From Oscillibacter ruminantium GH1 (lineage in GTDB: Bacteria > Bacillota > Clostridia > Oscillospirales > Oscillospiraceae), in contig NZ_DF158897.1 of the NCBI RefSeq assembly GCF_000307265.1, forward strand, positions 500,729 to 564,728: a DNA stretch of 64,000 nucleotides, in the 5' to 3' direction. The position numbers and the translations under genes are program-made. This document shows positions 1 through 64,000 of the stretch, one piece after another; position 1 is the first letter of the stretch; each line of letters begins with the position of its first letter. Under the pieces are notes generated by a model. That model made no database searches. It saw nothing but the letters and a program-made list of their open reading frames with translations, and was not told where the DNA came from.

Positions 1-17
1 TAATACAAATTGTATTA
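1..17. promoter_or_regulatory. Perfect 8-bp inverted repeat at window edge
   Basis: TAATACAA and TTGTATTA flank one A. It could be an operator of a gene outside the window or part of a weak terminator for the VanW gene. No partner regulator can be assigned. Confidence 0.3.
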
Positions 18-48
18 AAACCGTCCGGGGATTCCTATTTGTCTTCAA

Positions 49-1851
49 TTATGCAGCAGGCAGTGGGGAAATCACTGCGTTAGGATCAATTTCAGGCTGC
101 TGTGTTTCCCCGCTGGAAGGTGCGGTGGTTGTCTCCTCCGGGATCACCGGCGTGGTGCTGGGGACTCCGCCGGTTTCAGGAGAGGTTCCCGGCGTTGTTC
201 CGGGGGGCGTTCCCGGCGCTGTTTCCGGTGGAACAGGCTCAGAGGAGGTTCCTCCGGTGGGCACGCTGGGCAGAGCGGGACCTTTTACAATGATTTTGTT
301 GCGAACCTTGTAGTCGCTGCCGGCTTCATAGCTGCTGGAGATCAGCTTTCCATTGCCGTCATAAAGGTTGCGATAGGTTTCCACCTTATAACCTGTGTAG
401 GGTGTGGTTTTCACCGTCTGCGTCCCGGCCGGAAGCGTAGGGTCGTCTTCGTAAATGGTTTCATACTCGGTGGTGGAGAGAACCTTGTTGGTCATTTTCA
501 CGGTGACGTCGTCAGTCTTGGTTCCGTACAGCGTCATGGTGAGATATCCTTTGGACAGCACCGCCTGAATCTTAATGGGGTAATTCGTGTTGTTGCGAAA
601 GCGGTAATTCGGGCCGCCCCAGCTGACGGTGGCATCCATCCCCTTGGGAATGTATGCCGGAACATAGCGGTGGGCATACCGCTCCACAATTTCCAGATTG
701 GATTTCAGCGTGGCCAGATACAGCGTGGAAGAGGGCTGACACACGCCGCCGCCGATCTCGTCCACCGTTTCACCCTGCACATAGGCGGGCGCGGCCTGAT
801 AGCCCCGGGCGGAGGTCCGCTGACCCACCACCTCGTTATAGTCAAAGATGTCCCCGGAGTTTAGAACCGTTCCGTTGACAGCGGCGGAGGACAGCTTCAC
901 GTTGCTGATGCGGGCGGCGCTGCCGCCCACGTGGGTGGTATAGGACCCCAGCTCATCCCGAAACAGGACGGGCTTCAGTTCTTCCGCCGTGACGGCGGGG
1001 TATTCAATCGCAGCCGAAATTTCCACCGTGCTCCCCGGGGCAGCGGAATCCATCGTGGATTGGGCTACAGCCACGTCAAACTCCGCTCCGGTCCGCTCGG
1101 GAATGATGGAGCGCGTTTCAGGATCGTAGCCCGCGTTCTTCATTTCACCGGATACTTGATCGTAGATTTCCTGCGCCGACATGGTTTGGGCCGTCTCAGT
1201 GGAATAGGGAACGTCCAGAGAAAGATCGGTGTCCCATTCGCCTGCCGCCAGATGTTTTGCCAGTATTTCCGAATCAATGGACCTGCCGTCTTTTGCCATG
1301 TGAACCATGAGAGCGGAATCCGCCACTTCATAGGAGGTGTCTTCTTTGGGATAAGAGAGGGAATCCGTTGCCGCCTGCGCCGCAGATGCGGTTTTATCCG
1401 CATCTAAAGAGATCAGACCGGCGGCGCTGCAAGAGACGCCGTGATTGGTCAGGTACCGCCAACCAAGGGTTAGAAAATTGCCCTTCAGGTTTTTTTGATA
1501 AGCGCTCTGCGCCAGCGCAGAGGTGTCCGCCGTGATTCCCAGATCGGCCAGAGCAATTTTGGCGTCCGGCGTATCGGCCCGCTCCGGCGCTTCTTCCAGA
1601 CTGCCGTCGTAGAGATAGACGCCAATCTTCAGCTTTGGAAGGGTGGAGTCCAGCTTTCGCGCAGCCTGTGTCACGGTCAGCCCGCTCAGGTCCTGTCCCA
1701 GAACCTCGGTGCCCCTCCAGATTGCGCCGCTGTTTGCAGCGTAGGCGCATAGTCCCATGTACCCAGCCGTCAGCGCACCCAGCACGCATAAAAGGACAAC
1801 CGGTAATTTGGAATGTTTTTTCCGCTGCTCCTGTACTTCCACTGTATTCAT
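49..1851 (-). CDS. VanW-domain cell-envelope protein
   Basis: This 600-residue protein has a basic N-terminus, one membrane segment (about residues 15-38) and a long outer part. A repeat region of the peptidoglycan-binding-4 type is likely at about 40-310. The VanW domain follows at about 320-450, with the hallmark IGGGVCQPSSTLY near residue 367 and SWGGPNYRFRN further on. A G5-like segment (about 455-540) and a Pro/Thr/Gly/Glu-rich tail that may span the wall complete it. VanW proteins occur in vancomycin clusters but are widespread in Clostridia with no resistance role; the function is unknown. The chosen ATG at 1851 has GGGAGGA four bases upstream, whereas an in-frame start 30 bases earlier has no such site. 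Confidence 0.88.
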   Translation of the reverse strand: MNTVEVQEQRKKHSKLPVVLLCVLGALTAGYMGLCAYAANSGAIWRGTEVLGQDLSGLTVTQAARKLDSTLPKLKIGVYLYDGSLEEAPERADTPDAKIALADLGITADTSALAQSAYQKNLKGNFLTLGWRYLTNHGVSCSAAGLISLDADKTASAAQAATDSLSYPKEDTSYEVADSALMVHMAKDGRSIDSEILAKHLAAGEWDTDLSLDVPYSTETAQTMSAQEIYDQVSGEMKNAGYDPETRSIIPERTGAEFDVAVAQSTMDSAAPGSTVEISAAIEYPAVTAEELKPVLFRDELGSYTTHVGGSAARISNVKLSSAAVNGTVLNSGDIFDYNEVVGQRTSARGYQAAPAYVQGETVDEIGGGVCQPSSTLYLATLKSNLEIVERYAHRYVPAYIPKGMDATVSWGGPNYRFRNNTNYPIKIQAVLSKGYLTMTLYGTKTDDVTVKMTNKVLSTTEYETIYEDDPTLPAGTQTVKTTPYTGYKVETYRNLYDGNGKLISSSYEAGSDYKVRNKIIVKGPALPSVPTGGTSSEPVPPETAPGTPPGTTPGTSPETGGVPSTTPVIPEETTTAPSSGETQQPEIDPNAVISPLPAA

Positions 1852-1898
1852 GGATTCCTCCCTATACGTGATTCGCCCCAAAATGGGACGGAAAAGTC

Positions 1899-2759
1899 TT
1901 AACTTACATCAGTATAGCACGTTTTCGGAGGAATGACGTTACAATCCTGTAACAATGCCGGGGCCTTGACATGGGCATCCCGGGGGATGCGAATGGTAAG
2001 GATGATTGCCTCATCCGTTTCCTCCCGCTGACTTTTGGCGTCAATCCCAGCGCTTTGAATCATCTGCAGCCCGTGATCCACGCTGTTGAGAAACAGCCGG
2101 ACGTCCTTGATGATGTATGTACGCCGCCCTTTCATGGGAGGACGGCGCAGAGCCTCTATCCGCCGCTGGACATACTGCTCTGTCTGGGCCACGTTCAGTC
2201 CCGCCGCTGCGGCGTGATTTGCGGCGGCGAGCCGCTCATCCTCGCTGTCCAGCTGCAGCAATGCCCGGGCGTGGCGCTCGGTCAGCCCGCCCTCGGACAG
2301 AACCTTGCGGCACACAGGCGTGAGCCGCAGAATGCGCAGCTTGTTGGCAAGGGTAGAGGGGGAGAGCCCCAGCTTTTTTGCCGCCGCGCCCTGCGTCATG
2401 CCCGTTTTTTCCAAAAAGGCCGCAATGGCTTCCGCCTCCTCGAAATAGTGCAGATCTTCCCGCTGCAAATTCTCTACCAGCGCCAAAAGGGCCGCTCCGG
2501 CATCGTTGGCGGCCCACTCAAGACAGGGAACGGCGGCGAGCCCCGCCAGCTTCGCCGCCCGAAGGCGGCGTTCCCCGGCCACCAGTTCCCAGTGGTTTTC
2601 ATCCTGCTGGCGCACAGTGAGAGGCTGCAAAATTCCGTTCTCACGAATGGAGGCGGCCAGCGCCTCCAGCCCTGCCGGATTAAACCCCTGCCGCGGCTGA
2701 GACGGATTGGGAGAAATGCTTTCCACCGGCAGCATCAGGACCCGCTGTTCCAATTCCAT
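1899..2759 (-). CDS. noc: ParB-family DNA-binding protein, Noc-like
   Basis: This 286-residue protein has the ParB N-terminal nuclease/CTPase fold, with PNPSQPR near residue 20 and GERRLRAAKLAG near residue 65. A central helix-turn-helix follows (TQGAAAKKLGLSPSTLANKL, then LTERHARALL). The C-terminus carries the NSVDHGLQMIQ...ILTIRIP segment, which resembles the Bacillus Noc end. Noc binds dispersed chromosomal sites and keeps the division septum off the nucleoid; ParB/Spo0J binds parS near the origin. Length and C-terminus favour Noc, but the membrane-targeting N-terminal helix of Bacillus Noc is not visible, so a ParB paralogue is possible. In Bacillus noc lies near mnmE, which is also nearby here. 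GGGGG precedes the ATG by seven bases. Confidence 0.8.
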   Translation of the reverse strand: MELEQRVLMLPVESISPNPSQPRQGFNPAGLEALAASIRENGILQPLTVRQQDENHWELVAGERRLRAAKLAGLAAVPCLEWAANDAGAALLALVENLQREDLHYFEEAEAIAAFLEKTGMTQGAAAKKLGLSPSTLANKLRILRLTPVCRKVLSEGGLTERHARALLQLDSEDERLAAANHAAAAGLNVAQTEQYVQRRIEALRRPPMKGRRTYIIKDVRLFLNSVDHGLQMIQSAGIDAKSQREETDEAIILTIRIPRDAHVKAPALLQDCNVIPPKTCYTDVS

Positions 2760-3043
2760 AAAAACGCCCCCTTTTCACAATTTCCTATATTTTACAGATG
2801 AGTAGTAAAAAAAGGACGCTTTTTTCGTCGAACTGAATAAAAATCTATGGCAATCTAAAGAAATAGCGCGCGCAAGGGGAGGGAAGAAACTGATTTAACA
2901 GAAAAAAGACGACAACGCGGCACGGAGAAGGCTTGACCGCTGAAAGGTTTGCGCCGTTTTTGCGGATTACGGAAAGGCAGAAATATCAAAAAACAACCGG
3001 AAACGAACCTTTCGTTTCCGGTTGTTTTCGTAAGAGTCCCATT
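2760..3043. other. Intergenic region noc / BASS transporter
   Basis: About 280 bases. It is AT-rich at 2780-2870, where the noc promoter on the minus strand would be expected, although no clear -35/-10 pair was found. The transporter terminator lies at 2991-3027. No convincing gene is present. Confidence 0.5.
2991..3027 (-). terminator. Rho-independent terminator after BASS transporter
   Basis: A perfect 16-bp stem (2991-3006 with 3012-3027) and a five-base loop are followed on the minus strand by a run of T. Confidence 0.9.
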
Positions 3044-4033
3044 TCAGGCGGCGCCATGTTCCGCATCGTATGCGGCCTGATCCGCCTGTCCGGCTTTTGT
3101 CCGGCGCAGGAGCTTCACCACGAACGCCAGCATAATCTGAGTAAAGATGGGAGAAAAGGCCACGGGGAACAGGACGTCCGCCGGGAAATACTGGGCCGCA
3201 AGCACTGCTCCGGCACTGATGTTCCGAAGACCCACGATGATGGTCATGGTCTGGCAGGAGGGGAATTCCAAATGCATGACTTTGTGGGCCACAAACCATC
3301 CCAGCAGATACGCGAACACGCACAGCCCAACCAGCACGACGATTACCAGCAAAAGCGTCCGGTTAAACTCCTTCAAAAACGGAGCCACGCCCGTGGAGTT
3401 GGAAATGATGATGCAGAACATCACCAGCTTTGCCAGCGGGGATAGGCGGGGCTTCCACGCCGCGGCAACGCGGCCATCCCGGATATGGTGGCACAGCAGG
3501 GCGAGGGCGGCAGGGAGTGCCACCATGAAAAGAAGATCCATCATCATCCCACCGGCATCCATCTCCACCATAGAGCCCACCAGAATTTTCATGCTGAGAG
3601 GGACAACCACGGGGGCAAACAGAGTATCCAGCAGCACGGCCGACAGACACAGCGGCAGATCGCCCCGGCCAATGGTCACCCACATCAAGGACGCCACGCC
3701 GGTAGGCAGTACAAAGTTCAGCACCAGCCCGGTGGTAAACAGAGGGTGGTTGGGGAACAAAAGCGTACAAAGGCCCAGACACAGCGCCGGGAGCACAATG
3801 TGCAGCAGGGCCAGCATCACCAGCACCGGAACGGGATGGGTAATGACATGGCCGATTTGGCGAAAGCTGCAGCCCAGCGTGTTGATAAAGGTCATCACCG
3901 CAAAGAGCGCGGGGGTGATGGGAACCAGAAAGCTGAGGGGTTCGCAAAAAAAGACGCCAAGCCCCAGACACACGAGAGTGAACCAGATGATCTTATCTGA
4001 GAGAAATTGGTCAAGCTTTTGCAGTTTTTCCAT
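3044..4033 (-). CDS. Bile acid:sodium symporter (BASS) family transporter
   Basis: This 329-residue protein is almost wholly hydrophobic, with eight to ten membrane segments. It has the BASS pattern, including NFVLPTGVASLMWV near residue 104, ISNSTGVAPFL near 210 and GLRNISAGAVLAAQ near 268. BASS proteins are sodium-coupled importers of organic anions such as bile acids, keto acids or pantoate. The substrate cannot be read from sequence, and a gut habitat is only suggestive of bile acids. The C-terminus is short and charged. It is followed by prmA at close range upstream (start 4033, prmA stop 4043), so the two are probably co-transcribed, with a strong terminator after this gene. Confidence 0.85.
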   Translation of the reverse strand: MEKLQKLDQFLSDKIIWFTLVCLGLGVFFCEPLSFLVPITPALFAVMTFINTLGCSFRQIGHVITHPVPVLVMLALLHIVLPALCLGLCTLLFPNHPLFTTGLVLNFVLPTGVASLMWVTIGRGDLPLCLSAVLLDTLFAPVVVPLSMKILVGSMVEMDAGGMMMDLLFMVALPAALALLCHHIRDGRVAAAWKPRLSPLAKLVMFCIIISNSTGVAPFLKEFNRTLLLVIVVLVGLCVFAYLLGWFVAHKVMHLEFPSCQTMTIIVGLRNISAGAVLAAQYFPADVLFPVAFSPIFTQIMLAFVVKLLRRTKAGQADQAAYDAEHGAA

Positions 4034-4042
4034 ACCCGCTCC

Positions 4043-5002
4043 TCAGCGGCAGGTGTAGGCAAACCAGCCGCTTTCCTGCCGAGTCTCTAAAATTGCCCAG
4101 CCGCTGCGGCGTAATCCGTCCGCCACCTCCACGGCCCGGTCGTCGATGATACCGGAGCAGAGGAACAGCCCCCGGGGCTTTAAAAACTGCCGCACCATGG
4201 GCGCAAGGCCCAAAATCACGTCCGCCACGATGTTGGCCACCACAATGTCATAGTCTCCGCCAAGGTCTTTTTGCAGCTGCCCGTCACGGAGTACGTCTCC
4301 CACACGAACGGTGTACCGGTCCTTGCCAATGGCGTTAAGGGCGGCGTTTTCATAGGCCACATCCAAGCACTTGTCGTCAATATCCACCGCTTGGGCAGAA
4401 ACGGCGCCCAGCTTCAGCGCGGCGATGGAGAGAATGCCGCTTCCGCAGCCCAGATCCAGCACGGTGTCGCCGGGCTTCACCGTCTGCTCCAGTGCCTGAA
4501 GGCACAGCTGCGTGGTGGCGTGGCTTCCGGTGCCAAAGGCAAGGCCCGGGTCCAGGATCAGGGGCACGCGGCCCTTGCAGTCGGTGGAGTCCTTCTCCCA
4601 TTCCGGAATCACCAGCAGGCGGCTGCCGATCTCAATGGGCTTGTAATATTTTTGCCAGCCGAAGGCCCAGTCCTCCTCCTTCAAATTATCCAGTGTCATC
4701 AGCAGAGGGCCGCAATCCGGGTGAGCGGGCTTAAAGTCGGCCAGAGCCACACGGATCTCGCCCAGCCGGGCAAAGCCCGCCTCGTTTTCCTCCAGATAAA
4801 AGGTGATCCGGGACGCACCGGCCTCTTTTTTCAAAAGTTCCTCGTCCACATAGTCCCAGCTCTTCCGGTTTTCCTCCAGAAATTCATGAAACTCCGTCTC
4901 GTCGTCGATCACCACATCGTCGATGCCGAGCCCGGAGAGAAATGCCGCCACCGTCTCCAGCCCGCTGTGGTTCGTCTGAATGTGTATTTCCATCCAACCC
5001 AT
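4043..5002 (-). CDS. prmA: Ribosomal protein L11 methyltransferase
   Basis: This 319-residue SAM-dependent enzyme trimethylates lysines of ribosomal protein L11. The N-terminal L11-recognition domain starts MGWMEIHIQTNHSGLE. The methyltransferase domain shows FGTGSHATTQLCL near residue 158, the SAM loop DLGCGSGILSIAALKLGA near 183 and the catalytic-site motif VVANIVADVI near 255. Length matches the family (about 290-320). GGAGGAG sits nine bases before the ATG at 5002. It lies just upstream of the BASS transporter gene with a nine-base gap, an arrangement without evident functional meaning. Confidence 0.95.
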   Translation of the reverse strand: MGWMEIHIQTNHSGLETVAAFLSGLGIDDVVIDDETEFHEFLEENRKSWDYVDEELLKKEAGASRITFYLEENEAGFARLGEIRVALADFKPAHPDCGPLLMTLDNLKEEDWAFGWQKYYKPIEIGSRLLVIPEWEKDSTDCKGRVPLILDPGLAFGTGSHATTQLCLQALEQTVKPGDTVLDLGCGSGILSIAALKLGAVSAQAVDIDDKCLDVAYENAALNAIGKDRYTVRVGDVLRDGQLQKDLGGDYDIVVANIVADVILGLAPMVRQFLKPRGLFLCSGIIDDRAVEVADGLRRSGWAILETRQESGWFAYTCR

Positions 5003-5137
5003 GGATATTCTCCTCCGTTTTCTAAAGTCGCGTTTCTTCTATTCTGAGCCGTCTCCGCCTGCGTATCCGGCGGTTTGGAGCGGCCTGTCGAAGGCGGATG
5101 AAATGGATTGCCGGGGGTAATTCATCCGCAAATGATA

Positions 5138-5189
5138 AAAAAGCCCCGTGCGCCCTCCGAAAAGCGGAGGGCGGCTCCGGGACTTTTTC
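5138..5189 (-). terminator. Terminator after degV
   Basis: The hairpin core GCCCTCCG/CGGAGGGC (5152-5172), with imperfect outer pairing, is followed by a T-run on the minus strand. Confidence 0.85.
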
Positions 5190-5195
5190 AGCTGT

Positions 5196-6068
5196 TTATC
5201 TGCTCTTTCCCAAGAAGAACAGCGCAATGGTACCGGGGCCGGAATGGCTGCCGATCACAGGCCCCACATAGTTGATGAAAATGTCCTTCGTGCCGAACCG
5301 GCGGCGCACCTCGTCCGCCACAAATTGAGCGTCCGCCTCGCAGTCGCCGTGGCTGATAAACACGGTTTGATTGCCAGGGTCCACCGCGCTCTTTTCCATC
5401 TCGTCCACCACGGCCAGCAAAGATGCCCGCCGCCCCCGAACCTTGCTGATGGGGATCAGACGGCCCTCATCGTCCACATGAAGCACAGGCTTTACAGACA
5501 GCATGGTGCCAAACAGCGCCGCGGCGGCGCTGACCCGCCCGCCCCGCTTCAGGTGGTTCAGGTCATCCACCGTGAACCAATGGCAGACGCGGCCCCGCGT
5601 TTCCATGGCAAAGTCGTATACTTCCTCCAGTGTTTTGCCCTGCTTTTTCTGCTGGGCGCAAAGCCATGTCAAAAGTCCCTGTCCCAAAGAGGCGCAGAGG
5701 GTATCAACCGTCAAAATCTTCCGGTCGGGAAACTCACCCTTCAAATCTTCCGCCGCAATGACAGAGGATTGATAGGTGGTGGACAGGGCGGAGGAAAAGC
5801 TGAGGGATAAAATGTCCTTTCCGGATTCCAGAATGGTCCGCATGGCAACCTCAAAGTCCCCCACGCTGACGGCGGAGGTGGTGACGGTTTCCCCGCTGCG
5901 CACCTGCTCGTAAAACGCATGGAAGGGGATCTCCCGTCCGTCCAGATAGTTGCGGTAATCCTGCTCCTTCAAATGGAACATCAGCGGCAAAACGCACAGT
6001 CCCAGCTCCTGCGCCATCTGGTCGGTCATGTCGCAGCAGCTGTCGGTTAAAATCACAAAGTCCGGCAT
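5196..6068 (-). CDS. DegV family fatty-acid-binding protein
   Basis: This 290-residue protein has the DegV fold from its first residues (ILTDSCCDMTDQMAQELG). The TTSAVSVGDFE and LSFSSALSTTYQSS segments line the fatty-acid pocket. DegV proteins bind a long-chain fatty acid and, as FakB, hand it to the kinase FakA for phospholipid synthesis; no fakA is in the window. The start codon shares one base with the stop of the upstream DUF1836 gene (TAATG), so the two are translationally coupled. The C-terminal VGPVIGSHSGPGTIALFF is typical of the family. Confidence 0.93.
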   Translation of the reverse strand: MPDFVILTDSCCDMTDQMAQELGLCVLPLMFHLKEQDYRNYLDGREIPFHAFYEQVRSGETVTTSAVSVGDFEVAMRTILESGKDILSLSFSSALSTTYQSSVIAAEDLKGEFPDRKILTVDTLCASLGQGLLTWLCAQQKKQGKTLEEVYDFAMETRGRVCHWFTVDDLNHLKRGGRVSAAAALFGTMLSVKPVLHVDDEGRLIPISKVRGRRASLLAVVDEMEKSAVDPGNQTVFISHGDCEADAQFVADEVRRRFGTKDIFINYVGPVIGSHSGPGTIALFFLGKSR

Positions 6069-6640
6069 TAGATGGCCTCCTCCTCTTTTTTCTGCTTGGC
6101 CCGTTTTTCACGGGCCGGTTTTTCGCCGCTTTCGCCTCTCTGGGCGCGCAGCAGCGTTACATACCGGCGGCTGGCTGCCCCGGCGGCATAACTCAAAAGG
6201 GCAAAATGGATGGCGGAGTCCGCCAGCTTTTCCGGGTCCTGATACCGGTCCATCTGGTCGGCGGTCAGCGTCATCGAGGAGTCCAGACTTTGGCAAAAGG
6301 TCTGATATCCGGCCTCCACACTGCCAGAGTCCTTTAACTCCTGATCCAGCAGCAGCTTCATGTCCTTGGTGGAGAGTACCTGCTTGAGTACGCAGATCAC
6401 CGTTAAATAGGCCAGATGCTCCCGGCTGTATTTTTTCCCGTCAGCCCGGGGCAGAAGCCCGCCTTTTGTATAATTGTTCACCATGGCGGCGGTCAGCCCG
6501 TCGTCTCCGTCAAAGCGCAGGACTTGACGATCCATGTAATTCAGCACCTGATCCATATACAGGGAAAAGTCCGGCAGCTGGTCCCAGTCCACCGGTCGCT
6601 GCTGACGCAGCCGCTCCTGTAATTCCGCTTGATCTTCCAT
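6068..6640 (-). CDS. DUF1836 domain protein
   Basis: This 190-residue protein matches DUF1836, a Firmicutes family with a probable MerR-like helix-turn-helix. The segments LTAAMVNNYTKGGLLPRADG (about residues 60-80) and KKYSREHLAYLTVICVLKQ resemble a winged-helix recognition region followed by a helical bundle. A transcription-factor role is therefore likely but unproven. The basic C-terminus (EKPAREKRAKQKKEEE) is probably disordered. The start at 6640 is chosen because GGAAGGGAG lies seven bases upstream, whereas an earlier in-frame ATG has none. It is the first gene of a two-gene operon with degV. Confidence 0.85.
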   Translation of the reverse strand: MEDQAELQERLRQQRPVDWDQLPDFSLYMDQVLNYMDRQVLRFDGDDGLTAAMVNNYTKGGLLPRADGKKYSREHLAYLTVICVLKQVLSTKDMKLLLDQELKDSGSVEAGYQTFCQSLDSSMTLTADQMDRYQDPEKLADSAIHFALLSYAAGAASRRYVTLLRAQRGESGEKPAREKRAKQKKEEEAI

Positions 6641-6677
6641 TGTGCGTCTCCCTTCCGCGTAAATTTGATTCACAGCA

Positions 6678-6706
6678 AGAATAACACAATTATCTGGTTT
6701 TGTAAA
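6678..6706 (-). promoter_or_regulatory. Promoter of DUF1836-degV
   Basis: Minus-strand TTTACA (6701-6706), a 17-base spacer and TATTCT (6678-6683) lie about 40 bases before the chosen start. Confidence 0.6.
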
Positions 6707-6751
6707 TCAGATTTTACGGAAACCGATATTATATAAACGACAAATTTTCCC

Positions 6752-8158
6752 TTATTTCCCCACGCAAAACCGGGAGAAGATGGCAGAGACGATATCCTCG
6801 CGGGCCGTGCGACCCGTCAATTCGCCCAGCGCGTTCATGGCCTCCTCGGTATCGGTGAGAATCACGTCCGGGGTCAGCCCGGATTCCAGCGCGTTCAGTC
6901 CCCGCCGGATAGCGTCCCGTGCCCGGGAGACTGCGTCCGTCTGCCGGGGGTCGGTCAAAAGCTCGCCGGGATTCCCCGCATCCGTGGGGAACAGCGCCGC
7001 GACCGCATTTTCTAAAACGTCCAGCCCCTCGCCGGTGGCGGAGGAAACACAGACCGATGCGGCAGGGGGATTCGCAAGCGCCGGGGGAATTTTCGGAATG
7101 GGAACCGACACGCCCATCAAGTCCGACTTGGAAACCACCAAAATCCAATGGGGACAGGCGGCGGCCAGCTCCAACGCGGTGTAATCCTCCGGAGAAAAGA
7201 CGGCGAAACCGGCGGCTGCGTTCACCAACGCCGTGCCGTCCACCACCGCAAGCGCCAGATCGGCGGATTTCAAAGCGACCTTGGACCGCTCCACGCCCAG
7301 CTTTTCCACCCGGTCCTCCGTATCACGGATTCCGGCGGTGTCGATCAGCCGCAGCAGCACGCCGCCGCATAAAACAGATTCTTCCACCGTGTCCCGGGTG
7401 GTGCCGGGCACATCGGTGACAAGGCACCGGTCAAAGCCCGCCAGCGCGTTCAGAAGGGAGGACTTTCCGGCGTTGGGCCGGCCCACGATGGCGGTGCGGA
7501 CGCCGGACTTTAAAAGCCGGCCCCGACCGCAGGTGGCAAGCAGGCGGGTGAGAACCTCATCCGATTGGCGGAGGGAGGATTTGATCTCGTCCAGCTCCAA
7601 ATCCTCAATGTCCTCGTCCGGATAGTCTACCACTGCGTAAAACTGAGAGGCCATAGCCGTCAGCGCATCATATACGCCGGACAGCGCCCGGCCCAGCGCC
7701 CCGTCCAGCTGGGCGGCGGCATTTCGGGCGGCGGCGGGCGTCTCCGCGTCAATCAGGTCGATCACGGCCTCCGCCTGTGTTAAATCCAGTTTGCCATTTA
7801 AAAACGCCCGCTTTGTGAATTCCCCGGCCCGCGCCTGCCGCGCTCCGGCGGCAAAGAGGGCGGAGAGAATTTCCCCCATGGCCACGGGGGAGCCGTGGCA
7901 GTGAAGCTCCGCGCTGTCCTCTCCGGTGTAGCTGCCGGGGGCGGGAAAGCGGACGGCCATGCCGCTGTCCAGCACGCGGCCCTGCGCATCCAGCAAGTCG
8001 CCCAAAAACAGCTTGCGCGGCTCCAGCTCGGAGACAATTTTTCGGCACTTCGGGCAAAAGACCCGATTCAATACCGCGTCGGTCCCCGGACCGGAGACGC
8101 GGATCACGCCGATGGCGGTGGGGACTTTTCCGGTAGCGATAGCGGCAATGGTATCCAT
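6752..8158 (-). CDS. mnmE: tRNA uridine-5-carboxymethylaminomethyl modification GTPase
   Basis: This 468-residue MnmE (TrmE) works with MnmG to modify U34 of tRNAs. The N-terminal formyl-folate domain (MDTIAAIATG...GAIRVSG-type start) is followed by a helical domain. The inserted G domain shows GRPNAGKSSLLNAL near residue 222, the switch DVPGTTRDTVEE and DTAGIRDTED, and a SKSD guanine motif. The protein ends FCVGK, a form of the C-x-G-K tail whose cysteine is required for modification. MnmG is not in the window. AAAGGAG lies six bases before the start. The downstream border is tight against the DUF1836 promoter. Confidence 0.97.
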   Translation of the reverse strand: MDTIAAIATGKVPTAIGVIRVSGPGTDAVLNRVFCPKCRKIVSELEPRKLFLGDLLDAQGRVLDSGMAVRFPAPGSYTGEDSAELHCHGSPVAMGEILSALFAAGARQARAGEFTKRAFLNGKLDLTQAEAVIDLIDAETPAAARNAAAQLDGALGRALSGVYDALTAMASQFYAVVDYPDEDIEDLELDEIKSSLRQSDEVLTRLLATCGRGRLLKSGVRTAIVGRPNAGKSSLLNALAGFDRCLVTDVPGTTRDTVEESVLCGGVLLRLIDTAGIRDTEDRVEKLGVERSKVALKSADLALAVVDGTALVNAAAGFAVFSPEDYTALELAAACPHWILVVSKSDLMGVSVPIPKIPPALANPPAASVCVSSATGEGLDVLENAVAALFPTDAGNPGELLTDPRQTDAVSRARDAIRRGLNALESGLTPDVILTDTEEAMNALGELTGRTAREDIVSAIFSRFCVGK

Positions 8159-8207
8159 GACAAGCTCCTTTCGGCGGTTTTCGCCGGGTCTGCGTCAAAT
8201 CGCGCAA

Positions 8208-8241
8208 AACAGCGGGGTCGGGGCTTTCACCCCGCCCCCGC
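8208..8241 (-). terminator. GC-rich terminator after pnp
   Basis: GCGGGGTCGGGG (8212-8223) pairs with CCCCGCCCCCGC (8230-8241). On the minus strand a short TGTTTTG tract follows. Confidence 0.65.
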
Positions 8242-8262
8242 ATTTCAGGCAAAATCGGAAGA

Positions 8263-10413
8263 TTACTGAATAGGCTCGCCCTTGGCCTTCTTGGCCTCGA
8301 TTTCCTTCATGGCGTCCTTGTGAGAGAGGTTCCAGCGGCCCTTCTCGTCGATCTCCATAAACTTGACCCACATCATGTCGCCCACCTTGCAGGCGTCCTC
8401 CACCTTTTCAATGCGGTGGTCAGCCAGCTTGGAGATGTGGCACAGGCCGTCCTTGCCGGGAGCGATCTCGATGAACACACCAAAGGTCATCATCCGCACC
8501 ACGCGGCCGTAGTACAGCTTGCCAACCTCGGGAACGAAGACGATATCGTCGATGCACTTCTTGGCGGCGTCGCAGGCGGTGGAGTCGGCGGCGGCAATGA
8601 AGATGGAACCGTCGTCATTGATGTCCACCTTCGCGCCGGTGTCGGCCACGATCTTCTGGATGACGGAGCCGCCCTTGCCGATGACCTCACGGATGCGGTC
8701 GGGATCAATGTGCATGGTAATCATTTTGGGGGCGTAACGAGATACTTCCTTGCGAGGCTCGGCAATACAGGGAATCATCACCTGATCGAGAATCTCGCAC
8801 CGGGCGTCAAAGGTGATGTCCAGCGCGTTGCGGATAATCTCCATGGTCAGTCCGTCGTTCTTCAGGTCCATCTGAATGGCGGTGATGCCCTTCTTGGTGC
8901 CAGCCACCTTGAAGTCCATTTCGCCGTGGAAATCCTCCACGCCCTGAATGTCGATAAAGGTGGTAAAGCCGCCGTTGTCGTCCTGAATCAGGCCGCAGGA
9001 GATGCCTGCCACGGGAGCCTTGATGGGTACGCCCGCGTCCATCAGAGCCAGCGTGGAGCCGCAGATGGAACCCTGAGAGGTGGAACCGTTGGAGGAAACG
9101 ACCTCGGAAACAACACGGATGGCATAGGGGAAGTCCTCCACAGAGGGCAGCACGGGGACCAGCGCGCGCTCAGCCAGCGCACCGTGGCCGATCTCGCGGC
9201 GGCCGGGGCTACGGGCGGACTTTGCTTCGCCGACGGAGTAGCCGGGGAAGTTGTAGTGGTGCATATAGCGCTTTTCCGTCTCCTCCCAGATGGTGTCCAG
9301 CTTCTGGTTGGCGGAGAGGGTGTCCAGCGTGCAGGCGGAGAGCACCTGCGTTTGACCGCGAGTGAACAGGCCGGAGCCGTGAACCCGGGGCAGAAGGCCA
9401 ACCTCCGCGCCCAGAGGACGGATCTCGTTCTTCTGCCGGCCGTCCACACGGTGGCCTTCCAGCAGCCATGCCTTGACAATCTTCTTCTGGAACTTATAGG
9501 TGATCTCGTCCAGATACTGATCCATGGTGGGATATTCTTCGAGGAACAGCTCGTGCCACTTCTCGATCAGAGCGTTCCAGCGAGTCTCGCGAACGTTCTT
9601 GTCGTCGGTGTCCATGGCGGCCTTGGCGTCGTCCATAGTGGCGGCAACGATCTTGTCGAACAGTTCCTGATTGAAATCAGCGTGGGGATATTCAAACTTG
9701 GCCTTGCCGATTTCAGAAACCATCTGGTTAATCAAGGCGATCTGCTTCTGGTTTTCCTCGTGGGCGGCCTTAATGGCGGCGTACATGGTGTCGTTGTCCA
9801 CCTCGTTGGCGCCGGCTTCAATCATGACGACCTTCTCGCCGGTGGAAACCACGGTTACGTCCAGATCGCTGACCTTGCCCTGCTCGTTGTTGGGGTTGAA
9901 GACCAGCTTGCCGTCCACAAGGCCCACCTTCAGAGCGGCCACGGGGCCGTTCCAAGGAATGTCGGAAATAGCCAGAGCCGCGGAGGTGCCGATCAGAGCC
10001 GCGATCTCGGGGGAGCAGTCCCGGTCCATGCTCATGACGGTGGCCATGATGGAAACGTCGTTGCGGAAGTCGTGGGGGAACAGGGGGCGGATGGGCCGGT
10101 CAATAACGCGGCTGGTAAGAACGCCCTTTTCGCCGGGACGACCCTCGCGGCGGTTGAAGGAGCCGGGGATGCGGCCCACGGAGTACATCTTCTCCTCAAA
10201 GTCCACGCTCAGGGGGAAAAAGTCGATCCCGTCCCGGGGACGGGCGGAGGCGGTGGCGCACACCAGCACTCGGGTGTCGCCGTAGCCCACCATGACGGCG
10301 GCGTTGGCCAGCTCTGCCAGCTTGCCCACTTCCAGAGTCAGGGGGCGGCCGGCCAGATCCATCTCATACTTGTGATAGCCGGGGTATTGACGCTTGGTAA
10401 TAATGGTTGACAT
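8263..10413 (-). CDS. pnp: Polyribonucleotide nucleotidyltransferase (PNPase)
   Basis: This 716-residue phosphorolytic 3'-5' exoribonuclease acts in mRNA decay. Two RNase PH domains contain RREGRPGEKGVLTSRVIDRP, DGRQKNEIRP and FMGEKE-like family blocks. The KH domain (about residue 560) has the GKGG loop, and the S1 domain (about 630-700) has RVVRMMTFGVFIEI. Length agrees with the family. The start ATG at 10413 has AAGGAG seven bases upstream; the frame is open further upstream, but that stretch is the intergenic repeat and looks noncoding. It follows rpsO, the gene order also found in E. coli, which suggests shared transcription and leader processing. Confidence 0.97.
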   Translation of the reverse strand: MSTIITKRQYPGYHKYEMDLAGRPLTLEVGKLAELANAAVMVGYGDTRVLVCATASARPRDGIDFFPLSVDFEEKMYSVGRIPGSFNRREGRPGEKGVLTSRVIDRPIRPLFPHDFRNDVSIMATVMSMDRDCSPEIAALIGTSAALAISDIPWNGPVAALKVGLVDGKLVFNPNNEQGKVSDLDVTVVSTGEKVVMIEAGANEVDNDTMYAAIKAAHEENQKQIALINQMVSEIGKAKFEYPHADFNQELFDKIVAATMDDAKAAMDTDDKNVRETRWNALIEKWHELFLEEYPTMDQYLDEITYKFQKKIVKAWLLEGHRVDGRQKNEIRPLGAEVGLLPRVHGSGLFTRGQTQVLSACTLDTLSANQKLDTIWEETEKRYMHHYNFPGYSVGEAKSARSPGRREIGHGALAERALVPVLPSVEDFPYAIRVVSEVVSSNGSTSQGSICGSTLALMDAGVPIKAPVAGISCGLIQDDNGGFTTFIDIQGVEDFHGEMDFKVAGTKKGITAIQMDLKNDGLTMEIIRNALDITFDARCEILDQVMIPCIAEPRKEVSRYAPKMITMHIDPDRIREVIGKGGSVIQKIVADTGAKVDINDDGSIFIAAADSTACDAAKKCIDDIVFVPEVGKLYYGRVVRMMTFGVFIEIAPGKDGLCHISKLADHRIEKVEDACKVGDMMWVKFMEIDEKGRWNLSHKDAMKEIEAKKAKGEPIQ

Positions 10414-10436
10414 GTTGCTTCTCCTTAAAATTAATT

Positions 10437-10617
10437 TTTTCGCGCAATGCCAGCCATTTAGCACTTGAAAAAAAGCCTTCGTATTTCGTCTCCCGTAAAA
10501 AAACGCCGAGCGGCGAAATGAGCGAGCTTTGACCTTTAGGCCGAAGCGAGGGATACGGAGCATACGAGGACGCGAAGACGCTTTTTCAACTGCTAAAGGC
10601 ATTTTGGCGGCGCGAAA
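10437..10617. repeat. Long imperfect inverted repeat between rpsO and pnp
   Basis: The left arm (about 10437-10500) contains TTTAGCACTTGAAAAAAAGC, then CTTCG and CTCCCGTA. The right arm (about 10548-10617), read in reverse complement, contains TTTAGCAGTTGAAAAAGC, then CTTCG and CTCCGTA. Even the outer TTTCGCGC and ATGCC blocks recur in both arms. The centre holds a small CGCCG/CGGCG hairpin followed by seven T on the minus strand. It could be a MITE-like insertion or a folded pnp leader that is cut by RNase III, as at this site in E. coli. Confidence 0.7.
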
Positions 10618-10629
10618 TCTATGAAAAGG

Positions 10630-10656
10630 GGGCGGCGCGGAAAACCCACGCCGCCC
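10630..10656 (-). terminator. Hairpin after rpsO, possible attenuator
   Basis: GGGCGGCG and CGCCGCCC form an eight-bp stem followed on the minus strand by CCCCTTTT. The U-tract is weak, so read-through into pnp is likely. Confidence 0.55.
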
Positions 10657-10666
10657 ACGGTTCATC

Positions 10667-10933
10667 TTACTTACGGATACCCAGCTTGGCAATCAGGGCG
10701 CGATAGCGCTCGATGTCCTTCTTCTGCAGGTAGTCCAGCAGGTTCCGCCGCTTACCGACCATCATGATCAGACCCCGGTTGGAGTGCTTGTCCTGAGGGT
10801 TGGCCTTCATGTGCTGAGTGAGGGTGTTGATCCGCTCAGTCAGAATGGCGATCTGAACCTCGGGAGAGCCGGTGTCCGTTGCATGAGTGCGGTTTGCGTC
10901 GATGATAGCGGTCTTTTCTTCTTTGCGCAGCAT
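10667..10933 (-). CDS. rpsO: 30S ribosomal protein S15
   Basis: This 88-residue protein binds the central domain of 16S rRNA. It has the conserved core [33 protein letters not shown] and [12 protein letters not shown]. Length equals that of the family when the ATG at 10933 is used; AGGTGG stands eight bases upstream. An in-frame GTG twelve bases earlier would overlap this ribosome binding site and is rejected. It is the first gene of the rpsO-pnp unit and has its own promoter. Confidence 0.97.
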
Positions 10934-11035
10934 AATTGTATCCACCTTTTAAAAAAATTACCCACAGGACTGCGCGCCGGGCAGGTGTCGCCACGGGACG
11001 AAGCGCTGGGGCGCCGCATATTTGCGTGCTTAGTC

Positions 11036-11064
11036 ACTATATCATAAGGATACCCGGTTGTAAA
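11036..11064 (-). promoter_or_regulatory. rpsO promoter
   Basis: On the minus strand TTTACA (11059-11064), a 17-base spacer and TATAGT (11036-11041) form a good sigma-A promoter. The GC-rich leader of about 100 bases between it and the start codon could hold an S15 autoregulatory structure, but I could not identify one with confidence. Confidence 0.75.
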
Positions 11065-11097
11065 GGAGTTTTTCGCGGTCTGACCAGAAAAATCCGC

Positions 11098-11126
11098 TTG
11101 ACAATTTTAAGGGGCCATGATAATCT
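11098..11126 (+). promoter_or_regulatory. Promoter of GntR-ABC operon
   Basis: TTGACA (11098-11103), a 17-base spacer and TAATCT (11121-11126) form a sigma-A promoter about 55 bases before the regulator gene. Confidence 0.8.
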
Positions 11127-11153
11127 AACTGTACTAATACGGATAATACAGTT
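11127..11153. promoter_or_regulatory. Palindromic operator of YtrA-type regulator
   Basis: AACTGTA (11127-11133) and TACAGTT (11147-11153) are perfect arms around a 13-base spacer, with two more matching inner pairs. The site abuts the -10 box, so binding would cover the transcription start. It is probably the autoregulatory site of the adjacent GntR gene. Confidence 0.65.
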
Positions 11154-11183
11154 CGCCTTTGGCGGACAAACGGAGGTGGAGAG

Positions 11184-11546
11184 ATGATCAGCCTGAATTA
11201 TCGGGATTCGCGGCCCATCTATGAGCAGATTAAGGATGAACTGCGAAAACTGATCGTCACCGGTGCGCTGGCGGCGGGAGAAAAACTGCCGTCGGTGCGC
11301 GCGCTGGCTACCCAGCTCAGCATCAACCCGAACACCATTCAAAGGGCCTATAACGATCTGGAGGCGGAGGGGTATATTTACTCCGTGCCGGGCAAAGGGA
11401 GCTTTGCCAGCGACCGGGGGGACGCAGACGCGGCCCGGCGGGGACTGCTGGAAGAAAAGGTACGGGAGCTGCTCCGGGAGCTGCGGGTATTGGGCGTCAC
11501 GCAGGAGGAACTGATGGCGCTGCTGAAAGAGAGGGAAGCGACATGA
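11184..11546 (+). CDS. GntR-family transcriptional regulator, YtrA type
   Basis: This 120-residue protein has an N-terminal winged helix (PIYEQIKDELRKLI, then KLPSVRALATQLSINPNTIQ and YIYSVPGKGSF) and only a short helical tail. That is the YtrA subfamily pattern, in which a small repressor controls a linked ABC transporter. GGAGG lies six bases before the ATG at 11184. The stop overlaps the start of the ABC ATPase gene by four bases (ATGA). The palindrome just upstream is its probable operator. Bacillus YtrA responds to cell-wall antibiotics; whether that holds here is unknown. Confidence 0.92.
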   Translation: MISLNYRDSRPIYEQIKDELRKLIVTGALAAGEKLPSVRALATQLSINPNTIQRAYNDLEAEGYIYSVPGKGSFASDRGDADAARRGLLEEKVRELLRELRVLGVTQEELMALLKEREAT

Positions 11547-12439
11547 TCGAAATTCGGGACGCGGTGAAAAAGTTTGATGGCTTTGCGGCGCTGGACGGCG
11601 TGACGCTGACGGTGCCCAAGGGTGCGGTATACGGACTGGTGGGACCCAACGGCGCGGGCAAGTCCACGCTGCTGCGGAGTCTGAACGGCGTATATAAGGT
11701 GGACAGCGGCGCGGTGACCATCGAGGGGGAGTCCATTTGGGAAAACCCGGCGCTGAAGGCACGGGTCAGCTCTATCCCGGACGACTGGTATTACTTTTTG
11801 CAGTCCAGTACACAGGATATGATGAAGCTTTATCGGGGAACTTATTCCACTTTTTCCATGGAACGCTATAAAAAATTAGAATCGGCGTTTCCCATTGACC
11901 CCAAAAAGCCCATTCGGCACCTCAGCAAGGGTATGCAGAAGCAGGCGGCCTTTTGGCTGACCATGAGCTGTATGCCGGACTATCTGCTGCTGGATGAGCC
12001 GGTGGACGGCTTGGACCCGGTGATGCGGCGGCAGGTCTGGTCTTTGGTGCTGGACGATGTGGCGGAGCGTGGCACCACGGTGCTGGTTTCCAGCCACAAC
12101 CTGCGGGAGCTGGAGGATGTCTGCGACCATGTGGGAATTCTGGATCATGGCAAGGTGCTTCTGGAGCGGTCTTTGGCCCAGCTGCAGGATAACATGGTCA
12201 AGCTTCAGGTGGTGTTCCCCGATGGGATGACGGAGGTTCCCGCAGACCTTCCGGTGCTTCACGCGGCAAAGATGGGCCGCATCCATACCCTCATTATGCG
12301 GATGAATGCCGAAAAGGCCACGGAGCTGTTGACGCGGTATCATCCCCTGCTGGTGGATGCCGTGCCGCTTACGCTGGAGGAGATTTTTATTTACGAGTTG
12401 GGAGGCGCGGACTATGCAGTCAAAGACATTGTCCTCTAA
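11543..12439 (+). CDS. ABC transporter ATP-binding protein
   Basis: This 298-residue ABC ATPase has Walker A GPNGAGKS near residue 35, a signature loop HLSKGMQKQAA near 128, Walker B YLLLDEPVDGLD near 150 and the switch histidine in VSSHNLRELEDV. It has a C-terminal extension of about 80 residues, as in the YtrB/EcsA-like export group. It overlaps both neighbours and surely pairs with the permease that follows. Substrate unknown; the YtrA-type regulator and the following amidase suggest cell-envelope stress or export. Confidence 0.93.
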   Translation: MIEIRDAVKKFDGFAALDGVTLTVPKGAVYGLVGPNGAGKSTLLRSLNGVYKVDSGAVTIEGESIWENPALKARVSSIPDDWYYFLQSSTQDMMKLYRGTYSTFSMERYKKLESAFPIDPKKPIRHLSKGMQKQAAFWLTMSCMPDYLLLDEPVDGLDPVMRRQVWSLVLDDVAERGTTVLVSSHNLRELEDVCDHVGILDHGKVLLERSLAQLQDNMVKLQVVFPDGMTEVPADLPVLHAAKMGRIHTLIMRMNAEKATELLTRYHPLLVDAVPLTLEEIFIYELGGADYAVKDIVL

Positions 12440-14459
12440 GGGGCTGTTCAGCCCCGCCCTGTTTCGCAACAACCTGAGCCGCTTCTGGCCCCTTTGGATG
12501 CTGTATTTGGCAGTGTGGCTGCTGGCCATGCCGGCAGTGCAGTTTTTGCAGCTGTTTGGTCACAACCGCCACTGGATGGAGGAGGGGGAACTGTGCTTCG
12601 ACGCGCTGGGCGGTGTGCTGGCCATGTCCGAAAGCGGCGGGACGATCATTGCCCTAATTTTTGGCGTACTATTTGCCATGGCGCTGTTTTCTTATCTGGT
12701 TTCCGCGCGTTCCGTGAGCTATGCCCACGCGCTGCCTGTCAAGCGGGAGGGATTATTCCTCACCCACTATCTCACGGGCGTGGGCGTGTTTTTGATGGTT
12801 CACGCACTGGCGGCAGTGCTGACTGCGGCCATCTGGGCTGTTGCCGGTGTACAGCAGGTGTGGATTATCGGCGTGTGGTTCCTGTCTACCACGGGGCAGA
12901 TGCTGTTCTTTTACAGCTTTGCCGTCTTTTGCGCCATGTTCGCCGGGCAGCTTTTGGCCATCCCTGCGTTTTACGGAATCTTTAATGTACTGGTCTTGGG
13001 CGTGAGAGAGCTGATTAGTATGCTCTGCGAAATGTTTATCTACGGCTGGAACGGAATGAACGAATCTGCCGCCGTCACATGGTTGACACCGGCCTACAAG
13101 TTGGCGAGCCAGCTGGGGGATATCTGGGCACGCGACGCGCAGGGATACCGGACGGGGATTGTGTCGGAGGAAATCCAGCGGAGTCTGGGCGTGGTGAGTG
13201 TTTACGCGCTGGCGGGTGTGGTGCTGGCTGTGTGTGCGCTTCTGGTGTACCAACGCCGCCGCAGCGAGACTGCCGGCGACGTGGTGGCCATCGGCTGGGC
13301 ACGGCCCATCTTCCGGTACGGCGTGGGCGCTTGCTGCGCGCTGAGCTTCGGACAGCTGATGTACGCCATCTTATGGAGTTCCTTTGGCGGTAGCGAAAAC
13401 TCCGTCGTCGCGCTAGCAGTGTGCATGATTCTGGTGGGCCTTGTGGGCTATTTTGGGGCGGAAATGCTGCTGCAAAAGTCCTTCCGCATTTTGAAAAAAG
13501 GCTGGAAGGGCGGAGTGATCCTCTCTGCGGCGCTGATTGTGCTGTGTATCGGATTCTCTGTGGATTTGCTGGGCATTGAGAAGCGCGTCCCGGCGGCGGC
13601 GGACGTGGAAACACTGGATTTCGGAATTTACAGTGCCAGCTCGGTCAACGGCAGCACCGCCGATCCGGAGATGATTCAGCGCTTTTTGTCCATCCATCAG
13701 AGCTTGGCGGATCAGCAGCCGAAATACAACTGGCAGGATGAGGATACGGAGAGCATTACCGTTCGGCTGCGTTACATGCTGAAAAACGGGAAAACACTGT
13801 CCCGATATTATAGCCTCACCTATCAAAAGCAGGGGCCGAACGAGGAGGTTCTGACCCAGTTGGCTTTGCTGGCGAGCGACGCCGCCGTGCGGCGGGCCGA
13901 TCTGGAGAATCAGATGTTGAACCGGCTGGACCGTCTGACCAGTGCGGAAATTCAGCTGTATCAAACGGCGGACATGAGGGGCCAGACCATGAGTTTTGAT
14001 GCCGATACCGCCCAAACTCTGCTGGACGCGCTGGAGGCAGACATTGACGCGGGTCACGCGGGGATGGACGCCATGGACTCCGCTCGCTGGTACGAGAATA
14101 CCTATACGAACCGTCTGACGTTCTACTATCGGGTGAAAACCACGCCGGATTCCCACCGGAGGGATGAGAGCGATTCGTTCTATTTGGAATTTTCCAAAAA
14201 CTACACGAATCTGATTGCGGCACTGGAAGCGGCAGGTGTGGATACCGATATGCTGGTAACTTATCAGGAGAATGACGCCATATCCGACGGCTCAATGCCG
14301 GCTAAGAGTGCCTACGAATCCGCACAGGAGGGAATCGGCGGGGCATACGAAACCCCCGATTCCGGGACTTCTGTCGCCATTATCGGCGGGGCGGACGGCC
14401 CCACACAGGTGATCGTAGCCGACGAACCGGTTCCCGCCGATACTGCGGTGGGAGGCTGA
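12414..14459 (+). CDS. ABC-2 type permease with large outer domain
   Basis: This 681-residue membrane protein starts inside the end of the ATPase gene; GGGAGG precedes the ATG at 12414. About eight or nine membrane segments occupy residues 20-390. The last of them (around 360-385) leads to a mainly soluble region of roughly 290 residues with DUF6449-like character, probably outside the cell. The C-terminus carries IIGGADGPT (DNA 14370-14408), a motif known from the beta subunit of sodium-pumping decarboxylases and not expected in an ABC permease. The transported substrate is unknown. Confidence 0.85.
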   Translation: MQSKTLSSKGLFSPALFRNNLSRFWPLWMLYLAVWLLAMPAVQFLQLFGHNRHWMEEGELCFDALGGVLAMSESGGTIIALIFGVLFAMALFSYLVSARSVSYAHALPVKREGLFLTHYLTGVGVFLMVHALAAVLTAAIWAVAGVQQVWIIGVWFLSTTGQMLFFYSFAVFCAMFAGQLLAIPAFYGIFNVLVLGVRELISMLCEMFIYGWNGMNESAAVTWLTPAYKLASQLGDIWARDAQGYRTGIVSEEIQRSLGVVSVYALAGVVLAVCALLVYQRRRSETAGDVVAIGWARPIFRYGVGACCALSFGQLMYAILWSSFGGSENSVVALAVCMILVGLVGYFGAEMLLQKSFRILKKGWKGGVILSAALIVLCIGFSVDLLGIEKRVPAAADVETLDFGIYSASSVNGSTADPEMIQRFLSIHQSLADQQPKYNWQDEDTESITVRLRYMLKNGKTLSRYYSLTYQKQGPNEEVLTQLALLASDAAVRRADLENQMLNRLDRLTSAEIQLYQTADMRGQTMSFDADTAQTLLDALEADIDAGHAGMDAMDSARWYENTYTNRLTFYYRVKTTPDSHRRDESDSFYLEFSKNYTNLIAALEAAGVDTDMLVTYQENDAISDGSMPAKSAYESAQEGIGGAYETPDSGTSVAIIGGADGPTQVIVADEPVPADTAVGG

Positions 14460-14463
14460 GTCC

Positions 14464-15129
14464 ATGGCGCGCAGAGAAAAAAAGCGCATAAATCCGCGTT
14501 TTGTAGCGCTGTGTCTTGCGGCGGTTTTTGCGATCTCCGCCGGAGGATTTGGGATTTGGCAGCTGCTGCACCCCGGCGTTCCGGGGAAAAATGTGAAGGC
14601 GCCGGACTATGTAACTGAGGACCTGCTGACGGAAAATCCGTGGTCCCGGCCCGGCACGGAGCTGGAGAAGATCAGCGGCGTGGTGATCCACTACGTGGGC
14701 AACCCCGGAACCTCCGCCGAAGCCAACCGCAGCTATTTTGAAAGCCTGAAGGACGGGACGGAGGACATCTACGCCAGCGCTCACTTTATTGTGGGGCTGG
14801 AGGGTGAGGTGATCCAGTGCATCCCCATGACGGAGTGGGCCTATGCGTCCAACCAGCGCAACGAGGACACCCTTTCCATCGAGGTCTGCCACCCGGACGA
14901 CACGGGGATGTTTTCCCCCGTGACTTATGACCGGTTGGTGGAGTTGACGGCGTGGCTGTGCGACACGTTTGACCTGACGACCGCCGATGTGATTCGGCAC
15001 TACGATGTGTCCGGCAAGGACTGCCCGAAGTATTATGTGGAGAATGAGGATGCGTGGCAGCAATTTCTGGAAGATGTGAACAACGCCATAGCGGCCTTGA
15101 AAGAGGCGCGGGCGAACGAAAAAAGTTGA
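14464..15129 (+). CDS. Membrane-anchored N-acetylmuramoyl-L-alanine amidase
   Basis: This 221-residue protein has a basic N-terminus, one membrane anchor (about residues 13-36) and an Amidase_2/PGRP domain (about 70-215). Zinc ligands are visible: His in VVIHYVG near residue 78, His in IRHYDVSG near 180 and Cys in KDCPKYY near 187, the H-H-C set of T7-lysozyme-like amidases. ASAHFIVG and WAYASNQRN fit the substrate cleft. It would cut the bond between MurNAc and the stem peptide. GGGAGG overlaps the end of the permease gene five bases before, so it is probably the last gene of that operon. Confidence 0.9.
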   Translation: MARREKKRINPRFVALCLAAVFAISAGGFGIWQLLHPGVPGKNVKAPDYVTEDLLTENPWSRPGTELEKISGVVIHYVGNPGTSAEANRSYFESLKDGTEDIYASAHFIVGLEGEVIQCIPMTEWAYASNQRNEDTLSIEVCHPDDTGMFSPVTYDRLVELTAWLCDTFDLTTADVIRHYDVSGKDCPKYYVENEDAWQQFLEDVNNAIAALKEARANEKS

Positions 15130-15313
15130 GAGAGCTGAAACTTTTCCTGTATAAAAAGCGTCTAATAAAATGAATGCGGCGGAGAGGGATTCCGCCGGAG
15201 AGAATTGTGTGTATGTGTAGAAACCTGTATTTTTAAACGCAGACGGCTGGTTGGGCGACAAAATTGCTTTGTCTGCGAATGCGGGTTCTAAATGAAAAGA
15301 AGGGAGTTCTCCT
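15130..15313. other. Intergenic region with weak hairpins
   Basis: A GGCGGA/TCCGCC hairpin lies near 15177-15198 and a GACAAA/TTTGTC hairpin near 15257-15273. Neither has a strong T-tract. They may end the upstream operon or fold the leader of the small ORF. Confidence 0.4.
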
Positions 15314-15481
15314 ATGGAAACCACAAGAAATGTTATGCTTTGGCGGGTTTGGGTAGATACCGTGAACCGCATCGTCTCCTTCCACGAGGCGGAGGGCTTC
15401 CGGCCTATTGAATTTCGCAGCCGGGAGATGTTTTTGTCCTGCGTGGATGAATACACGGGACAGCACTACCGGTATCAGTAA
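15314..15481 (+). CDS. Small uncharacterised protein, 55 residues
   Basis: The frame starts METTRNVMLWRVWVD and ends EYTGQHYRYQ. GGGAG stands seven bases before the ATG, codon use is like that of the neighbours, and the frame is compact with no membrane segment. The charged, aromatic-rich composition is compatible with a folded small protein. I do not recognise a family. It lies between the amidase gene and the ileS T-box and has no clear promoter of its own. Confidence 0.6.
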   Translation: METTRNVMLWRVWVDTVNRIVSFHEAEGFRPIEFRSREMFLSCVDEYTGQHYRYQ

Positions 15482-15535
15482 GCGGCAGCGCCGCTGTATG
15501 CTCCATGTCCCTTTCACGAACCATGAAAATTCATC

Positions 15536-15568
15536 TTGACAAATTGAGAAAACCGGGTATAGTATAAT
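15536..15568 (+). promoter_or_regulatory. ileS promoter
   Basis: TTGACA (15536-15541) with TATAGT (15558-15563, spacer 16). An overlapping TATAAT at 15563 would have a spacer of 21. Transcription would begin just before the T-box. Confidence 0.75.
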
Positions 15569-15584
15569 GTACAATAGAATATCC

Positions 15585-15855
15585 GGCGTGGAAAAGGACG
15601 AGTAAGACCCCACCCCCTGCACAGAGAGCGGCCCGTTTTGGTGGAAGGGCAGTCAGCGAAGGGGTTTGAAAATCACCTTGGAGCCTCCTGCTGAAAGACG
15701 ACGCGAGTAAGCGTGGACGATTGACCTTCGTTACCGGGTCGGCCTGTGGATGCAGGCTGTGAGTGGCTTTTCCTGCGAGGGGAAGGCAACGAGAGTGGTA
15801 CCGCAGAGTGTTTTTTCGCACCCTGTCTCTTTGGAGACAGGGTGCTTTCTTTTTG
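15585..15855 (+). promoter_or_regulatory. T-box riboswitch controlling ileS
   Basis: The leader has the T-box sequence GAGTGGTACCGC (about 15793-15804), which pairs with the tRNA acceptor end in the antiterminator. The terminator stem GCACCCTGTCTC/GAGACAGGGTGC (15818-15845) and T-tract follow. The stem I landmarks GACGAGTAAGA, AGAGAGCGG and GGTGGAAGGG are present. The likely specifier is ATC at 15672-15674 within GAAAATCACC, fitting isoleucine. Uncharged tRNA-Ile would favour the antiterminator and allow ileS expression. The specifier codon assignment is by pattern and not by full folding. Confidence 0.93.
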
Positions 15856-15903
15856 GAGAAATGCCATTTCTCCAAAAAGAAGACACCAGTCTGAGGACTG
15901 GTG
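15850..15903 (+). repeat. Two further hairpins between T-box and ileS
   Basis: TTTTTGGAGAAATG and CATTTCTCCAAAAA (15850-15878) form a 14-bp inverted repeat around one C. CACCAGTC and GACTGGTG (15884-15903) form an eight-bp stem with a TGAG loop. The first begins in the T-box terminator tail. Their role is unknown. Confidence 0.65.
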
Positions 15904-16041
15904 AACGTGTCCCGGGCGCTTGCGTCGCGGAATTTTGACCATGTATATGCCGCGGTCAAACTGATTTCAATTTTTTCGGCTGTACCGAAATTCTGTGAAA
16001 CCATACGATCAACAAATATTTATCATATAGGAGGAACTGAG

Positions 16042-18855
16042 ATGGATTACAACAAGACCATTAATCTGCCGAAAACCGACTTTCCCATGCGGGCGGGCCT
16101 GCCCAAGCGGGAGCCGGAGATGCTCAAGCGTTGGGAAGAGCAGGATCTTTATAACGAGCTTTTGAAAAAGAACGAGGGCAAGCCCCTCTTCAACCTGCAC
16201 GATGGCCCTCCGTTCTCCAACGGTAACCTTCATATGGGTCATGCGCTGAACAAGGCCCTGAAGGATTTCATCACCCGGTCCTATGCCATGCGGGGCTATT
16301 ACACCCCCTATATCCCCGGCTGGGATAACCACGGAATGCCCATCGAATCCGCCATCATCAAGCAGAACAAGCTGGACCGCAAAGCCATGAGCGTGCCGGA
16401 GTTCCGCACGGCCTGCCACGAGTTTGCCGACCATTATGTGGACGTACAGCGGGACGGCTTTAAGCGCATGGGCGTGGTGGGCGACTGGGAGCATCCCTAT
16501 AAGACCATGGACCCCTCGTTTGAAGCGGACGAAGTCCGTGTTTTCGGCCAGATGTATCAGAAGGGCTATATCTACAAGGGCCTCAAGCCCGTGTATTGGT
16601 GCCCACGGGACGAAACCGCGCTGGCCGAGGCGGAGATCGAGTATAAGGACGATCCCTGCACCACCGTTTATGTGAAGTTCCCCATGAAGGACGACTGCGG
16701 CAAGCTGGCCAATTTTGACCGCAGCAAGCTCTTTTTCGTGATTTGGACCACCACCATCTGGACCCTGCCGGGCAACCTTGGCATCGCCCTGCACCCCGAG
16801 GAGAGCTATGCGCTGGTGAAGGCGCCCAACGGCGAGACCTATATCATGGCCGAGGCGTTGACTGAAAAGGTTATGAAGATCGGCGGGTTCGATTCCTTTG
16901 AGATCGTGGAGACGCACCCCGGCTCTTTCTTTGAAAACATGCTGGCCCAGCATCCCTTCCTTGACAAGACCTCCCGGTTGCTGCTGGCGGACTATGTCAC
17001 CATGGATTCCGGCACCGGCTGCGTCCACACCGCCCCCGGCTTCGGCGCGGACGACTATCAGACCTGCCGCCGGTACGGCATGGATATGGTGGTGCCCGTA
17101 GACGATCAGGGCCGCCACACCGACTATGCCGGAAAATATGCCGGTATGAAGACCGAGGAGTCCAACCCGATCATTTTGAACGACATGAAGGAGGCGGGCA
17201 GCCTCTTTGCCGCTGAGGACATCGTCCACAGCTATCCCCATTGCTGGCGCTGCAAGGGCCCCATCATCTTCCGTGCCACGCCCCAGTGGTTCTGCTCTGT
17301 GGACTCCTTCAAGGACGAGGCCTGCGCCGCCTGCGAGGACGTCCGCTGGGTTCCCGAGTGGGGTCTGGACCGCATCAAGTCCATGGTCCGTGAGCGCACC
17401 GACTGGTGCATCTCCCGCCAGAGAAAGTGGGGCCTGCCCATCCCCGTGGTGTACTGCAAACACTGCGGCAAGCCCGTTGTAACCGAGGAATCCATTGAGT
17501 CCATCGCCTCTATCTTTGAGAAGGAGGGGTCCAACGCCTGGTTTGCCAAGGAGGCGGAGGAGCTGCTGCCCAACGGGTTCAAGTGCCCTCACTGCGACGC
17601 GTCCGAGGGCTTTACCAAGGACGAGGATACGCTGGACGGCTGGTTTGACTCCGGTTCCACCCACTTTGCCTCCATGCAGCGCGACCAGAAGTTCTGGCCC
17701 GCCACCATGTATCTGGAGGGTCTGGATCAGTATCGCGGTTGGTTCCAGTCCTCTCTGCTGGTGGGCGTGGGCGCTCTGGGACGGGGCGCGCCGTTTAAGG
17801 AATGCGTCACTCACGGCTGGACCGTGGACGGCGAGGGCAAGGCCATGCACAAGTCTCTGGGTAACGGCATGGACCCCGCTGAGATTTTCAATAAATACGG
17901 CGCGGACCTGCTTCGCCTTTGGGCGGCCTCCGCGGACTATCATGTGGACGTGCGCTGCTCCGATGAGATTTTTAAGCAGCTCTCCCAGAACTACCTGAAG
18001 TTCCGCAACACTGCCCGGTACTGCCTTGGCAATCTGGACGGATTCAATCCCGACGATCTGGTTTCCGCCGACGAGATGGAAGAGCTGGACCGCTGGGCCG
18101 TCACCCGGCTTAACGCCCTGACGGAGAAATGCCTGAAGGCTTATGACGAGTATGAATTCCTTGGCGTGACCCACGCGGTCAACGACTATTGCGTGGTGGA
18201 GCTGAGCAACTTCTATCTGGATATCATCAAGGACCGGCTGTACTGCGAGGAGGCGGACGGCAAGCGCCGCCGCAGCGCCCAGACCGCGCTGTTCCTGATT
18301 CTGGACACCATGACAAAGCTGATGGCCCCCGTTCTGGCCTTCACCTGCGACGAGATTTGGCAGGCCATGCCGCACCGCGCCGGAGACGACGGCCGCAACG
18401 TGCTGCTTAACCAGATGAATCAGCCCTTCACGGACTACGCGCTGGACGACAAGGGCATGGAGAAGTGGGATACCATTATCAAGCTGCGGGATGATGTGAA
18501 CGCGGTTCTGGAAACCGCGCGGTCCGAGAAAAAGATCGGCAAGGCGCTGGAGGCCCACGTTTCCCTCCATGCCGACGACGACGCGGCGGCGCAGGCGCTG
18601 CTTTCCACCATCGGCGTGAGCCTTGCGGATGTGTTCATTGTATCCGACTGCAACATCACCACCGCCGATCCCGCGGCGGACTCCACCGTGGGCAAGGGGA
18701 GCAATTTCCCGGGCCTGACTGTGGAAGTTTCCGAGGCCAACGGACAAAAGTGCGAGCGGTGCTGGATGCACTCTCCCAAGGTGGGCGAGGACCCCAATCA
18801 CCCCACGCTCTGCCCCCGCTGCGCCAGCGTGGTATCCAAGCTGCCCCAGTTTTAA
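16042..18855 (+). CDS. ileS: Isoleucyl-tRNA synthetase
   Basis: This 937-residue class I synthetase charges tRNA-Ile. The HIGH motif appears as HMGH in PPFSNGNLHMGHAL near residue 60, and the editing domain contains GTGCVHTAPGFGADD. The KMSKS loop is replaced by AMHKS near residue 600. The C-terminal zinc site is CERCW...CPRC near residues 905-928. Length is typical for the bacterial enzyme. AGGAGG lies seven bases before the ATG at 16042; the frame is open further upstream, but that part is the T-box leader. Expression is controlled by the T-box, and a GC-rich terminator follows. Confidence 0.97.
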   Translation: MDYNKTINLPKTDFPMRAGLPKREPEMLKRWEEQDLYNELLKKNEGKPLFNLHDGPPFSNGNLHMGHALNKALKDFITRSYAMRGYYTPYIPGWDNHGMPIESAIIKQNKLDRKAMSVPEFRTACHEFADHYVDVQRDGFKRMGVVGDWEHPYKTMDPSFEADEVRVFGQMYQKGYIYKGLKPVYWCPRDETALAEAEIEYKDDPCTTVYVKFPMKDDCGKLANFDRSKLFFVIWTTTIWTLPGNLGIALHPEESYALVKAPNGETYIMAEALTEKVMKIGGFDSFEIVETHPGSFFENMLAQHPFLDKTSRLLLADYVTMDSGTGCVHTAPGFGADDYQTCRRYGMDMVVPVDDQGRHTDYAGKYAGMKTEESNPIILNDMKEAGSLFAAEDIVHSYPHCWRCKGPIIFRATPQWFCSVDSFKDEACAACEDVRWVPEWGLDRIKSMVRERTDWCISRQRKWGLPIPVVYCKHCGKPVVTEESIESIASIFEKEGSNAWFAKEAEELLPNGFKCPHCDASEGFTKDEDTLDGWFDSGSTHFASMQRDQKFWPATMYLEGLDQYRGWFQSSLLVGVGALGRGAPFKECVTHGWTVDGEGKAMHKSLGNGMDPAEIFNKYGADLLRLWAASADYHVDVRCSDEIFKQLSQNYLKFRNTARYCLGNLDGFNPDDLVSADEMEELDRWAVTRLNALTEKCLKAYDEYEFLGVTHAVNDYCVVELSNFYLDIIKDRLYCEEADGKRRRSAQTALFLILDTMTKLMAPVLAFTCDEIWQAMPHRAGDDGRNVLLNQMNQPFTDYALDDKGMEKWDTIIKLRDDVNAVLETARSEKKIGKALEAHVSLHADDDAAAQALLSTIGVSLADVFIVSDCNITTADPAADSTVGKGSNFPGLTVEVSEANGQKCERCWMHSPKVGEDPNHPTLCPRCASVVSKLPQF

Positions 18856-18860
18856 TGCAA

Positions 18861-18900
18861 ACCGGCCCCGGAGATTTCTCCGGGGCCGGTCTTTATGTTT
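18861..18900 (+). terminator. Terminator after ileS
   Basis: ACCGGCCCCGGAGA pairs with TCTCCGGGGCCGGT (18861-18890), followed by CTTTATGTTT. The small minus-strand ORF ends inside this T-rich tail. Confidence 0.8.
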
Positions 18901-19000
18901 CGGGACTGCGGGCAAAGTCAAACAGTGCGCCCTCCGCCTCCTCATACGCTTCACTTTCCAAAAATTCGCCAAAGACCTTTTCAAATTGATCGCCGCGCAT
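18893..19000 (-). CDS. Small acidic protein divergent from XRE regulator, 35 residues
   Basis: The frame reads MRGDQFEKVFGEFLESEAYE and ends in FDFARSPET. It is acidic and predicted helical. GAGGTGAG lies three to five bases before the ATG. It is divergent from the small XRE regulator and faces the perfect palindrome at 19018-19043. I recognise no named family, although short acidic ORFs of this kind are often seen next to XRE genes in Clostridia. It could be a regulator partner or an orphan. The small size makes the call uncertain. Confidence 0.45.
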   Translation of the reverse strand: MRGDQFEKVFGEFLESEAYEEAEGALFDFARSPET

Positions 19001-19017
19001 AAACTCACCTCAACAAC

Positions 19018-19043
19018 ATATTACTATTAAATGATAGTAATAT
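19018..19043. promoter_or_regulatory. Perfect palindromic operator of XRE regulator
   Basis: ATATTACTAT (19018-19027) and ATAGTAATAT (19034-19043) are perfect ten-bp arms around TAAATG. The site is midway between two divergent start codons, as expected for an autoregulatory XRE operator. Confidence 0.7.
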
Positions 19044-19093
19044 CAACCTTTGTGTTTTCACAGCAAATAAAATCATACATGGGGGTGGAAGCC

Positions 19094-19318
19094 ATGTATG
19101 ATTATCCAAGATTGCGAGAATTACGGGAAGACCGCGACCTTGTGCAAAAAGAGGTTGCCGCCGTTTTGCAGATTGATCAGCGGGTATACAGCAACTATGA
19201 AACCGGAAAGAGGGAAATCCCACTGCATTTGGCAATTCGTTTGGCTGCATTTTATGAGGTGAGTCTGGATTATTTGACGGGGAGAACCAACGACCCCCTT
19301 TTTCGCAGCAAAAAGTGA
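19094..19318 (+). CDS. Small XRE-family helix-turn-helix regulator
   Basis: This 74-residue protein is little more than one HTH_3 domain: YPRLRELREDRDLVQKEVAA, LQIDQRVYSNYETGKREIP and LAAFYEVSLDYLTGRT. That is the usual phage-repressor-like scaffold. GGGGGTGG precedes the ATG at 19094; the frame is open further upstream but over the operator. It probably represses itself and the divergent 35-residue ORF through the palindrome. A target outside this locus cannot be excluded. Confidence 0.88.
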   Translation: MYDYPRLRELREDRDLVQKEVAAVLQIDQRVYSNYETGKREIPLHLAIRLAAFYEVSLDYLTGRTNDPLFRSKK

Positions 19319-19336
19319 GCGACGGATGCGCCGTGC

Positions 19337-19365
19337 AAAAAAGGCAGCGCCCACAGGGCGCTGCC
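19337..19365 (-). terminator. Terminator after pseudouridine synthase gene
   Basis: GGCAGCGCCC/GGGCGCTGCC with a three-base loop (19343-19365), followed by six T on the minus strand. It also faces the end of the XRE gene. Confidence 0.9.
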
Positions 19366-19367
19366 AA

Positions 19368-20282
19368 TTATTTTTTTGCGTCCAGCTTGCGCAGCTGCGT
19401 CTGAAACTCCTCCGGCAGAGGGCAGGAGAGCGTGACCGCTTCTCCCGTCCGGGGATGGAGAAATTGCAGTCCCACCGCGTGGAGACACTGCCCCTGCAAG
19501 CCGGGAACCGGCTTTTTCGCGCCGTACACCGTGTCCCCCAGAATGGGATGACCGATATAAGCCATGTGGACGCGGATCTGATGGGTTCGCCCGGTCTCCA
19601 ATCGGCAGCGGACATGGGTGAAGCCCGGGTAGCGGGCGATGACCTCCCAGTGGGTGACGGCTCTGCGCCCGTCCGCCACCACGGCCTGTTTTTTTCGGTC
19701 TGCCGGACAGCGGCCGATCGGGGCGTCCACCGTGCCGGAGTCCTCCCTGAGATTTCCCACCACGATGCACTCGTAGGTTCGGGCCAGCGTATGATCCGCC
19801 AGCTGGGCGGCAAGCTTTTGGTGGGCAAGGTCGTTTTTCGCCGCGATGATAAGGCCGGAGGTGTTCCGGTCAATGCGGTGAACAATGCCGGGGCGCAAAA
19901 CGCCCCCAATCCCGGAGAGAGAAGCGCCGCAGTGGTAAAGCAGGGCGTTGACCAGCGTACCGTTTGGATGGCCGGGAGCGGGATGAACCACCAGCCCCTT
20001 GGGCTTGTTCACCACGATCACATCCCCGTCCTCGTACACGATGTCCAGCGGAATATCCTCCGGCTGTACGTCCAGTGGCTCGGGGTCGGGCAGCTCCACA
20101 GTGACCGTCTCGCCGCCGCCCAGCCGCAGGCTTTTTGCGGGGCGTTTTCCATCTACCAGCACCCGGCCCTCTTCAATGAGCCGCGCGGCTCCCGAGCGGG
20201 TCAGGTCTTCCGCCTGCGCGGCAAGAAACGCGTCCAGCCGCCCGGCGTCTTCAGGATTTACCAGAAATGTCAGCGTTTCCAT
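19368..20282 (-). CDS. RluA/RluD-family rRNA pseudouridine synthase
   Basis: This 304-residue enzyme has an N-terminal S4 RNA-binding domain (LDAFLAAQAEDLTRSGAARL, about residues 15-75). The catalytic domain carries GIVHRIDRNTSGLI with the active-site Asp near residue 140, and later RLETGRTHQIRVHMAYIGHP. It most likely modifies 23S rRNA uridines in the manner of RluD or Bacillus YlyB. The start at 20282 has GAGGG nine bases upstream and lies inside the end of lspA. The same pair, lspA then rluD-like, is common in Firmicutes. Confidence 0.93.
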   Translation of the reverse strand: METLTFLVNPEDAGRLDAFLAAQAEDLTRSGAARLIEEGRVLVDGKRPAKSLRLGGGETVTVELPDPEPLDVQPEDIPLDIVYEDGDVIVVNKPKGLVVHPAPGHPNGTLVNALLYHCGASLSGIGGVLRPGIVHRIDRNTSGLIIAAKNDLAHQKLAAQLADHTLARTYECIVVGNLREDSGTVDAPIGRCPADRKKQAVVADGRRAVTHWEVIARYPGFTHVRCRLETGRTHQIRVHMAYIGHPILGDTVYGAKKPVPGLQGQCLHAVGLQFLHPRTGEAVTLSCPLPEEFQTQLRKLDAKK

Positions 20283-20745
20283 GGCCGTTTTCCCTCTTGT
20301 CGTACTTTTCGTAAAACCACAGGTAGTAAATAGCGCCCAGAATGGCTCCGGACACAATGCAGATGTCCGCCACGTTGAACACGGGGTAGTTCATGAATTG
20401 AAAATTAAACATGTCCACCACGTAGCCCAGCCGCAGACGGTCAATGATGTTGCCAAGACCGCCGGAGATGATGAGCGTGGCGGCGGCCAATCCCAGCGGA
20501 TGGCGTACAAATTTTTTCCACACCGCCCAAGCCACCGCCACAACAATCGCGCTGGTGAGCGCCAGCAGCAGCCAGCGCATTCCGGAAAAGCTGGACCAAG
20601 CCGCGCCGTAATTGTGGACGCGGAACAGCTCCACAAAGCCGGGAATCAGCGGTGTAAAGCCGCCCAGTTCCAGATGGGTCACCACCCAGTATTTTACCCA
20701 CTGGTCCGCGGCCAGCAATCCAACGCCGACAATCAGATAGAGCAT
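20251..20745 (-). CDS. lspA: Lipoprotein signal peptidase II
   Basis: This 164-residue aspartic protease spans the membrane four times and removes signal peptides from prolipoproteins. The two catalytic Asp residues are in NIIDRL and NVADICI, and the conserved AADQWVKYWV and VHNYGAAWS blocks are present. The start at 20745 is preferred because GGAGG lies five bases upstream; an ATG twelve bases earlier lacks a site. It overlaps the pseudouridine synthase gene by 32 bases. Confidence 0.95.
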   Translation of the reverse strand: MLYLIVGVGLLAADQWVKYWVVTHLELGGFTPLIPGFVELFRVHNYGAAWSSFSGMRWLLLALTSAIVVAVAWAVWKKFVRHPLGLAAATLIISGGLGNIIDRLRLGYVVDMFNFQFMNYPVFNVADICIVSGAILGAIYYLWFYEKYDKRENGHGNADISGKS

Positions 20746-20798
20746 AAAGACCTCCATGTGTGTTTCACGCGAATTTTTCTTCCGAATATTTTCCCCTT

Positions 20799-20827
20799 AT
20801 CCTACCCCAATTCGGTGGAAAAAGCAA
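20799..20827 (-). promoter_or_regulatory. lspA promoter
   Basis: Minus-strand TTGCTT (20822-20827), a 17-base spacer and TAGGAT (20799-20804). Confidence 0.5.
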
Positions 20828-20835
20828 CTTCCGCC

Positions 20836-20864
20836 TTGCCAATTTCCCGGTTGGGTGATATGAT
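20836..20864 (+). promoter_or_regulatory. miaB promoter
   Basis: TTGCCA (20836-20841), a 17-base spacer and TATGAT (20859-20864), about 37 bases before the start. Confidence 0.7.
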
Positions 20865-20901
20865 ATTCGCGTTATAGTATCGAAATTTGGAGGATGGTTT
20901 T

Positions 20902-22314
20902 TTGGAACGCAAAGATGTTTGCATTGCCCCGGCGGACATTGCCCGCCAGCGGGATTTTACACAGCAGATTCGCGCCATGTTTGCTGCAAGGCAGGCGCAC
21001 CCCGCCGCCTGCGTGGACACCTTTGGGTGCCAGCAGAATGTGGCCGACGGCGAGCGGCTCATGGGAATGCTGAAGGAGTGCGGCTTTTCTTTCACGCAGG
21101 ACGTGAAGGAGGCCGATCTGGTCATCCTCAATACCTGCGCCGTGCGGGAGCACGCGGAGCAGCGGGTCTTTGGAAATTTGGGCGCGCTGACCCACACAAA
21201 AAAAGAGAATCCGGAGCAGGTGATCTGCCTTTGCGGCTGTATGGCGCAAGAGGAGCGGGTGTCCAGCCGGGTGAAGGAATCCTACCGCCATGTGGATTTG
21301 GTCTTCGGCCCCCACGCGCTTTGGAAATTCCCGGAGCTTTTGTGGCAGGTGTACGATACCCGCAAGCGGGTCTTCTCCGTGGCGGACGAGGCCGGGACGA
21401 TTGCCGAGGGCATTCCCACCGTGCGGGAGGCGGGCGTGAAGGCATGGGTATCCATCATGTACGGGTGCAACAACTTCTGTTCCTACTGCATTGTTCCCTA
21501 TGTCCGGGGCCGGGAGCGGAGCCGGGACAAGGACGCGGTGCTGGCAGAGGTGCGGGAGCTGGTGGAAGCCGGGTATAAGGACATCACCCTGTTGGGCCAA
21601 AACGTGAATTCCTATGGCAGCGATTTGGGCGGGGAATATGATTTTGCCGATTTGCTCAGCGACATTGACCAGATTCCGGGGGATTACCTGATCCGCTTCA
21701 TGTCCAGCCATCCCAAGGACGCAACGCACAAGCTGTTTGACACCATGGCCCGCTGCAAGCATGTGGCAAAGCAGCTGCACCTGCCCTTCCAGTCCGGAAA
21801 CGACCGGGTGCTGAAGGAGATGAACCGCCGCTACACCCGCGGGCAGTATTTGGAGGAGATCAACTATGCCAAGGCGAAAATGCCCGATTTGGTGCTGACC
21901 AGCGACGTAATTATCGGCTTTCCCGGCGAGACGGAGGCCGAGGCCATGGATACCGTGTCCCTTGTGGAAGAGGTGGGATTTGACGCGCTGTTTACGTTTA
22001 TTTACAGCCCCCGTCCCGGGACCAAGGCGGCGGAGCTGCCCGACCCGGTGCCCCGGTCCGAGAAGCAGAAGTGGTTCGACAAGCTGCTGGAGGTGCAAAA
22101 TGCCCATTCCGCGGCGGCTCACGCCGCCTATGTCGGGAAAACGCTCCGGGTGCTGGTGGATGGATTGAGTGACGACGCGGACCACCCGCTTTCCGCCCGT
22201 ACAGAGGGAAACCGTCTGGTTCGATTGAAGGGGGACAAGGCATTGATCGGGCAGTTTGCGGATGTGAAAATTACCGACAGTAATACTTGGGCGCTGTGCG
22301 GAGAGGCGGAATGA
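20902..22314 (+). CDS. miaB: tRNA-2-methylthio-N6-dimethylallyladenosine synthase
   Basis: This 470-residue radical SAM methylthiotransferase acts on i6A37 of tRNA, the product of MiaA encoded downstream. The N-terminal cluster ligands are Cys in DTFGCQQN, LNTCAVRE and LCGCMAQ. The radical SAM CxxxCxxC is in YGCNNFCSYCIVPYVRGRE near residue 190. A C-terminal TRAM domain follows (about 400-465). The start is a TTG at 20902 with TTGGAGG eight bases before it; a TTG 15 bases earlier would overlap this site. Its stop overlaps the next ATG, so it leads a long plus-strand run of genes. Confidence 0.95.
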   Translation: MERKDVCIAPADIARQRDFTQQIRAMFAARQAHPAACVDTFGCQQNVADGERLMGMLKECGFSFTQDVKEADLVILNTCAVREHAEQRVFGNLGALTHTKKENPEQVICLCGCMAQEERVSSRVKESYRHVDLVFGPHALWKFPELLWQVYDTRKRVFSVADEAGTIAEGIPTVREAGVKAWVSIMYGCNNFCSYCIVPYVRGRERSRDKDAVLAEVRELVEAGYKDITLLGQNVNSYGSDLGGEYDFADLLSDIDQIPGDYLIRFMSSHPKDATHKLFDTMARCKHVAKQLHLPFQSGNDRVLKEMNRRYTRGQYLEEINYAKAKMPDLVLTSDVIIGFPGETEAEAMDTVSLVEEVGFDALFTFIYSPRPGTKAAELPDPVPRSEKQKWFDKLLEVQNAHSAAAHAAYVGKTLRVLVDGLSDDADHPLSARTEGNRLVRLKGDKALIGQFADVKITDSNTWALCGEAE

Positions 22315-22628
22315 ATCCCGCCCTTTACATCTGCTGTTTCCTGCCGTTGATTATGATCCTGCTTCAGCAGGGAAGACGACGCAGGGCGGCGGTTCGGCGG
22401 CACTTTAATCGAAAACGCGGAGGAGGAACGGCGCTTATGCTGCACCCGGAACAATATTTGGGCAAAATCTGCACGGTAATCACCATCAACGACTCCAACG
22501 TCAGGGGAAAGATCGTGAGCATCGACGACGGCTGGTTGACCGTGGATAACGGAAAAGTAAAGAATACGCTGAATCTGGATTATATCGTTCGCATCTCCTG
22601 TGCGGACAAGGATAATGAGAGGAGCTGA
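22311..22628 (+). CDS. Small membrane protein with LSm-like soluble part
   Basis: This 105-residue protein overlaps the miaB stop (ATGA). Residues 4-17 form one membrane segment and are followed by a very basic stretch (GRRRRAAVRRHFNRKRGG). The remaining 60 residues, with GKICTVITINDSNVRGKIVS and DDGWLTVDNGKVKNTLNLDY, look like a small beta barrel of the LSm/Hfq kind. No family name is certain. A membrane-tethered RNA-binding role is only a guess. An internal ATG at about 22437 could give the soluble part alone. Confidence 0.65.
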   Translation: MNPALYICCFLPLIMILLQQGRRRRAAVRRHFNRKRGGGTALMLHPEQYLGKICTVITINDSNVRGKIVSIDDGWLTVDNGKVKNTLNLDYIVRISCADKDNERS

Positions 22629-22633
22629 CCGCC

Positions 22634-23464
22634 ATGAAAATCACGACTTTGCTGGAAAACACCTCCTGCCGCGCCGACGTGGCCCATGCCCACGGTTTGA
22701 GCCAGTACCTTGAGACGAAGAACCACAAAATCCTGTTTGACATGGGGCCAAGCCCCGCCATCGTGGAAAACGCGAAGGCGCTGGACGTGGACCTTTCCGC
22801 CGTGGATACGGCGGTGCTGTCCCACGGGCACTATGACCACTCCGGCGGCCTTGCCGCGTTTCTCGACTGCAACAAAACGGCAAAGGTCTATCTCAGCCGG
22901 CTGGCCCTGAAACCGTACTATGCCGTGGCCGCCGGAAAAGCGCCGGAATTTATCGGCGTTCCGGACGATGTGAAGACCTACGAAGACCGGCTGATTCTGA
23001 CCGGAGACGAGCTTTTCATTGATCAGGAGCTGCGGCTTTTTTCCGACGTGAAAACGACGGACTACCGCTCCCATGCCAACGACAAGCTGCGGGAAAAGCA
23101 GGGCGAGGACTATCCTATGGACGAATTCCGCCACGAGCAGAATCTGCTGGTGACAGAAGGGGAAAAAGCCGTTTTGCTGGCGGGCTGCTCCCATCGGGGC
23201 ATCGTGAACATTCTGCGCCGGGCAGAGGAGCTTTTGGGCCGCGCGCCAGACGCGGTGTTCGCCGGATTCCATCTCCACAATCCCGGCACCGGAGAGACGG
23301 AGCCGCGGGAACTGGTGGAGGCCGTGGGCCGGGAGCTGCTGGCGCGGGAGGGGACGGTTTATTACACCGGCCACTGCACCGGCCCGGACGCGTTTGCCAT
23401 TTTAAAAGCTCAGATGGGCGAGCGGCTGCAGGCTATGACCGGCGGCGCGGTGGTGGAAATCTGA
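22634..23464 (+). CDS. Metallo-beta-lactamase-fold hydrolase, COG1237 type
   Basis: This 276-residue protein has the metal site SHGHYDHSGGL (near residue 62) plus later ligands in AGCSHRGIVNI and TGHCTGPDAF. This pattern fits COG1237, whose archaeal members are 7,8-dihydropterin-6-methyl phosphate synthases. In bacteria the substrate is unknown. It begins six bases after the small membrane protein gene and is probably in the same transcript as miaB. FLDC and KTTDYRSHAND regions show no other domain. Confidence 0.87.
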   Translation: MKITTLLENTSCRADVAHAHGLSQYLETKNHKILFDMGPSPAIVENAKALDVDLSAVDTAVLSHGHYDHSGGLAAFLDCNKTAKVYLSRLALKPYYAVAAGKAPEFIGVPDDVKTYEDRLILTGDELFIDQELRLFSDVKTTDYRSHANDKLREKQGEDYPMDEFRHEQNLLVTEGEKAVLLAGCSHRGIVNILRRAEELLGRAPDAVFAGFHLHNPGTGETEPRELVEAVGRELLAREGTVYYTGHCTGPDAFAILKAQMGERLQAMTGGAVVEI

Positions 23465-23525
23465 GACGGCGGAAGCCGCAAGGGTTTGAACATTTTGGAA
23501 TTAGAAAGACAATGAGGTGTGGCTC

Positions 23526-26129
23526 ATGGCGGAATTGACCCCCATGATGAAACAATATCTGAAAATCAAAGAGGAAAATCCGGATTCTATCCTGTTTTTC
23601 CGGCTGGGGGACTTTTATGAGATGTTCGACAGCGATGCGCGGACAGCGTCCCGGGAACTGGACCTGACACTCACCAGCCGGGACAAGGACCCCAACAAGG
23701 CCCCGGAGGAGCGGGTGCCCATGTGCGGCATTCCGTACCATTCCAGCGACGCGTACATCGCCCGGCTCATCGCCAAGGGCTATAAGGTGGCCATCTGCGA
23801 GCAGATGGAGGACCCCGCCACGGCGAAAGGCCTTGTGGAGCGGGGTATCATCCGGGTGGTAACGCCGGGAACGGTGATTGATTCGGCGTGTCTGGACGAA
23901 AAATCCGGCAATTTCCTGTGCGGAATTTATCTGGACTCCCAAAACGCGGGCGTGGCTTTTTGCGACATGTCCACCGGCGAGACGCACGTTACCTCTTTTT
24001 CCGGCAAGGACCGGCTGGAGCATGTCGTCAACGAGCTGGGCCGGTTCTCTCCCGCCGAGGCGGTGGTGAACGACGGGGCCGCCGTCGAGGAACGGCTGAC
24101 GGAGGTTTTGAAGGAGAAATTTCACTGCCGCATGGAAAACGGCGGCGAGGGCCGCTTTTTCCCCCGCGAGGCGGAACAGAATATCCGCGCTCAATTCGGG
24201 GACGCGGGGTGGGAGAGTCTCCCCGCCGGAAACCCGGCGGCGGGCATGGCGCTGGGCGGACTTTTAAAGTACCTCTACGAGACGCAGAAAACGGACCTGA
24301 GCCACATTAACCACTTGGATTACTATGAACAGGGGCGGTTCATGGAGCTGGACCTGACGGCTCGGCGGAATTTGGAGCTGACGGAAACCCTGCGCAATCA
24401 AGAGCGGCGGGGGAGCCTTCTGTGGGTGCTGGACAAGACCAAGACCTCCATGGGTGGGCGGTGTCTGAAAAGCTGGCTGGAGCGGCCCCTGCTATCTGTC
24501 ATTGCCATCAACAAGCGGAATTCCGCCGTGGCGGCTCTGGTGGGCGACACCATCCGGCGGGAGGAACTGGCCGCCGCCATGAGCGGTTTGGGTGATTTAG
24601 AGCGGCTGATTGGACGAATTACCTACGGGACTGCCGGAGGGCGGGACTTGGCGGCGCTGCGGTCCGCCATTGAAAAGCTGCCGGACATCGCATCTCAGCT
24701 CTCCGCCTTTTCCGACCGGCGGCTCAAAGAGCTGACGGACCAGCTGGACCTTTTGCAGGATGTGGGGGAGTTGATCTCCTCCGCTATCTGCGACGAGCCG
24801 CCGTTTTCCGTCCGGGAGGGGGGCTTCATCAAGGCGGGATATGACGCCGAGGTGGACCGTCTCCGCTCCGTCATGGACGGGGGCAAGGGCCTGATTGCAA
24901 ATATCGAGGCGCAGGAAAAGGAGAAGACCGGTATCCGCACCTTAAAGGTGGGATTCAACAAGGTCTTTGGGTACTATATCGAGGTCAGCAAGTCCATGAC
25001 CGACAAAGTGCCGGATCATTATGTCCGCAAGCAGACCACGGTGAATGGCGAGCGGTATATCACTCAGGAACTAAAGGATTTGGAACACGAGATTTTGACC
25101 GCTTCCGAGCGGGCCGTGGCGCTGGAATACCAGCTGTTCACCGCTCTGCGGGAGAAAATCGTGGCGCAGGCGCCCCGTATCCAGCGAACCGCCGCAGCCG
25201 TGGCGGAGATTGACGCGCTGGGGTCCTTGGCAAATGTAGCCGTGCGGGACGGGTACTGCCGCCCCGACGTGGACGAGTCCAGCGTCATCGAGATCACCGC
25301 CGGGCGGCATCCGGTGGTGGAGCGGGTGCTGAAAGACAGCCTGTTTGTCCCCAACGACACGTTTATGGGGGAAAAGGAACAGCGGGTAGCGATTATCACC
25401 GGCCCCAACATGGCGGGTAAGTCTACCTATATGCGTCAGGTGGCCCTGATCGTGCTGCTGGCCCAGATCGGTTCCTTTGTTCCCGCCGCCGCCGCCCACA
25501 TCGGCGTGGTGGACCGGATTTTTACCCGCATCGGCGCCAGCGACGATTTGGCGGCGGGCCAGTCCACCTTTATGGTGGAGATGACCGAGGTGGCGGACAT
25601 TCTCCGCCACGCCACAAAAAAAAGCCTGCTGATTCTGGATGAGATCGGACGGGGAACCTCCACCTTTGACGGGATGAGCATTGCCCGGGCGGTGGTGGAA
25701 CATTGCGCGGACCCCAAAAAACTGGGGGCCAAGACCCTGTTCGCCACTCATTACCACGAGCTGACCGAGCTGGAGGATACGCTGCCCGGAACGGTGAATT
25801 ACAACATCGCCGTGAAGACCCGGGGAGAGGATATTATCTTCCTGCGTAAGATCGTCCCCGGCGGGGCCGACCGAAGCTACGGCATTGAGGTGGCGAAGCT
25901 GGCGGGGCTGCCGGACAAGGTGGTGGCCCGGGCCAGAACCGTTCTGGAACAGCTGGAAAGCGAGAACGGCGTTCAGTATGTCCAGCCCCGGCGGGAAAAG
26001 GAACAGGTGTCTTTGGACGCGGTTCAGGAGGGCGAGGTGCTGGACGCGCTGCGCCGCTGCCAGCCGGATACCCTGACCCCCATCGAGGCCATGGGCCTTC
26101 TCTACGAGCTGAAGCAAAAGCTCAAGTAA
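23526..26129 (+). CDS. mutS: DNA mismatch repair protein MutS
   Basis: This 867-residue ATPase recognises mismatches. The N-terminal mismatch-binding domain starts TPMMKQYLKIKEENPDS, with the wedge FFRLGDFYEMF (Phe and Glu of the F-x-E motif near residue 35). The connector, lever and clamp regions follow. The ATPase has Walker A GPNMAGKSTYMRQ near residue 626, STFMVEMTE and DEIGRGTSTFDG. Length is typical. GAGGTG lies just before the ATG at 23526. MutL is encoded 1 kb downstream, separated by a CPBP protease gene and a repeat element. Confidence 0.97.
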   Translation: MAELTPMMKQYLKIKEENPDSILFFRLGDFYEMFDSDARTASRELDLTLTSRDKDPNKAPEERVPMCGIPYHSSDAYIARLIAKGYKVAICEQMEDPATAKGLVERGIIRVVTPGTVIDSACLDEKSGNFLCGIYLDSQNAGVAFCDMSTGETHVTSFSGKDRLEHVVNELGRFSPAEAVVNDGAAVEERLTEVLKEKFHCRMENGGEGRFFPREAEQNIRAQFGDAGWESLPAGNPAAGMALGGLLKYLYETQKTDLSHINHLDYYEQGRFMELDLTARRNLELTETLRNQERRGSLLWVLDKTKTSMGGRCLKSWLERPLLSVIAINKRNSAVAALVGDTIRREELAAAMSGLGDLERLIGRITYGTAGGRDLAALRSAIEKLPDIASQLSAFSDRRLKELTDQLDLLQDVGELISSAICDEPPFSVREGGFIKAGYDAEVDRLRSVMDGGKGLIANIEAQEKEKTGIRTLKVGFNKVFGYYIEVSKSMTDKVPDHYVRKQTTVNGERYITQELKDLEHEILTASERAVALEYQLFTALREKIVAQAPRIQRTAAAVAEIDALGSLANVAVRDGYCRPDVDESSVIEITAGRHPVVERVLKDSLFVPNDTFMGEKEQRVAIITGPNMAGKSTYMRQVALIVLLAQIGSFVPAAAAHIGVVDRIFTRIGASDDLAAGQSTFMVEMTEVADILRHATKKSLLILDEIGRGTSTFDGMSIARAVVEHCADPKKLGAKTLFATHYHELTELEDTLPGTVNYNIAVKTRGEDIIFLRKIVPGGADRSYGIEVAKLAGLPDKVVARARTVLEQLESENGVQYVQPRREKEQVSLDAVQEGEVLDALRRCQPDTLTPIEAMGLLYELKQKLK

Positions 26130-26189
26130 AGAGAATGCTTCGTCCCATGGAATGAGAGAGAATTAGAGAGAATTGAGAGGAAACGGCCT

Positions 26190-26900
26190 ATGGCCAAACG
26201 GCAATCGAACGCATACCTATCCTCCGGCGAATTGGTGGGAGGCACAATTTTTTTCGTGGTATACCTGCTGGTTCTCCCCTTTGCCACGGAGCCGCTGTTC
26301 CGGCTTATCAGCATTTTGCTGGATGTGAACATCGGCAAGGGGTTGCAAAACACCATTTATTACTATGTGATTTTTGCGCTCACCGTTATTATTTTTCATG
26401 GCTTGCTGGCCCGCACCTCCCGAAACCTGATGGATAATCTCGGAACAGCCGTAAAAACGCTGGGGGCGGGGCTGATCGCGCTGTATGGGCTGAATGAGCT
26501 GGTGTATCGCCTGACCCACATGCTGATCGGAACGCAGACGAACCTGAATGACATGACCATCAACGCCCAGATCGACACCGCCCCCCGTTCCACGCTGGTC
26601 ATTGTGATTTTGCTGGCTCCGTTTGTGGAAGAGGTGCTGTTTCGGGGGTTGGTCTTCGGTGGACTGCGCAGCCACAGCCGGACGGTGGCGTATCTGGTCA
26701 GCTGCCTGCTGTTTGCGTTTCTCCATGTGTGGCAATATGCGTGGGGAAGTCACGACGTGGCCTATTTTTGGCTGATGGTGCAGTATTTGGTGCCGGGAAT
26801 GGTGCTGGCTTGGGCATACGATCACTCCGGCACCCTATGGACCTCCGTTGGGCTTCACGCGGCAGCCAATGCGTTGAGCGTACTGGCACTGCATTTTTAA
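26190..26900 (+). CDS. CPBP-family intramembrane metalloprotease
   Basis: This 236-residue protein has six to seven membrane segments. The CPBP motifs are EEVLFRG near residue 146, FAFLHVW near 172 and a final His in GLHAAANALS near 225. Such proteins (Abi/CAAX group) cleave or bind substrates within the membrane; many in Firmicutes act in bacteriocin immunity or surface protein processing. The substrate here is unknown. GAGAGGAAA precedes the ATG. Its stop is directly followed by the MITE-like element, which probably separates it from mutL in transcription. Confidence 0.88.
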   Translation: MAKRQSNAYLSSGELVGGTIFFVVYLLVLPFATEPLFRLISILLDVNIGKGLQNTIYYYVIFALTVIIFHGLLARTSRNLMDNLGTAVKTLGAGLIALYGLNELVYRLTHMLIGTQTNLNDMTINAQIDTAPRSTLVIVILLAPFVEEVLFRGLVFGGLRSHSRTVAYLVSCLLFAFLHVWQYAWGSHDVAYFWLMVQYLVPGMVLAWAYDHSGTLWTSVGLHAAANALSVLALHF

Positions 26901-27060
26901 GGCAACACCGCACAAAGAACGCCTAGCCGTTTTGCGCACAGCTTACTTGCATAGTTTCCGCGACATTGCACAGAAACTTTTTGCCATACGTCAGTATGGC
27001 GGCAGAATTCCGATACAATCTGACTGCGCAATCTACACGCAATCTCTGTGCGGTATTTTC
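26901..27060. mobile_element. MITE-like element with imperfect terminal inverted repeats
   Basis: The left end GGCAACACCGCACAAAG and the right end, in reverse complement GAAAATACCGCACAGAG, match at 13 of 17 positions. The inside holds an exact hairpin GCCATAC/GTATGGC (26983-27000) and no credible gene. Frames across it give short peptides such as KRLGVLCAVLP that I recall as recurring spurious ORFs in gut Firmicutes. This suggests a dispersed non-autonomous element. No transposase is nearby. The exact borders are uncertain. Confidence 0.6.
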
Positions 27061-27143
27061 TTAGTAGGAATTTGGAACCGGTATTTACAGGTGCGGACCA
27101 TGGCCTTTGCCTGTGACTCCGGGTGCTTAGAAAGGTTATCGAC

Positions 27144-29228
27144 ATGACCATACCCCACATTCAACAATTGGATTCCCATGTGGCCGACCTGATCGCCGCC
27201 GGCGAGGTGGTGGAGCGCCCTGCCAGCGTGGTCAAGGAGCTGGTGGAAAACGCCGTGGACGCGGGAGCGTCTGCCGTGGCGGTGGAGATTCAAAACGGCG
27301 GAATGCGCCTCATCCGGGTGACGGACGACGGCTGCGGCATTGCTCCTGAGGAACTGCCCACCGCCTTTTTGCGCCATGCCACCAGCAAACTGCGCTGCGC
27401 CGAGGATTTGGGAAAAATCGGAACACTGGGTTTTCGCGGCGAGGCGCTGGCCGCCATTTCCGCCGTCAGCCGGGTGGCTGTTTCCAGCTGCCGTTTGGGA
27501 AAGACCGGGGCATCCCTTCGTCTGGAGGGCGGCGTTGCGGAAGAGGTCGAGGCGGCAGGCGTACCGGAGGGGACCACCATCTGCGTCCGGGATCTGTTTT
27601 TCAATACCCCCGCCCGGCTGAAGTTCATGAAGAAAGACAGCGCGGAGACGGCGGCGGTAAACGGCCTGATGCAGCATTTGGCCCTGAGCCATCCCGAAAT
27701 CTCCTTTAAATTCATCAAGGACGGGACCGAAGCGCTCCACACCCCCGGCGACGGAAAGCTGGACTCCGCGATTTACGCCGCGCTGGGCCGGGACTTTGCC
27801 CGGACGCTGACGCCGGTGGAGGGCCGGGGCGGCGAGGTAAGCGTCTCCGGCTTTGTGACAAAGCCGCTGTGCGGCCGGGGTTCCCGGGGAATGCAGGTTT
27901 TCTTTGTCAACGGGCGGTTCATCAAATCCCAGCTGTTGACCGCCGCGCTGGAGGAGGGATATCGCAACCAGCTGATGAAGGGTAAATTTCCCGGCTGTGT
28001 TCTTAAACTGGACCTGCCGGTGACGGCGGTGGACGTGAACGTTCACCCCGCCAAGACCACGGTGAAATTCTCTCGGGAGAGGGAGGTGTTTGACGCGGTG
28101 TACCACACCGTGCTGGACAGTCTGGCCGCCGACGGTCTGTCCGGAACGGAGACCCCGAAGCCGGAGACGGTGGCGAACCCCCGACAGGATTTCTATCAGA
28201 CCATGGATGTCAAGACCTTTCGCCAGCGGGCGGAGACTGGCGGCGCAAAGTCCTCGTTGAATTGGAAGGCCGCGCCGTCTGCCGCACCGGCGTGGAATTC
28301 GGAGGAAAAAGCATCCGCTCCCGCCGGATGGAACACGGAGCGCGCCGCCTCCGTCCGGGTGGCGGACAGCGCGAAGCAGCCGTTTGCCTATGCGCCGTCC
28401 CATACAGTGCAGGTTCCTGCGCCGAAGGACGCGCCGGATTTGGCGGAAGCGACCCTGACAGTGGGACCCTTACGCTCTGCGGACGCGGAGCACCCGGCAA
28501 AAAATTCCACTCCACCCGAAAGCGGAAAGGCAGTCCCGGTGGAAACGCAGTTTACCTCTCAAAGCGGGTCCGCGTCCCCGGAGAGTGCGCCCTTTGTACC
28601 GGCCATTCCTATGGAGCAGGCCGCTTTGGTCCTGCCGGAGGAACGGGTAACCAAGACGGGCCGCGCCGCCCCATGGCGCATTGCGGGAGAGGTTTTAAAA
28701 ACCTATATCGTCTGCGAGGACGAGGAGCAGAACGTGTGGCTCATAGATAAGCACGCTGCCCACGAACGGGTGAATTTTGAGCGTTTGATGGCGGCGACAG
28801 AGCCGCCCATGCGCCAGACGCTGCTGCGCCCTGCGGCGGCGGAGCTTTCCCGGGAGGACTGCGCCCTGCTGTTGGAAAATCTGGAGCTTTTAGAATCTCT
28901 GGGCTTTGCCTGTGAGGACTTTGGAGACGGTGCGGTGCTGGTGCGGGAGGTCCCGGCGGATTTAGACGCGGAGGATGTTACCGCCACGCTGGAGGAGCTG
29001 GCGGAAAACCTGCGCACGGGCCGCAGCCCCACGGAAAAGCGGCAGAACTTGCTCCACACCATCGCCTGCAAGGCCGCCATCAAGGCGGGCTGGGACAGCG
29101 ACGAAAGCGAGCTGCGGGTGCTGGTGGACAAGGTGCAAAGCGGCGAAATTCAATACTGCCCCCACGGACGGCCCGTGAAGGCGAAGCTGAGTAAATACGA
29201 GTTGGAAAAGATGTTCAAACGGGCGTAA
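27144..29228 (+). CDS. mutL: DNA mismatch repair protein MutL
   Basis: This 694-residue protein has the N-terminal GHKL ATPase (IAAGEVVERPASVVKELVEN, DDGCGI, TLGFRGEALAAI) and a transducer domain to about residue 330. A Pro/Ala/Ser-rich linker of nearly 200 residues follows. The C-terminal dimerisation and endonuclease domain has DKHAAHERVNFE near residue 534, a form of the nicking motif DQHAxxExxxxE, and CPHGRP near residue 670. It would nick DNA during repair, as in species without MutH. AGAAAGG precedes the ATG at 27144. The linker is the least conserved part and shows slightly looser codon use. Confidence 0.97.
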   Translation: MTIPHIQQLDSHVADLIAAGEVVERPASVVKELVENAVDAGASAVAVEIQNGGMRLIRVTDDGCGIAPEELPTAFLRHATSKLRCAEDLGKIGTLGFRGEALAAISAVSRVAVSSCRLGKTGASLRLEGGVAEEVEAAGVPEGTTICVRDLFFNTPARLKFMKKDSAETAAVNGLMQHLALSHPEISFKFIKDGTEALHTPGDGKLDSAIYAALGRDFARTLTPVEGRGGEVSVSGFVTKPLCGRGSRGMQVFFVNGRFIKSQLLTAALEEGYRNQLMKGKFPGCVLKLDLPVTAVDVNVHPAKTTVKFSREREVFDAVYHTVLDSLAADGLSGTETPKPETVANPRQDFYQTMDVKTFRQRAETGGAKSSLNWKAAPSAAPAWNSEEKASAPAGWNTERAASVRVADSAKQPFAYAPSHTVQVPAPKDAPDLAEATLTVGPLRSADAEHPAKNSTPPESGKAVPVETQFTSQSGSASPESAPFVPAIPMEQAALVLPEERVTKTGRAAPWRIAGEVLKTYIVCEDEEQNVWLIDKHAAHERVNFERLMAATEPPMRQTLLRPAAAELSREDCALLLENLELLESLGFACEDFGDGAVLVREVPADLDAEDVTATLEELAENLRTGRSPTEKRQNLLHTIACKAAIKAGWDSDESELRVLVDKVQSGEIQYCPHGRPVKAKLSKYELEKMFKRA

Positions 29229-29262
29229 AGGCCCCGGCTGAGAGAAGGAGGCGGAAGTCCGG

Positions 29263-30204
29263 GTGAAAAAGGTGATCTGCGTCGTTGGCCCAACGGCCTG
29301 CGGCAAAACAAAGCTGGGCGTTCTGCTGGCCCAAAAATACAACGGGGAAGTGGTTTCCTGCGATTCCATGCAGATATACCGGGGCATGACCATCGGCACC
29401 GCCGCCGCCACGCCGGATGAAATGGAGGGGATTCCCCACCATATGCTGGCGGTGGCAGACCCAGAGGAGAGCTGGTCCGCCGCCCGATACGCGGAGGCGG
29501 CCACCCCGGTGGTGGAGGATATTTTCGCCCGGGGAAAACGTCCCATTCTGGTGGGCGGCACCGGACTTTGGCTGGATGCGCTTTTGCGGGGACACCGCTT
29601 TGCCCCCGGCAGGGCGGGGAGCGCCGTGCGCACCCATCTGGAAACCCGGCTGGCGGAGGACGGCATTGGCCCTTTGCTGGAAGAACTGCGCCGTGTGGAC
29701 CCAGTCTCCGCCGAAAAACTGCACCCCTCCGATGAAAAGCGGATTCTCCGGGCGTTGGAGGTTTTTCGGGAGACGGGACAGACCATTTCTGCCCACGACG
29801 CGGCGGAGCGGGCCCTGCCGCCCAAATTTCCGTCGGTGAAGATTGGCCTGCGCTTCGCCGACCGGGAGGACATGAAGGCCCTCATCGACCGCCGGGTGGA
29901 CGCTATGGTGGAAAACGGCCTTTTAGACGAGGTCCGCGCACTGTTGGACAGGGGGCTTCCCCGCGGCGCAACGGCTCTGCAAGCCATTGGCTACAAGGAG
30001 TTTGCCGGGGTGCTGGAGGGGGAGAAAACCGAGGCCGAAGCCATCGACGAGGTGAAGCTCCGCTCCCGGCAGTATGCCAAGCGGCAATTGACTTGGCTGC
30101 GGCGGGATGAGAGCATCCATTGGATTGATTGGGAAAAAAACCGGGATTTTGTCCGAGCCATGCAAATTTCGACTGAAATTCTCTCTGCGGAAGGCTTATC
30201 CTAA
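29263..30204 (+). CDS. miaA: tRNA dimethylallyltransferase
   Basis: This 313-residue enzyme adds dimethylallyl to A37 of tRNA, the first step before MiaB. The P-loop is VVGPTACGKTKLGVLLA near residue 10, followed by SCDSMQIYRGM and LVGGTGLWLDALLRG. The C-terminal AIGYKEF and RSRQYAKRQLTWLRRD are family hallmarks. The start is GTG at 29263 with AAGGAGG about eleven bases before it. It lies between mutL and hfq, the classical mutL-miaA-hfq order. Confidence 0.95.
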   Translation: MKKVICVVGPTACGKTKLGVLLAQKYNGEVVSCDSMQIYRGMTIGTAAATPDEMEGIPHHMLAVADPEESWSAARYAEAATPVVEDIFARGKRPILVGGTGLWLDALLRGHRFAPGRAGSAVRTHLETRLAEDGIGPLLEELRRVDPVSAEKLHPSDEKRILRALEVFRETGQTISAHDAAERALPPKFPSVKIGLRFADREDMKALIDRRVDAMVENGLLDEVRALLDRGLPRGATALQAIGYKEFAGVLEGEKTEAEAIDEVKLRSRQYAKRQLTWLRRDESIHWIDWEKNRDFVRAMQISTEILSAEGLS

Positions 30205-30239
30205 GTCCAAAGCGGACAGAGAGATTCGTGTTCGCCCGA

Positions 30240-30285
30240 GGCAACTCCGCGCAAAGGCCGCCTGAGCGCGGCGCCGCCTCAAAAA
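30240..30285. repeat. Hairpin resembling the 26.9-kb element end
   Basis: GGCAACTCCGCGCAAAGGCC at 30240 matches the left end of the element at 26901 in 19 of the first 23 bases. It forms a nested hairpin, GAGGC with GCCTC outside and CCGCGC with GCGCGG inside. It may be a deleted copy or a structured hfq leader. Confidence 0.4.
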
Positions 30286-30304
30286 AGAAAAGGAGCGGAT
30301 ACTT

Positions 30305-30529
30305 ATGCAGAGCAAGGCTAATTTGCAGGACATTTTCCTCACCAAGGCCCGGAGGGATCGGGTCCCCGCCACATTATTTTTGATGAATGGCTTTCAGATG
30401 CGGGGGACTATCACGGGGTTTGACTCCTTTGTGGTGGTTTTGGACTCTGAAGGAAAGCAGCAAATCATTTACAAGCACGCGATCTCCACCATTGCGCCCG
30501 TGCGGCCGGTGGATCTGACGGAAGAATAA
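30305..30529 (+). CDS. hfq: RNA chaperone Hfq
   Basis: This 74-residue LSm protein forms a hexamer and binds sRNA and mRNA. Sm1 is [21 protein letters not shown] and Sm2 ends YKHAISTI. The N-terminal [20 protein letters not shown] is normal; the QSKANLQD start agrees with the proximal-face Gln. Length is the common short form in Firmicutes, with only eight residues after Sm2 and an acidic end. AAGGAG lies before the ATG. Confidence 0.97.
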
Positions 30530-30600
30530 GGGCAAGCCGCCGCGGGGTGGAGAGATGCGCCGCTCCGCGGCGCGGCGAGCCGCAGACAGAGAAGGTTCCT

Positions 30601-31905
30601 ATGAAGAAAAACGACGCGCCAAAAATTGAATCAGCCCAGAAAATACCGCCGGAGGGCGACCGCACCCTTGAAGACCCCAAGAAGAAAAACGGATCGCCGG
30701 GAACGAAGGTGCTGACGGCGCTGATTTGTCTTGCGGTGCTGACCTACTTCGGCGTCCAGATTTACAACGCCTATGCCGACCCGTTGATTTCCGCCGTGGC
30801 CTATTCCTATCAGGTGGAGGACACCGTCTCCGTCACTGGCTTTTTGGTGCGGGACGAGCTGGTTCTGGAGGATTCCGGCGGCGGGCTGCTGCGATTGACC
30901 CGGTCAGAGGGCGAGCGGGTCAGCGCAGGGGGCAGAGTGGCGCAGATTTATTCCGATCAGGCGTCCTTGGACCGCCAGATGGAAATTGACAAGCTCCAAA
31001 CCCAGTTGGATCAGCTGAACTATGCGTCGGAAGCTGCCTCCGCCAGTGAGGCGGCGCTCCAGCTGGACAGCCAGATTGCGGAAAGACTGGTTTCCATGCG
31101 CCGGGCGGTGACCTCGGACAGGCTGGACACCGCGTCCGACAGCGTGAAGGAGTTGGAGGCGCTGGTGCTGCGCCGGGACTATACATACACGGATGCGGAG
31201 GAGCTGAAGGCGCAGACGGCGGATATCCAAAGCAAACTCTCTGCGCTGAAGGCTCAGTCCGCCGGATCTTCCCGAAAGGTTACCGCGCCAAAGGCGGGGC
31301 TGTATTCCGCTGTGGTGGACGGCTATGAAACCGTTCTCACACCGCAAATGCTGGAAACTCTAACGCCCTCTGTACTTAGCAACCTGAAGCCCTCGGGCGT
31401 GTCCAGCGATCTTGGAAAGCTGGTGCTGGGGGATACCTGGTATTATGCGGCCACCCTTTCCGCCGCCGACGCAAAAGAAATTGACGAAGGGTCTACGGAG
31501 ACGCTTCGTTTTGCCAAGGGGGTGGATCGGGACCTGAACGTTACCGTCCAGTCCATCAGCGCGGAGGAAAACGGCCGAGTGACCGTAATCTTTCGGGGAC
31601 GGACTTATCTGGCCCAGCTGACCCTGCTGCGCCAGCAATCTGCCGATGTGGTGCTGTCCTCTGTCTCCGGAATTCGAGTGCCGCAGCAGGCCATCCGGGT
31701 GAACGAAAACGGCGTCACGGGGGTTTACTGCGTCGTAGGCGTGGAGGCGCGGTTCAAGCCGGTAAAGGTGGTTTGGTCCGACGACAACGAATACGCGCTG
31801 GTGCGCGGCGAGGGGGTAGATGCCACCGCCCTGCGTCCCGGAGATCAGGTGATTTTGTCTGCCGGAGGATTGGAAGACGGCGCAGTTGTCAGCTATACGG
31901 GATAA
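30601..31905 (+). CDS. HlyD-like membrane-fusion protein
   Basis: This 434-residue protein has a polar N-terminus of about 35 residues, one membrane segment (about 37-58), a lipoyl/barrel-sandwich part near 75-115 (VSVTGFLVRDELVL), a coiled coil (about 125-215) and beta-rich C-terminal domains. It resembles the adaptor subunits of tripartite or ABC exporters, but no ABC transporter or MacB-like permease is next to it. Instead it sits between hfq and the yggS-sepF-divIVA division genes, an arrangement often seen in Clostridia. A role in envelope or division is suggested by context only. AGAAGG precedes the ATG. Confidence 0.75.
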   Translation: MKKNDAPKIESAQKIPPEGDRTLEDPKKKNGSPGTKVLTALICLAVLTYFGVQIYNAYADPLISAVAYSYQVEDTVSVTGFLVRDELVLEDSGGGLLRLTRSEGERVSAGGRVAQIYSDQASLDRQMEIDKLQTQLDQLNYASEAASASEAALQLDSQIAERLVSMRRAVTSDRLDTASDSVKELEALVLRRDYTYTDAEELKAQTADIQSKLSALKAQSAGSSRKVTAPKAGLYSAVVDGYETVLTPQMLETLTPSVLSNLKPSGVSSDLGKLVLGDTWYYAATLSAADAKEIDEGSTETLRFAKGVDRDLNVTVQSISAEENGRVTVIFRGRTYLAQLTLLRQQSADVVLSSVSGIRVPQQAIRVNENGVTGVYCVVGVEARFKPVKVVWSDDNEYALVRGEGVDATALRPGDQVILSAGGLEDGAVVSYTG

Positions 31906-31925
31906 AGAGAAAGGAAGTCATTGTC

Positions 31926-32642
31926 ATGTCGATCAAGGAGAATATTGAGGCTGTGCGGGAAAAGATCGCGGAGGCGGCAAAAGCCGCCGGACGGGACCCG
32001 TCGAGCATCACGCTGGTGGGAGCCAGCAAGATGAACGATGCCGCCGCCTGCCGGGAGGCCATCGCCGCGGGGATCGACGCGCTGGGGGAGAACCGGGTTC
32101 AGGAAATGACCGAGAAGCTGGCGGAGAACGCCTATGACGGCGCACCGCTCTATTTCATCGGCCATTTGCAGCGCAACAAGGTCAAGCAGGTGGTGGGAAA
32201 GGTGGCGCTGATCCAGTCGGTTGGGTCCGACCCGCTGCTGGACGAGATTGAAAAGCAGGCGGAAAAACTGGGAATCGTGCAGGACATTCTGCTGGAAGTA
32301 AACGTGGGCGGAGAGGAAGCCAAGAGCGGCTATGAACCTGCGGCGGTGTTTGCCGCCGCCCTGCGGGCGAAGGGAATGGCGCATGTCCGTCTCCGGGGAT
32401 TGATGACAGTTCCCCCAATCGAGACAGAAGTGGGGCAAAATCTTGCAAATTTTCAAAAAGTGTACCGGCTTTATGTTGACATAAACCAAAAACTGTATGA
32501 TAATACATTCGATATATTGTCGATGGGGATGAGCGGCGACTATGCGGACGCGGTTCGCGCCGGCGCCACTATGGTCCGCGTGGGAACGGCTATTTTTGGT
32601 CACCGGGCGTACCCCGCCGCAAAACAGGAGGGAACTGTATGA
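31926..32642 (+). CDS. YggS-family PLP homeostasis protein
   Basis: This 238-residue protein has the alanine racemase N-terminal barrel with bound PLP. The lysine is in LVGASKMNDA near residue 36, and the pocket includes ENRVQE, FIGHLQRNKVK, SMGMSGDYADAV and RVGTAIFG. YggS (YlmE in Bacillus) maintains pyridoxal phosphate and amino acid balance and has no racemase activity. The stop overlaps the start of sepF by four bases. It starts about 20 bases after the HlyD-like gene with AAAGGA. Confidence 0.93.
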   Translation: MSIKENIEAVREKIAEAAKAAGRDPSSITLVGASKMNDAAACREAIAAGIDALGENRVQEMTEKLAENAYDGAPLYFIGHLQRNKVKQVVGKVALIQSVGSDPLLDEIEKQAEKLGIVQDILLEVNVGGEEAKSGYEPAAVFAAALRAKGMAHVRLRGLMTVPPIETEVGQNLANFQKVYRLYVDINQKLYDNTFDILSMGMSGDYADAVRAGATMVRVGTAIFGHRAYPAAKQEGTV

Positions 32643-33079
32643 GCCTTTTGGATGAACTGAAGAAATGGACCCACCCGTACGAAGATGAGGACGAGGAATA
32701 CGACGATTTCGAGGAGCCTGCCCGGAAAGACAGTATGTTTGACGACCGGAGATTCTCCCGGACGGAGGACCGCCATAACAAGGTGGTGAATATCCATGCT
32801 ACCACCCAGCTGAAGGTCGTTCTGGTGAAGCCCGAGCGGTTTGAAAATGCCTCTGAAATTGCGGATCATTTGAAGGACAAGCGTACCGTGGTGCTGAATC
32901 TGGAATCCACCAACAAGGATGTGGCCCGGCGGCTGATTGATTTCCTGTCCGGCGTGGCTTATGCCGGAGAGGGCAAGATCAAAAAGGTGGCGGCCAATAC
33001 GTATATCATCACGCCCTATCATGTGGATATCGAGGGCGACCTGATTGATGAACTGGAGAACAACGGCCTTTACTTCTAA
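32639..33079 (+). CDS. sepF: Cell division protein SepF
   Basis: This 146-residue protein tethers FtsZ to the membrane. It has an N-terminal amphipathic start (MSLLDELKKW), an acidic linker (about residues 15-50) and the SepF core from about residue 58: LKVVLVKPERFENASEIADH, RLIDFLSGVAYAGEGKIKKV and TYIITPYHVD. Length is typical. It overlaps yggS (ATGA). Bacillus ylmG and ylmH, usually between sepF and divIVA, are missing here. Confidence 0.96.
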   Translation: MSLLDELKKWTHPYEDEDEEYDDFEEPARKDSMFDDRRFSRTEDRHNKVVNIHATTQLKVVLVKPERFENASEIADHLKDKRTVVLNLESTNKDVARRLIDFLSGVAYAGEGKIKKVAANTYIITPYHVDIEGDLIDELENNGLYF

Positions 33080-33150
33080 GGCTGTTTGCATAGCACTGAG
33101 AGAAAATTTTAAGACCGGCGTCCGCTGAGGACGCTAAGGGGGTATTTGCA

Positions 33151-33933
33151 TTGCTGACACCGCAGGAGGTTTCCGGTCACGCATTCACAAAAGCCGTCAT
33201 GGGTGGCTATAACATGGCCATGGTGGACGAATTTTTGGATGAGCTGACGGATGACTATACCGCGCTCTATAAGGAAAACGCGGCGCTGAAGGCAAAGATG
33301 AAGGTTCTGGTGGAAAAGGTAGAGGATTATCGTGCCACCGAGGACTCTATGAGGGCCACGCTTCTGACCGCCCAGAAGATGGCAGATTCCATTGTCCGGG
33401 AGGCAGAGGCCAAGCGGGACCAGCTGCTCAGAGAGGCCCAGACGCAGGCGCAGGAGAAAATCGGCGCGTTGCGCAAAGAGGCGGAAGAGGCGCAGGAGCG
33501 TCTGCGCGCGGGTCAGCAGGAGATGGCGTCCTTCGCGGAAAAAGTGCGCGCTGTCTGCCAGCAGGAAATTCTGTTTTTGGATCAGCTTCCTCAGGCCCCG
33601 GTGGCAACCCCGGCGGTGGAGCAAAGCGTCCCCGCCAAGGAGATCGAGGCGAAGATTCTGGATACCTACCGTCAGGAATCTCCCGCGACAGAGGTGTTTG
33701 CACCCCAGAGCGTCCCCGCGCAAAATCCGGTGACTCAGCCCGCGGCGGCTGCATCGGAACCGGTGAGCGCTCCCCGGCAGGAGGAGCCGTCCCCCAAGCC
33801 AGCGGAAGAGGAGCAGGGAGATGCGTTCCCCTATCCCGAGGGGAATCCCTTTGTCCCCGTGGTGGATGAGCCGACCCGGAAAATTGAACTGGACGAGCTG
33901 AAATTTGGCCGGAACTACAATCAGACCGAATAA
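33151..33933 (+). CDS. divIVA: DivIVA-domain protein
   Basis: This 260-residue protein begins with the DivIVA lipid-binding region (LTPQEVSGHAFTKAVMGGYN then VDEFLDELTDDY). A coiled coil runs to about residue 140. The remaining 120 residues are Pro/Ala/Glu-rich and probably unordered. DivIVA marks negatively curved membrane and guides division, growth or wall synthesis. The start is TTG at 33151 with AAGGGGG eight bases before. The tail is longer than that of Bacillus DivIVA. It follows sepF by 71 bases. Confidence 0.9.
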   Translation: MLTPQEVSGHAFTKAVMGGYNMAMVDEFLDELTDDYTALYKENAALKAKMKVLVEKVEDYRATEDSMRATLLTAQKMADSIVREAEAKRDQLLREAQTQAQEKIGALRKEAEEAQERLRAGQQEMASFAEKVRAVCQQEILFLDQLPQAPVATPAVEQSVPAKEIEAKILDTYRQESPATEVFAPQSVPAQNPVTQPAAAASEPVSAPRQEEPSPKPAEEEQGDAFPYPEGNPFVPVVDEPTRKIELDELKFGRNYNQTE

Positions 33934-34044
33934 ACCCAGTCGGGCTATAAACGAGGATACATACCGGCCTGTCGGCGGATACGAGCGGACGAGCCGGGCC
34001 GCTTCAAAAAAGCACAACAGGCACTTATTTGATTTTCGCATCAG

Positions 34045-34069
34045 GGCGGTCCAACCGGACCGCCTTTTT
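34045..34069 (+). terminator. Terminator after divIVA
   Basis: GGCGGTCC/GGACCGCC with an AACC loop, then TTTTT. Confidence 0.9.
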
Positions 34070-34101
34070 ATACGTTGCAGCTGCGGAAGGGAGATGTTTT
34101 T

Positions 34102-34986
34102 GTGAGTCAGAGCAACCGGCCCATTGTGGCGTTCTTATATGATTTCGACAAGACTCTTTGCACCACCGATATGCAGGATTATGCCTTTATTCCCAGTCTT
34201 GGCATGACCCCAGCGGAATTCTGGGCTGTGGCCAACAACTTTGGCTGCGAAAACCACATTGACGGGATTCTGGCCTATATGTACACCATGCTCCGGGAGG
34301 CGGAACGAAAAAATCTGCCCTTCACCCGGGCCGATCTGGTGGAAAAGGGCAGAGGCATTGTGCTGTTTCCCGGTGTGGAGGATTGGTTTGCCCGGGTGAA
34401 TGCCTACGGCGAGGAGCAGGGCATTCAGGTGGAGCACTATGTGATTTCCTCCGGCCTGCGGGAGATTATCGAGGGCAGCGCCATCAGCGGGGAATTCAAA
34501 GAAATTTACGCCAGCGAGTTTTACTACGACGAGGATGGCAAGCCCGTCTGGCCAAAGCTGGCGGTGAATTTCACCGCCAAGACCCAGTTCGTCTACCGCA
34601 TCAACAAGGGTGTGCTGGACGTGTCCAACGACCGGGATTTGAACGCATCCATGCCCGACGACAGCAAACGGGTGCCGTTTACCAACATGATCTACATGGG
34701 CGACGGCCTTTCCGATGTTCCCTGTATGAAAATGATGCGTTCCTATGGTGGGCAGGCCATCGCGGTCTATCAGGAATCCAACCGCACCGGGGTGGAGGAT
34801 CTGCTGGCCAAAGGCCGGGTGGACTTCATTTTCCCGGCGGACTACTCCCGGGGAACGGCGCTGGACGAGACGGTGAAAAATATTCTCCGCCGCATGGCCA
34901 TCACCGACCGGCTGACGGAAGAGAACGCACAGCAGCTGCGTGCCATCGGCCGCAGCGAGATTCCGGAGCAGGCCTGTTTGTTTTAA
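34102..34986 (+). CDS. HAD-superfamily phosphatase
   Basis: This 294-residue protein has HAD motif I YDFDKTLCTTD near residue 12, motif II VISSGLREI near 116 and motif III/IV MGDGLSDVPCMKMM near 205. The cap region is helical. It resembles the phosphoserine-phosphatase-like group; the substrate is unknown. The start GTG at 34102 has GGAAGGGAG eight bases upstream; an in-frame TTG 27 bases earlier has no site. It stands alone between the divIVA terminator and the XRE operon. Confidence 0.88.
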   Translation: MSQSNRPIVAFLYDFDKTLCTTDMQDYAFIPSLGMTPAEFWAVANNFGCENHIDGILAYMYTMLREAERKNLPFTRADLVEKGRGIVLFPGVEDWFARVNAYGEEQGIQVEHYVISSGLREIIEGSAISGEFKEIYASEFYYDEDGKPVWPKLAVNFTAKTQFVYRINKGVLDVSNDRDLNASMPDDSKRVPFTNMIYMGDGLSDVPCMKMMRSYGGQAIAVYQESNRTGVEDLLAKGRVDFIFPADYSRGTALDETVKNILRRMAITDRLTEENAQQLRAIGRSEIPEQACLF

Positions 34987-35102
34987 GGGATGTTTCGCAA
35001 TTGCCGACGTGGCCAAGCGGTGGTTTTTTTCGCTGTGCCGCGCTTTCGTGGCTGTAAATCCTTTAAATCTTGCGCCGAAACAGATGAATTTTACAAATTT
35101 GC

Positions 35103-35143
35103 TTTACACGCCGTATAGTTTCTGATAAACTATACGGCGTGTA
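35103..35143. promoter_or_regulatory. 17-bp inverted repeat overlapping an XRE promoter
   Basis: TACACGCCGTATAGTTT (35105-35121) and AAACTATACGGCGTGTA (35127-35143) are perfect arms around CTGAT. A TTTACA at about 35104 and TAAACT at 35126 would form a promoter with a 17-base spacer inside the palindrome. It is likely the operator of the following XRE gene. A terminator for the HAD gene is less likely because the 3' side lacks a T-run. Confidence 0.65.
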
Positions 35144-35263
35144 ATACTTCCGTGATCAAACTGTTTTTTAATGGCTTGGTCACGGTGTGCCATGCCGCCG
35201 TGGAAAACGGCGGCTGTTAATCGCCATGAGGATGTATGTACCAACATAAAGGAGAGAGAAACC

Positions 35264-35941
35264 ATGAAGACGGAATTTCCAAGAACCCTGTCCCTTCTAC
35301 GGCAAGAGCGGGGTGTCTCTCAGCGAACGGCGGCGGGAGATTTGGGCATTTCCCAAGCACTGTTGAGCCACTATGAAAACGGGATTCGGGAGCCGGGGCT
35401 GGCGTTTGTAGTCCGGGCCTGTGAATACTATCATGTGTCGGCGGACTTTCTTTTGGGCCGGACGCTGTCCCGGGAGGGGGGCGCGCTGACCGACGACGAT
35501 ATCCTGAATATGGCCGATCAGGGCAACATCCTGCGGGGCAGTGTGTTGGCAACGCTGCAATCCAAGCTGATTTCCGGCGCGGTGAGCGTTTTGTTCGATC
35601 TTTTGGGCAAACTGAATGACAAGGCCGCCGTGAATGAGGCGGCTCAAATGCTGAATGGGGCAATTTACATTCTGTTCCGGCGGCTGCACCGCGCCGCGGG
35701 CGGTAACGAGGCCATGTTCTCCGCTCCGGCGGAGCTGGTGGCCATGGGCCTTCCCGCAGCCGAGATGAAACTGGCGGAGGCCCGGTATGTCCGGACGCTG
35801 GAAGCGCTGCGGGAACGGGAAGCGGTATTCCCGGAGCTCACCGGAGAAAGCCTGAGCAAAAACTATCCCGGCAGCGGCCAGTGCATCACGCAGGTGCTTC
35901 ACAGCGCGGACGCCAAGGCCGCCGGCCTTGTGAAAGAGTGA
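35264..35941 (+). CDS. XRE-family regulator with long C-terminal domain
   Basis: This 225-residue protein has an N-terminal HTH_3 domain (LSLLRQERGVSQRTAAGDLG, ISQALLSHYENGIREP, YYHVSADFLLGRT). A mostly helical C-terminal part of about 150 residues has no recognised domain and may sense a signal or dimerise. AAAGGAGAG lies before the ATG at 35264. Its stop is five bases before the MBOAT start, so the regulator and the two surface-modification genes form one operon, probably autoregulated through the palindrome upstream. Confidence 0.88.
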   Translation: MKTEFPRTLSLLRQERGVSQRTAAGDLGISQALLSHYENGIREPGLAFVVRACEYYHVSADFLLGRTLSREGGALTDDDILNMADQGNILRGSVLATLQSKLISGAVSVLFDLLGKLNDKAAVNEAAQMLNGAIYILFRRLHRAAGGNEAMFSAPAELVAMGLPAAEMKLAEARYVRTLEALREREAVFPELTGESLSKNYPGSGQCITQVLHSADAKAAGLVKE

Positions 35942-35945
35942 TCGA

Positions 35946-37388
35946 ATGGGATTTCAATCGCTGGCATTTCTGGTGCTTCTTGCGCTGACGGCAGTGCTGT
36001 GCCCGCTGGCGGCGAAAAAAGACCGCCGGGCGGGAACCGCGCTGGCGATGCTGGTTTCCGCGGGATTTTACCTGTGGGGACTGGGGGACCGCGTCCTGCT
36101 GGGGTTCAACATTTTGCTGATCGGCGGGGCGGTTACCTTCGGCGCCGCGCGGTATTGGCGCTCCGGCAAGGCAGAGAACCGGCGACGCACGGTGCTGCTG
36201 CTGGCGGCGGTGTGGCATATTGCGGTGCTGCTGGGCTTTAAGTATTTGGGCTTTTTCACCGGTGGCGCCGTGTCGCTGGGGTGGGCGCCGCTGGGCCTGA
36301 GCTTTTTCACCTTCCAACAGCTCTGGTTTTTGAAGGAGGTCCGAACGGGACAGCTGCCTCCGGCGGAGCTTGAAAAGCTGGATGCGGACACGTTTACTCT
36401 GTTCTGCCTGTTTTTCCCCACGGTTTCCTCTGGCCCCATTTTGCGCCCCGGTGCGTTTTTTCCTCAGACCCGGGGTGAAAAATACCTGCGTCCCGACTGG
36501 GACGACCGGGCGGCGGGGCTGTATGCCATTGCCTTTGGCATGGCAAAAAAGGTATTGCTGGCGGACGCGCTGGGCGCGGTGGTGAACAATGGCTATCAAC
36601 ATCTTGACCAGCTCACCGCCCCAGCGGCGTGGCTGGTGATTCTGGGCTATACCCTGCAATTGTACTTTGATTTCTCCGGTTACTGCGATATTGCCACCGG
36701 AGCCGCCCGTCTGCTGGGTATCCGTTTGCCGGTGAACTTTGACTCGCCCTATCGCGCTCTGAGCGTTGGGGAGTTCTGGAAACGGTGGCACATGACGCTG
36801 ACGGCTTTTTTGCGGGAGTGCGTATACTTTCCGCTGGGGGGAAGCCGGCTGGGGACGGCGAAGACCTATCGAAATATCCTGATTGTGTTTCTCATCAGCG
36901 GGTTCTGGCACGGGGCCGGGTGGACCTTTCTGGTCTGGGGCGGACTGCATGGGCTGGCACAGGTGCTGGAGCGGGCTTGGGGGCCGGGGAGGGAGCGCCT
37001 TCCCAAAGCGATTCGCTGGGCAGGAACCTTTTTGTTTGTAAATTTAGCGTGGGTGTTTTTCCGTGCGCCGTCCCTCAGCGCGGCGGGGTCAGTGCTGAGG
37101 GCAGCGCTTTCCGGCGGGTGGGGTCTTCCCGCCTTTTTAACGGAGGGACTGCTCCCCTCCGAGGCAGAGGCACTGAACGTGCTGGGCCTTGGGGGAAAGA
37201 CGGGTGTTTTGCTGCTGGCGGCGGTGTTCCTTATCGCGCTGATTGCTGCTTTAAAGCCGGGCAATACCATCCGGCGGATGGATGCCTTCCGGCCCACGGC
37301 GGCGCGGTGCGCGCTGTGCTGCATCCTGCTGGTCTGGGCAACGCTGTCGTTTTCCGGGGTTGCCACGTTCATCTATGCGAATTTCTGA
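35946..37388 (+). CDS. MBOAT-family membrane O-acyltransferase
   Basis: This 480-residue protein has about ten membrane segments. It shows the AlgI/DltB-type signatures: LGLSFFTFQQLWF, FFPTVSSGPILRP, LYFDFSGYCDIATGAARLLG near residue 240, FWKRWHMTLTAFLRECVYFPLGGS near 280 and the catalytic His in SGFWHGAGWTF near 320. Such enzymes transfer acyl groups, often acetyl or D-alanyl, across the membrane to surface polymers. The companion gene immediately downstream supports O-acylation of an exopolysaccharide or wall polymer. The substrate is unknown. Confidence 0.92.
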   Translation: MGFQSLAFLVLLALTAVLCPLAAKKDRRAGTALAMLVSAGFYLWGLGDRVLLGFNILLIGGAVTFGAARYWRSGKAENRRRTVLLLAAVWHIAVLLGFKYLGFFTGGAVSLGWAPLGLSFFTFQQLWFLKEVRTGQLPPAELEKLDADTFTLFCLFFPTVSSGPILRPGAFFPQTRGEKYLRPDWDDRAAGLYAIAFGMAKKVLLADALGAVVNNGYQHLDQLTAPAAWLVILGYTLQLYFDFSGYCDIATGAARLLGIRLPVNFDSPYRALSVGEFWKRWHMTLTAFLRECVYFPLGGSRLGTAKTYRNILIVFLISGFWHGAGWTFLVWGGLHGLAQVLERAWGPGRERLPKAIRWAGTFLFVNLAWVFFRAPSLSAAGSVLRAALSGGWGLPAFLTEGLLPSEAEALNVLGLGGKTGVLLLAAVFLIALIAALKPGNTIRRMDAFRPTAARCALCCILLVWATLSFSGVATFIYANF

Positions 37389-37399
37389 GGAGGGCGGCT

Positions 37400-38440
37400 T
37401 TGAACAACTCTAAAAAACGCTGGGCCGTGGGACTGTTGGCTGGCTTTCTGGGGATTTTGTCCCTGTGCGGGCTGACGGTTCGGGTGATCGACCCCTTTTT
37501 TCACTATCGCGCCCCCGACCCGGAGGCAGAGGTCTGGTTTGACGAGCGGTATCAGAATGCGGGGCTGCTGCGCAGCCAGCAGTATGAAACCGTGCTGATG
37601 GGAACGTCCTTGGCGGCCAACTACCGCCCCTTTTGGTTCGATGTGTTTTACAACACCTCCACCGTAAAGGTGACGATTCCAAACGGCGGATTCCACGAAT
37701 TCACACAGGCGCTGGACTATGCCTTTCAAAAGCAGAATGTGAAGCGGGTGATATTCGGTTTGGACCCCAACATTCTGGCCCGCGACCCGGCGGATGCGCC
37801 GGATCAGTTGCCGGAGTATCTTTATGATGACAATCCGTGGAACGATGGACGGTATCTTTTCAGCAAGGATGTGCTGATCCGCTCCGGCTATACGGTTATA
37901 AAAAAAGCCCGGGGCGAGACACAGCCCTTGCAGGACGCTTTCGTGTGGGACGGGACGCTGTATTTCAGCAAAGAGCTGGCCCTTGCGGGTTATGAGCGGC
38001 CCGAGGTAGCGGAGCGGCCCCAGCCGGAGGACATGTTTCTGGATGCCTGCGGCGAAAATCTGGCGGTGGTGCAGAGCTGGGTGGAAGACCACCCGGATAC
38101 GCAGTTTGTCTTTTACCTCTCGCCATACAGCATTCTCTATTGGGACAAGATGCAGCGGCTGGGGGAGACAGAGGCCATGTTTGCTCTCCTGCGCCGTACG
38201 GCGGAGACGCTGCTGCCCTATGACAATGTGGAATTGCAGTGCTTTTTGACCGATACGGATACCATTACCAACCTCGACAACTACGCGGATCACATCCATG
38301 TAGCCGGACGGGTGACCTATGCCATGGCGCAGGCCATGCCCGGCAAAGAGAATTGCCTGACCGAGGAGAATTACCGGCAAAGACTGGACGCGCTTCATGA
38401 GTTTGTGGTACACTACGACTACGAAAAAATCTTCGCATAA
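37400..38440 (+). CDS. Membrane-anchored SGNH/AlgX-like partner of MBOAT
   Basis: This 346-residue protein has an N-terminal anchor (about residues 8-30) and an outer domain. VLMGTSLAANYRP near residue 62 looks like the G-x-S block of SGNH hydrolases, and NYADHIHVAG near residue 300 like the D-x-x-H block. In alginate and cellulose acetylation, such partners of MBOAT proteins accept and pass on the acyl group. The start is TTG at 37400 with AGGAGGG five bases upstream, twelve bases after the MBOAT stop. SGNH membership is inferred from these motifs. Confidence 0.75.
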   Translation: MNNSKKRWAVGLLAGFLGILSLCGLTVRVIDPFFHYRAPDPEAEVWFDERYQNAGLLRSQQYETVLMGTSLAANYRPFWFDVFYNTSTVKVTIPNGGFHEFTQALDYAFQKQNVKRVIFGLDPNILARDPADAPDQLPEYLYDDNPWNDGRYLFSKDVLIRSGYTVIKKARGETQPLQDAFVWDGTLYFSKELALAGYERPEVAERPQPEDMFLDACGENLAVVQSWVEDHPDTQFVFYLSPYSILYWDKMQRLGETEAMFALLRRTAETLLPYDNVELQCFLTDTDTITNLDNYADHIHVAGRVTYAMAQAMPGKENCLTEENYRQRLDALHEFVVHYDYEKIFA

Positions 38441-38489
38441 CAACCTGTCAGCCTGCTTCTTTTGAATTTTCCAAGGAGGTCTTTTCTAT

Positions 38490-40301
38490 ATGACCGATCA
38501 ATCTCATATCAGAAACTTTTCCATCATCGCCCATATTGACCACGGCAAGTCCACGCTGGCGGACCGCCTGCTTGAAAAGTGCGAGGCCGTCTCCGCAAGA
38601 GAAATGTCCAGCCAGCTGCTGGACAACATGGACTTGGAGCGGGAGCGCGGCATCACCATCAAGGCCCGGGCAGTGAAGCTGAACTACAAGGCGCAAAACG
38701 GCGAGGTTTACGAATTGAACCTCATTGATACGCCGGGCCATGTGGACTTTAACTACGAGGTTTCCCGTTCCCTTGCCGCCTGCGAAGGGGCGGTGCTGGT
38801 GGTGGATGCCACGCAGGGCGTGGAGGCTCAGACGCTGGCCAACACCTATCTCGCCATGGAGCACGACCTTGAAATTCTGCCGGTCATCAATAAGATCGAC
38901 CTGCCCGCCGCAGATCCCCAAAAGGCAAAGCACGAGGTGGAGGACATCATCGGCCTGCCCGCCATGGACGCGCCGGAGATTTCGGCAAAAATGGGCATCA
39001 ATATCGCCGCGGTTCTGGAAGATGTGGTGAAAAATATTCCGGCCCCCAAGGGTGACCGGAACGCGCCGCTTAAAGCGCTGATTTTTGACAGCCAGTACGA
39101 CGCCTATCGCGGCGTGGTGGTTTACATGCGGCTGATGGACGGGATGATCCGTCCGGGGATGCAGGTGAAAATGATGGCCTCCGGCGCGGTATACACCGTG
39201 GTGGAGTGCGGCCATCTGCTGCCGCTGGGACTGGAGCCGTGTCAGGAGCTGGAGGCGGGAGAGGTCGGTTATTTTACCGCCAGCATGAAAAATGTGCAGG
39301 ATACCCGGGTGGGCGACACCGTCACCGGGGCGGAAAAGCCCGCCGCCGAGCCGCTGCCCGGCTATCGTCCGGCGCAGGCCATGGTGTACTGCGGCATTTA
39401 CACCGAGGACGGGTCCAAATACCCGGACCTGCGGGATGCGCTGGAAAAGCTCCAGCTGAACGATGCGTCCCTCTCCTTTGAGCCGGAATCCTCCGCGGCG
39501 CTGGGCTTTGGTTTTCGCTGCGGCTTTTTGGGAATGCTCCATATGGAGGTCATTCAGGAGCGGCTGGAGCGGGAATTTGACTTGGACCTTGTGACCACCC
39601 TGCCCTCTGTGATCTACCACGTTACCAAGACCGACGGCACGGTGGTGACTGTGGACAACCCCCACAACTATCCCGACCCCGCATCCATTGAGATTGCGGA
39701 GGAGCCGTTTGTCAAGGTTTCCATCATCAGCCCCAATGAGTATGTGGGCAACATCATGCCTATGTGCCAGAACCGCCGGGGCGAGTTTAAAGATATGCAG
39801 TATTTAGATACAAACTTGGTGGAGCTGCACTATCAAATGCCTCTCAACGAGATTATCTACGACTTTTTTGATACTTTGAAGGCCAACACCAGAGGCTATG
39901 CCTCGCTGGACTATGAGCTTTCGGACTATCGGCCCAGCGAGCTGGTAAAGGTGGATTTGAAGCTGAACGGCGACGGCGTGGATGCGCTGAGTTTCATCGC
40001 CCACAAGGACAAGGCCTATCCCCGGGCCAGACGGCTGTGTGAAAAGCTGAAGGATAACATTCCCCGCCAGCTTTTTGAAATCCCCATTCAGGCCGCCGTG
40101 GGCGGCCGGGTCATCGCCCGGGAGACGGTAAAAGCCATGCGCAAGGACGTTTTGGCCAAGTGCTATGGCGGCGATATTACCCGGAAAAAGAAGCTGCTGG
40201 AAAAGCAGAAGGAGGGCAAGAAGAAAATGCGCTCCCTCGGCACGGTACAGGTGCCCACCGAGGCATTTTTGGCGGTTCTCAAGCTGGACGAGGACGAATG
40301 A
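38490..40301 (+). CDS. lepA: Elongation factor 4 (LepA)
   Basis: This 603-residue GTPase assists ribosome biogenesis or back-translocation. G motifs are [35 protein letters not shown] and NKIDLP. Domain II, the EF-G-like domain V and the LepA-specific C-terminal domain ([41 protein letters not shown]) follow. Length is standard (about 600). AAGGAGG lies ten bases before the ATG. Convergent with htrA, sharing a bidirectional terminator. Confidence 0.97.
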
Positions 40302-40332
40302 GCGGCTTGGAATTATCCATCCTCAACGTAAA

Positions 40333-40371
40333 AAACAGGCGGCAGGCACGAAAAGTGCCTGCCGCCTGTTT
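40333..40371. terminator. Bidirectional terminator between lepA and htrA
   Basis: A 17-bp stem AAACAGGCGGCAGGCAC/GTGCCTGCCGCCTGTTT with a GAAAA loop; A/T tracts on both sides suit both strands. Confidence 0.9.
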
Positions 40372-40412
40372 CATTGTGTCGGGAGAAATTTTTTAATGAG
40401 GCCGACTTGATA

Positions 40413-41927
40413 TTATCCGGCGGCATCCTCCTCAAACGCCTCGTCCAGATGGAGAACCACGTCCAGATACTCGCCGTCCCGCCAGATGGTCATGGGAAGG
40501 TCGTCGCCAATGCGGAACTGTCGGCGGACGCTTAAAAGCGAGTGCCGCTCGGAAACGCTTTGTCCGGCGGCGGAGACAATTACGTCTCCAGCTTTCACAC
40601 CGGCAATGTCGGCGGCGGAGCCGGCGCTGACGTCCTGCACCTCCACACCCCGAGAGCCGTCCGGCAGCTCCTTGGGCAGGTCGTATACCGTGACGCCCAG
40701 CCGAGGCTCCGGAAGAACCTCGCCGTATGCGAGAATGTCGTTCACCATTTTCTGAACCGACCGCATGGGGAGCGCAAAGCCCAGCCCCTCCACGTTGGAG
40801 GTAAAGGACATCATCTTAATGGTGTTGACACCCACCACCTGACCATACACATTGATGAGCGGGCCGCCGGAGTTGCCCTCGTTCAGCGCTGCGTTGGTCT
40901 GGATAAGAGTCATGGTGCGGCCTTGAACCTCCACGTCCCGGTTGATGGCGGAGACGATGCCGTCTGTCAGCGTTCCCCGCAGCTCAACGCCCAAGGGGTT
41001 GCCGATGGCATATACCGTGTCGCCAACGGTCAGGCTGTCGGAGTCGCCCATCACCGCCGCAGGCAGGCCGGTGGCGTTCAGCTTTAAAACCGCCACGTCG
41101 TTCCCGCTGTCACCGCCCACGTATTTTGCCTCATAGGTTTTACCGGACGCCAGCGTGACGTTGCAGTCATCGCTGCCGGCCACCACATGGTAGTTGGTGA
41201 GGACATACCCATCTTGGCGGAAAATGACGCCGGTTCCCACCGACGCGCCGTAATCCAGCTGGGCCATAACGGTCACCACGGCCGGATTGACCAGACGGTA
41301 AACTTCCTGAATGGTCAGTTCGCGGCCATGTCCGGTGTCCAGCTCCAGCGTGGCTCCCTCGCCAAAGGGATAGGAGGCAATGGAGACTTCTTCCTGATCC
41401 CAGTCTTCGTTCTGCGAATATTCGTCCAATTCATCGCTGGGTGGTGCAAACTGGGCAAGGCCGCCGTCCAGACAGAATGCGCACATCGCCAGCGCCGTTA
41501 CCACGGCGAGACAGATGAGAAAGATCAACAGCCCCTTTCGACTGCGGGTCTGTTTCGCCGCCGGAGCGGCAGGGCCGGTTGAACGCGCGGACAACGCGGC
41601 TTTTTTCACCGCTGGGGGAAGCTCTGCCCGGCCCGGCATCCGCCGGGGCTGGACATAGGTTTCCACGACTTCCTGCGGCTTTGGAAGCGGCGGATAGTAT
41701 TCCACCACTTCGCGGGGGTCTGACAGGAAAGCGCTTGACGAATCGACGTCCGGTGTATCAGAAGGGAAGTTGCCTGCCGCGCCGCCGGTCTGCGGGGAAG
41801 CGGGCGCGGCCTGACCTCCCACCTCTAAAGCGGGCGACGCAGGTGGCTGGGTAAACGCAGGTTCCGCCGGATTGGGCGAAAGCGGTGCGCCTAAGGGAGT
41901 GCTGGGGTCAAAAATATGGTCATTCAT
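40413..41927 (-). CDS. HtrA/DegP-like membrane serine protease with PDZ domain
   Basis: This 504-residue protein has a long Pro-rich cytoplasmic N-terminus (about 120 residues), one membrane segment (about 130-150), a trypsin-like domain and one PDZ domain (about 405-490). The catalytic triad is His in LTNYHVV, Asp in GNDVAVLKL and Ser in NEGNSGGPL. It degrades or refolds misfolded exported proteins. It is the last gene of a three-gene unit with a sensor kinase and response regulator, implying envelope-stress control. GAGG lies eight bases before the ATG. Confidence 0.93.
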   Translation of the reverse strand: MNDHIFDPSTPLGAPLSPNPAEPAFTQPPASPALEVGGQAAPASPQTGGAAGNFPSDTPDVDSSSAFLSDPREVVEYYPPLPKPQEVVETYVQPRRMPGRAELPPAVKKAALSARSTGPAAPAAKQTRSRKGLLIFLICLAVVTALAMCAFCLDGGLAQFAPPSDELDEYSQNEDWDQEEVSIASYPFGEGATLELDTGHGRELTIQEVYRLVNPAVVTVMAQLDYGASVGTGVIFRQDGYVLTNYHVVAGSDDCNVTLASGKTYEAKYVGGDSGNDVAVLKLNATGLPAAVMGDSDSLTVGDTVYAIGNPLGVELRGTLTDGIVSAINRDVEVQGRTMTLIQTNAALNEGNSGGPLINVYGQVVGVNTIKMMSFTSNVEGLGFALPMRSVQKMVNDILAYGEVLPEPRLGVTVYDLPKELPDGSRGVEVQDVSAGSAADIAGVKAGDVIVSAAGQSVSERHSLLSVRRQFRIGDDLPMTIWRDGEYLDVVLHLDEAFEEDAAG

Positions 41928-41940
41928 GTGCGATGCCTCG

Positions 41941-43377
41941 TTATTCCGCGGTCAGGGAGAACGAAAACGTAGTAACGCCGTCCTCGCTGGTCACATCAAT
42001 TTTTTCTCGATGCTGTTCCAAAATGGTTTTTACGATATACAGGCCCAGTCCCACGCCGGTCTTGTCCTCGCTGCGGGACTTGTCGCTTTTGTGGAACCGC
42101 TCAAACAAGAGCGGCAGTTCCCCGGGGGGAATGGTGTCTCCCAGATTGCGGACGGTAATGCGGGCCTTGCCGTCCCGCCGTGCGACGCCAAGGTACAAAA
42201 CGGAGCCGGGGGTTGCAAATTTTGCGGCGTTTTCCAACAGATTATAGATCACCTGCGTGATCATGTCGTTGTCGCCCAGTACCAGAATCGGCTCGTCGGG
42301 GATGTCCGCGTCCACGTCCAATCCCCGGTCCGTGATCTTCTTTTCCATGGAGATCAGCACCCGGCGCATGCTTTCGCACACGTCGAAGTGGCACCCGTTT
42401 TTCAGCGGGTCCATGGCCTGCAGCTGGCTCACGTCCAGCATCCGCCGAACCAAACGGCTCAGGCGGCGGCTCTCTCCGGCAATGATCTGCAAATACTGCT
42501 TTTCGCTCTCATAGGGGATCGTTCCGTCCAAAATGCCGTCGGTATATCCGGCGATGGTGGTCATGGGGGTTTTCAGCTCATGGGAGATGTTGGCGATAAA
42601 CTCCCGGCGCTTGCGCTCCGTCTGCTGCAGGCTCTCCGCCATAGTGTTAAACGAGCCGGCCAGCTCGCCAATCTCGTCGTTGCGGTCTGTGTCTTTCATG
42701 CGAATGTCAAAGTCCCCGTCGGCGTATCGCCGGGTGGCGGCCACCATTTCCCGAATGGGCCGAACCTGACGCATGGCGGTGACGGAGGAGGCCATAAACG
42801 CCACCATCAAAACCACGCAGGCCGTCATAATAAAGAGACCGATGAACCCCTGCCACATTTCGTCCAAAGAGGAGTGAACCACGGATACGGCGAACACCGC
42901 CCCCACCTGCGCTCCGCTGGAATCCACCACCGGAACGCCCACGAGCAGGCGCTTTTCGGGATACACGCCGTTCAGATTGGTGCGGCTTGAGCCGGAGCCC
43001 TTTACCATTGTCTCGTTCATCAGGTTCTGGGGAATCGTGACGGACAGGCCGTCCAGTCCGCTGTCGGTGGAGAGCAGGGTGCGGCCCTGCGAATCGCAGA
43101 TCAGAAAATTCAGATCGGATACCGACGCGGCAAAACCGGTCAGGGTGGACAGCTCTGCCTCGCTGGTAAAGCCGCCGTTGCGCAGATACCCGGCGGAGAG
43201 ACGGGCCACCACGGCGGCCCGAGTGGCCATGTCGCTGGTTCGCTCCTGACGAAGAAAATTATAGCCCAGCGCGCAATAGGACGCGCCCAGCAATGCCAGC
43301 GTCAGCAGAACGGTGCCCATGGTCACGAACATCTGCCGCCAGTAAAGACCGCGAAATCGCGCACCCAATCGCTTCAT
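41941..43377 (-). CDS. Sensor histidine kinase
   Basis: This 478-residue kinase has two membrane segments (about residues 15-37 and 183-203) around an outer sensor domain of about 145 residues. HAMP follows (about 205-255), then HisKA with the phospho-accepting His in SHELKTPMTTIAGY near residue 268. The HATPase has NLLENAAKF (N box), GDTIPPGELP and GVGLGLYIVKTIL (G boxes). It overlaps the response regulator gene by four bases and is followed by htrA after 13 bases. Its signal is unknown; the linked HtrA suggests cell-envelope stress. Confidence 0.94.
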   Translation of the reverse strand: MKRLGARFRGLYWRQMFVTMGTVLLTLALLGASYCALGYNFLRQERTSDMATRAAVVARLSAGYLRNGGFTSEAELSTLTGFAASVSDLNFLICDSQGRTLLSTDSGLDGLSVTIPQNLMNETMVKGSGSSRTNLNGVYPEKRLLVGVPVVDSSGAQVGAVFAVSVVHSSLDEMWQGFIGLFIMTACVVLMVAFMASSVTAMRQVRPIREMVAATRRYADGDFDIRMKDTDRNDEIGELAGSFNTMAESLQQTERKRREFIANISHELKTPMTTIAGYTDGILDGTIPYESEKQYLQIIAGESRRLSRLVRRMLDVSQLQAMDPLKNGCHFDVCESMRRVLISMEKKITDRGLDVDADIPDEPILVLGDNDMITQVIYNLLENAAKFATPGSVLYLGVARRDGKARITVRNLGDTIPPGELPLLFERFHKSDKSRSEDKTGVGLGLYIVKTILEQHREKIDVTSEDGVTTFSFSLTAE

Positions 43378-44084
43378 GCTTTATCCGGCTGCTTTGCCGC
43401 CGCGCCCATCATTTCAAACTTGTATCCAACGCCCCAGACTGTCTTCAAAGCCCACTGATCGGATACGTTTTCCACTTTTTCCCGCAGGCGCTTGATGTGT
43501 ACGTCCACCGTGCGGCTGTCGCCAAAGTAATCAAAGCCCCAGACCTCGTCCAGCAGCTGATTGCGGGTGTACACCCGATTGGGTGTGGCCGCGAGATGGT
43601 ATAAAAGCTCCAGCTCCTTGGGCGGCGTATCAATTTTCGTGCCGTCCACGATCAGTTCATAGGAATCCAGGTTGATGACCAGCTTGTCAAAGGTCAGCTT
43701 TTTCGATGTGTCGTTGGGAATCTCCGTCCGGCGCAGCACCGCGTTGATGCGGGCCAGCAGTTCCTTCATCTCAAAAGGCTTGACGATGTAATCGTCCGCG
43801 CCCATCTCAAGACCCTGAATGCGGTCAAACACCTCGCTCTTGGCGGTGAGCATGATGATGGGGACCTTGCTGGTTTCCCGAATTTTAGCGCATACGGACC
43901 AGCCGTCCATCACCGGCAGCATAATGTCCAGAAGGATCAGGTCCGGCGCCTGCTTTTGAAATTCTTCCACGGCCTTGCCGCCGTCGGCAGCAATGCGGAC
44001 GTCAAAGCCCTCTTTTACAAGATACATGTGGATCAGGTCGGAGATGTTGTGATCGTCTTCGACCACCAGTATATTTCGCGCCAT
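43374..44084 (-). CDS. OmpR/PhoB-family response regulator
   Basis: This 236-residue regulator has a receiver domain with acidic pair Glu9, Asp10 and Asp11, phospho-acceptor Asp53 in LILLDIMLP, Thr in MLTAKSE and Lys in YIVKPFE. The C-terminal winged helix includes PPKELELLYHLAATPNRVYTRNQLL and GDSRTVDVHIKRLREKV. It presumably controls its own operon with the kinase and htrA. GGAGG precedes the ATG. The upstream 130 bases are AT-rich with a TATAAT box on the minus strand near 44165-44172, but I see no strong -35. Confidence 0.95.
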   Translation of the reverse strand: MARNILVVEDDHNISDLIHMYLVKEGFDVRIAADGGKAVEEFQKQAPDLILLDIMLPVMDGWSVCAKIRETSKVPIIMLTAKSEVFDRIQGLEMGADDYIVKPFEMKELLARINAVLRRTEIPNDTSKKLTFDKLVINLDSYELIVDGTKIDTPPKELELLYHLAATPNRVYTRNQLLDEVWGFDYFGDSRTVDVHIKRLREKVENVSDQWALKTVWGVGYKFEMMGAAAKQPDKA

Positions 44085-44215
44085 AGTCCTGCCTCCGTAC
44101 TTTTCAAAATGTGAAATTAATTAAATCACTCGTTGTAAGCAAAAAATTTTCGTTTCTTTTATCCTATTATATACGTCTTATCAAATGGGTGTTGAATTTT
44201 CTGTAAAATGCGTGC

Positions 44216-45325
44216 TTAACTGGCAATTTCCGTCATGGCAAGCAGCCGGTCCTCGCCCTCCTCGGCGGAGGAGAGAAAGGTTCGCAGCGCCCCGGGGGCC
44301 ACGTTGCTCCCCAGCCACACGGATACCGCGCCGCGGCGGTTCCCGATCTGCTTCAAAAGTGAAGAAGCGCCGCTGGAGGCGGTCAGCCCATATTTGGAGC
44401 GGTCGATTTTGGCGCTTAGGGGGCAGTATCCCGCCGATTGAAGGGAGGTGGCGTCGGCCGCTGCGCCGTAGACCAAGCGGGTCTTCACGCCGGCGGCGGC
44501 AAAAACGGTCCGGTTCATGCGGTCAAGCTGCTCGGCTGCGGGTTCGTTCCCAGCGGTGAGCGCCAAGCCGATGGCGCTGCCGGACACCGCCAGCCGCCGC
44601 AGCTGATCGCCGCAGCGGGAGAGCGCTTCCTCCGTGAAATAAAACGCGGCCCGCCCGCCGTAATTTTCCAGTGTATCCAGCCAGCCGTCCACTGTGGCCG
44701 TATCCTCCGCCAAAAAGCAGAGGTAAATGGATTTTCCGGAAGTCGGATCATCCGGCAGTTCTGGATCGCCGGATTCCTCAGGATCCCGATCCGGCGTTTG
44801 CTCGGCAGAGTTTTTCTTCTGATACTGCTGATACTTGGTATCCAGCTGATAGGTGGCCGTCTCGGTGAACATGCTGTCCGGCAGGACGGCACTGCTGCTT
44901 TTCACGCGAATCAGATAGCCGTGATTCACGCGGGTGTTGCTGTAAGTCCGGCCGAAGAAAGAGGCCACGGGGGAGGCCGCCACAAAGGTCACGCCGCCGC
45001 GGGTGACGCACACATGATCGTAAAGATTGCCCTGTCCGTCGGTGCCGGCGCCGGTGGCAATGTCAAACACCAGAGAACGGCTGGAATCGTACAGCACCAG
45101 AGTCTGGCTGACAATGTTGTAGGAGTATCCCACGCCGGATTCCCGAAACACCGTGGCGGCAACGTATAGGTATCCGCCGAACCAGAACGGCATGGTGGAG
45201 TCGTTCAGGTCTAAAACCCGCTCGTCCACGGCTGTGAAGTAGACCGAGTCTTCCGCCACAGCGGCGGGGGATAGGGAAAAAAGCATCGCCAAGGCGAGTG
45301 CCATGGCGGCAAGGCGCTTTTTCAC
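44216..45325 (-). CDS. Exported protein with degenerate NodB-like domain
   Basis: This 369-residue protein has a signal peptide (LAAMALALAMLFSLSPAAVA) and begins with GTG; GGAG stands ten bases upstream. Residues 25-170 resemble a copper-amine-oxidase-N-like beta domain. An acidic Pro-rich linker follows (about 175-195). The C-terminal part looks like a polysaccharide deacetylase, with WLDTLENYGGRAAFYFTEEA and AAGVKTRLVYG in the expected places, but the catalytic motifs are lost. Where TFDDG is expected it has FLAED, and where HSxxH is expected it has LALTAG. It is probably inactive as a deacetylase and may bind glycans. Confidence 0.7.
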   Translation of the reverse strand: MKKRLAAMALALAMLFSLSPAAVAEDSVYFTAVDERVLDLNDSTMPFWFGGYLYVAATVFRESGVGYSYNIVSQTLVLYDSSRSLVFDIATGAGTDGQGNLYDHVCVTRGGVTFVAASPVASFFGRTYSNTRVNHGYLIRVKSSSAVLPDSMFTETATYQLDTKYQQYQKKNSAEQTPDRDPEESGDPELPDDPTSGKSIYLCFLAEDTATVDGWLDTLENYGGRAAFYFTEEALSRCGDQLRRLAVSGSAIGLALTAGNEPAAEQLDRMNRTVFAAAGVKTRLVYGAAADATSLQSAGYCPLSAKIDRSKYGLTASSGASSLLKQIGNRRGAVSVWLGSNVAPGALRTFLSSAEEGEDRLLAMTEIAS

Positions 45326-45385
45326 GGGGCCACTTCTCCTTTCTGCCGGGCTGCGGCAAGCGTACGGACCTATGTATTCTCTCCC

Positions 45386-45415
45386 ATTTTATCACGTTTC
45401 AAGCCAATTTGTAAA
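45386..45415 (-). promoter_or_regulatory. Promoter of NodB-like gene
   Basis: Minus-strand TTTACA (45410-45415), an 18-base spacer and TAAAAT (45386-45391). Confidence 0.65.
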
Positions 45416-45497
45416 GCGTTCCTGCGTCGCGGGCCGCAGTGGCGCGAACCACCGACAGGGGGCGCTCTGCGGGGCGGAAGATGGGGAAAATCCAATC

Positions 45498-45526
45498 TTG
45501 CGCTTTGCAGTGCAAGGCGGTATAAT
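45498..45526 (+). promoter_or_regulatory. Promoter of LCP gene
   Basis: TTGCGC (45498-45503), a 17-base spacer and TATAAT (45521-45526), about 110 bases before the start. The spacer contains GCAGTGC with TTGC and GCAA around it. Confidence 0.65.
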
Positions 45527-45636
45527 GTTACGACAGCTTTCAGATAGCTGAGAATCCCGCGTGGCCGGGAGAATTCTGTGCTTTCCCCCGTCCATTTGGC
45601 TGGGCGGAAAGTTCTGATAAGGAGTTCACTGCATCC

Positions 45637-46647
45637 ATGTCAAAAAAACACCGTCGCCGCCGCATTACTGCGGGCCAGCGCTGTCTTATTATGCTCACCG
45701 CGGTTTTATCCGTGGCTCTGGCTTTGACCTGCGCCTATAAAGCCCTTGTTCATCCGCCCCAGCAGGGGAGCGGGCCTGCGGCCGTTTCGGCGGCAGTGTC
45801 CGAAGTTCCTCCCGAGGAGCAGGACGCCGACCAGCTTGCGCTGGCCGCGAAAGCCGCGCATTCAGCCCGCAAAGCCGATTTTTACACGGTCCTGATTTCC
45901 GGCGTGGACGACGGAAACGGCGGCAGCGACACCAACATTCTGGTGGCGGTGGATGCCGGGGCCGGACAGATCTACGGGGTCAACATCCCCCGGGACACCA
46001 AGATCAAGGTTAATGGCAAGAACCACAAGTTCAACGCCGCATATAACATCGGCGGCATGGATCAGGTGGCCGCCACGCTTTCCCAGCAGCTGGGCATCCC
46101 GGTGGACTACACCGTGGAGGTCAGCCTGAAAGCGTTTTCCGCCTTGGTGGACGCCATTGGCGGCGTGGATTTTTACGTGCCCATCGACATGAATTATGAC
46201 GACCCGATCCAGAACCTGTCCATTCACTTCAGCGCCGGAATGCAGCACCTGTCCGGGGCGCAGGCCCTGAAGGTGGTTCGTTTCCGCCACAATAACGACG
46301 GCACGGGCTATGGCAGCGAGGATATCGGCCGGATGAAGACCCAGCAGGACTTTTTGAAGGCTGTGGCCAAGCAGACGCTTCGGCCCGCCAATTTGGCCAA
46401 GGTTTCTGAGTTTTCCAAGATTTTTCAAATGTATGTAAAGACCGATCTGGAAGTGGGGGAACTTGCGTGGCTGGGGCAGGAGGCATTTACCGTCGGTGCG
46501 GACAACATTGATTTTTCCACCCTGCCCGGTGAATGGAAATCCCCCTATATCTATCTGAACGCTGACGAGGTGCTGAATATCGTCAACGAGCACCTGAACC
46601 CCTACGTGGAGAACCGAGTTCTGGAAGACTTGGGGATCCTCACCTGA
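45637..46647 (+). CDS. LytR-CpsA-Psr (LCP) family ligase
   Basis: This 336-residue protein has a basic N-terminus, one membrane segment (about residues 18-38) and the LCP domain from about residue 85. Conserved blocks are DDGNGGSDTNILVAVD, NIPRDTKIKV with the phosphate-binding Arg, NAAYNIGGMDQ, ALVDAIGGVDFYVP and LSGAQALKVVRFRHNNDG. LCP enzymes attach lipid-linked polymers to peptidoglycan. AAGGAG lies 12 bases before the ATG, a little far. The SLH protein gene 35 bases downstream is likely co-transcribed. Confidence 0.94.
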   Translation: MSKKHRRRRITAGQRCLIMLTAVLSVALALTCAYKALVHPPQQGSGPAAVSAAVSEVPPEEQDADQLALAAKAAHSARKADFYTVLISGVDDGNGGSDTNILVAVDAGAGQIYGVNIPRDTKIKVNGKNHKFNAAYNIGGMDQVAATLSQQLGIPVDYTVEVSLKAFSALVDAIGGVDFYVPIDMNYDDPIQNLSIHFSAGMQHLSGAQALKVVRFRHNNDGTGYGSEDIGRMKTQQDFLKAVAKQTLRPANLAKVSEFSKIFQMYVKTDLEVGELAWLGQEAFTVGADNIDFSTLPGEWKSPYIYLNADEVLNIVNEHLNPYVENRVLEDLGILT

Positions 46648-46682
46648 AGCGCGTTTCAGCGCGCCTGCAAAAAGGAGGACTT

Positions 46683-48158
46683 ATGCTGAACCTGAAAAAA
46701 CGCCTGTCCGGACTGATTTTGACAATTGCTCTGGCGGCGGCTCTGTGCGTGCCGGCGGCGGCCGCTCAGAATTCCACCCAGAATTTTACGCGGAGCAAGA
46801 CCTATGCCGGAGAGTTTTCCGACGTGGCTCCCGGAACGACGTTTTACGATAACGCGGCGGCCTTGTATGAATACGGCCTGTCCGTGGGCAAAAGCGACGG
46901 AACCTTTGGTCTGAAAGACAGCGTGACCGTAGGGCAGATCGTGATTTTCTCCGGGCGCATCCACAGCCTGTATGCCACGGGGGACGCAGAGTCCGGCGCT
47001 GCCGGATTTCGGAAGGAAGGGCAGGCGGCCTATGAGCCGTATCTCGCCTATCTGCAAACCGCCGGGGTGCTGGGGACGGAGATGGACGGCCTGTATACCG
47101 CTCCCGCCACCCGTGCGCAGGTGGCCCATGTGCTGGCGGCGACACTGCCGGCCTCCGCGCTGCCGCTGGTGAACGATTCTCTGGTGACCACGGCGTATGC
47201 CTCCCGGCAGTACATTACCGATGTGACGGAGTATACGGACTATTACGATGATATCCTGACGCTCTACAAGGCGGGCCTTTCCGTGGGGTCCGACGCCAGA
47301 GGAACCTTCGCCCCCAACGATAGAATCACCCGCGGCGCGGCTGCGGCCATGCTGACCCGGATGGTCGATTCCGCCCTGCGACTGACACCGGCGTGGACCG
47401 TGACTACCGGGCCTGCCGCTTCCGAGAATTACAGCGCGGCGGGTACTTCGTGGGCCGATCTCATTACGGGGGACACCACCTATTCCGCCGCTCCCACCAC
47501 AAAGGGGCAGATCGCGGCGGACATCGCCTACATGCTTTCCAGAGAGAGCAACGTACTGGAGCTGGATTACGGTGGAGCCGTTACCTCCCAATACGTGGAT
47601 AATGTGATGAATACGGCTTTAAACGCCGTCAAGACCTATTGCGAGCAGATGTACAACTCTGTGGAGTGCACCTATCAAAGCAGCATCGGCAAGGTGACGC
47701 TTACCTTTTCCGCCGTGGCGACGGGGGCGAACCTGCCTTCCTATCGGGACTATACGCTCAGCACCGCCATCGCCGTTCATGACAAGCTGTGGAGCGAGGG
47801 AACCATCACCGCCAATATGACGCAGATGGAGAAGGCCCGCGCCTACTACAAGTGGATCTGCGACAACTGCGTTTATGACACCGGCGCGAAGGACGACTCC
47901 ATTTCCCACATTGCCTACGCGCTGTTCCGCAACGGCCGGGCCGTGTGCGACGGGTATTCCGGGGCCTATAACCTCCTGCTGAAGCTGGAGGGGATCGAGT
48001 GCTACGCCCTGTCCAACAGCGACCACATCTGGACGGTGGCGACCTTGGACGGCAAGTCCTATCACATTGATACCACATGGGGAGACGCCTCGAACGGCGT
48101 GGATTACAGCTACTTTGCCATGACGGCGGATCAGTCTTGGAAGCACCACAGCTGGTAA
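46683..48158 (+). CDS. S-layer-homology and transglutaminase-like exported protein
   Basis: This 491-residue protein has a signal peptide (about residues 1-28) and SLH-type repeats at about 40-235 (FSDVAPGTTFYDNAAALYEY, YADYYDDILTLYKAGLSVG). The C-terminal part, about 330-490, is transglutaminase-like with Cys in NGRAVCDGYSG, His in NSDHIWTVA and Asp in YHIDTTWGD, the complete catalytic set. It may be wall-anchored through the SLH part and act as a protease or cross-linker. AAGGAGG precedes the ATG. The end of the protein is close to the catalytic Asp, so nothing follows the domain. Confidence 0.9.
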   Translation: MLNLKKRLSGLILTIALAAALCVPAAAAQNSTQNFTRSKTYAGEFSDVAPGTTFYDNAAALYEYGLSVGKSDGTFGLKDSVTVGQIVIFSGRIHSLYATGDAESGAAGFRKEGQAAYEPYLAYLQTAGVLGTEMDGLYTAPATRAQVAHVLAATLPASALPLVNDSLVTTAYASRQYITDVTEYTDYYDDILTLYKAGLSVGSDARGTFAPNDRITRGAAAAMLTRMVDSALRLTPAWTVTTGPAASENYSAAGTSWADLITGDTTYSAAPTTKGQIAADIAYMLSRESNVLELDYGGAVTSQYVDNVMNTALNAVKTYCEQMYNSVECTYQSSIGKVTLTFSAVATGANLPSYRDYTLSTAIAVHDKLWSEGTITANMTQMEKARAYYKWICDNCVYDTGAKDDSISHIAYALFRNGRAVCDGYSGAYNLLLKLEGIECYALSNSDHIWTVATLDGKSYHIDTTWGDASNGVDYSYFAMTADQSWKHHSW

Positions 48159-48200
48159 AAGACAAGACGTTTCTGCGCGGCCTTTTGCCAAGCCTTCAAC

Positions 48201-48236
48201 AAAAAGCACACCGGAGAATTCTCCGGTGTGCTTTTT
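48201..48236. terminator. Bidirectional terminator between SLH gene and rsmI
   Basis: AAAAAGCACACCGGAGAA and TTCTCCGGTGTGCTTTTT are perfect inverse copies, with T-tracts for both strands. Confidence 0.9.
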
Positions 48237-48294
48237 TGGAAAACTACCATTCTATTGAGCGCCGCTCATGAAAATAGGGGAGTGGGGAGGCAAA

Positions 48295-49134
48295 TCAGTC
48301 CGTTTCGACGGAGACGGCGGCGTTGTATAACTCGTTCCGGGAAAGCCCTGTGGCGTCCGACACCTGCCGGACTGCGTCTTTCATCCGCGCGCCCTGCGCT
48401 TTCAAAGCGAGAACTTGCGTTACGCCCTCGTCCAGCGTGACCTCTGCCTCTGCTTTCGGTTCCGCGCCGGCCAGCACCAAAACGTATTCCCCCCGGGGGG
48501 CGTTCTCCCGGTAATAATCGGCGGCTTCGCCCAGTGTACAGCGCATCGTCTCCTCGTGGAGTTTTGTCAGCTCCCGGCACAGGGCGATTCTGCGTTCCGG
48601 GCCGAAGGCGGCGCAAAGATCGTCCAGCGTGTTCCAGAGTTTATGGGGCGCTTCGTGAAAGAGCATGGTGCGCCGCTCGTTTTGCAGGGAGACAAGATGC
48701 TCCCGCCGCTCTTTTTTATTGGTGGAGAGAAAGCCCTCAAAGGTGAAGCGGCCTGTGGGCAGTCCGCTGACTGCCAAGGCGTTTACCGCCGCGCAGCAGC
48801 CGGGAATGGACAGAACCTCCACGCCGTTTTCCGCACACAGCCGCACAAGATCCTCTCCGGGATCGGAGACGGCGGGGGTTCCCGCGTCTGTCACCAGTGC
48901 GCAGCTTTCGCCCGCCAGCAGGCGGCCCAGCACGGACTGTCCGGCGGAGACATGATTGTGTTCGTGATAGCTCACCAAGGGCCGTTTGATGTTGTAATGG
49001 TTCAGCAGCTTGACGGAGACTCGGGTGTCCTCGGCGGCAATAAAATCCACCGATTCCAACGTTTCCACTGCCCGGGGGGAAAAGTCGCCCAGATTCCCAA
49101 TGGGTGTGGCGACCAGATACAGCGTTCCGCTCAT
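48295..49134 (-). CDS. rsmI: 16S rRNA (cytidine-1402-2'-O)-methyltransferase
   Basis: This 279-residue SAM enzyme methylates C1402 of 16S rRNA. It has the tetrapyrrole-methylase fold with LYLVATPIGNLGDFSPRAVE at the start, AAEDTRVSVKLLNHYNI, VTDAGTPAVSDPGEDLVR and SGLPTGRFTFEGFLS. Length is typical. The ATG overlaps the stop of the tRNA methyltransferase by four bases, so the two form a coupled pair. The same pair is common in Firmicutes (yabB-yabC neighbourhood). Confidence 0.95.
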   Translation of the reverse strand: MSGTLYLVATPIGNLGDFSPRAVETLESVDFIAAEDTRVSVKLLNHYNIKRPLVSYHEHNHVSAGQSVLGRLLAGESCALVTDAGTPAVSDPGEDLVRLCAENGVEVLSIPGCCAAVNALAVSGLPTGRFTFEGFLSTNKKERREHLVSLQNERRTMLFHEAPHKLWNTLDDLCAAFGPERRIALCRELTKLHEETMRCTLGEAADYYRENAPRGEYVLVLAGAEPKAEAEVTLDEGVTQVLALKAQGARMKDAVRQVSDATGLSRNELYNAAVSVETD

Positions 49135-49865
49135 GGCGTTTTCTCCTTTGTTCGGAAATAGGCGGCATTCATCTCCGCCGTGTCTGCGCCCGTCTCATCG
49201 ACCAGACGCAAAGGCGGCTCCACCGCAAGACCGGGCTTTCCGCCCCGGCGCGCCTCCAGCAATACAAGGGACGGCGCGCATCCCGGACGGGCCTCGACCA
49301 TGCGCAGTCGCTTTGGCTCCAATCCGTTTTCCCGCAGGGCGCACACAAGATCGCACAGCCGCTCCGGCCGGTGAACCAGACAAAAGTCTCCGCCCCAGCG
49401 AAGCAGATATGCCGCCGCGCGGCACACGTCGGAAAGGGTGCAGTCCGTTTCGCTGCGGGCCGTGCGCCGGACAGCGTCCGGCGCGGATTTGCCGCTGCCG
49501 GAAGGAAAGTAGGGCGGATTGGAGACACACAGGCCAAAGCGCCCGCTGCCCAGCAGCGTCCGAATGTCCCGCAGATCGCCTTGCAGCGTAACGAGCCGAT
49601 CCGTCAGGGCATTTTCCTCTGCTGTCCGGTCAGCCAACGCTGCCGCAGGGCCTTGCAGTTCCACACCCGTGACATGCAAATCCCGCTGCCGCTGGAGCAG
49701 CAGCAGGCCCAAAAGTCCCGTTCCGCTTCCCAGATCGCATACCCGCAGACCGGGCCGCAGCCGGGGAAAACTGCCCAGCAGAAAGGAATCCGTCCCGGGT
49801 TTATGGGCGGTTTCATCCCAGCAGAACCGAAGGCCGCCGGGACAGAGGGTATCCCAATGTTCCAT
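49131..49865 (-). CDS. tRNA1(Val) (adenine-37-N6)-methyltransferase-like enzyme
   Basis: This 244-residue methyltransferase has the SAM loop VCDLGSGTGLLGLLLL near residue 45 and the N6-adenine catalytic motif VSNPPYFPSG near residue 120. It matches the TrmN6/YabB group. The GGDFCLVHRPERL segment and the basic C-terminal part are typical. Whether the target is tRNA-Val in this species is inferred. GGAGG lies before the ATG at 49865. It is upstream of and overlaps rsmI. Confidence 0.9.
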   Translation of the reverse strand: MEHWDTLCPGGLRFCWDETAHKPGTDSFLLGSFPRLRPGLRVCDLGSGTGLLGLLLLQRQRDLHVTGVELQGPAAALADRTAEENALTDRLVTLQGDLRDIRTLLGSGRFGLCVSNPPYFPSGSGKSAPDAVRRTARSETDCTLSDVCRAAAYLLRWGGDFCLVHRPERLCDLVCALRENGLEPKRLRMVEARPGCAPSLVLLEARRGGKPGLAVEPPLRLVDETGADTAEMNAAYFRTKEKTP

Positions 49866-49965
49866 AGCGTTCCTCCTTTTTCGCGGCAGTTGGGTTTTCA
49901 GACCTTATTATATGGCAAAAACGCCGTTTCCGCAAGGAAATCCCCAATCTAAGACGGGGCATAAT

Positions 49966-49997
49966 AAAAGTGCCGCAGGAGTTCCTGCGGCACTTTT
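49966..49997. terminator. Bidirectional terminator after ferredoxin gene
   Basis: AAAAGTGCCGCAGGA and TCCTGCGGCACTTTT form a 15-bp stem; the T-rich side serves the minus-strand ferredoxin gene. Confidence 0.88.
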
Positions 49998-50011
49998 ATG
50001 TACGTGTTTCC

Positions 50012-50185
50012 TTATTCTGCGGGAACGATTGCGCCGTTGGGGCAAGTATCGCAGCAAGAACCGCAGTCCAAGCAAGCAGAAGCGTCGATGACATAGGCAT
50101 CATCGCCCTGGCTGATAGCACCGGCGGGGCAGACGTCCGCGCAGGAGCCGCAGCTTACGCAGGCAGAAGTAATTTTGTAAGCCAT
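50012..50185 (-). CDS. 2[4Fe-4S] ferredoxin, 57 residues
   Basis: The protein starts MAYKITSACVSCGSCADVCP and has two complete cluster motifs: CxxCxxCxxxCP at residues 9-20 and CLDCGSCCDTCP near residues 38-48. This is the clostridial bacterial-type ferredoxin, a low-potential electron carrier for anaerobic metabolism such as pyruvate:ferredoxin oxidoreductase. GGAGGTG lies seven bases before the ATG. It is a single-gene unit with its own promoter and terminator. Confidence 0.95.
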   Translation of the reverse strand: MAYKITSACVSCGSCADVCPAGAISQGDDAYVIDASACLDCGSCCDTCPNGAIVPAE

Positions 50186-50217
50186 GGGAAAGCACCTCCA
50201 TAAAAATTAGTGAATTC

Positions 50218-50245
50218 ATTGTAACACACGTTAAAAAAAAAGCAA
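50218..50245 (-). promoter_or_regulatory. Ferredoxin promoter
   Basis: Minus-strand TTGCTT (50240-50245), a 16-base T-rich spacer and TACAAT (50218-50223). Confidence 0.6.
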
Positions 50246-50354
50246 GCAGTTTCACAAAAATTATATAGGAAATTCAGTGAGTTTGTTGCGTATAACTCGG
50301 TTTTTTGTCACTTTTGAAGCGCATTTGCCCGCGTTTACAAATTGTTTTCAAATT

Positions 50355-50446
50355 GGTCAAAGAAAGTCAAAAAATACCCCTTGACATTTGATCGAACCGT
50401 GCTATACTACGTGTCAGAACGAAGGTTAAAGAAAGTCAAAGTCAAA
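50355..50446 (+). promoter_or_regulatory. ctsR promoter with two CtsR boxes
   Basis: The first box GGTCAAAGAAAGTCAAA (50355-50371) fits the CtsR heptad repeat consensus exactly. A second, GGTTAAAGAAAGTCAAA (50424-50440), has one change and is followed by another GTCAAA. The sigma-A promoter lies between them: TTGACA (50381-50386), 16-base spacer, TATACT (50403-50408). CtsR would block transcription from both sides of the promoter under non-stress conditions. Confidence 0.93.
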
Positions 50447-50475
50447 ACACGAACAACAGAAAGGGGTGGGCAGAT

Positions 50476-50931
50476 ATGGGGATTTCCGATTTGATCGCCA
50501 GCTTCCTGCAAGAGAGCTTGGACGAGTCCGACGGAGGCGTGCTGGAGGTTCAGCGGAGCGATCTGGCCCAGCGGTTCAACTGCGTGCCCAGTCAGATCAA
50601 CTATGTGATGAATACCCGTTTTTCCCCCGAGCACGGCTACATTGTGGAGAGCCGCCGGGGCGGCAACGGATACATCCGGATTACCCGGGTGCGGATGGAC
50701 CGTCAAACGCTTTTGATGCACGTCATCAATTCCGTGGGCGGTGGGCTGGACCTTCCGTCCGCCAGAGCCATCCTGAGCAATCTGGTGTCCTCTGGGGCAC
50801 TGGATGAGAGCGTGGGCGAGACGATGCTGATCTGCATGGGAGACAGGGCGCTGGGAACCGTGCCGCGAGACGCGCGGGACGCCGTCCGGGCCGAGCTGAT
50901 GAAGCAGGTCCTGATCCACCAGATGGGGTAA
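50476..50931 (+). CDS. ctsR: Heat-shock repressor CtsR
   Basis: This 151-residue repressor has an N-terminal winged helix (SDLIASFLQESLDES, VQRSDLAQRFNCVPSQINYV and the heat-sensing glycine wing ESRRGGNGYIRI near residue 60) and a C-terminal helical domain. It binds tandem AGTCAAA-type boxes and represses clp genes. The boxes are present just upstream. GAAAGGGG precedes the ATG. It is the first gene of ctsR-mcsA-clpC. Confidence 0.96.
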   Translation: MGISDLIASFLQESLDESDGGVLEVQRSDLAQRFNCVPSQINYVMNTRFSPEHGYIVESRRGGNGYIRITRVRMDRQTLLMHVINSVGGGLDLPSARAILSNLVSSGALDESVGETMLICMGDRALGTVPRDARDAVRAELMKQVLIHQMG

Positions 50932-51005
50932 GTTTCCCGGCGCGCGAGGCAGCGCGTATACCAATTGTTTTTAATATTTATATTGTCTTTAAGGAGGAAC
51001 CGATC

Positions 51006-51506
51006 ATGAAATGTGAGAATTGTGGAAAGAATGAAGTAAACTTCGTTTATCAGAGCAACATCAACGGACACGTTGAGGAAAAGCACCTTTGCAGCGCCTG
51101 CGCTGAAAAGCTGGGGTATATGCAGGCCGTGGCGGCGCAGAGCCGCAAAATGATGCGCGGATTTTTCGGCAGCGGATTGCTGGATGATTTTTTCAGCCCC
51201 CGGTCTGCCCTTTTGGGCGGGTCCTTCTTTGGGGAGAACCTGTTCGACGATTTCTTCCAGCAGATGCCCGCACTGGGCACCGCCGTGGAAGAAGTGCAGG
51301 AGCCTCAGGAAAAGCCGCTGGTGGAGGAGAAGGAGCGCAGCCGCTTTGCCAGAATGCGCCAGCTGAATGCCCTGCGTTTGGAGCAGAAAGCCGCCGTGCT
51401 GCGGGAGGACTTTGAAAAAGCGGCCCAGATCCGGGATCAGATCCGGGAGATGGAGCAGCAAAAGAAACCCGAGGTTAAGGAACAGGAGCATCCTCAGACA
51501 GAGTAA
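51006..51506 (+). CDS. mcsA: McsA-like protein with one zinc finger and UVR motif
   Basis: This 166-residue protein has one Cys4 zinc site (CENCGKN and LCSACAEK, residues 3-32) and a C-terminal UVR motif (about 118-152, ARMRQLNALRLEQKAAVLR, EDFEKAAQIRDQIREME). Bacillus McsA has two Cys4 sites, activates the McsB arginine kinase and adapts ClpC. Here only one site is visible and no mcsB follows; clpC starts 36 bases later. The middle region is Phe/Gly/Asp-rich with likely low order. AAGGAGG precedes the ATG. Confidence 0.88.
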   Translation: MKCENCGKNEVNFVYQSNINGHVEEKHLCSACAEKLGYMQAVAAQSRKMMRGFFGSGLLDDFFSPRSALLGGSFFGENLFDDFFQQMPALGTAVEEVQEPQEKPLVEEKERSRFARMRQLNALRLEQKAAVLREDFEKAAQIRDQIREMEQQKKPEVKEQEHPQTE

Positions 51507-51541
51507 ACCAACGATGCCCCCTTTTGAAAGGAGCGAGAGTT

Positions 51542-53992
51542 ATGAATGAAGCAAAGTTCAGCCCCAGAGCCGAAGAGGCTCTGCGGCTGGGACAGGAGTC
51601 GGCAGGGGAGCTGGGCCACGGATACGTGGGAACCGAGCACCTTTTGCTGGGCTTAATCAGAGAGCCGGACGGCGCGGCCCACGGCGTTTTGGAAACCGCC
51701 GGACTGACGGACGGCATGATCGTTGAGATCATCAAAAAGAGCGTGGGGGCGGGCCTTCCCGGCGGCAATCCCGCGCAGGGCCTGACTCCCCGGGCCAAGC
51801 GGGTGGTGGAGCTGGCCGTGGAGGATGCGTCCAGAGGCGGATACAGCTTCGTAGGCACTGCCCACCTGCTGGCGGGCCTTCTGCGGGAGGGCAACAACAT
51901 GGCCGTCCGCATTCTGCGCACCGCCGGCGTGGATGCAAAGCAGCTTTACACAGCCCTGATGCAGAAGCTGAACGAGACGCCCCGGGCGGAGAATCCGGGT
52001 GTTTCCCGCCCTGCCAACGCCAGTCGGGACGACAGTCGGGACAAGACCCTGCGGGAGTTTACCCGGGATCTGACTGCCGATGCCCGCGCGGGCAAGCTGG
52101 ACCCGGTGATCGGCCGGGATACAGAAATTCAGCGGGTAATCCAGATTCTCTCCCGCCGGACGAAAAACAACCCCGTCCTGATTGGCGAGCCCGGTGTGGG
52201 AAAGACCGCCATCGCGGAGGGGCTGGCCAGAAAAATTGCCATGGGTGATGTGCCCGACGAACTGCTGGACAAGCGCATCCTCTCCATGGACCTCTCCGGC
52301 ATGGTGGCCGGAACCAAGTACCGGGGCGAATTTGAGGAGCGCATCAAAAAGGCGCTGGACGAGGTGAAGCGGGACGGCGATGTGATTTTGTTCATCGATG
52401 AGCTGCACACCATCGTGGGCGCGGGCAGCGCTGAGGGAGCCGTGGACGCCGCCAATATCATCAAGCCGGCTTTGGGCCGGGGCGAGATTCGGTGCCTTGG
52501 CGCCACCACGCTGAACGAATATCGGCAGTATATTGAAAAAGACGCGGCTCTTGAGCGCCGTTTCCAGCCCGTCCAAGTGGGCGAGCCAAGCCAGAAGGCG
52601 GCGCTGGAGATTTTAAAGGGCCTGCGCAGACGTTATGAGCAGCACCATAAGCTCCGTATTACCGACGAGGCATTGTCTGCCGCGGTGGAACTGTCCTCCC
52701 GGTATATCAACGACCGCTTTCTGCCCGACAAGGCAATCGATCTGATGGACGAGGCATCTTCCCGGGTTCGTATGGAAGAGGAAGAGCCGTCTCCGGAGCT
52801 GAAAAGTCTGGAGGAAAAAATCGCAGCGCTGCAAAAAGACAAGAACGCGGCCGTGGCGGCGCAGGACTATGAAAAGGCCGCGCAGCTGCGCGACATTGAA
52901 AAGAACTATCAAGAGCAGGTGGAGCAGGAGCGGGACAAGCGCCGCAAGCACAACTCCACGCACCGCCCTGTCACAGAGGAGGACATTGCCGCCGTGGTGG
53001 CGGACTGGACGGGCGTTCCCGTCACCCGACTCACTGAGGACGAGGGGAAGCGTCTGCTGCACATGGAGGACCAGCTCCATGACCGGGTGGTTGGCCAAAA
53101 CGAGGCTGTTGCGGCGGTGGCAAAAGCTATCCGCCGGGGACGGGTGGGTCTGAAAGACCCCAAGCGGCCCATCGGTTCGTTCCTGTTTCTGGGGCCCACG
53201 GGCGTGGGCAAGACCGAACTTTGCAAGGCGCTGGCGCAGTCCATGTTCGGCGACGAAAGCGCCATGATCCGCATCGATATGTCCGAGTATATGGAGCGGC
53301 ACACCGTTTCCCGGCTGATCGGCTCTCCGCCCGGCTATGTGGGCCATGAAGAGGGCGGACAGCTGACGGAAAAAGTCCGCCGCAAGCCTTATTCCGTGGT
53401 GCTGTTCGACGAGATCGAAAAGGCCAACGAGGATGTGTGGAACGTCCTGCTGCAAATCTTGGAGGATGGGCGCATCACGGACTCTCAGGGCCGCACGGTG
53501 GACTTTAAGAACACCGTGATCGTCATGACGAGTAACGTGGGCGCAAGCAGCATCACCTCCGCCGGAAGCCGTCTGGGCTTTGACAGCGGCGCGGTGGTGA
53601 CGGATGAGACGGGCGCCTATGAGAAGGGCAAGGAGCTGGTGATGGATGAGCTGCGCCGCACCTTCCGTCCCGAGTTCTTGAACCGGATCGACGATATTAT
53701 TGTGTTCCATCGCCTGACGCAGGACGACATCACGGAGATCGCCCGCCGGATGCTGAAGGCCACTGAAAAGCGCATGGCCGCTATGGGTGTGACCTTGGAG
53801 GCGGACGACGCGGCGGTTGCGGAGCTGGCAAGGGAGGGCTTTGACCCCAAATACGGTGCGCGCCCCCTGCGCCGGGCCATTCAGAGCAAGGTGGAGGACG
53901 CTGTGGCAGAGCAGATGCTCAGCGGCGGACTGAAGTCCGGCGACACGGCCCATCTCACCTTTGCCGATGAAAAACTCTGCGTGAGCAAATAA
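51542..53992 (+). CDS. clpC: ATP-dependent protease ATPase subunit ClpC
   Basis: This 816-residue AAA+ unfoldase feeds ClpP. The N domain is at 1-150 ([31 protein letters not shown]). AAA-1 has [13 protein letters not shown] near residue 215 and the UVR middle domain [15 protein letters not shown] near 440. AAA-2 has [14 protein letters not shown] near 551 and [21 protein letters not shown]. Length agrees with ClpC. GAAAGGAG precedes the ATG at 51542. ClpC forms the operon with ctsR and mcsA; ClpP is not in the window. Confidence 0.96.
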
Positions 53993-53993
53993 C

Positions 53994-54034
53994 AAAAACC
54001 GCCCACAGTCCGATCAGGACGGTGGGCGGTTTTC
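53994..54034 (+). terminator. Terminator after clpC
   Basis: AACCGCCCAC/GTGGGCGGTT with a partly paired 15-base loop, then TTTCTT. Confidence 0.85.
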
Positions 54035-54105
54035 TTCTGGCTCTGCGCAGCGGAGCGGTCGATAAGCGAAATGCCCTGCCGCTTTTCTGCGCAGCAGGGC
54101 AGAAA

Positions 54106-54134
54106 AAAGCCTCCGAAATCATTCCGGAGGCTTT
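54106..54134. terminator. Terminator facing the 641-residue membrane protein gene
   Basis: AAAGCCTCCG/CGGAGGCTTT (54106-54134) with T-tracts both ways. A further GC hairpin at 54074-54099 lies between it and the clpC terminator. Confidence 0.8.
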
Positions 54135-54158
54135 CTCTGTTCGTAATTGAAGAACGTT

Positions 54159-56084
54159 TTATCCCTGCACGGGCTGTTGCTCAGTCGCGCCCACAAGAGG
54201 TTCCTGCGTAATCCCGTCTGCCGACTGGGCGCCGCCGCCCTGTGCGGCGGGGGTTTCCGCTTCTGCGGCAGGGGCCGTCTCCGGCAAAACAGTTTCCGCG
54301 GTTTTGCCCTCTGCGGTCACCTTGCCGCCGGCGAGAATACTGCCCTCGCTCCCAGTGGTGTAGGTGATGGTGATCCGGTCGCCCACGTTTAGGATGACCG
54401 CCAGCGGATTTTCGGCGGCACTGACGGCGTAGAAGGTGTCCGCGCCCTCCAGCCGCAGGAAGTAGTAGCTGTTGCCATCCATCACCGCCGTGCGGATTTC
54501 CGCGATAGCGCCTGTGGTTTCCTCCTGATCAGAGGGGACCACGTCCGTCTCGTTCTCCTTAATCAGGCCGCTGTCCGCCAGTGCGGTGCGGTAGTTCACC
54601 TCGCACTCCGCCAGCGTGGACCCGGTGGCCACGATTTGGTACTGCTGGACATTGACCATGGCATACATTTTCACCAGACCGTCCGCGCCCTTTAGAGACA
54701 TGAAGTACGTGGGCTGGTCGGCGATGTTCAAAAGCAGGGGGAAGGTGGCCATATAGTTCATCTGCTGAACCTTACTCTGGGCAGAACCACGGGCGGAGTT
54801 TTCCGTGGCGCCGGCCACAGAGTAGAAATGAGTCTCCTTGGTCCGCTGATTGCTCAGAAGGAATCCGATATTGGACTCGTCGGAGGTGACGGAAGTGACG
54901 CCGGTGTACATATACACGTCGTCACCGATGGCAATATAGTTATAGCCGTCGGTGGACTTTGTCACATCCCGCTGACCGAAAATGGAATTGAGGAAGCCGT
55001 TGTGATAGCTGCCGTAAAAATCATACTGCTGCATGATGAGGTCGCTGTTGTACACCCGGTCCACCCAAGCGGGAACCTCTTCATAGTATTCGCTTTCTCC
55101 GGTGATGGCGTTTACCAGTACCGCGCCCTTGATATCCGTTCCGCCGAAAAGACCGATGGTCTTCACGATACGGGAACAGACCCAATAGGGCGTACCCTCT
55201 TCATCAATCTCAAACACCGGCGTGTCAAACATCATGGTGGGATAGCCGAACCGAAGGTGACGATAGAGATTGCGGTTGAAGTGTTCCGCTACGGTATACT
55301 TCATGCCCTCTTTCAGCCGGACGACCTCGGCCTCCTGCGTCACCATGTCGATGATGAGGTAAGCGGGAAGACCGTTGGCCCGGTTGGTAAACCACTTGAT
55401 GATATCGCCATAGGCCAGAGAGGTGACCCGCACGGGCCGGCCCTGATAATTGATCTGGGTGTAGGTATCCAGAATCTCAAACTGGGACACCATGTCCGCC
55501 AGCTCGCCCAGCTTCCGGTTGCCCAGCAGCACGGCGGAGTCCGCATCCAGCATGGGAATCTGGTCGTAGGAGATCTCGTCCACCTCTTGGGTAAAGTTTC
55601 CGGTTTGAATGGGCAGCAGCTCGCTGTATGCCTTTGCCCGAATGACCACCCAGCCGGTAAGGGACCCTACCGCCGTTACAATAATCATGGCAATGACAAG
55701 AGACAGGGGAATGGTGCACTGCTTTTTCACAAAGTGGAAATACCCCTTTGCTCCGTCCCCCTGAAAGCCGGAGGTGATGATCGCACAGACACAGTAGACC
55801 GCGCACAGCAGGAACAGGAAAATATAGACGTCCTGACTCTGAAAGTTCAGCGCGGGCAGCTCCACATAGAAGTAAATCGCGCCGAAGACCAGCGTCACCA
55901 GCAAATTGATCAGCACCCGGGTAAACCCGTTGCCGATGGCTTTGCGGGGCTTGCGCTCCTTGTGGGGCCGCGGGGGATTAGGCGGGGTCGGAGGTGTCGC
56001 CCCGTTCCCGCCGCCGCCGAAACCGCCGGTTCCGTTGGTGGGATCAAAATTGCTGCCTGGGGTAAAATTAATGTGAAAAGGCAT
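54159..56084 (-). CDS. Large membrane protein of unknown function
   Basis: This 641-residue protein starts with a Gly/Pro/Asn-rich region (about residues 1-50), then three membrane segments (about 55-80, 88-108 and 125-150), and a mostly beta-rich outer domain of about 410 residues. The acidic, Ala-rich tail (about 575-641) is probably disordered. Recurrent strands such as GDDVYMYTGVTSV and YFMSLKGADGLVKMYAMVNV are seen but I recognise no family and would not guess a role. GGAGG lies eleven bases before the ATG. It stands alone with a promoter and terminators. Confidence 0.75.
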   Translation of the reverse strand: MPFHINFTPGSNFDPTNGTGGFGGGGNGATPPTPPNPPRPHKERKPRKAIGNGFTRVLINLLVTLVFGAIYFYVELPALNFQSQDVYIFLFLLCAVYCVCAIITSGFQGDGAKGYFHFVKKQCTIPLSLVIAMIIVTAVGSLTGWVVIRAKAYSELLPIQTGNFTQEVDEISYDQIPMLDADSAVLLGNRKLGELADMVSQFEILDTYTQINYQGRPVRVTSLAYGDIIKWFTNRANGLPAYLIIDMVTQEAEVVRLKEGMKYTVAEHFNRNLYRHLRFGYPTMMFDTPVFEIDEEGTPYWVCSRIVKTIGLFGGTDIKGAVLVNAITGESEYYEEVPAWVDRVYNSDLIMQQYDFYGSYHNGFLNSIFGQRDVTKSTDGYNYIAIGDDVYMYTGVTSVTSDESNIGFLLSNQRTKETHFYSVAGATENSARGSAQSKVQQMNYMATFPLLLNIADQPTYFMSLKGADGLVKMYAMVNVQQYQIVATGSTLAECEVNYRTALADSGLIKENETDVVPSDQEETTGAIAEIRTAVMDGNSYYFLRLEGADTFYAVSAAENPLAVILNVGDRITITYTTGSEGSILAGGKVTAEGKTAETVLPETAPAAEAETPAAQGGGAQSADGITQEPLVGATEQQPVQG

Positions 56085-56139
56085 TGCCGCAGAGTCCTCC
56101 TTTAAAGTTGTGCACTAAATTCGTGAACATTTTGTATGT

Positions 56140-56168
56140 ATTGTATGCTAAATATATGAACAAATCAA
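56140..56168 (-). promoter_or_regulatory. Promoter of the 641-residue membrane protein gene
   Basis: Minus-strand TTGATT (56163-56168), a 17-base spacer and TACAAT (56140-56145). Confidence 0.55.
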
Positions 56169-56382
56169 CCATTTCCATTTTCCGTCGCGTCAGAAGGCCG
56201 GACGGACGTAGGGCTACTGCCTGTGCCGAAGCGGACAAGGAGAAAAAACACCGTCATCTGGTAGTGGGTGAACTGGAGCGAAATTTTGCTTAAAAGCCAA
56301 GCTTTCTATAAAATTGTACGATTTATACAAAATATTCTGTGGAAATTTTGAACCTCTCCTACTTTTGCACTTTATTTGTGTC

Positions 56383-56411
56383 TTGTCTTTCTTGCAAAAT
56401 CCTTATATAAT
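56383..56411 (+). promoter_or_regulatory. ppdK promoter
   Basis: TTGTCT (56383-56388), a 17-base spacer and TATAAT (56406-56411), about 78 bases before the start. Confidence 0.7.
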
Positions 56412-56488
56412 GGTTGTGTTCAATCATTTAGGCAATCGTTTACTGAACTTCCCTGCCTTAGGGCAATTATAAAACGGAGGAGAAACAC

Positions 56489-59125
56489 ATGGCAAAAAAA
56501 TATGTCTATAAGTTTTCCGAGGGCAATAAGGACATGCGCGAACTGCTGGGCGGCAAGGGTGCAAACCTGGCCGAAATGACTCTGGCAGGCATGCCGGTTC
56601 CTCAGGGCTTCACCATCACCACCGAGGCCTGCACCCAGTATTATACCGATGGCAAGCAGATCAATGCCGACATTCAGGCGGAGATCGCTCAGTGCATGAC
56701 TTGGCTGGAAGGCGAGAACGGCAAGAAGTTCGGCGATTCTAGCGACCCCCTGCTGGTTTCCGTCCGTTCCGGCGCACGGGCCTCCATGCCCGGCATGATG
56801 GATACCATCCTGAACCTGGGCCTGAACGATGTGGCTGTGGAGGGCTTTGCCGCCAAGACCGGTAACCCCCGCTTTGCTTACGATTCCTATCGCCGGTTCA
56901 TCCAGATGTTCTCCGACGTGGTCATGGAGCTGAGCAAGAAGCGCTTCGAGGAGATTATCGACGAGGTCAAGGCCAAGAAGGGCGTGACGCAGGACCTCGA
57001 TCTGGATGCGGACGACATGAAGCAGCTGTCCATCCGGTTCAAGGAGTTCTATAAGAAGGAAAAGGGCGAGGACTTCCCGCAGGATCCCAAGGTCCAGCTG
57101 ATGGAGGCCGTAAAAGCCGTGTTCCGTTCTTGGGACAATCCCCGCGCCAACGTCTATCGCCGCATGAACGAGATTCCCTATGACTGGGGCACCGCCGTGA
57201 ACGTTCAGTCCATGGTCTTCGGCAACACCGGCAATAACTCCGGCACCGGTGTGGCGTTTACCCGCAATCCCGCCACCGGCGAAAAGGCTCTGTTCGGCGA
57301 ATACCTCATCAACGCACAGGGCGAAGACGTGGTCGCCGGCGTTCGGACTCCCTCTCCCATCAGCAAGCTGAAGGAAGAGATGCCCGAGGTCTACACCCAG
57401 TTTGCTGAGATTGCGAACCGGCTGGAAGCCCACTACAAGGACATGCAGGACATGGAGTTTACCATTCAGGATCGCAAGCTCTATATGCTCCAGACCCGCA
57501 ACGGCAAGCGCACCGCCGCCGCCGCGCTGAAGGTGGCTGTGGATCTGGTGGACGAGGGAATGATTTCCGAGAAGGAAGCCGTTCTGCGCGTGGAGCCTAA
57601 GCAGCTGGATGCACTGCTGCATCCCCAGTTTGACGCGGCGGCTCTGAAGAAGGCCGAAGTCATTGGCAAGGGCCTGGCCGCCTCTCCCGGCGCCGCCTGC
57701 GGCCGTGTGGTCTTCTCCGCTGAGGAAGCCAAGGAGTGGCACGAGCGCGGCGAGAAGGTTATTCTGGTCCGTTTGGAGACTTCTCCCGAGGATATCGAGG
57801 GCATGCAGGTTGCGCAGGGCATTCTGACCGTTCGCGGCGGCATGACCTCTCACGCTGCCGTGGTGGCCCGCGGCATGGGCACCTGCTGCGTTTCCGGCTG
57901 CGGCGAGATCGTGGTGAACTACGAGAAGAAGCAGTTTGAGCTGGCCGGCAAGACCTATCGTGAAGGCGACTGGATTTCTCTGGACGGCTCCACCGGCAAT
58001 ATCTACGGCGAGGCTGTGGGCACGGTTCCCGCAGACGTTGGTTCCGGCTACTTTGGCCGTCTGATGGGCTGGGCCGACCAGTACCGTCAGCTGGAGGTCT
58101 ACACCAACGCCGACACCCCGAAGGATGCCGCTCAGGCCCGCAAGTTTGGCGCGGAGGGCATTGGCCTTTGCCGCACCGAGCACATGTTCTTTGAGGGCGA
58201 GCGCATTAAGGCCATGCGCGAGATGATCGTGGCTGAGAGCGAGTCCGAGCGCCGCAAGGCGCTGGCAAAGCTCCTGCCTTATCAGCAGGGCGACTTTGAG
58301 GGCATTTATGAGGCCATGGAGGGCTGCCCCGTGGTCATCCGCTTCCTCGATCCCCCTCTGCATGAGTTCCTGCCCACCAAGGAGGCCGACATTCAGGAGA
58401 TCGCCGGCGAGTTGAACATCACCGTCGAGAAGCTGAAGAATGTCATCGCAAGCCTGCATGAGTTCAACCCCATGATGGGCCACCGTGGCTGCCGTCTGGC
58501 GGTCAGCTATCCCGAGATCGCCGAGATGCAGACCACCGCTGTGATCAACGCTGCTATCGCCGTCACCAAGAAGGGCGTTTACAAGATCAGCCCCAACATC
58601 ATGATCCCCCTCACCGGCGAGGTGAAGGAGCTGAAGTACGTCCGCGATATCGTGACCTCCACCGCTGATAAGATCATCAAGGATGCCGGAATCGACATGA
58701 CGTACGAAGTGGGCACCATGATCGAAATTCCCCGCGCTGCGCTTACCGCCGACGAGATTGCCAAGGAGGCTGACTTCTTCTCCTTCGGCACCAACGACCT
58801 GACTCAGATGACCTTCGGCTTCAGCCGCGACGACGCGGGCAAGTTCCTCAACTCTTATTATGAGAAGAAGATCTATGAGTCCGATCCGTTTGCGCATCTG
58901 GATCAGACCGGCGTGGGCAAGCTGGTGGAGATGGCTGTGACTCTGGGCCGCAAGACTCGTCCCAACATCCATCTAGGCATCTGCGGCGAGCACGGCGGCG
59001 ACCCCACCTCTGTGGAGTTCTGCCACGGTGTGGGTCTGGACTATGTTTCCTGCTCTCCCTTCCGTGTGCCCATCGCGCGCCTTGCCGCCGCTCAGGCTGC
59101 TATCAAGGCTCCCCGTGCGAAGTAA
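56489..59125 (+). CDS. ppdK: Pyruvate, phosphate dikinase
   Basis: This 878-residue enzyme interconverts pyruvate + ATP + Pi and PEP + AMP + PPi, which replaces or supports pyruvate kinase in many anaerobes. The N-terminal ATP-grasp domain starts KYVYKFSEGNKDMRELLGGK. The phosphohistidine is His455 in GGMTSHAAVVARGMG, the same number as in the Clostridium symbiosum enzyme. The C-terminal PEP-binding barrel has CGEHGGDPTSVEFCH. Codon use is strongly biased, suggesting high expression. GGAGG precedes the ATG and a promoter lies 80 bases before. Confidence 0.98.
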   Translation: MAKKYVYKFSEGNKDMRELLGGKGANLAEMTLAGMPVPQGFTITTEACTQYYTDGKQINADIQAEIAQCMTWLEGENGKKFGDSSDPLLVSVRSGARASMPGMMDTILNLGLNDVAVEGFAAKTGNPRFAYDSYRRFIQMFSDVVMELSKKRFEEIIDEVKAKKGVTQDLDLDADDMKQLSIRFKEFYKKEKGEDFPQDPKVQLMEAVKAVFRSWDNPRANVYRRMNEIPYDWGTAVNVQSMVFGNTGNNSGTGVAFTRNPATGEKALFGEYLINAQGEDVVAGVRTPSPISKLKEEMPEVYTQFAEIANRLEAHYKDMQDMEFTIQDRKLYMLQTRNGKRTAAAALKVAVDLVDEGMISEKEAVLRVEPKQLDALLHPQFDAAALKKAEVIGKGLAASPGAACGRVVFSAEEAKEWHERGEKVILVRLETSPEDIEGMQVAQGILTVRGGMTSHAAVVARGMGTCCVSGCGEIVVNYEKKQFELAGKTYREGDWISLDGSTGNIYGEAVGTVPADVGSGYFGRLMGWADQYRQLEVYTNADTPKDAAQARKFGAEGIGLCRTEHMFFEGERIKAMREMIVAESESERRKALAKLLPYQQGDFEGIYEAMEGCPVVIRFLDPPLHEFLPTKEADIQEIAGELNITVEKLKNVIASLHEFNPMMGHRGCRLAVSYPEIAEMQTTAVINAAIAVTKKGVYKISPNIMIPLTGEVKELKYVRDIVTSTADKIIKDAGIDMTYEVGTMIEIPRAALTADEIAKEADFFSFGTNDLTQMTFGFSRDDAGKFLNSYYEKKIYESDPFAHLDQTGVGKLVEMAVTLGRKTRPNIHLGICGEHGGDPTSVEFCHGVGLDYVSCSPFRVPIARLAAAQAAIKAPRAK

Positions 59126-59165
59126 TTGACCCAAGCACACTGAGTATTTAAGTATCTAAGCGTTT

Positions 59166-59202
59166 CAGGCGCACCGCTCATAGAGCGGTGCGCCTGTTTT
59201 TT
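59166..59202 (+). terminator. Terminator after ppdK
   Basis: CAGGCGCACCGCTC/GAGCGGTGCGCCTG with an ATA loop, then six T. Confidence 0.93.
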
Positions 59203-59286
59203 AGGAAGGGTTGGGTCTTGGACAAGGCGATGTGTCAACACTACCCCAAAACAGGGGAATGAGTTTATAAAAGAACACTCTATTAA

Positions 59287-59319
59287 AAAATCCGGCTGCA
59301 AATCCCGCAGCCGGATTTT
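59287..59319 (-). terminator. Terminator after YoaK-family gene
   Basis: AAAATCCGGCTGC/GCAGCCGGATTTT, a 13-bp stem with a seven-base loop; A/T tracts would also serve the plus strand. Confidence 0.85.
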
Positions 59320-59328
59320 ATTAATATT

Positions 59329-60003
59329 TTACGCGTCTTCGTCCAGCCGCATCATCAGCACGAACGCCGCGGCCTGAAATACCGCCGCCGCCAGAATGGC
59401 GCGCTGAGGAAAGTACCCGCACAGCACACCGCTCAACGCCGCCCCTGCAATAAAGAAGAGAATCACGCCGTAATAGCATCCGCTTTTTTCCGCCGCCTTC
59501 CGATCCCCGGTTGTGATTTGGCGGTAAAGAGCCTCTGTTCCGCTGCGCAGGTTTCCGGTACACATGGTGGAGGCAAAAGCGTTGCCCCGGACCTTGCGAA
59601 ACGTTTCCACCTGAAGGGCGCAGACAAATGCCACCAGCACGTTTACCACAGAATCCAGCTCCCCCAGCGGCACAAAAGAGGCGGCTGCCAAGATCACAAT
59701 CTCCATGCCCAAGGTAACATGACGCCAGTGGAGCCGCCCCGCCTTATCGCGGCGGCGGCTCTTGATCCACTCCGCTGCCAAAATGCCAAGGGCAAACGCC
59801 ACAATCGGCGCAAGGTAGCGCAGCGCCGTGCCCCATTCCTGACGGGCGAGGTGCACGCCCAGCAGCACAATGTTTCCTGTTTCCGCATTGGCAAACACCC
59901 CGCCGCGGCAAAGATAGGTGTAAGCGTCCAGAAACCCTCCGGCCAGCGCAAGCAGCGCCGCCACCAAGAAGCTCTCTGAACGCTGGAGCTTTTGTGCGTT
60001 CAA
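59329..60003 (-). CDS. YoaK/DUF1275-family membrane protein
   Basis: This 224-residue protein has six membrane segments and the DUF1275 pattern: LAGGFLDAYTYLCRGGVFANAETGN near the start, later LQVETFRKVRGNAFASTMCTGN. The GN motifs are the most conserved parts of the family. Function is unknown, although some members are stress-linked. The start is TTG at 60003 with GAGGAG eight bases before. It is a single gene with a terminator on its 3' side. Confidence 0.9.
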   Translation of the reverse strand: MNAQKLQRSESFLVAALLALAGGFLDAYTYLCRGGVFANAETGNIVLLGVHLARQEWGTALRYLAPIVAFALGILAAEWIKSRRRDKAGRLHWRHVTLGMEIVILAAASFVPLGELDSVVNVLVAFVCALQVETFRKVRGNAFASTMCTGNLRSGTEALYRQITTGDRKAAEKSGCYYGVILFFIAGAALSGVLCGYFPQRAILAAAVFQAAAFVLMMRLDEDA

Positions 60004-60050
60004 AATAAAATCTCCTCTGTTTTAAAATCACTCCGCGTATCCGCCCGAAA

Positions 60051-60079
60051 GTGCCGGCATCCAGAAAGGATGCCGGCAC
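60051..60079 (-). terminator. Terminator after AIM24-family gene
   Basis: GTGCCGGCATCC/GGATGCCGGCAC with a five-base loop, followed on the minus strand by TTTCGGG. The T-tract is short. Confidence 0.65.
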
Positions 60080-60100
60080 CGTAGACGGTACGTAATTTTC

Positions 60101-60781
60101 TCAGTTCCCCGTGGAGATAAAGGGCCGAATCGTGGCCGCCACATTGCTGATGGGCATGGTCTGAAGATAGATTTTGCCCGGGCCGGTGACCACTGTGTTG
60201 AAAAGCCCCTCGCCGCCAAACAGCGCGTTCTTCACGCCCGGTACCGTCTGAATGTCCATGGAGCAGGTGGCGTCCATTGCCGCCAGATACCCGGTGTCCA
60301 CCACAATGGACTGACCCGGCGCCAAATCATACTCCATCACATGACCGTCAAATTCCGTGAAGGCGATGCCGCTGCCGGACAGCCGCTGCATGATAAAGCC
60401 CTCGCCGCCGAAAAAGCCGCTGCCCAGTTTTTTCTGGAAAAACACAGAGAGCTGAACGCCGGATTCACTGGCCAAAAAGCTGGATTTTTGGACAACCAGT
60501 TCCCGACCCGGCCTGATGTCAAAGGCCCGGATATCACCGGGGAAGCTGGACGCAAAGGCAATCATGCCCGGTCCGCCCTGTGCGGTGTAACGGTTTTGGA
60601 ACAGGGCCTCGCCCGCGAACATACGGCCCAAAGCCTTGCCGATTCCACCGTTGGAGGTGGTTTCCATTTTCATGTTGGGGCTCATCCAGCTCATGCTGCC
60701 CCGCTCGGTCACCATGTTCTCACCGGCGTTGAGCTGGCAGACCACAACGGGAAGGGGCTGACCTTCGATTTTATATTCCAT
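60101..60781 (-). CDS. AIM24/TIGR00266-family protein
   Basis: This 226-residue protein is beta-rich and Gly-rich and matches TIGR00266/AIM24: NAGENMVTERGSMSWMSPN, GEALFQNRYTAQGGPGMIAF, GGEGFIMQRLSG and GGEGLFNTVVTGPG. The family has a beta-helix or trefoil-like fold; no enzyme activity is known. The start at 60781 has GGAGAGAG just upstream; the frame is open for 23 more codons, but without a site. It lies between the YoaK gene and the carB fusion, all on the minus strand. Confidence 0.9.
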   Translation of the reverse strand: MEYKIEGQPLPVVVCQLNAGENMVTERGSMSWMSPNMKMETTSNGGIGKALGRMFAGEALFQNRYTAQGGPGMIAFASSFPGDIRAFDIRPGRELVVQKSSFLASESGVQLSVFFQKKLGSGFFGGEGFIMQRLSGSGIAFTEFDGHVMEYDLAPGQSIVVDTGYLAAMDATCSMDIQTVPGVKNALFGGEGLFNTVVTGPGKIYLQTMPISNVAATIRPFISTGN

Positions 60782-60907
60782 GCTTCTCTCTCCTTTTTCG
60801 GGGTTTACCCCGTTTTTGTTCATTATAAAGGGAGTAATTCCCACTGTCAATTTTATTCGTGGGGTGCGCAGCGGGTTCGGCGCGGAAAAGGGAGGAGGCG
60901 GTTTCGA

Positions 60908-63900
60908 TCAATACTCCACCACGCCCTCGTAGACCAGCTTTGCGTCGCCGGTAAGGCTCATCTCGTCGTCGGTGTAGTTGACGGTCAAATCGCCGCCTGC
61001 GGTTTTCACCGTGATGTCCCGGCCCTTTTCACAAAGACCGCCCGCCACGGCGGCCGCAACTGCCGCGCAGGCGCCGGAGCCGCAGGCCATCGTCTCGCCG
61101 CTGCCCCGCTCCCAGACGCGCATTTTTATGGTATTCTCATTCACCACCCGAATGAACTCGGTGTTGACGCGTTCTGAAAAAATTTCCGCGCGCTCAAATT
61201 GAGGACCAATTACCGGAACATTTATGCCTTCCACCCACGGACAAAAGACCACACAGTGGGGATTTCCCATGCCTACGCAAGTAATGTGCCAAAAGTTTTC
61301 ACCGATTTCCACAGAATAATCCACAATTTTTGATTTTTCCAATGTAGTGGGGAAATCTGCCGCGTCCAGCGAAGCCTGTCCCATGGAGACGCAGGCGGAG
61401 GTGACCTGTCCGCTCATGATATAGAGCTGGACGGTTTTCACGCCGCTGCCCGTTTCAATTTCCAGCGTCTCCTTCTTTACAATACCCTTGTCGTAAAGAT
61501 ATTTGCCCATGCACCGCAGGGCGTTGCCCGCCATCTGGCCCTCGGAGCCGTCGGCGTTGAACATCCGCATTTTCGCGTCCGCAATTTCCGACTGCTCCAT
61601 CAGCACGATGCCGTCCGCGCCAATGCCGGTGTGCCGGTCGCAGAGGGTGATGCAAAGAGACTCCGGACAGGTGATGGACTTGTCAAAATTCTCCAAGAAG
61701 ATGTAGTCGTTGCCGCAGGTTTCCAGCTTGGCAAAGGGCAGCTTGCGCCGCTGTGTCCGCAGGTGGCAAATGTCCACCAGTTCGGTGTTTTGCTGGGTGT
61801 AACGGCTGGCGAGGATATCCGTCAGCGCGTCGGCGGTGTCCAGACTGGTCAGGCAGGGAATCCCCAGCTGGACGCAGCGGTGGTTCAGATGAATGAAATC
61901 CCGGATGTAGGCCGGTTCCGTGGAGCCGGTAAGGATGACGAAATCAATCTTCCCATCCTCCAGCAGCTGGAAGACCCGGTTGTCCTGCCCCAGCTTTCCC
62001 ACGACTTCCACGTCGGTTCCCAGCTGAGAAATCTCGTGGGCGGTGCGCTCTGTGCCGTACAGTTTGTAGCCCATGTCCACCAGCTTGCGGGCGATGTGGA
62101 CGACCTCCGGCTGGTCGCGGCGGTTCACGGAGATCAAAATGCCGCCCCGTTGTTCCTTTTCCACCTTGTAGCCTGCGGAAACCAGACCTTTGAACAGTGC
62201 CTCCTGCAAATTCTTGCCCAGGCCCAGCACCTCTCCAGTGGACTTCATCTCCGGGGACAGCGACGCGTTGGCGTCCGTAATTTTTTCAAAGGAGAATACC
62301 GGAACCTTCACGGCCACATAGGGCGGCGTTTTGTAAAGCCCTGTGCCGAAGCCCAGCGATTTCAAGGGCTGCCCCACCATGACGCGGGTCGCCAGATCCA
62401 CCATGGGCACGCCGGTGACCTTGGAGATATAGGGCACGGTGCGGCTGGCCCGGGGATTCACCTCGATGACGTACAGCTCTCCCTGATAAATGAGGTACTG
62501 GATGTTGATAAGGCCGTGGGTTTTCAGGCTCAAAGCCAGTTTTTCCGAGCAGTCCACAATGGTTTTCAGCATTTTGTCCCCAATGTTGAAGTGGGGATAC
62601 ACGGCGATGGAGTCCCCGGAGTGAACGCCTGTGCGCTCAATGTGCTGCATGACGCCGGGAATCAGCACATCCACGCCGTCGGAGATCACGTCCACCTCCA
62701 GCTCCCGGCCCTGTAAATACTGATCCACCAGCACCGGATTTTCTATTTTTCCGGCGAGGATCACGTCCATATACCGGCGTACCTCGTCGTCGTTGTGGGC
62801 GATCACCATGTTCTGCCCGCCGATCACGTAGCTGGGGCGCAGCAGAACGGGGTAACCCAGTTCCTTTGTGGCGGCGAGGGCCTCATCCAGCCCCAGCACG
62901 CCCCGGCCCTGCGGACGCTTGATGGAAAACCGCTCCAGCAGCTCGTCGAACCGCTCCCGATCCTCCGCCATGTCGATGGACTCGGCGCTGGTTCCCAGAA
63001 TTTTGATGCCGTGGCCGTCCAAAAACTTGGTCAGCTTGATGGCGGTCTGCCCGCCAAAAGCCACCACCACGCCCACGGGCTGTTCCACGTCGATGATGTG
63101 CATCACATCCTCGGGGCACAGCGGCTCAAAGTACAGCCGGTCGGCAGTATCGTAGTCGGTGGAGACGGTTTCGGGATTGTTGTTGACAATCACCACCTCG
63201 TAGCCAAGACTTTTCAGCGTCCACACACAGTGGACGGAGGAGTAATCGAATTCAATGCCCTGCCCGATGCGGATGGGGCCGGAGCCGAGCACCATAATGA
63301 CGGGCTTGCCGCTGCGGGGAAAGGCGCGGGATTCGCACACCTTGTCGAAGCTGGAGTAAAAATAGGGGGTTTCCGCGTCAAATTCCGCCGCGCAGGTGTC
63401 CACCATTTTATAGACGGCGGCCTTCGCCCCAACCGGCAGATTGTCCGCGCGGGACAGGCGGCGGAGCGCCTCGTCGGTGTAGCCGAATTTCTTTCCGGCT
63501 TCGTAAAGTTCCTCCGTCAGACCCTCGGCTTCCAAGCGGCCCTCAAACGCCGCGAGATTGCGCAGCTTGCAAAGGAACCAGTTGTCGATTTTCGTAATGG
63601 CGTGGATTTCCTCCACGGTCACGCCGGACTTCAACGCCTCGAACACGGTGAACAGACGGTGGTCGTCCACCCGGGTGAGCCGTTCCCGGATGGAAGCGGT
63701 ATCCTCCTCGTCCTTCTTGCGGTTCAAGGTGTCCATCCCAATCTCCGCGCCACGGACAGCCTTCATAATTGCCATTTCAAAGCCGGGTCCCATGGCCATG
63801 ACCTCGCCGGTGGCCTTCATCTGGGTTCCCAGCTTGCGGGAGGCGTCCGTAAATTTGTCAAAGGGCCACTTGGGCATTTTCGCCACAATGTAGTCCAACG

Positions 63901-64000
63901 CCGGTTCAAAGCAGGCGCAGGTCTTGCCAGTGATGTCGTTTTTGATTTCGTCCAGCGTGTAACCCAGCGCGATTTTCGTGGTAATCTTGGCAATGGGATA
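60908..64000 (-). CDS. carB: CarB-DapF fusion: carbamoyl-phosphate synthase large subunit joined to diaminopimelate epimerase (5' partial)
   Basis: The frame is open to the window edge and gives 1,030 residues. The first 755 or so align with CarB from YPIAKITTKIALGYTLDEI onward. They include the oligomerisation region, the second ATP-grasp half (VLGSGPIRIGQGIEFDYSS, LLRPSYVIGGQNM, VIEVNPRASRTVPYISKVTG) and the MGS-like allosteric domain (QLGTDVEVVGKLGQ). About 310 N-terminal residues are outside. With no stop or start between, a full 276-residue DapF domain follows (PFAKLETCGNDYIFLENF). Its second catalytic Cys is present in ETMACGSGACA, but the first is Ala (GQMAGNALRC, codon 61529-61531). 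CarB makes carbamoyl phosphate for arginine and pyrimidines; DapF makes meso-DAP. Confidence 0.9.
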   Translation of the reverse strand, partial: YPIAKITTKIALGYTLDEIKNDITGKTCACFEPALDYIVAKMPKWPFDKFTDASRKLGTQMKATGEVMAMGPGFEMAIMKAVRGAEIGMDTLNRKKDEEDTASIRERLTRVDDHRLFTVFEALKSGVTVEEIHAITKIDNWFLCKLRNLAAFEGRLEAEGLTEELYEAGKKFGYTDEALRRLSRADNLPVGAKAAVYKMVDTCAAEFDAETPYFYSSFDKVCESRAFPRSGKPVIMVLGSGPIRIGQGIEFDYSSVHCVWTLKSLGYEVVIVNNNPETVSTDYDTADRLYFEPLCPEDVMHIIDVEQPVGVVVAFGGQTAIKLTKFLDGHGIKILGTSAESIDMAEDRERFDELLERFSIKRPQGRGVLGLDEALAATKELGYPVLLRPSYVIGGQNMVIAHNDDEVRRYMDVILAGKIENPVLVDQYLQGRELEVDVISDGVDVLIPGVMQHIERTGVHSGDSIAVYPHFNIGDKMLKTIVDCSEKLALSLKTHGLINIQYLIYQGELYVIEVNPRASRTVPYISKVTGVPMVDLATRVMVGQPLKSLGFGTGLYKTPPYVAVKVPVFSFEKITDANASLSPEMKSTGEVLGLGKNLQEALFKGLVSAGYKVEKEQRGGILISVNRRDQPEVVHIARKLVDMGYKLYGTERTAHEISQLGTDVEVVGKLGQDNRVFQLLEDGKIDFVILTGSTEPAYIRDFIHLNHRCVQLGIPCLTSLDTADALTDILASRYTQQNTELVDICHLRTQRRKLPFAKLETCGNDYIFLENFDKSITCPESLCITLCDRHTGIGADGIVLMEQSEIADAKMRMFNADGSEGQMAGNALRCMGKYLYDKGIVKKETLEIETGSGVKTVQLYIMSGQVTSACVSMGQASLDAADFPTTLEKSKIVDYSVEIGENFWHITCVGMGNPHCVVFCPWVEGINVPVIGPQFERAEIFSERVNTEFIRVVNENTIKMRVWERGSGETMACGSGACAAVAAAVAGGLCEKGRDITVKTAGGDLTVNYTDDEMSLTGDAKLVYEGVVEY

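What the first reader, a model, noticed from the sequence alone, without database searches (positions are those of the whole stretch)
10437..10617. 180-bp imperfect palindrome between rpsO and pnp
The two arms of about 60-70 bases share several blocks in inverted order, including TTTAGCA-TTGAAAAA-GC and CTTCG. A small T-ending hairpin stands in the middle. The location matches the site of the RNase III-cut pnp leader in E. coli, through which PNPase controls its own mRNA. It may alternatively be a mobile palindromic repeat that has been adopted.
Basis: partly seen in the sequence, partly recalled or inferred. Interest (0 to 1): 0.55.

Follow-up and report, generated by a model that had tools for sequence, protein, structure and literature searches.

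The report
Conserved pnp leader hairpin with inserted repeat
The palindrome is a real RNA hairpin that gut bacteria of the Oscillibacter group keep just ahead of the gene for an RNA-degrading enzyme, probably so the enzyme can limit its own production, and here a mobile repeat has landed in the loop of that hairpin without breaking its stem.

Summary
The palindrome is real. On the minus strand, that of rpsO and pnp, window:10437-10617 folds to -76 kcal/mol (z -6.6). It is two things at once.

(1) The outer stem (UUUAGCAGUUGAAAA / UUUUCAAGUGCUAAA) is a conserved pnp-leader RNA. It was present in 80 of 80 related pnp loci and the window, with strong covariation. A covariance model hit the leader in 39 of 64 order genomes sampled by protein and in ten genomes of other orders of the class. 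G-U pairs outnumber A-C mismatches on the mRNA strand. No Rfam family reaches its threshold.

(2) The ~90-nt loop holds part of a dispersed ~110-nt palindromic repeat found in 67 of 86 genus genomes. Relatives lack it there or carry it in the opposite orientation.

RNase III/PNPase autocontrol, as in E. coli, is the best mechanism but is inferred from position, stem length (at least 23 pairs, 81 of 81) and an RNase III gene. I had no RNA-end data. I rate it a new variant of a known kind.

The parts
10667..10945 (-). rpsO (ribosomal protein S15), upstream gene
   Evidence: ORF; TIGR00952 E 1.5e-37
10630..10656 (-). G+C-rich hairpin with T-rich tail just after rpsO, terminator-like
   Evidence: terminator scan, 12 pairs, 10 G-C
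10437..10617 (-). whole pnp-leader hairpin including the loop insert
   Evidence: fold -76 kcal/mol, z -6.57. Model R1: with default filters the full-length hit (10431-10627, E 3.9e-9) is on the plus strand and the minus strand gives only a partial one (E 0.62); with filters off the core 10457-10597 scores 31.7 bits on the minus and 23.3 on the plus strand
10573..10597 (-). 5' arm of the conserved core (TTTAGCAGTTGAAAAAGCGTCTTCG read on the minus strand)
   Evidence: inverted repeat I1; core found in 80 of 80 relatives
10457..10481 (-). 3' arm of the conserved core (CGAAGGCTTTTTTTCAAGTGCTAAA read on the minus strand)
   Evidence: inverted repeat I1
10598..10617 (-). outer lower stem, 5' side
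   Evidence: mostly paired with 10437-10456 in the predicted fold
10437..10456 (-). outer lower stem, 3' side
   Evidence: fold
10482..10572 (-). apical loop with the inserted repeat; 10508-10572 aligns with positions 1-65 of the 112-nt repeat consensus, the rest does not
   Evidence: 83% identity, E 5.7e-15; matches at 75-80% identity in 6 other places of the own genome
10497..10515 (-). small T-ending hairpin inside the loop (CGCCGCTCGGCGTTTTTTT)
   Evidence: sequence; not reported by the terminator scan
10421..10426 (-). Shine-Dalgarno-like AAGGAG of pnp, about 11 nt after the base of the hairpin
   Evidence: sequence; SD-like motif in the last 20 nt of 81 of 81 leaders by a loose pattern
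8263..10413 (-). pnp (polynucleotide phosphorylase), downstream gene
   Evidence: TIGR03591 E 1.3e-270

Best explanation
The stem is a conserved cis-acting leader RNA of pnp, made on the rpsO-pnp mRNA. Most likely RNase III cuts its long helix in read-through or leader transcripts, and PNPase then attacks the freed 3' end of the duplex, so that excess PNPase shortens the life or the translation of its own mRNA (autocontrol as in E. coli). The inner loop of the window's copy holds part of a mobile palindromic repeat that entered the apical loop, where it leaves the helix intact and is therefore tolerated. Shown here: the hairpin, its conservation, covariation, mRNA-strand bias and position before pnp, and that the loop holds a dispersed repeat. 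Inferred: RNase III cleavage, PNPase feedback, and tolerance as the reason why inserts survive.
For: Hairpin in 80 of 80 protein-selected pnp loci plus the window (arm patterns written after reading the sequences), and in 81 of 81 minimum-energy folds with at least 23 pairs, median 35, interior loops of up to 3 nt a side allowed. Covariation in 66 leaders: score 0.343 against 0.151 shuffled, 0 of 500, slid versions 0.056-0.131. In 41 more distant leaders: 0.456 against 0.148, 0 of 500 (pairs with double changes 11 against 8.4, 5 of 500; these had been found with the model, so paired cells are biased upwards). mRNA-strand bias: G-U 192 against A-C 34, and 68 against 15, with the one conserved C-A column left out; 195 to 72 and 74 to 28 with it. 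All 30 fetched loci of the best order-level hits lie between rpsO and pnp. In an order sample chosen by PNPase, 39 of 64 have it 38-262 nt after rpsO. Distance to the start codon 42-61 nt in 80 of 81. RNase III gene present. Precedents: RNase III stem-loop between rpsO and pnp in E. coli and Streptomyces (PMC5872136, passages); staggered cuts in the pnp 5' leader of Propionibacterium acnes (PMC3848588, passages). Loop repeat.
Against: No transcript or RNA-end data were available, so no step of the mechanism is observed. The core helix is conserved in sequence, including a G-G mismatch (23 of 66 in A1; 31 of 41 in A2). To my knowledge RNase III does not need that, so another protein may read it. 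25 of 64 sampled order genomes gave no model hit; five of these show a similar core by eye, some have another hairpin or a very short gap, and in four rpsO was not found in the stretch. With default filters the model's full-length hit in the window is on the plus strand; only the unfiltered run favours the mRNA strand. In the phylum sample 3 of 398 hit at E <= 1e-4, all in the order, and one of them (G053) is a non-pnp site. Whole-genome runs also miss true leaders (G000 itself; G039, G128 and G147 gave none, yet have local hits L270, L247, L230), so absence elsewhere is not shown.
Confidence: 0.62

Rival explanations
1. The hairpin is a sequence-specific operator in the pnp mRNA, bound directly by a protein (PNPase itself through its KH/S1 domains, S15, or another RNA-binding protein) that blocks translation or decay; RNase III is not needed.
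For: Core letters, not only pairs, are conserved across the order: UUUAGCAGUU[G/A]AA..UU[C/U]AAGUGCUAAA with a G-G mismatch in 31 of 41 distant leaders. It sits 42-61 nt before the start codon in 80 of 81.
Against: Type B leaders (33 of 66 in A1) differ from type A at four core positions together, so the letters can change if pairing is kept. The Shine-Dalgarno is outside the stem. No binding data.
Confidence: 0.2
2. The hairpin is only a barrier: it protects the 3' end of rpsO mRNA, or the 5' end of pnp mRNA, against exonucleases, without feedback.
For: Long stable helix in 81 of 81, in the window right behind a terminator-like hairpin.
Against: A mere barrier should not need conserved core letters or a near-fixed distance to pnp; in the window the rpsO end already has its own hairpin.
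Confidence: 0.12
3. The whole palindrome is a mobile palindromic repeat (REP/MITE-like) that happens to lie here.
For: The inner part matches 6 other places of the own genome and a consensus is found in 67 of 86 genus genomes, beside unrelated genes such as aroB, fabG/fabF and cardiolipin synthase.
Against: The paired stem arms were found at no other place of the own genome, and recur before pnp in relatives with short loops and no repeat.
Confidence: 0.03
4. It is a DNA operator of the CIRCE/HrcA kind, because TTAGCA..TGCTAA recalls the CIRCE half-sites (resemblance and consensus recalled from memory).
For: Similarity of the arms to TTAGCACTC/GAGTGCTAA.
Against: The genome has two perfect CIRCE sites elsewhere and the pnp site is not among matches with up to 3 mismatches. 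Spacing is variable and far over 9 nt; type B arms lack the resemblance; G-U bias points to RNA pairing.
Confidence: 0.02

Closest known systems
E. coli rpsO-pnp leader (RNase III processing, PNPase autocontrol)
   Same: Same gene order, a second stem-loop after the rpsO terminator and before pnp that RNase III processes (PMC5872136 passages; details of autocontrol from the P. acnes paper's passage, and recalled; the primary paper was not held)
   Different: No sequence relation tested or claimed; here the core letters are conserved; cleavage not shown
Streptomyces coelicolor rpsO-pnp intergenic hairpin
   Same: Stem-loop just upstream of pnp cleaved by RNase III (PMC5872136 passages)
   Different: Different phylum; no cleavage data here
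Actino-pnp RNA motif (RF01688)
   Same: Conserved structured RNA named for pnp and marked cis-regulatory, Actinomycetales (PMC2864571, table passage)
   Different: Not among cmscan matches up to E 10 for one relative's leader; a family search of 6 genomes found nothing, but its controls did not ring either
REP/MITE-type dispersed palindromic repeats
   Same: The loop insert belongs to a multi-copy repeat beside unrelated genes whose consensus folds
   Different: Not compared with named repeat families; no transposase sought

Membership tests
RNase III-dependent autoregulatory pnp leader (E. coli type) | Long stem-loop between rpsO and pnp on the transcribed strand | tested here: met
RNase III-dependent autoregulatory pnp leader (E. 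coli type) | RNase III encoded in the genome | tested here: met
   TIGR02191, E 7e-76
RNase III-dependent autoregulatory pnp leader (E. coli type) | Staggered RNase III cuts in the stem | not testable with these tools
   no RNA-end data
RNase III-dependent autoregulatory pnp leader (E. coli type) | pnp expression falls with PNPase activity through the leader | not testable with these tools
   no expression data
Actino-pnp (RF01688) | Match to the family covariance model | tested here: not met
   absent from cmscan matches up to E 10 for L084; no gathering match in the window at this place or in 12 relatives; uninformative
CIRCE operator | TTAGCACTC-N9-GAGTGCTAA (consensus recalled) | tested here: not met
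   2 perfect sites elsewhere, none at pnp within 3 mismatches
Dispersed palindromic repeat (loop insert) | Multiple diverged copies beside unrelated genes | tested here: met
Dispersed palindromic repeat (loop insert) | Target-site duplication or transposase partner | not tested
   no boundary or transposase analysis was made
Known Rfam family | Match over a gathering score | tested here: not met
   window; its only match is a T-box elsewhere; 12 relatives

The most novel reading that the evidence does not exclude
An order-wide pnp leader RNA of Clostridia, absent from Rfam, whose mismatched core helix is read letter by letter by a dedicated protein and whose apical loop is a standing landing site for mobile palindromic repeats. 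Repeats there can flip by inversion between the arms, so the regulatory hairpin has domesticated mobile DNA as its loop.
Probability: 0.25. Interest if true: 0.65.

Novelty: new variant of a known kind. Interest (0 to 1): 0.5.

Why it matters
PNPase autocontrol is described in E. coli, with RNase III processing of the same gap in Streptomyces and matching cuts in Propionibacterium. A conserved, covarying pnp leader through Oscillospiraceae and some other Clostridia would make the same logic testable in common gut anaerobes and could become an RNA family. It is also a clear natural case of a mobile repeat in a regulatory RNA at the one place where the structure tolerates it, with empty, sense and antisense states in related species.

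Tried and rejected
Whole palindrome as one mobile repeat: rejected for the stem. CIRCE/HrcA operator: rejected. Known Rfam family: none at gathering score here; at a permissive threshold only sub-threshold matches, mostly eukaryotic miRNA. Actino-pnp family search of 6 genomes was uninformative because the controls did not ring. Phage records: no match.

Inversion of the loop against independent insertion: left open, inversion favoured. The window's loop aligns with the flipped L041 loop (107.5; 71.0 with 12 nt trimmed off each end) far better than unflipped (36; 2.0), null about 0, sd 7-8. For the inversion: the outer G-G mismatch stands on the mRNA strand as in relatives, while the inner GCC../..GAC signature stands on the plus strand (alignments), as if all inside the arms had flipped. 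Against: the repeat's own end has similar GCGTC letters, and only one sister, L042, is known, with a decayed antisense copy (36.0 same against 18.0 flipped with L041, null 0.8, sd 5.7).

A first tree from 690 nt was replaced by one from 2100 nt of pnp (65 of 81 rows, 16 left out as too short, L073 among them; SH-aLRT only, no bootstrap). On it the insert needs 3 changes and leader types A/B need 13, at least 10 by well-supported branches (shuffled mean 21.8); a pnp tree may itself be affected by recombination. The 66-row alignment A1 leaves out 15 of 81 leaders with loops over 47 nt, the window included.

Literature: seven of my eight searches bore on whether this leader is in print (one search was on the repeat). 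I saw no Clostridia pnp-leader motif in the listings or passages, but not every listed paper was opened, subscription papers are mostly not held and no supplements were read. In PMC8040213 none of the six terms searched occurs in the main text. PMC7247131 passages deal with S15 and other r-protein leaders; PMC3328962 and PMC3997798 passages were seen as background.

Full report
What is there. The interval 10437-10617 folds to -76 kcal/mol, z -6.57, with 0 of 200 dinucleotide shuffles as good. The main inverted repeat is 10457-10481 / 10573-10597, 25 nt, 84% complementary, 91 nt apart. A separate terminator-like hairpin follows rpsO at 10656-10630.

Copies in the genome. The full 196 nt occur once in the genome, but the inner part matches six other places at 75-80% identity. 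In 60 genomes searched, the own one included, 17 had a match at E <= 0.01, most of the listed rows to the inner part. Two relatives (L024, L027) have the outer stem at the same place, before pnp, with a short loop and no repeat. This split the object into a stem and a loop insert.

The stem is a conserved pnp leader. A search with the N-terminal 230 residues of PNPase kept the best 80 of 415 loci, of Oscillibacter, Dysosmobacter and unnamed Oscillospiraceae and Clostridia. All 80 and the window have both arms before pnp (the arm patterns were written after reading the sequences). The end of rpsO was found by pattern within the 420 nt before pnp in 76 of 80; in L042, L089 and L091 it is visible by eye with other last residues, in L051 it is not in that stretch. 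The loop from TTG to CAA is 34-67 nt in 73 of 81 and 85-150 nt in 8 of 81. All 81 minimum-energy folds hold the core, with 23-45 pairs, median 35, interior loops of up to 3 nt a side allowed. The 3' end of the core is 42-61 nt from the start codon in 80 of 81 (223 in L093), and all 81 have a Shine-Dalgarno-like motif in the last 20 nt by a loose pattern.

Covariation. On 66 short-loop leaders (15 of 81 left out), 91.5% of cells pair against 80.0 shuffled. Twenty of 30 pairs show changes on both sides, and the covariation score is 0.343 against 0.151, 0 of 500 shuffles; slid structures give 0.056-0.131. Sequences are related, so shuffles overstate this. RNAalifold on the same alignment predicts the core helix but not the outer one. 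Two forms of the core exist: type A (UUUAGCAGUUGAAAA / UUUUCAAGUGCUAAA and variants) and type B (CUUUUUGUGUUUGAAA / UUUCAAAUACGAAAAG), which differ at four core positions together (33 type B rows of 66). On a 2100-nt pnp tree of 65 rows the type needs 13 changes, at least 10 by well-supported branches, so this is not one inherited change; whole-leader exchange by recombination may explain it. A C-A mismatch at one inner pair is kept in 37 of 66. On the mRNA strand G-U pairs exceed A-C mismatches 192 to 34 with that column left out and 195 to 72 with it (68 to 15 and 74 to 28 in the distant set), as expected if the mRNA-strand RNA is what pairs.

Range. A covariance model R1 finds the window at E 3.9e-9. 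With default filters that full-length hit is on the plus strand and the minus strand gives only a partial one at E 0.62; with filters off the core scores 31.7 bits on the minus and 23.3 on the plus strand. In 295 genomes of the order it hits 101 at E <= 0.1, of which 83 are at E <= 1e-5 by my count of the rows; where one genome has two listed hits they are the two strands of one palindrome (the match list is cut). The 30 loci fetched all lie between rpsO and pnp. In 291 genomes of the class there are 22 hits; of 19 newly fetched loci, 11 are rpsO-pnp leaders (10 of them outside the order, in three families) and 8 weak ones (E 1.3e-5 or worse) are not. In 398 genomes of the phylum three order members hit at E <= 1e-4, one of them (G053) at a non-pnp site. 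These whole-genome runs score few candidates and miss true leaders: G000 itself, and G039, G128 and G147, whose leaders are found locally (L270, L247, L230). The counts are therefore lower bounds and absence is not shown. Because model hits favour paired sequences, I also sampled the order by PNPase: 65 of 69 genomes had it. Of the 64 besides the own genome, 39 have an R1 hit at E <= 0.01, all starting 38-262 nt after rpsO; 25 do not, of which five (L268, L269, L273, L280, L284) show a similar core by eye and four (L233, L245, L246, L283) had no rpsO in the stretch. In 41 distant leaders the core UUUAGCAGUU[G/A]AA / UU[C/U]AAGUGCUAAA is nearly fixed, a G-G mismatch is kept in 31 of 41, and a G-C pair becomes A-U in 12.

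The loop insert. Thirty copies align to a consensus of about 110 nt. A search with it hits 67 of 86 genus genomes, the own one included, at E <= 0.001, with up to 13 matches per genome although only 10 candidates per genome were scored; the own genome has 13. Copies in the own genome lie beside aroB, cardiolipin synthase, fabG and fabF (over their curated cut-offs) and beside genes like prephenate dehydrogenase and TtcA (under them); in four of the six loci a mechanical ORF overlaps the copy, so I do not claim that all are intergenic. The window's loop matches consensus positions 1-65 in sense (83%, E 5.7e-15); L041 and L045 match 1-106 and L073 1-37, all antisense. L042 and L065 hold decayed stretches that align with L041 in the same orientation, clearly for L042 (36.0 against a null of 0.8, sd 5.7), weakly for L065 (15.5 against -5.5, sd 5.8). 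Window and L042 are sisters (SH-aLRT 100, 88% identity). A shared insertion followed by inversion of the loop is the simplest story, and the inner-stem signature fits it, but independent insertions are not excluded.

Mechanism. The rpsO-pnp gap of E. coli and Streptomyces holds a stem-loop cut by RNase III (passages of PMC5872136), and staggered cuts were mapped in the pnp leader of Propionibacterium acnes, whose authors consider the autocontrol conserved (passages of PMC3848588). The present hairpin has the place, strand, length and partner enzyme (RNase III gene) for the same role. I think it most likely that it is the RNase III entry point for PNPase autocontrol (about 0.62), with direct protein recognition as the main rival because the core letters are more conserved than RNase III should need. 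The insert sits in the apical loop, beyond the helix, and the fold keeps 26 pairs in the window's copy, which would explain why it is tolerated. The small T-ending hairpin in the loop might add some termination, but the scan does not list it.

Novelty. No Rfam family matches at the gathering score here, and Actino-pnp, the nearest known idea (PMC2864571), is not among matches up to E 10 for the one leader so tested. The literature searches listed under Tried and rejected showed no such motif in Clostridia within the open-access papers held. I call it a new variant of a known kind: a pnp leader RNA of its own sequence family, with the added oddity of mobile repeats in the loop.

Noticed in passing
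window 15580-15833 (+): T-box leader (RF00230, E 4.7e-21), ahead of a long ORF from 15901 that reads like isoleucyl-tRNA synthetase (name recalled from its letters).
   Followed up: no
L043, L044, L099: first ~130 nt after the rpsO stop: The same repeat family sits directly behind the rpsO stop codon in these relatives (E 2e-14, 4e-17, 1e-4); L113 looks alike by eye but was not matched. So this gap has received the repeat at a second site.
   Followed up: partly
L051 and L052, before pnp: The 5' half of the leader hairpin is present twice, 195-196 nt apart, as if the leader had been partly duplicated.
   Followed up: partly
L069 and L075, leader loops of 96 and 129 nt: Type B leaders with long loops that do not align clearly with the window's loop in either orientation: other sequences also enter the loop.
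   Followed up: partly
L019 and L037, left flank of the repeat: In two genomes (G024, G028) the repeat follows a very similar flank that reads like the start of a translational GTPase gene (name recalled), so one insertion site seems shared between species.
   Followed up: partly
L002/L003 (own genome C1 286227-286401): Two tandem repeat units 122 nt apart between aroB and a prephenate dehydrogenase-like gene.
   Followed up: no
L251, L259, L278, L286, rpsO-pnp gap: Order members without a model hit have another hairpin here (about GCAGTTAAGAAAG / CTTTCTTAACTGC; L251 looser), possibly a replacement leader.
   Followed up: no
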